Source: Alphaproteobacteria bacterium
Lineage (GTDB): Bacteria; Pseudomonadota; Alphaproteobacteria; Rhodobacterales; Rhodobacteraceae
DNA: 13,811 nucleotides
Reading direction: 5' to 3'
Assembly (NCBI GenBank): GCA_030424705.1
Contig: JAUHWJ010000009.1
Span: 1 to 13,811, forward strand
Shown here: in pieces, positions 1 to 13,811 of the stretch
Layout: every line of letters begins with the position of its first letter
How positions within the stretch are numbered: position 1 is the first letter of the stretch
The notes under the pieces: model-generated
Told to the model about the DNA's origin: nothing
Seen by the model: only the letters and a program-made list of their open reading frames with translations
Databases searched by the model: none
Made by a program: the position numbers and the translations under genes

Positions 1-786
1 CGCCGGCATTTCCGCGAGCGGGATCATGTTCGGCCCATCCGAGGGCGCGCGGTCCGGCGCCTCGTGCGTCTCGATGAAGAGCCCGTCCGCGCTGAGCGCC
101 ACCGCCGCGCGGGCGAGAACGGGCGCGAACTCCCGCTGCCCGCCGGAGGCGCCGCCGAGCCCGCCGGGCTGCTGCACCGAATGGGTCGCGTCGAAGATCA
201 CCGGCCAGCCCGTCTTCGCCATCGTCGGCAGCCCGCGGAAATCCGTCACGAGCGTATTGTAGCCGAAGCTCGTGCCCCGCTCGCAAAGCATGATCCGCTC
301 GTTGCCCGTGCTCTCGATCTTGGCGGCGACGTTCGCCATGTCCCAGGGCGCGAGGAACTGCCCCTTCTTCACGTTGATCGCCTTGCCCGTCGCCCCCGCG
401 GCGAGGAGGAGGTCGGTCTGCCGACAGAGGAAAGCGGGGATCTGCAGGATGTCCGCCGCCTCCGCCGCCGGCGCGCAATGGCCCGGCTCGTGAACGTCGG
501 TCAGCACCGGGCAGCCGATCCGGGCGCGCACCTCCGCAAGAATGGCGAGGCCCCGCTCCATGCCGAGCCCCCGCGTCGCGGAGAGCGAGGTTCGGTTCGC
601 CTTGTCGTAGCTCGCCTTGAAGACATAACCCATGCCGGCCGCCGCCGCCGCTCCGGCCATCGTTTCCGCGATCATCAGGGCATGATCCAGCGATTCGAGC
701 TGGCAGGGCCCTGCGATGAGGAGAAGCGGGGCGCCGGCGCCGGCGCGAACGCCGCCGCCGATCTCGACGGCGCGGGGGTCTGTCAT
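1..786 (-). CDS. kdsA: 2-dehydro-3-deoxyphosphooctonate aldolase (Kdo-8-phosphate synthase), C-terminus cut by the window edge
   Basis: The enzyme condenses arabinose-5-phosphate with phosphoenolpyruvate to give Kdo-8-phosphate, the precursor of Kdo for lipid A core and for the Kdo linker of ABC-exported capsules; it acts in the cytoplasm. Visible: 262 residues with the substrate-binding stretches [11 protein letters not shown] (57-67), [13 protein letters not shown] (115-127), NVKKGQF (138-144) and [20 protein letters not shown] (168-187). C28 (IAGPC), H202 (DATHS), E239 (FIETH) and D250 (SDGPN) have exactly the spacing of the four metal ligands of the Aquifex enzyme, so this is the metal-dependent class; E. 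coli KdsA has Asn at the first position. The family is about 280 residues, so roughly 15-20 residues are missing at the left edge. ATG at 786 is preceded by GAGGA at 797-793 (6-nt spacer). It starts 9 nt after the stop of the KpsE-like gene, so it is the last visible gene of that operon. Confidence 0.95.
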
Positions 787-795
787 GTCATGTCC

Positions 796-2256
796 TCAGA
801 TTGCGGCCTGTTCGCGGATCAGCGAGATCGTAAGGAGCCCGATGATATAGGTCGCGAAGAGCACGAGGAAGACCAGCGCGACGTTCGCCAGCCGGTCCGG
901 TTTGGAGGCATTCTGCGGCGCCGCCGGGCGCACCACCGTCTCGAGATAGAGCGACTGTTCCGCGGCGGAGGCGATCGCCGTCTCCAGCGTCGACAGGGCG
1001 GAGGAATACATCATCTGCGTCGTCGCCTGGTCGACCCGCGCCAGCTCCAGCTCGGAGGAAAGCTGCGCCATGGAGCGGTCGCCCCCCGCGCTCCCGTCGC
1101 CCGTCAGCCGCACCCGGAGGTCGCGGAGCTGCCGTGTCTTGACCTCAAGATTGGTGCGGAGCGGCGTAAACCGGCTGTCGATCGGGTTGGAAGTGATCGT
1201 CTCCAGCCGCGCGATTTCCGCCAGCAACTCGTCGATCTCCGCCTCCAGCGTCACGATCCGGGTCTGGAGCGCGCCCGCCTCGCTCTCGACCGAGAAGATC
1301 GAGAGCTGCTCCTGCACCTCCGCCACCTTCCGCTGCGCATCGCGCAGATCCTCCCGCGCCGCCGCGACATTGGCGCGCGCCATCTCCACCCCGTCATTGC
1401 GGGAGCGTTCGTTGAGCGCGTTCACCAGCTCCTCGCCATAGGAGATGATCGCCTCCGAGAACCGCTTCGCCGCCTCCGGCGTCACACCCACGACCTCGAG
1501 CCGGATGATCCCCTCCGCGCTGTCATAGGAGACCTTGACCTTGCCGGGGCGGATCAGTCCGCCGGCATAATAATCATGCGCCTCGTCCACCGTGGCGTCC
1601 GCGGCGAGGCGGTGGAACTCGTCGATCCGCTCGTCCTGGAAATGGGCGATCCAGCCATGGTCACGGTCCAGCCGTTCGAGGATGTCGCGGCTGAGGATGT
1701 ACTCCTGCAAAGCCACACTGTCCTGGATCGAGCCCGCCCCCCCGAGGAAGGAGCCGAAGATCCCCCCCGGCGCCGTGCTCGTCCCCGATTTGAAGATCAT
1801 CGCGCTCTCGGACACGTACATGTCCGTCGCCTTCTCGTAGTAATACCAGGCGACGGCGCCGGTCGGGATCAGCACGAAGATCATGAAGCGCAGCAGCATC
1901 CCGAGCGCGCGGAGCCTGCGGCGGCGGCGAAGCTCGCCGCGGATTTCCTGCATCCGCGCCTCGCGCGCCGCGCGGGCGAGATCGGGGGGGAAGGCCGCCG
2001 GCCCGGCGCGGAGCGTGGGCGCATGGGCGCCGGCCCGCGCCAGCGCGCCTGCCGCCGCCGGCGGCGCCTCTTCCGCCTCGGGCTCTTCGGGCTCCGCCGC
2101 GCGGCGCGCCGTCTCGCGCGCCGCCTCCTGCCGCGTCGCGTCGTTCGCCGCGGTCAGCGCCGCCTCCTCGATCATCCGGCGCTCGCGCCGCCGCTGCGCA
2201 CGCCGCGCGCGGATCTCCTCCGCCTCGGCCTCCTCGTCCCGCCGGGCCTCATCCAT
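796..2256 (-). CDS. KpsE/BexC/CtrB-like capsule polysaccharide export inner-membrane protein (polysaccharide co-polymerase)
   Basis: Inner-membrane and periplasmic adaptor expected to link an ABC polysaccharide exporter to the outer-membrane channel. The 486 residues run in this order: a long cytoplasmic N-terminus rich in Arg, Glu and Ala (1-115), a first membrane helix (about 116-140, LLRFMIFVLIPTGAVAWYYY), a periplasmic domain starting YVSESAMIFKSG, a heptad-rich coiled coil (about 285-415), the proline motif RPAAPQNASKPDR (443-455) just before the second membrane helix (about 457-480), and a short basic tail. Two flanking helices, a coiled coil and a proline motif before the second helix are the hallmarks of this family. 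Its ATG at 2256 overlaps the end of the upstream KpsT-like gene by 8 nt, which suggests translational coupling. The 115-residue N-terminal extension is longer than in E. coli KpsE. The exact subfamily name is uncertain. Confidence 0.88.
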   Translation of the reverse strand: MDEARRDEEAEAEEIRARRAQRRRERRMIEEAALTAANDATRQEAARETARRAAEPEEPEAEEAPPAAAGALARAGAHAPTLRAGPAAFPPDLARAAREARMQEIRGELRRRRRLRALGMLLRFMIFVLIPTGAVAWYYYEKATDMYVSESAMIFKSGTSTAPGGIFGSFLGGAGSIQDSVALQEYILSRDILERLDRDHGWIAHFQDERIDEFHRLAADATVDEAHDYYAGGLIRPGKVKVSYDSAEGIIRLEVVGVTPEAAKRFSEAIISYGEELVNALNERSRNDGVEMARANVAAAREDLRDAQRKVAEVQEQLSIFSVESEAGALQTRIVTLEAEIDELLAEIARLETITSNPIDSRFTPLRTNLEVKTRQLRDLRVRLTGDGSAGGDRSMAQLSSELELARVDQATTQMMYSSALSTLETAIASAAEQSLYLETVVRPAAPQNASKPDRLANVALVFLVLFATYIIGLLTISLIREQAAI

Positions 2257-2911
2257 AGCTCACCGCCTCCTCGGCGAGGAAGCGCTCCGCCTCCTCCGGC
2301 GCCCCGAAGGTGTGGAGCCGGCTGTCGTCGATCACCGCGATCTGGTGGCAGAAATCCCGCATCTTCTCCGTCGAGCCACCGAGGAACAGGATCGGCGTCG
2401 CGCTCATCTTCTCCCTCAGGATCGGCCCCGCCCGCCCGGCGAATTCCGGGTCGCCCGGCGTCGTTCCCTCCACCACGAGATACATGTCGAAATCCAGCGC
2501 CAGCAGCAGCGAAAGCGAGAGCCGCTTCTGCAATGTGGAGGAATAGGTCTTCACCGGCATGTCCATGTAGCGGCCGATCCGCGCGAGGTCGATGACGAAG
2601 GCCAGAACGTCGTCCGGGTCGAGCCCGTAGATCATCGCGATGTAGCGGCAATTCTCCGCCCCCGACAGGGCGGGAATGAGGCCGCTGACCCCGCCGACCG
2701 GCCAGCTGATCTTGCCATAGCGGTATATCTTCCCGCCATCCGGCTGCTCCGCGCCCATGATGAGGTTCACGAGCGTCGTGATGCCCGCGCGCGGCGGCAC
2801 GACGAGCCCGAAATTCTCCTCGAAATGGGCGGTGAAGGTCGCGTGCGCGATCACCGGCCGCATGCGCCCGCGAAAGTAGAAGGACTTGCTGACATTCTCG
2901 AATTGCAGCAT
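2249..2911 (-). CDS. KpsT-like ABC transporter ATP-binding protein with degenerate nucleotide-binding motifs
   Basis: The overall pattern is that of the capsule-export ATPase KpsT/BexA/CtrD: N-terminus MLQFENVSKSF, a SWPVGG stretch (69-74), SGAENCRYIAMIYGLD (83-98) and the block from YSSTLQKRLSLSLLLALDFD to MYLVVEGTTPGD (123-154). The length, 220 residues, is normal for the family. The catalytic motifs are altered. The Walker A region reads VPPRAGITTL (38-47), with Ile44 where the ATP-binding Lys belongs. Walker B reads YLVVEGT, with Val147 for Asp (Glu148 is kept). The signature lacks its Gly (YSSTLQ), and the His-switch region reads LFLGGST with no His. I infer a protein that folds as an ABC domain but is unlikely to hydrolyse ATP normally; it could be a regulatory or structural partner of an intact KpsT elsewhere. 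The reading frame is open throughout. ATG 2911 has only a weak upstream purine run. Confidence 0.82.
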   Translation of the reverse strand: MLQFENVSKSFYFRGRMRPVIAHATFTAHFEENFGLVVPPRAGITTLVNLIMGAEQPDGGKIYRYGKISWPVGGVSGLIPALSGAENCRYIAMIYGLDPDDVLAFVIDLARIGRYMDMPVKTYSSTLQKRLSLSLLLALDFDMYLVVEGTTPGDPEFAGRAGPILREKMSATPILFLGGSTEKMRDFCHQIAVIDDSRLHTFGAPEEAERFLAEEAVSYG

Positions 2912-2946
2912 CTGCGCCCAGCCCTCGCCCGCCGGCTGTGCGGGAG

Positions 2947-2973
2947 ACTACAATCATGGGCGCCAATTGGCAA
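2947..2973 (-). promoter_or_regulatory. Candidate promoter upstream of the KpsT-like gene, with a 10-bp palindrome
   Basis: The 69-nt gap between the epimerase and the KpsT-like gene is locally AT-rich. On the minus strand it holds TTGCCA (2973-2968), five of six to the -35 consensus, and TGTAGT (2952-2947), four of six to the -10, with a short 15-nt spacer. The perfect palindrome GCCAATTGGC (2962-2971) overlaps the -35. This could give the KpsT-KpsE-kdsA group its own start, but the spacer is suboptimal and the call is weak. Confidence 0.3.
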
Positions 2974-2980
2974 AATCGCC

Positions 2981-4039
2981 TTAATCCGCGCGATACGCCC
3001 CCGCCTTCCAGTCCCACCACCAGGCGACGAAGCGGCGCAACCCCTCTTCGAGCGGCGTGTCGGGGCGAAAGCCGACCTCCTCCATCAACCCGCTCACATC
3101 AGCCCAGGTTCGCTCGACGTCCCCCGGCTGCATCGGCGCAAGCTCGATCACCGCCTTCCGCCCGATCTCCCGCTCGAGGATGGAGACGAGCGCGCCGAGC
3201 CGCTCCATCCGCCGGTTGCCGATGTTGAATACGCGCCAGGGCGCGAAGGAGCGCGAAGGGTCCGGCGCCGACCGGTCGAAATCCGGGTCAGGCGCGGCCG
3301 GGCGGGGGAGGAGGCGGGCGACGCCTTCCGTCACATCGTCGATATAGGTGAAATCCCGCTCCATCCGCCCCTCGTTGAAGAGCCGGATCGGCCGCCCTTC
3401 CGCGATCGCCTCCGCGAAGAGGAAATAGGCCATGTCGGGCCGCCCCCAGGGGCCGTAGACGGTGAAGAACCGGAGCCCCGTGCAGGGCAGGCCGTGCACA
3501 TGCGCATAGGAATGCGCCATCGCCTCGTTCGCCTTCTTCGTCGCCGCGTAGAGGGAGAGCGGATGGTCAACACTCCGTCGCTCGGTGAAGGGCGCCCGCC
3601 CCTCCGCGCCGTAGACGGAGGAGGAGGAGGCGTAGACGAGATGCGCCACCTTCGCCCGTCGGCAGCATTCGAGGATGTTCAGGAAGCCGGTGAGGTTCGA
3701 GGCGCCGTAGGCGGCGGGGTTCTCGATGGAATAACGCACCCCGGCCTGCGCCGCGAGATGGGCGACATATCGCGGCCGCGCCTCCTCGAAGACGCGGGAG
3801 AGCGCTTCGGCGTCCTCCAGCCCCGCCTCGACGAAGCGGAACCCCGCTCGCCCGGCGAGCCGCGCGAGCCGCGCCCGCTTCAGCGAAACGTCATAATAGG
3901 GATTCACGTCGTCATAGCCGACGACGGAAACCCCCGCCGCCAACAGCCGCTCCGCGAGGTGATAACCGACGAACCCCGCCGCGCCCGTGACGAGGACGGG
4001 CTCAGGCCCCAGCGCCGCCGCCCAATCCGCCTCTCCCAC
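2981..4039 (-). CDS. NAD-dependent nucleotide-sugar epimerase, probably UDP-glucuronate 4-epimerase
   Basis: Extended short-chain dehydrogenase/epimerase of 352 residues. It probably interconverts UDP-glucuronate and UDP-galacturonate for capsule or LPS synthesis in the cytoplasm. Visible: the NAD-binding motif VTGAAGFVGYHLAERL (17-32) with GxxGxxG at G19/G22/G25; the substrate-region signature NPYYDVSLKRARL (46-58), characteristic of the UDP-glucuronate epimerase branch; the active-site SSS/VYG (138-144); the YxxxK pair Y164/K168; and FFTVYGPWGRPDM followed by ERDFTYIDDV. The start is GTG at 4039, 3 nt after the nhaA stop, with AAGG about 8 nt upstream. It therefore probably shares a transcript with nhaA. 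Its location next to capsule-export genes and kdsA fits a role in making acidic sugars for the exported polysaccharide. The exact epimerase substrate is inferred from similarity only; dTDP-glucose dehydratase is less likely given the NPYYD motif. Confidence 0.88.
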   Translation of the reverse strand: MGEADWAAALGPEPVLVTGAAGFVGYHLAERLLAAGVSVVGYDDVNPYYDVSLKRARLARLAGRAGFRFVEAGLEDAEALSRVFEEARPRYVAHLAAQAGVRYSIENPAAYGASNLTGFLNILECCRRAKVAHLVYASSSSVYGAEGRAPFTERRSVDHPLSLYAATKKANEAMAHSYAHVHGLPCTGLRFFTVYGPWGRPDMAYFLFAEAIAEGRPIRLFNEGRMERDFTYIDDVTEGVARLLPRPAAPDPDFDRSAPDPSRSFAPWRVFNIGNRRMERLGALVSILEREIGRKAVIELAPMQPGDVERTWADVSGLMEEVGFRPDTPLEEGLRRFVAWWWDWKAGAYRAD

Positions 4040-4042
4040 CGC

Positions 4043-5302
4043 TCAGCCCTTCTTCTCGACGCGGCAGACCGCGCCGGCGACGAAGGCCATCACGGCGGCG
4101 AAGAAGGAGAAGAGCGCGCCCATCTTCGCGGCGTCCTGCACCGGCCCCGTCTCGAACGCCACCGAGGCGACGAAGAGCGAGACGGTGAAGCCGATGGCCG
4201 CGACGCAGCCGAGGACGAAGAGATCGGGCATCCGCATCCCTTCCGGCAGGCCGAGCCCCATCGGCTTCGCCGCCAGCCAGCCCATGAGGAAAATGCCGAA
4301 CGGCTTCCCGACCAACAGGCCGAGCAGCACGAGCCACGTCGCATCCCCCATCGAGGAGAACTGAACGCCCGCATTCGCCAGCCCGAAGAAGAAGAGCACG
4401 ACCTCGACCGGATTCTTCAGCAGGTGCTCGCTGTGATTGAGCAGGTCGGTCTGATGATGCTCCGCTTCATCGAACATTCCGAAGTCTATGTCGGCATGGG
4501 GAATGGCCGGGATGATCGGCAGGAGGCCGAGCGCCGGATGGATGCCCGCCTCCTGGAACCCGTACCAGGAAAGGGCCGCGCCGATGAGATAGGGCCAAAA
4601 GCCGAGAACCTTCCGGCAGAAGGTCGTCGCCGGCTTGTCGCGCTTGCCCCGGTCCATGATCCGAGGCAGCCGGTTGAAGAGGAGCCATGCGCCGAGGGCC
4701 GCGGCGAGGGAAAGCAGCAGCCATTCCGGCGCCAGCTCCCCGGACGGATAGAAGATCGCGAGGATCAGAAGCCCCGCCGCGTCGTCCGCGATGGCGAGGA
4801 GGAGGAGGAAGCGCACGGCGGGGTGCCCGGCGCCGAAGACCAACCGACCGACGAGATAGGAGAAGGCGATGTCCGTCGCCGTCGGGATCGCCCAGCCGTT
4901 CGAAACCGCCTCGAAGGTCGTGGAGCCCATCGCCGCGGCGAGGCCGAGATAGACGGCGATAGGGCCCAGCATCCCGCCCGAGGTCGCGATCAGCGGCGTC
5001 AGCGCCTTCTTCCCGCGCAGGCTCCCGTTTTTCAAAGCCACCGCCTCCCATACTTCCTTGCCGGCAATGGCGAAGAAGAAGGCCATGCCGACATCGTTGA
5101 TGAGGTAGTGGAGCGTCAGCGTGCGGTGGACATGGCCCTCCGCGTCCACATGAGCGTGGCCGATCCAGGCGTGGTCCACGATCACGTATTCTATGAGGTG
5201 ATGGTAGCTGGCGTAGTCGATATTGGCCCAGGCGAGGCCGGCCAGCGCGCCGAGTATCAGAAGCGCGGAATATTCCGCCAGAAATCCCCAGACGCGGCGC
5301 AT
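4043..5302 (-). CDS. nhaA: Na+/H+ antiporter NhaA
   Basis: Electrogenic Na+(Li+)/H+ antiporter of the inner membrane, used for pH and sodium homeostasis. With the chosen start it has 419 residues, longer than the 388 of E. coli NhaA. Catalytic elements are intact: ATDIAF with D144 (E. coli D133), IADDAAG with D173/D174 (D163/D164), and VGKPFGI with K333 (K300). GWAIPTATDIAF, FFFGLANAGV and AAIGFTVSLFVAS are also conserved. A His-rich insert (34-60, HHLIEYV to GHVHR) precedes the second helix and is part of the extra length. I place the start at ATG 5302 because GGGAG lies 6-7 nt upstream and residue 1 begins the hydrophobic N-terminal helix. An in-frame ATG at 5386 would add 28 residues with no transporter character, encoded by sequence that can form hairpins. 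The stop is 3 nt before the epimerase GTG. Confidence 0.94.
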   Translation of the reverse strand: MRRVWGFLAEYSALLILGALAGLAWANIDYASYHHLIEYVIVDHAWIGHAHVDAEGHVHRTLTLHYLINDVGMAFFFAIAGKEVWEAVALKNGSLRGKKALTPLIATSGGMLGPIAVYLGLAAAMGSTTFEAVSNGWAIPTATDIAFSYLVGRLVFGAGHPAVRFLLLLAIADDAAGLLILAIFYPSGELAPEWLLLSLAAALGAWLLFNRLPRIMDRGKRDKPATTFCRKVLGFWPYLIGAALSWYGFQEAGIHPALGLLPIIPAIPHADIDFGMFDEAEHHQTDLLNHSEHLLKNPVEVVLFFFGLANAGVQFSSMGDATWLVLLGLLVGKPFGIFLMGWLAAKPMGLGLPEGMRMPDLFVLGCVAAIGFTVSLFVASVAFETGPVQDAAKMGALFSFFAAVMAFVAGAVCRVEKKG

Positions 5303-5460
5303 TGGCGGCTCCCTCTTCCGGCGGAGGCCATCGCGGCCTCCACGCGCATGCCCCGCATGCATAGTCCGGGCCGCAGGCGGTTTCAAACCGACATGGCGCA
5401 GCCGGGCGGCATCCCGCGGGAAACCGGGTTCACGCTCACCCGGTCCGCGAAACGCTATTT
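5303..5460 (-). promoter_or_regulatory. Hairpin-rich 5' leader of nhaA (candidate structured regulatory RNA)
   Basis: Read on the minus strand toward nhaA, this stretch contains several perfect inverted repeats: CCGGGT with an 8-nt loop (plus-strand 5424-5443), CGGTTT-G-AAACCG (5378-5390), two GCATGC copies 3 nt apart (5346-5360), and GGAGGCC-5 nt-GGCCTCC (5323-5341) just upstream of the Shine-Dalgarno AGAGGG (5316-5311). Li+/Na+-responsive riboswitches (nhaA-I and nhaA-II classes) are known upstream of nhaA genes in Proteobacteria and others. I cannot match a consensus by eye, so this is a structured leader of unknown identity. Confidence 0.4.
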
Positions 5461-5490
5461 CTGATTATCTATATAAATCAGATTGATAAC
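5461..5490 (-). promoter_or_regulatory. AT-rich island, candidate promoter region for nhaA
   Basis: A block of about 30 nt of nearly pure A/T stands out sharply in this GC-rich sequence, roughly 160-190 nt upstream of the nhaA start. On the minus strand it contains TATAGATAAT, which includes a good -10-like GATAAT, but no convincing -35 at normal spacing. It also carries CTGATT/AATCAG inverted halves (5461-5466 and 5476-5481). It is the most likely place for the nhaA promoter, judged by composition and position only. Confidence 0.35.
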
Positions 5491-5515
5491 CCCTGTGCAC
5501 ACTGTGTGCACAGGG
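5491..5515. terminator. Perfect 25-bp palindrome between dat and nhaA (terminator or operator)
   Basis: The arms CCCTGTGCACAC (5491-5502) and GTGTGCACAGGG (5504-5515) are perfectly complementary around a single central T. As RNA this would fold as a 10-bp stem with a 5-nt loop, 13 nt past the stop of the aminotransferase gene, which suits a terminator for that operon. No U-run follows on the minus strand. The same DNA contains two copies of the 8-bp palindrome TGTGCACA with centres 11 bp apart, one helical turn, which would also suit a protein-binding operator beside the AT-rich nhaA promoter region. Confidence 0.5.
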
Positions 5516-5528
5516 TTCGAAGGCCCGG

Positions 5529-6386
5529 TCAGATCGCCATCTTCCGGCTTTCCTCGATGTAGATTTCCCGGAGCCGCGTCGCGATCGGCCCCGGAACGCC
5601 GCCGCCGATCGCCGCGCCGTCGATCTCCACCACCGGGGTGACAAAGGCGGAGGCTGCGGTGCAGAAGGCTTCGTCCGCGGCCTTCGCCTCCTCGATGGAG
5701 AAGGCCCGCTCCTCGACCTTCATCTGCGCCTCCTTCGCGAAGCGGATCACCGCCGCCCGCGTGATGCCGTGCAGGATCTCGTTGCCGAGATGGCGGGTCA
5801 CGATCGTCCCGCCCTTGACGATCCAGGCGTTGTTCGACGTGCCCTCGTTCACCATCCCGTCCGTCACCAGCCAGGCGTCGTCCTTCCCCTGCGCCTTCGC
5901 CTCCATCTTGGCGAAGGAGGGGAAGAGGAGCTGGACCGTCTTGATGTCCCGCCGCGCCCAGCGCTGGTCCTCCACCGTGACGACCTTGAGCCCGGTCTTC
6001 GCCGCCGGCGCGTTCACGAGGTCCTTCGCCTGGGTGAAGAGCACGATCCCCGGCGTAGCATCCTTCGGCCAGGCGAAATCCCGGTCCGCCGCGCCGCGGG
6101 TGACCTGAAGGTAGATCATGCCGTTTTCCAGCGCGTTCCGCTCGACCATCTGTCGGTGGATCTCGAGGAGTTCGTCATCCGAGCAGGCCGGCTTCATCTT
6201 CAGCTCGGAAAGCGAGCGATGCAGCCGCGCGACATGGCCCGCATAGTCCACCAGCTTGCCGTCGATCACCGAGGTGACCTCGTATACCCCGTCGGCCATC
6301 AGGAAGCCGCGGTCGAAGACGGAGATCTTCGCCTCCTCCTCGGGCACATACTCTCCGTTCACATAGACGATCCGGCTCATGCTCAT
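5529..6386 (-). CDS. dat: D-amino-acid aminotransferase (class IV PLP enzyme)
   Basis: PLP enzyme that moves amino groups between D-amino acids and 2-oxo acids, typically D-Ala + 2-oxoglutarate to pyruvate + D-Glu, in the cytoplasm. The 285 residues show fold-type IV features: VYVNGEYVPEEEAKISVFDRGFLMADGVYEV (8-38) with the conserved DRGF; RDIKT (146-150) with K149 as the probable PLP lysine; and the cofactor block VNEGTSNNAWIV (179-190) with E181 opposite the pyridine nitrogen. LGNEILHGITR follows. The length matches bacterial D-amino-acid transaminases. Branched-chain aminotransferase (IlvE) and aminodeoxychorismate lyase share this fold, but the MVNEGTSNNAWIV and DIKT patterns and the dgcN-dgcA neighbours favour the D-amino acid enzyme. 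Its ATG (6386) overlaps the dgcA stop as ATGA. A second ATG two codons later (6380) is equally possible. Confidence 0.88.
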   Translation of the reverse strand: MSMSRIVYVNGEYVPEEEAKISVFDRGFLMADGVYEVTSVIDGKLVDYAGHVARLHRSLSELKMKPACSDDELLEIHRQMVERNALENGMIYLQVTRGAADRDFAWPKDATPGIVLFTQAKDLVNAPAAKTGLKVVTVEDQRWARRDIKTVQLLFPSFAKMEAKAQGKDDAWLVTDGMVNEGTSNNAWIVKGGTIVTRHLGNEILHGITRAAVIRFAKEAQMKVEERAFSIEEAKAADEAFCTAASAFVTPVVEIDGAAIGGGVPGPIATRLREIYIEESRKMAI

Positions 6387-7357
6387 CCCCAGAGTTCGGG
6401 CGCCGGCGGGTGCACGCCCTGCGCGTCATAGACAAGGCCGGGCCGCCGGTCCCTCGCGAGGAGGAGCGGCCCGTCGAGATCGGTGAAGGCCGCGCCCTGC
6501 GCGGCGAGCACGGCGGGCGCCATGCCGAGGGAGGAGCCGATCATGCAGCCGACCATAACCTTCATCCCCGCCTCGAGCGCCGCCTCGCGAAGCGCCAGCG
6601 CCTCGGTCAGCCCGCCGGTCTTGTCGAGCTTGATGTTGACCATGTCGTACTTGCCGACCAGCCCGGCGAGCGAGGCGCGGTCATGCGCGGCCTCGTCGGC
6701 GCAGACGGGAAGCGGCCTCTCCGCCCCGGCGAGCGGCGCATCCTCCCCCGCCGGCAGCGGCTGCTCCACCACCGCGACGCCGAGGCTGAGGAGCAGCGGC
6801 GCGATCTCCGTATAGAGGTCCAGCGTCCAGCCCTCGTTGGCGTCCACGATCATCGTCGCGCCCGGCGCGCCGCGGCGGACGGCGCGGAGGCGGTCGAGAT
6901 CCTCCTCCCCGCCGCCGAGCTTGATCTTCAGGAGCGGGCGCTGCGCGTTCTCCCGCGCCTTCGCCTCCATCTCCTCCGGGCTCGCAAGCGAAAGCGTGTA
7001 GGCGGTGACCTGCGGCTTCGGCTCGAGCAGCCCTGCCAATTCCCAGGCGCGCTTGCCGGCCCGCTTGGCTTCAAGGTCCCAGAAGGCGCAGTCGAGCGCA
7101 TTCCGGGCCGCGCCCGGCTTCATCTCGGCATTCAAAGCGGCTCGGCTTCCGCCGCCGGCATCGAGCCAGCCCTCGATCTCCGCGATCACGCCTTCCTGCG
7201 TCTCGCCATAGCGGGCATAGGGCACGCATTCGCCCATGCCCCGATGCGCGCCGTCGATCAGCTCGACCGACACCACCTCCGAAACGGTCCTCGATCCGCG
7301 GGAGATGGTGAAGACCCCGGCGATGGGGAAGAGTTCCCGCCGGACCACGCCCCTCAC
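6383..7357 (-). CDS. dgcA: N-acetyl-D-glutamate racemase DgcA (dipeptide-epimerase family, enolase superfamily)
   Basis: Enolase-superfamily enzyme of 324 residues with the architecture of L-Ala-D/L-Glu epimerases. The catalytic pattern is visible: KIK (K144, K146), VDANEGW with D172, VVEQPL with E198, CADEAAHD with D221, and VNIKLDKTGG with K243, the opposing acid-base lysine. GCMIGSSLG closes the barrel. Members of this family encoded directly next to dgcN have been described as racemases converting N-acetyl-D-Glu to N-acetyl-L-Glu in D-glutamate catabolism, and I adopt that name because of the neighbour. On sequence alone it could equally be a murein-peptide (L-Ala-D-Glu) epimerase of the YcjG type. 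The start is GTG at 7357, overlapping the dgcN stop as GTGA; its own stop overlaps the aminotransferase ATG by 4 nt. The three genes are thus translationally coupled. Confidence 0.88.
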   Translation of the reverse strand: MRGVVRRELFPIAGVFTISRGSRTVSEVVSVELIDGAHRGMGECVPYARYGETQEGVIAEIEGWLDAGGGSRAALNAEMKPGAARNALDCAFWDLEAKRAGKRAWELAGLLEPKPQVTAYTLSLASPEEMEAKARENAQRPLLKIKLGGGEEDLDRLRAVRRGAPGATMIVDANEGWTLDLYTEIAPLLLSLGVAVVEQPLPAGEDAPLAGAERPLPVCADEAAHDRASLAGLVGKYDMVNIKLDKTGGLTEALALREAALEAGMKVMVGCMIGSSLGMAPAVLAAQGAAFTDLDGPLLLARDRRPGLVYDAQGVHPPAPELWG

Positions 7358-8349
7358 GGGAGCGCGTCCACCAGCTTGGCCGCGCCGAAGCGGTAGGGGT
7401 CGGTCGCCGGCAGGCCCATCTCGTCCTCAACCTTCGCGAGATAGGCCTTCGCATCGGCCTCGCTCATATGGGCGGTGTTGATGGAGCATGCGATGGAGAC
7501 GCAATCCGGGTTCACCACCCGCGCGAGCGTCTCCGCCAGCGGGCGGAGCGGCGCGAGGCTGGGGGAGGGATAATGCGGCAGGCCGCGCATATGCGTCCGC
7601 GTCGGCTCATGGCAGAGCACGAGATAATCCGGCGCGCCGCCATGCACGAGCGCCAGCGTCACCCCCGAGTAGGAGGGGTGGAAGAGGCTGCCCTGCCCCT
7701 CGATCAGGTCGACATGATCCTGGTCGTTCGGCGGGGTCAGCACCTCCACCGCCCCGGCCATGAAGTCCGCCACCACCGCGTCAAGCGGCACGCCGCCGCC
7801 GGTGATGAGGATGCCGGTCTGCCCCGTGGCGCGGAAGGTCGCCTTCCTGCCCCGCGCCAGAAGCTCCTTCTCCATCGCAAGCGTCGTATACATCTTCCCG
7901 CAGGAACAATCCGTCCCGACGGCGAGCACGCGCTTGCCGCTCCGCATCTTCCCCTCGCCGATCGGGTACTTGAAGACCGGGAGCCGCACGTCGAAGAGCT
8001 GCCGCCCCGTCCGCTGCGCGGCGGCGACGAGCGGCGCCTGGTCCTTCAGAAGCGTGTGGAGCCCGGCGGCGATGTCCATCCCCGCCTCCATCGCTTCGAC
8101 GAGCACGGCCATCCAGGCGTCCGAGATGATCCCGCCCCGGTTGGCGACGCCGATCACCAGCGTCTGCGCCCCGGCGGCGGCGGCTTCGGCCACACTCATC
8201 TCCTTCAGGCCCATATCCGCCTTGCAGCCCGGCAGGCGCAACTGGCCGACCGAGACGTCGGGCCGCCAGTCCTTGATCCCCTGCGCCACCTTGGCGGCGA
8301 GGGCGTCCGGCGCGTCGCCGAGGAAGAGGAGATAGGGCTGTCGCAGCAT
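7354..8349 (-). CDS. dgcN: DUF1611-type D-glutamate N-acetyltransferase DgcN
   Basis: First gene of a three-gene operon. DUF1611 proteins paired with a dipeptide-epimerase homologue have been described as acetyl-CoA-dependent D-Glu N-acetyltransferases, the first step of D-glutamate catabolism. The protein has 331 residues: an N-terminal Rossmann-like part (YLLFLGDAPDALAAKVAQG, with VIGVANRGG at 66-73) and a P-loop-like C-terminal domain with VGTDCSCGKMYTTLAMEKEL (144-163), then TGQTGILITGGGVPLDAV and EGQGSLFHPSYSGVTLALVHG (217-237), followed by CHEPTR (246-251). I choose ATG 8349 because GGAGG stands 5 nt upstream and the conserved N-terminus begins there. An in-frame ATG at 8457 would add 36 residues of no recognisable character that cover the putative promoter. 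It ends by a 4-nt overlap with dgcA. The LysR-type regulator DgcR, often nearby, is not in this window. Confidence 0.88.
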   Translation of the reverse strand: MLRQPYLLFLGDAPDALAAKVAQGIKDWRPDVSVGQLRLPGCKADMGLKEMSVAEAAAAGAQTLVIGVANRGGIISDAWMAVLVEAMEAGMDIAAGLHTLLKDQAPLVAAAQRTGRQLFDVRLPVFKYPIGEGKMRSGKRVLAVGTDCSCGKMYTTLAMEKELLARGRKATFRATGQTGILITGGGVPLDAVVADFMAGAVEVLTPPNDQDHVDLIEGQGSLFHPSYSGVTLALVHGGAPDYLVLCHEPTRTHMRGLPHYPSPSLAPLRPLAETLARVVNPDCVSIACSINTAHMSEADAKAYLAKVEDEMGLPATDPYRFGAAKLVDALP

Positions 8350-8374
8350 CGGGGCCTCCGTGTCGAAAGCCTGA

Positions 8375-8408
8375 ATTCGTGGGTTAACGGCGCTTCGAGT
8401 CAAGCGCC
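8375..8408 (-). promoter_or_regulatory. Candidate dgcN promoter with an inverted-repeat operator
   Basis: On the minus strand TTGACT (8403-8398) is a near-consensus -35 about 50 nt upstream of the dgcN ATG. At 17-nt spacing the -10 position reads ACGAAT (8380-8375), which is weak. The perfect inverted repeat GGCGCTT-6 nt-AAGCGCC (8389-8395 and 8402-8408) overlaps the -35, as an operator or activator site would. Which factor binds is unknown. Confidence 0.38.
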
Positions 8409-8470
8409 GCTGCTGCGCCGCAGCGAAATCGCAACGCGCTTGCGGGGTCGGCGCCAAGACGCGGAGGTTT

Positions 8471-8536
8471 GCGCAAAATCTTGCGCGAGCGTCGCAACGC
8501 TTCGAAGATTCTTCGGCAAGGCCGCCGCCAGGCGGC
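8471..8536. terminator. Cluster of hairpins downstream of the Rieske operon
   Basis: Three perfect inverted repeats lie between the last gene of the Rieske operon and the dgcN promoter: GCCGCC-GCCA-GGCGGC (8521-8536), beginning 3 nt past the stop codon; CGAAG-ATT-CTTCG (8503-8515); and GCGCAA-AATC-TTGCGC (8471-8486). None has a clear U-tract on the minus strand, so termination could be Rho-dependent or these could be protein sites. I read the first as a likely terminator or 3'-end stabiliser. Confidence 0.35.
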
Positions 8537-8539
8537 GCG

Positions 8540-8794
8540 TTACTCGTGCTTTCCGAGGCGGGACCACAGCTTCTCCGCTCCTGTCAGGAGCGCGAAGGCG
8601 AAGACGCCCCAGAGGATCAGATCATAGGCGCCGAGCCCAATCATCCGCATCCAGCCGCGCCAGAGGTCCCCGCCCGGCGGGAGGACGCCGAGGAGCGGCA
8701 CCGGCCCCCAGAGCCGGAACGGCCAGAACCGGGAAATATAGGCCAGCGCCAGCGCGAGCAGGAGAAACAGGACCGCGCCGAGGAGACCGCGCAT
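8540..8794 (-). CDS. Small two-helix membrane protein of the Rieske operon
   Basis: I do not recognise a named family. The 84-residue product has a first hydrophobic helix (about 4-22), a Pro/Trp-rich middle (SRFWPFRLWGPVPLLGVLPPGGDLWRGW is the region 21-48) and a second helix (about 52-72), ending in a basic tail (EKLWSRLGKHE). The ATG at 8794 lies 1 nt after the stop of the upstream Cys-motif gene, so the two are almost certainly co-translated. It is the last gene of the four-gene operon. A role as a small subunit or assembly factor of the membrane redox module is inferred from position only. The reading frame is short but is supported by its hydrophobic pattern, its packing and the absence of any competing frame. 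Confidence 0.72.
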   Translation of the reverse strand: MRGLLGAVLFLLLALALAYISRFWPFRLWGPVPLLGVLPPGGDLWRGWMRMIGLGAYDLILWGVFAFALLTGAEKLWSRLGKHE

Positions 8795-8795
8795 C

Positions 8796-9551
8796 TCAGA
8801 GCGCCCTCAGCGTCGCCGGGTCGATCCGGAAGACGAGGAGATCGCCGATCCGTTCGATCTCGCCTTCGACCGAGACATAGGCGGCGGTGAAGGCGAGCGC
8901 CTCCGGCGGGAGCGGCCCGCCCTCCGGCCCGGCCATCAGCAGAAACGTCGCGCCCTCAATCGGCGCCGCAGAGACGAACACGGCCGGAACCCCGCCGGTG
9001 ATGCAGAGATTGGCGCAGGCCTTGTGCGAGAGGCCGCGCCCGGGCCGCATCGCCCCGGCGGCGCATTTCCCGTCGCAGATTTCGCCTTCGAGGCGCCAGC
9101 GCCCGAGCCGTTCGGGAGGGGAGAGCGCGGGCGCATCGCCTTCGGCGGCGGAGAGGTTCCGCTCCCCGCCGCCGATCTGGAGCATGTCGAGATCGCCGCG
9201 CCTCAGGATCACGCCGCCGGCCTTCACGAGTCTCCTGTCAAGCGCGGCGACCTGCGGTGGCGCGAACTTCCCGCCGCCCGACAACATCACCGTCCGCCCG
9301 GCGGCGAGGCGTTCGGAGCCCTCCGTCACCCGGATCACCGGATAGGGATGGAGGGAAAGGACGCCCGTCACCTCCTGCCGCCCGAAATCGAAGCGGAAGC
9401 CGGCCTCGTCCGGCGCCGCCTGGGTGGAGGCCGCGAACCAGCCGGCGACGGCGAAGAGCAGGATCAAAGCCGCGGCGATGGCGGCGAGGAACGGCCGGAG
9501 CCCCGGCGGTATCGGGAAGAAGCCGATGAAGAACTCGTCCCGCGCCCTCAT
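8796..9551 (-). CDS. Membrane-anchored protein with CxxxC and HxxCxxxC signature, uncharacterised
   Basis: The 251 residues have a short cytoplasmic N-terminus, one membrane helix (about 20-41) followed by ASTQAAPDEAG, then a soluble domain predicted to face the periplasm. Its C-terminal half carries GEICDGKC (156-163; C159, C163), GAMRPGRG (166-173), SHKACANLC (175-183; H176, C179, C183) and ITGGVPAVFV, and ends in a strand-rich part closing with LLVFRIDPATLRAL. I have a memory-based impression that uncharacterised proteins encoded beside ferric-reductase/Rieske genes carry a similar GEI-D-KC and H-C-CI-GG pattern; this has not been checked. Four Cys and a His in this arrangement suggest a metal or Fe-S site, or a redox disulfide. 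Its ATG overlaps the stop of the Rieske fusion gene as ATGA and its stop is 1 nt before the next gene. The biochemical function is unknown. Confidence 0.82.
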   Translation of the reverse strand: MRARDEFFIGFFPIPPGLRPFLAAIAAALILLFAVAGWFAASTQAAPDEAGFRFDFGRQEVTGVLSLHPYPVIRVTEGSERLAAGRTVMLSGGGKFAPPQVAALDRRLVKAGGVILRRGDLDMLQIGGGERNLSAAEGDAPALSPPERLGRWRLEGEICDGKCAAGAMRPGRGLSHKACANLCITGGVPAVFVSAAPIEGATFLLMAGPEGGPLPPEALAFTAAYVSVEGEIERIGDLLVFRIDPATLRAL

Positions 9552-10582
9552 CTCGGGGCCTCAAGCGGCTGAACCGGCGTTCCGGGCGGGTTCGCCCGCG
9601 CGTCGATCTCGATCAGCCCGGCGCGGAGCCGCAGCCGATAGGTCGGCACCTTCTCGGTGAAAGGGGCCGGCGAGCATCCGTCATCGACCCGGTACTGGAA
9701 GCCGTGCCAGGGGCAGGTCACGCAGCCGTCCACGACCCGCCCCTCGCCCAGCGGCCCGTTCTGGTGGGCGCAGGCGTTCGAGATGGCGGAGAACCGACCC
9801 TCATGGCGGAAGACGGCCGCCCGCTCGCCCCCGGCGAGCCGGACGACCCGCGCGCGCCCCTCCTCGATCTCCTCCGGCCGGCAGACGGGAACCCACTCTC
9901 CCATAGCCGCCGCGGCCCCCCGCTCCTTCCGCCACGCGGCGAGATGGAGCCCCGCGACGAGGAGCGCGAGCGCCCAGACCAGCGCGGGAAAGGCGAGCCC
10001 CCGCACCCCCTGCGCCGCGCCGAGCGTCACATGCGCGACGACGGCGGCGTAGGCCGGATAGATCAGGTAGTGCAGCGACTTCCAGATCCGCGGCGTCAGG
10101 AACGAGAGCCAGAAGTCATGGCTCGTCGCCGCGAGGATGAGGAGCGCGAGGAGCGCGAACATCCCGAACGCCTCGAACGGGAATCCGAGCGCCCTGTCAT
10201 AGGCCGTATTGGAGAAGAGCAGCGCCTCCCATGAGGGGAGCGGCGTGAAGACGAAGTACCAGTTGAAGACGAAGAGGAAATGGCTGAGCGCAACCAGCGC
10301 CGTCATCACCCCGAAATGCCGGCGGTTGTAGAGGAGCGGCAGGAACCGCCCGTCGAGCCGCGCCAGCGGGCCGATCATCAGGATCACGCTCATCATCAGG
10401 AAGGCGCAGGAGCCGAAGGCCCGGGCGTTGTGGATCGGCGGCGTGATCGGGCTCGCATGGCCGAGCAGGGCCGGGCCAAGCTCGACGAAGATCCAGAGAT
10501 AGAGCCCGACGGCGAGCGCGAGGGCGAGGTTGTAGCGGTGCTTGAATCCGTTCCACTGCACCGGGATGTAGGAGACGCTCAT
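9548..10582 (-). CDS. Ferric-reductase-like transmembrane domain fused to a Rieske [2Fe-2S] domain
   Basis: 344-residue fusion. Residues about 1-216 form a six-helix ferric-reductase-like domain (helices near 18-38, 56-76, 90-112, 135-153, 170-190, 196-215) with His residues suited to b-heme ligation (H101 in ALSHF; H171 and H184 in [17 protein letters not shown]). Residues about 228-334 form a Rieske domain with C271-A-H273 and C290-PW-H293, the full CxH/CxxH ligand set of a [2Fe-2S] cluster. Basic residues (RR at 87-88, RKER at 218-221) place the loop between helices 2 and 3, and the C-terminus, on the cytoplasmic side by the positive-inside rule, so the Rieske cluster is probably cytoplasmic. 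I infer transmembrane electron transfer. The start is ATG 10582, overlapping the upstream stop as ATGA. An in-frame extension to 10759 is Pro/Ala/Gly-rich, overlaps the upstream gene and is rejected. Confidence 0.9.
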
Positions 10583-10992
10583 TCCGGCGCCGCCAGCAGC
10601 ACAGGCGCGCCCGAGGGCGGCGCCTGCCGGATGGCGAGGCCCGCGAGGATCGTGAGCGGGATCAGGACGGCGAGGAGGAGCGCAGCGAAGCCATGCGCCC
10701 GCCGGGGCGGCAGGTGCCGTTTCGCCCAATCGTCCCGCCCCGTCTCCAGGACCAACCAACGCCAGAGGACCAGCGGCCAGATCAGCAGGACGCCGGGGAT
10801 CAGCAGCGGGCGGAAAATCCAGGCGCCGCGAGCGTTCGGCTCCACGCGCCCGACGCCCCAGAGCAGGAACGGGACGGACACGACCGCTCCGGCCCAGAGC
10901 CAGAGGCGGGCGAGATCGATGAGAAGGGCGGCGGTCTGCACGACGATGATCCTCGCTACTCGGTTGCTCATAGCCGCCGCGGGCGACAGCAT
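10579..10992 (-). CDS. Small three-helix membrane protein, first gene of the Rieske operon
   Basis: I do not recognise the family. The 137 residues contain three probable membrane helices (about 29-50, 60-82 and 100-122), separated by [13 protein letters not shown] and by a basic loop [19 protein letters not shown] (83-101), followed by a short Ala/Pro-rich tail. It ends in a 4-nt ATGA overlap with the ferric-reductase/Rieske gene, so it is the promoter-proximal member of the operon. A role as a subunit or assembly partner is inferred from coupling only. The start is uncertain: ATG 10992 has a GGAAA-like purine run about 10 nt upstream and is used here; ATG 10971, seven codons later, has no ribosome-binding site but begins closer to the hydrophobic part. 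Confidence 0.75.
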
Positions 10993-11023
10993 GATGTCAC
11001 GTTTCCATCAGCGCCGCGCTCGC

Positions 11024-11054
11024 TTTTCCTGAGGCCGCCGAAGGGTTATACCCT
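11024..11054 (+). promoter_or_regulatory. Candidate ilvD promoter with a palindrome in the divergent intergenic region
   Basis: The 93-nt region between the Rieske operon and ilvD must hold both divergent promoters. AGGGT-TAT-ACCCT (11042-11054) is a perfect palindrome that contains TATACC on the plus strand and TATAAC (five of six to -10) on the minus strand. For ilvD the -35 position at 17-nt spacing reads TTTTCC (11024-11029), a weak match. Transcription from here would give ilvD a leader of only about 28 nt, too short for peptide-mediated attenuation. One regulator bound at the palindrome could affect both directions. Confidence 0.35.
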
Positions 11055-11085
11055 CGGGCAAAAGCCACGCCCCGGAGGACGCCAG

Positions 11086-12966
11086 ATGCCCGAATACCGC
11101 TCCCGCACCACCACCCACGGCCGCAACATGGCTGGCGCCCGCGCGCTCTGGCGCGCGACCGGCATGGGGGAGTCCGATTTCGGCAAGCCGATCATCGCCA
11201 TCGCTAATTCCTTCACGCAGTTCGTGCCCGGCCATGTCCACCTCAAGGACCTCGGCCAGATGGTGGCGCGCGAGATCGAGAAGGCGGGGGGCGTCGCCAA
11301 GGAGTTCAACACCATCGCCGTGGATGACGGGATCGCGATGGGGCATGACGGGATGCTCTATTCCCTGCCGAGCCGGGAGATCATCGCCGACAGCGTCGAA
11401 TACATGTGCAACGCCCATTGCGCGGACGCGGTGATCTGCATCTCGAACTGCGACAAGATCACGCCCGGAATGCTGATGGCGGCGATGCGGCTCAACATTC
11501 CGGCGATCTTCGTCTCCGGCGGGCCGATGGAGGCGGGCAAGGTCATCCTCGACGGGACGGAGCGGAAGGTCGACCTCGTCGACGCGATGATGAATGCGGT
11601 GAACCCCAACGTCTCCGAGGCGGACAGCGAGAAGACGGAGCGGAGCGCCTGCCCGACCTGCGGCTCCTGTTCCGGCATGTTCACGGCGAACTCGATGAAC
11701 TGCCTCACCGAGGCGCTGGGCCTCGCGCTGCCGGGGAACGGCTCCACGCTCGCCACGCACGCCTACCGGAAGGAGCTCTTCCTCGAAGCGGCGCGGACGA
11801 TCGTGTCGCTCGCCCGCCGCTGGTACGAGCAGGACGACGTGACGGCGACGCCGCGGGGCATCGCGAATTTCGAGAGCTTCGAGAACGCGATGACGCTTGA
11901 CATCGCGATGGGCGGGTCGACCAACACGATCCTCCACCTCCTCGCCGCGGCGCGGGAGGGGGGGGTGCCCTTCACGATGGACGATATCGACCGGCTTTCG
12001 CGCCGGGTGCCGCATCTCTCCAAGCTCGCGCCCTCGACCTCCGAGTATCACATGGAGGATTTCCACCGCGCCGGCGGCATCATGCGGCTGATGGGGGAGC
12101 TGGACCGGCTGGGGCTGATCCATCGGGACCGGCCGACGGTCCATTCGAAGACCTACGCCGAGGCGCTGGAGAAGTGGGACGTGCTGCGGAACCCGGCGCC
12201 CGAGGTGCTGGAATTCTTCCGCGCCGCGCCGGGCGGGGTGCGGACGACGGAGGCGTTCAGCACCTCCAACCTCTGGAAGGACCTCGACCTCGACGGGGAA
12301 AAGGGCTGCATCCGGAACGGGGCGCACGCCTATTCACAGGATGGCGGGCTCGCCGTCCTTTACGGGAACATCGCGGAGGACGGGTGCATCGTGAAGACGG
12401 CGGGGGTGCCGGAGGAATGCCTCGAATTCACCGGCAAGGCGATCGTGTTCGAGAGCCAGGACAGCGCGGTGAAGGGCATCCTCGGGAACAAGGTGAAGCC
12501 CGGAGACGTGGTGGTGATCCGCTATGAGGGGCCGAAGGGCGGGCCGGGGATGCAGGAGATGCTCTATCCGACCTCCTACCTGAAGGCGGTGGGGCTCGGG
12601 AAATCCTGCGCCCTCATCACGGACGGGCGGTTCTCCGGCGGCTCCTCCGGCCTCTCCATCGGGCATATCTCGCCTGAGGCGGCGCTCGGCGGGGCGGTCG
12701 GGCTGATCGAGGACGGGGACGAGATCCGCATCTCGATCTCGGGGCGGAGCCTCAGCCTCAACGTCTCCGACGCCGTGCTGGCCGAGCGGCGGCGGGCGAT
12801 GGAGGCGAAGGGGGCGGCGGCGTGGCAGCCCGTGGAGGTCCGGCCCCGGAAGATCACCCCCGCGCTCAAGGTCTTCGCGGCCTTCGCGACCTCGGCCTCC
12901 GAAGGGGCGGTGCGGGACGTGGACGGGTTCCTCGCGGCCCGGACAAGGAGCCTCGCGGCGGAGTGA
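11086..12966 (+). CDS. ilvD: Dihydroxy-acid dehydratase
   Basis: Dehydrates 2,3-dihydroxy-isovalerate and 2,3-dihydroxy-3-methylvalerate to the 2-oxo acids, the third common step of valine and isoleucine synthesis; its valine product also feeds leucine and pantothenate. At 626 residues it is close to E. coli IlvD (616). The key positions even share E. coli numbering: Mg2+-binding D80/D81 region ([13 protein letters not shown]), C122-D123-K124 (SNCDK, with the carbamylated Lys), and C195 in [27 protein letters not shown] near the N-terminus and [21 protein letters not shown] near the C-terminus are also conserved. The N-terminus [27 protein letters not shown] is the IlvD type, not 6-phosphogluconate dehydratase (Edd). 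ATG 11086 follows GGAGG (11074-11078) with a 7-nt spacer. It is the only plus-strand gene in the window and stands alone, divergent from the Rieske operon and convergent with the TPR gene. Confidence 0.97.
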
Positions 12967-12970
12967 CGGG

Positions 12971-12984
12971 GGCCTCCGGAGGCC
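12971..12984 (+). terminator. Palindrome just downstream of ilvD
   Basis: GGCCTCCGGAGGCC is a perfect 14-bp palindrome starting 4 nt after the ilvD stop. As RNA it could form a 5-bp GC stem with a CCGG loop. There is no U-run, so it may only stabilise or pause the transcript end. Confidence 0.35.
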
Positions 12985-13037
12985 GGTTTCCGCGGATTTC
13001 CATGGATATCGGCCCCGGAGGCTTGATTCCAAACGAA

Positions 13038-13057
13038 AAAAACCGTGATCGGTTTTG
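13038..13057 (-). terminator. Intrinsic terminator between ilvD and the TPR gene, strongest on the minus strand
   Basis: AAAACCG (13039-13045), TGAT loop, CGGTTTT (13050-13056) forms a perfect 7-bp stem. On the minus strand the stem runs into seven T residues, giving a good Rho-independent terminator for transcripts coming from the TPR gene about 190 nt away. On the plus strand the stem ends in only four T residues, so it is a weaker terminator for ilvD, about 70 nt past its stop. It stands out because the surroundings are GC-rich. Confidence 0.62.
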
Positions 13058-13140
13058 AAACAATCTGCGCCCGCCGAGTCAGGCGGGCGGTTGGCGGGGC
13101 GTGGGTAAAATTCACACGGTCGGCGGGAGCGGTGACGCCG

Positions 13141-13237
13141 CCCCCTCTCCCCCGCCCCTCTCCCGCCGGGAGAGGGGTGCGCTGACGGCGCCGTGAGCGC
13201 TTCCTCCCTCCCGGCGGCAGGGAAGAGAGGAGGGAGG
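13141..13237. repeat. REP-like C/T-rich palindromic elements
   Basis: Two GC-rich inverted repeats occupy the gap after the TPR gene. CCCCTCTCCC-GCC-GGGAGAGGGG (13155-13177) has perfect 10-bp arms, and CCTCCCTCC (13203-13211) pairs with GGAGGGAGG (13229-13237) across a 17-nt loop. Sequences of the CCCCTCTCCC/GGGAGAGGGG type are commonly dispersed between genes in high-GC Proteobacteria. Copies elsewhere in the genome cannot be checked here. The second lies 10 nt past the TPR stop and may protect or end its transcript. Confidence 0.5.
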
Positions 13238-13247
13238 GGCGGGGCGG

Positions 13248-13811
13248 TCAGCGGGCGCGGGCCGCCGCAAGGTTCTGGCGCGCCGCTTCGAGAAACGGTT
13301 CGTCCCCCGGCAGCAGCCGGCCGCCCGCCGCTTCCCGCTCCATGATCGCCACCACCTCCGCCCAGTGCGCCGCCGCGTTCGCCTCGTCGAGCCCGGCCAT
13401 GCGCCAGAGCGAAACCCAGACATCCCGCGCCCAGCCCGCATTGCCCGGATCGCCCGCGGCGAGATCGCGGGCGATGGCGAGCGACTCCTCATAGGCCGCC
13501 AGCGCCCCCGCCCGGTCCCCTTCCGCGACGCGGACGTCGCCGATCTTGTTCCGGCTCACCGAGACGTCCCGCGCCCAGCCCGCATTCCCCGGATCGCGCG
13601 CAGCGAGAGCGCGACGGATGGCGAGCCCCTCCTCATAGGCCGCCAGCGCCCCCGCCCGGTCCCCTTCCGCGACTCGGACGTCGCCGATCTTGTTCCGGCT
13701 CACCGAGACGTCCCGCGCCCAGCCCGCATTCCCCGGATCGCGCGCGGCGAGAGCGCGGCGGATGGCGAGCCCCTCCTCGTAGGCTTCCAGCGCCCCCGCC
13801 CGGTCCCCTTC
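13248..13811 (-). CDS. TPR-type tandem-repeat protein, N-terminus outside the window
   Basis: The reading frame is open to the right edge and gives 187 residues of the C-terminal part. It is made of 48-residue units of the form EGDRAGALAAYEEGLAIRRA ... LAARDPGNAGWARDVSVS ... RNKIGDVRVA, each resembling one TPR helix pair plus a connecting turn. Two and a half units are visible. The last is diverged (EESLAIARDLAAGDPGNAGW, then WVSLWRMAGLDEANAAAHWAEVV) and is followed by a capping segment ending in FLEAARQNLAAARAR. Such units are typical C-terminal sensor or scaffold arrays of large alphaproteobacterial proteins, in which N-terminal STAND-NTPase, TIR, CHAT or protease domains can occur. Which, if any, is present here cannot be seen. 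The GTG at 13703 is not a true start because the repeats continue upstream of it. Confidence 0.82.
   Translation of the reverse strand, partial: EGDRAGALEAYEEGLAIRRALAARDPGNAGWARDVSVSRNKIGDVRVAEGDRAGALAAYEEGLAIRRALAARDPGNAGWARDVSVSRNKIGDVRVAEGDRAGALAAYEESLAIARDLAAGDPGNAGWARDVWVSLWRMAGLDEANAAAHWAEVVAIMEREAAGGRLLPGDEPFLEAARQNLAAARAR
13521..13808 (-). repeat. Direct tandem 144-bp repeats within the TPR gene
   Basis: Positions 13521-13664 and 13665-13808 are adjacent 144-bp copies that differ at six positions by my count (138 of 144 identical). A third, more diverged copy lies at about 13377-13520, where only the half nearer 13520 stays close. The unit equals 48 codons, so gain or loss of a copy keeps the frame. 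Near-identity at DNA level, including third positions, points to recent duplication or ongoing recombination. Confidence 0.85.

Follow-up and report, generated by a model that had tools for sequence, protein, structure and literature searches.

A tightly linked four-gene module around a ferric-reductase-type/Rieske fusion protein in Rhodobacteraceae

The window analyzed here is a stretch of 13,811 nucleotides from a contig of a Rhodobacteraceae assembly (Alphaproteobacteria), and it contains four consecutive minus-strand genes that we refer to as P1 to P4 (table 1). A sequence-only reading had described these genes as joined by junctions of ATGA, ATGA, and 1 nt, and both the ORFs and the junctions can be read in the sequence exactly as claimed: P1 and P2 overlap by ATGA at 10582–10579, P2 and P3 overlap by ATGA at 9551–9548, and P3 and P4 are separated by a 1-nt gap at 8795. 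P1 could alternatively start at another in-frame ATG near 10970. Upstream of the module and running the opposite way is a plus-strand ORF (10693–12966 from its longest start), which we take to encode an IlvD-type dehydratase. When the window is compared with G001, a near relative of the window's genome, most differences in P1, P2, and P4 are found in third codon positions (P3, for which the alignment is gapped, was left out of this count). Chance ORFs and antisense artefacts are ruled out by the co-occurrence of the genes and by their conserved order, strand, and P1/P2 overlap across the loci described later.

Table 1. Genes and domain of the module (positions refer to the 13,811-nt window)
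Feature	Position	Strand	Length (aa)	Description
P1	10992-10579	minus	137	Small membrane protein, three or four helices
P2	10582-9548	minus	344	Six-helix ferric-reductase/YedZ-type heme domain and C-terminal ferredoxin-type Rieske [2Fe-2S] domain
Rieske domain of P2	9638..9898	minus		CAH and CPWHG ligand motifs
P3	9551-8796	minus	251	N-terminal TM helix followed by two OB-like domains
P4	8794-8540	minus	84	Two-helix membrane protein

P2 had been read as a six-helix ferric-reductase-like domain fused to a Rieske domain, and Pfam, hydropathy, and AF2 analyses all agree with this assignment. The Ferric_reduct model matches residues 57–181 (4.2e-11, 43.4 bits against a cut-off of 28) and the Rieske model matches residues 229–315 (1.6e-18); these are the only domains matched in Pfam and NCBIfam, and a fused FAD/NADPH dehydrogenase domain is absent from these matches. 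Hydropathy analysis identifies six TM-like segments, and the AF2 model (mean pLDDT 74.6, pTM 0.69) consists of six long helices and a beta domain. In Foldseek searches this model resembles CarAc-type Rieske ferredoxins (best e value 1.3e-5) as well as NOX2 (2.1e-3), STEAP2 (2.4e-3), NOX5 (within 2e-3 to 4e-3), and STEAP1. In a 29-row alignment of P2 sequences, R87, H89, H101, H171, H184, and the Rieske ligands are invariant; Arg87 is located 14 residues before His101, His171 and His184 constitute an H-x12-H pair, and H89 is an extra invariant histidine. The corresponding motifs NRRHxG-x9-H, WKxxH-x12-H, and CxH..CPWHG are present in all 75 full-length P2 sequences among the best 80 of 300 loci, a count that leaves out partial P2 sequences that are cut at the record start (L038 and L104) or in pieces (L030, L060, and L075).

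The closest structural and sequence matches of the P2 Rieske domain are oxygenase ferredoxins. Rieske proteins of the bc1/b6f type have an extra Cys in each ligand loop, and the two form a disulfide; no such second Cys was found in the P2 loops (CAHQNG and CPWHGF). Assignment of P2 to a named oxygenase or respiratory component was considered and rejected because the Rieske part alone matches such proteins in the PDB search. The charges of the P2 loops favor a cytoplasmic location of the Rieske domain. Such a location, which had been proposed together with a periplasmic Cys domain in P3, is supported by these charges and by the P2 model with its likeness to STEAP, NOX, and CarAc-type ferredoxin.

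P1, P3, and P4 do not match any Pfam or NCBIfam family over cut-off. The AF2 model of P3 (mean pLDDT 85.2) has one long helix at residues 16–43 and strands within residues 58–135 and 147–243, and TM-like segments are identified by hydropathy at residues 7–44 and 178–196. P3 is anchored in the membrane, with its Cys domain probably in the periplasm, and no twin-arginine motif is present at its N-terminal anchor. The only cysteines of P3 are at positions 159, 163, 179, and 183, and its histidines include His176 and His68. The cysteines and His176 make up the motif C-x3-C-x12-H-x2-C-x3-C in the second OB-like domain, which is present in all 37 rows of our alignment A1 and in 79 of the best 80 of 300 loci, the exception being a shortened ORF (L099). 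Because C159 varies, being replaced by Val or Ile in the six P3 relatives that diverge most in the alignment, we regard C163, H176, C179, and C183 as the conserved core. Thus, of the CxxxC/HxxCxxxC site initially described, these four residues hold, but a site of five ligands is less well supported since C159 is not universal.

The two small proteins are likewise conserved. Hydropathy analysis identifies four TM-like segments in the 137-aa form of P1, and the helix count is three or four according to the choice of start codon; three helices had first been assigned to P1. A stretch with the pattern FRxL..P.....WP....RW is conserved in P1, and F60, R61, L63, P66, W72, P73, R78, and W79 are kept in 78 of 78 aligned sequences. 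P4 has two TM-like segments, as had been stated, together with a conserved YxSRFW..LW stretch, and Y19, W24, W29, G42, W62, and L70 are kept in all 78 sequences aligned.

Co-occurrence of the four genes had been set beforehand as a test of the module, and it is nearly perfect. Relatives of P3 are encoded at 300 places in genome contigs, and the best 80 loci were kept. Among these best 80 of 300, P1 was found in 77 loci, P2 or a piece of it in 80, and P4 in 77, and the order P1-P2-P3-P4 on one strand is conserved in 74. In the remaining loci, the module is cut at the record start (L038 and L104), P2 is in pieces and P1 was not detected (L030), P4 was not detected (L029 and L060), or the order is disrupted by an over-long P2 ORF and P4 was not detected (L064). 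The 4-nt P1/P2 overlap is present in 73 of the 75 loci in which it was measured, and a 95%-identical relative (L027) has these four genes in identical order. Cultured marine relatives with the locus include Tateyamaria omphalii (L094) and Actibacterium mucosum (L042). In the family set, which comprises 199 genomes from 198 genera, P3 (e value 1e-3) and P2 (e value 1e-30) are encoded in the same 18 genomes and, judged by coordinates, are adjacent in all of them (in G296, a TGA is flagged inside the P2 match). In the class set of 241 genomes, P3 matches were found in 14 genomes (13 full-length sequences and a short relative in G090) and P2 in 14; the two occur together and adjacent in 13, and G210 encodes P2 without P3. 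Two genomes, G000 and G157, belong to both sets, and the locus and genome samples are not independent because many of the 80 loci are closely related and some contigs, judged by length, are common to both. In L051, P2 and P3 are encoded in one 611-aa ORF with all motifs present; this fusion is only suggestive because slippage by one base where the genes meet could produce a single ORF. As observed in its genes, domains, ligand-residue conservation, linkage, and co-distribution, the module is real and tightly linked; it is apparently undescribed, and the kind of transmembrane electron transfer appears to be that of ferric reductase domain (FRD) proteins.

Searches with alignments A1 and A3 also identified short proteins with a P3-like Cys/His motif. 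In all 11 loci, which represent all short matches found, the gene for the short protein adjoins genes for a second small protein and an SCO-like protein, and the four of these SCO-like genes that were tested match SCO1/SenC. The genome from which the window derives also has one such SCO cassette (G000:C570, L185). Comparison of the P3 and short-protein profiles with hhalign gives a probability of 97.6 and an e value of 2.8e-12 over 93 columns, and the motif D-x2-C ... H-x2-C-x3-C-x2-GG is common to the short protein and the second domain of P3, in which it corresponds to D160, C163, H176, C179, C183, and G186-G187. Judged by profile and motif, the Cys/His domain of P3 is related to the short protein. 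Counted by sequence match (e value below 1e-60), the short protein is encoded in 21 of the 199 family genomes, and 11 of these are among the 18 P2/P3 genomes (P 2e-8).

Two Rieske-fused proteins are recurrent neighbors in the 80 loci, namely GLT, which contains Rieske and Glu_synthase domains, and TPP, in which a Rieske domain is fused to a TPP enzyme. Among the best 80 of 300 loci, the GLT gene immediately precedes P1 on the same strand in 38 of the 74 loci with enough sequence, the TPP gene immediately follows P4 on the same strand in 32 of 73, and both flank the module in 24. In L028, L052, L064, L088, L098, and L099, a TPP gene is close by but in a different place or on the opposite strand. 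Near-full-length TPP orthologs are encoded in 11 of the 199 family genomes, ten of which are P2/P3-positive (hypergeometric P 2e-11, ancestry ignored), not counting weaker matches that lack the Rieske part (G357, G362, and G433). Full-length GLT is encoded in 16 family genomes, and ten of these are P2/P3-positive (hypergeometric P 1e-8, again ignoring ancestry); this count leaves out G408, in which the gene is split, and G405, in which a piece is located at a contig end, and neither genome has P2/P3. GLT and TPP also occur side by side outside the module in G004, G358, G396, and G357. For the catalytic core of TPP, the top PDB matches are Escherichia coli PoxB (3eya and 3ey9; e value 3e-67), and the match to 3ey9 (572 aa) stops at residue 528, with the query ending four residues further. 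The top NCBIfam models are those for pyruvate oxidase/dehydrogenase; because their scores are below the curated cut-offs and acetolactate synthases rank close behind PoxB, the substrate of TPP is unproven. A GLT relative from a group with ~70% identity (L193) carries, according to Pfam, a CDGSH domain where GLT has its Rieske domain. By eye, the GLT relatives in L194 and L195 look like L193. The P2 gene of G210 precedes a gene for a protein in which Rieske and FMN_red domains are fused.

These flanking enzymes are not constant companions of the module: TPP is absent from eight of the 18 P2/P3-positive family genomes, and full-length GLT is absent from eight of the 18. GLT and TPP were not found in the window's genome, which is 66.6% (~67%) complete, and neither was found in G001, which is 99% complete; therefore, the four-gene core can exist without them. 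The ten Rieske matches in G001 are P2, six ring-hydroxylating-type oxygenases, a 121-aa Rieske-only protein (L210:1652–1287), and two proteins of 214 and 223 aa.

With regard to function, we infer the cofactors, the complex, the direction of transfer, the donors, and the acceptor, and see roughly even chances that P1 to P4 form one membrane complex that conducts electrons from the cytoplasm to the periplasm, with a copper or thiol site as its end point and with Rieske-headed enzymes among its donors where these are present. In such a complex, a cytosolic donor would pass electrons to the C-terminal Rieske cluster of P2, the YedZ-type heme or hemes of P2 would carry them across the membrane, and P3, anchored beside P2, would take them up at the Cys3His site in its outer OB-like domain, with P1 and P4 as small structural subunits. 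SCO proteins handle copper and thiols, and we therefore propose that the P3 site would most likely be based on copper or thiols, like the sites that function alongside SCO proteins. Where present, the donors might include the PoxB-like TPP enzyme, which ends before the membrane tail of PoxB, and the glutamate-synthase-like enzyme, each with its Rieske head. According to the available part of a survey of ferric reductase domains, electrons flow from the cytosol outward in FRE and NOX proteins (PMC3591440). A broader scheme, which we consider doubtful, is that the module is a Rieske-wired hub in which cytosolic flavoenzymes of the pyruvate-oxidase-, glutamate-synthase-, and FMN-reductase-like types each gained a Rieske head that serves as a shared plug, the membrane tail of the oxidase having been exchanged for the iron-sulfur plug. 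Rieske-to-Rieske transfer onto P2 and on to P3 would then by-pass quinone and NAD(P)H, and in lineages such as that of the window, the donor might instead be, for instance, a free Rieske ferredoxin. Should the flanking Rieske fusions be genuine donors, electrons from central enzymes would enter the membrane directly by way of iron-sulfur heads, a wiring that to our knowledge occurs in no named system.

Other explanations would account for parts of these observations. P2 and P3 might be an assembly or repair reductase for cuproenzymes (e.g., the CuA site of cytochrome oxidase) that maintains thiols or copper of the periplasm in the reduced state for use by SCO-type chaperones, has no respiratory role, and has the flanking enzymes next to it incidentally. 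The relation of the P3 Cys/His domain to the SCO-linked protein, the over-representation of the short protein in P2/P3 genomes (11/18 vs. 21/199), and the frequent occurrence of P2/P3 without GLT and TPP, as in G001, all fit this explanation; we nevertheless consider it unlikely given that the short protein was not found in seven of the 18 positive genomes, that 181 of the 199 family genomes lack P3 although cytochrome oxidases are presumably common there, and that the Rieske-fused neighbors are left unexplained. Quite unlikely, in our view, is a ferric or cupric reductase for metal uptake similar to STEAP and FRE, with P3 merely binding metal. No iron or copper importer was recognized among the few recurrent neighbors identified, most clusters being unannotated, and this counts against uptake despite the Ferric_reduct match of P2, the Foldseek matches of its model to STEAP2 and STEAP1, and the ferric and cupric reductase activity that the available part of the survey reports for STEAP members (PMC3591440).

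The remaining two explanations concern the partner of P2. A [2Fe-2S] cluster can be bound by three Cys together with a His, as in mitoNEET, and P3 could accordingly be a plain periplasmic electron carrier with an Fe-S site. However, exported Fe-S proteins usually need Tat, and clusters are seldom found in exported proteins without a Tat signal; P3 lacks such a signal, and an Fe-S cluster in it is therefore disfavored and improbable. It is highly improbable that the module supplies electrons, in the manner of MsrQ, to a molybdoenzyme (MsrP) whose gene is located elsewhere. P2 does have the YedZ signature, and Oxidored_molyb (PF00174) matches occur in all 19 P2/P3 genomes searched; yet none adjoins P2 in these genomes, the closest being located ~3 kb past the flanking GLT in G272 (fragmented contigs limit such distances), and in G004 a separate weak FRD match (e value 1e-4) is found beside an Oxidored_molyb match on another contig. 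MsrQ proper was rejected as an identity for P2 because Oxidored_molyb is never next to P2 in the 19 genomes, and no MsrQ model is among the NCBIfam matches of P2 at an e value of 1, although the model set may hold none.

The outward conduit that we favor can be compared with several known systems. Thiol relays of the CcdA/DsbD type have a Cys pair inside their membrane helices, unlike P2, in which Cys59 is the sole cysteine of the helices, and the P3 cysteines are in the outer domain. The CcdA analogy drawn in the sequence-only reading is less well supported than its MsrQ analogy, which is apt given the YedZ-type Arg and three His of P2. E. coli PoxB, a pyruvate:ubiquinone oxidoreductase, has a C-terminal membrane/ubiquinone peptide; TPP is similar to it in the catalytic core but adds an N-terminal Rieske domain, and the match ends before the PoxB membrane tail (528 of 572). 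The short protein of the SCO cassette (DTWC...H..C...C) differs from P3 in being single-domain and in having an apparent signal peptide, and an FRD protein was not noticed next to the cassette at any of the 11 loci. The link between P3 and SCO points to copper or thiol chemistry in a way that can be tested. P2 shares the Ferric_reduct domain with NOX/FRE proteins and differs from their long form in lacking the FAD/NADPH dehydrogenase domain, and its CxH...CxxH ligands are those of a low-potential-type Rieske ferredoxin, with the CAH...CPWHG pattern in 75 of 75 full-length P2 sequences.

The FRD-Rieske architecture itself is already on record in the available parts of two sources (PMC3591440; PMC5676040). 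In the former, Rieske is listed among the domain extensions of bacterial FRDs as model M4; FMN is also named for M4, which may be a different protein from P2, and the available part mentions neither P1, P3, and P4 nor the flanking Rieske enzymes. Judged by title or abstract start, full-text searches of open-licence papers gave no description of the four-gene module or of Rieske-TPP or Rieske-GLT partners. New here are the flanking GLT and TPP Rieske fusions and the relation of P3 to the SCO-linked small protein. With MsrQ/YedZ and STEAP, P2 has in common a six-helix heme domain of the kind used for transmembrane electron transfer, with an Arg that replaces the first heme His and three His after it. 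The Arg and the three His are kept in all 75 full-length sequences, and the available part of the survey gives the YedZ signature as this Arg plus three His in TM3/TM5 (PMC3591440). The same source names YedZ (MsrQ) as the sole characterized bacterial one-domain ferric-reductase-type protein as of 2013 (PMC3591440). Like MsrQ, P2 has a probable periplasmic partner protein; unlike MsrQ, it adds a C-terminal cytosolic Rieske domain, the module adds two small membrane proteins, and the partner is the Cys/His OB-like P3 rather than the molybdoenzyme MsrP. The module is a tightly linked relative in which both the cytosolic plug and the periplasmic partner differ from those of YedZ, and it therefore offers a defined four-gene target for learning what such conduits do.

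Among genomes that carry relatives of the module, the gene for P2, the heme-Rieske fusion, is fragmented beside those for P3, the membrane-anchored Cys/His protein, and P4, the two-helix protein, in a same-genus genome (two entries that probably stand for one place, as both contigs are 21,335 bases), and this may reflect either decay or an assembly fault. Elsewhere, a single 611-aa ORF holds both P2 and P3, which may be a genuine gene fusion or come from a sequencing slip where the two genes meet, and in one genome of the class (G210) a P2 relative lacking P3 precedes a fusion of Rieske and FMN_red.

A short DTWC...H..C...C protein, a single-domain relative of the second domain of P3, is encoded with a second small Cys protein and an SCO-like protein at all 11 loci inspected. 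All four SCO-like proteins tested matched SCO1/SenC; neither small protein matched a Pfam family over cut-off where tested.

Places of the features described
Feature	Place	Further places
Fragmented P2	L030:4800-6402	G003:C138:15972-16402
P2-P3 ORF	L051:4834-6669	
P2 without P3	L155:5204-7384	
Three-gene SCO cassette	L185:4985-6701 (G000:C570, window's own genome)	L152, L153, L154, L186-L192
CDGSH-headed protein	L193:6548-8086	
Na_H_Exchanger gene	L196:9661-10911	
ORF with repeats	window 13248-13703	
Presumed capsule-export-like genes	window 796-4039	
Presumed D-amino-acid/dipeptide set	window 5529-8457, minus strand	

The gene for the Rieske-fused glutamate-synthase-like protein (GLT), a frequent flank of the module, often adjoins a Na_H_Exchanger gene, which lies upstream in several loci. 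Three proteins about 70% identical to this GLT carry an N-terminal CDGSH Fe-S domain in place of Rieske (L193, by Pfam; L194 and L195, by eye), and their sequences suggest one flavoenzyme that may take exchangeable Fe-S heads.

In the window itself, one ORF has near-identical internal repeats that appear TPR-like by eye. Other genes are presumably ABC genes of capsule-export-like type with a sugar-nucleotide epimerase, and those following the module we take, by likeness, to be DgcN/DgcA-like genes and a D-amino-acid aminotransferase, resembling a D-amino-acid/dipeptide set.
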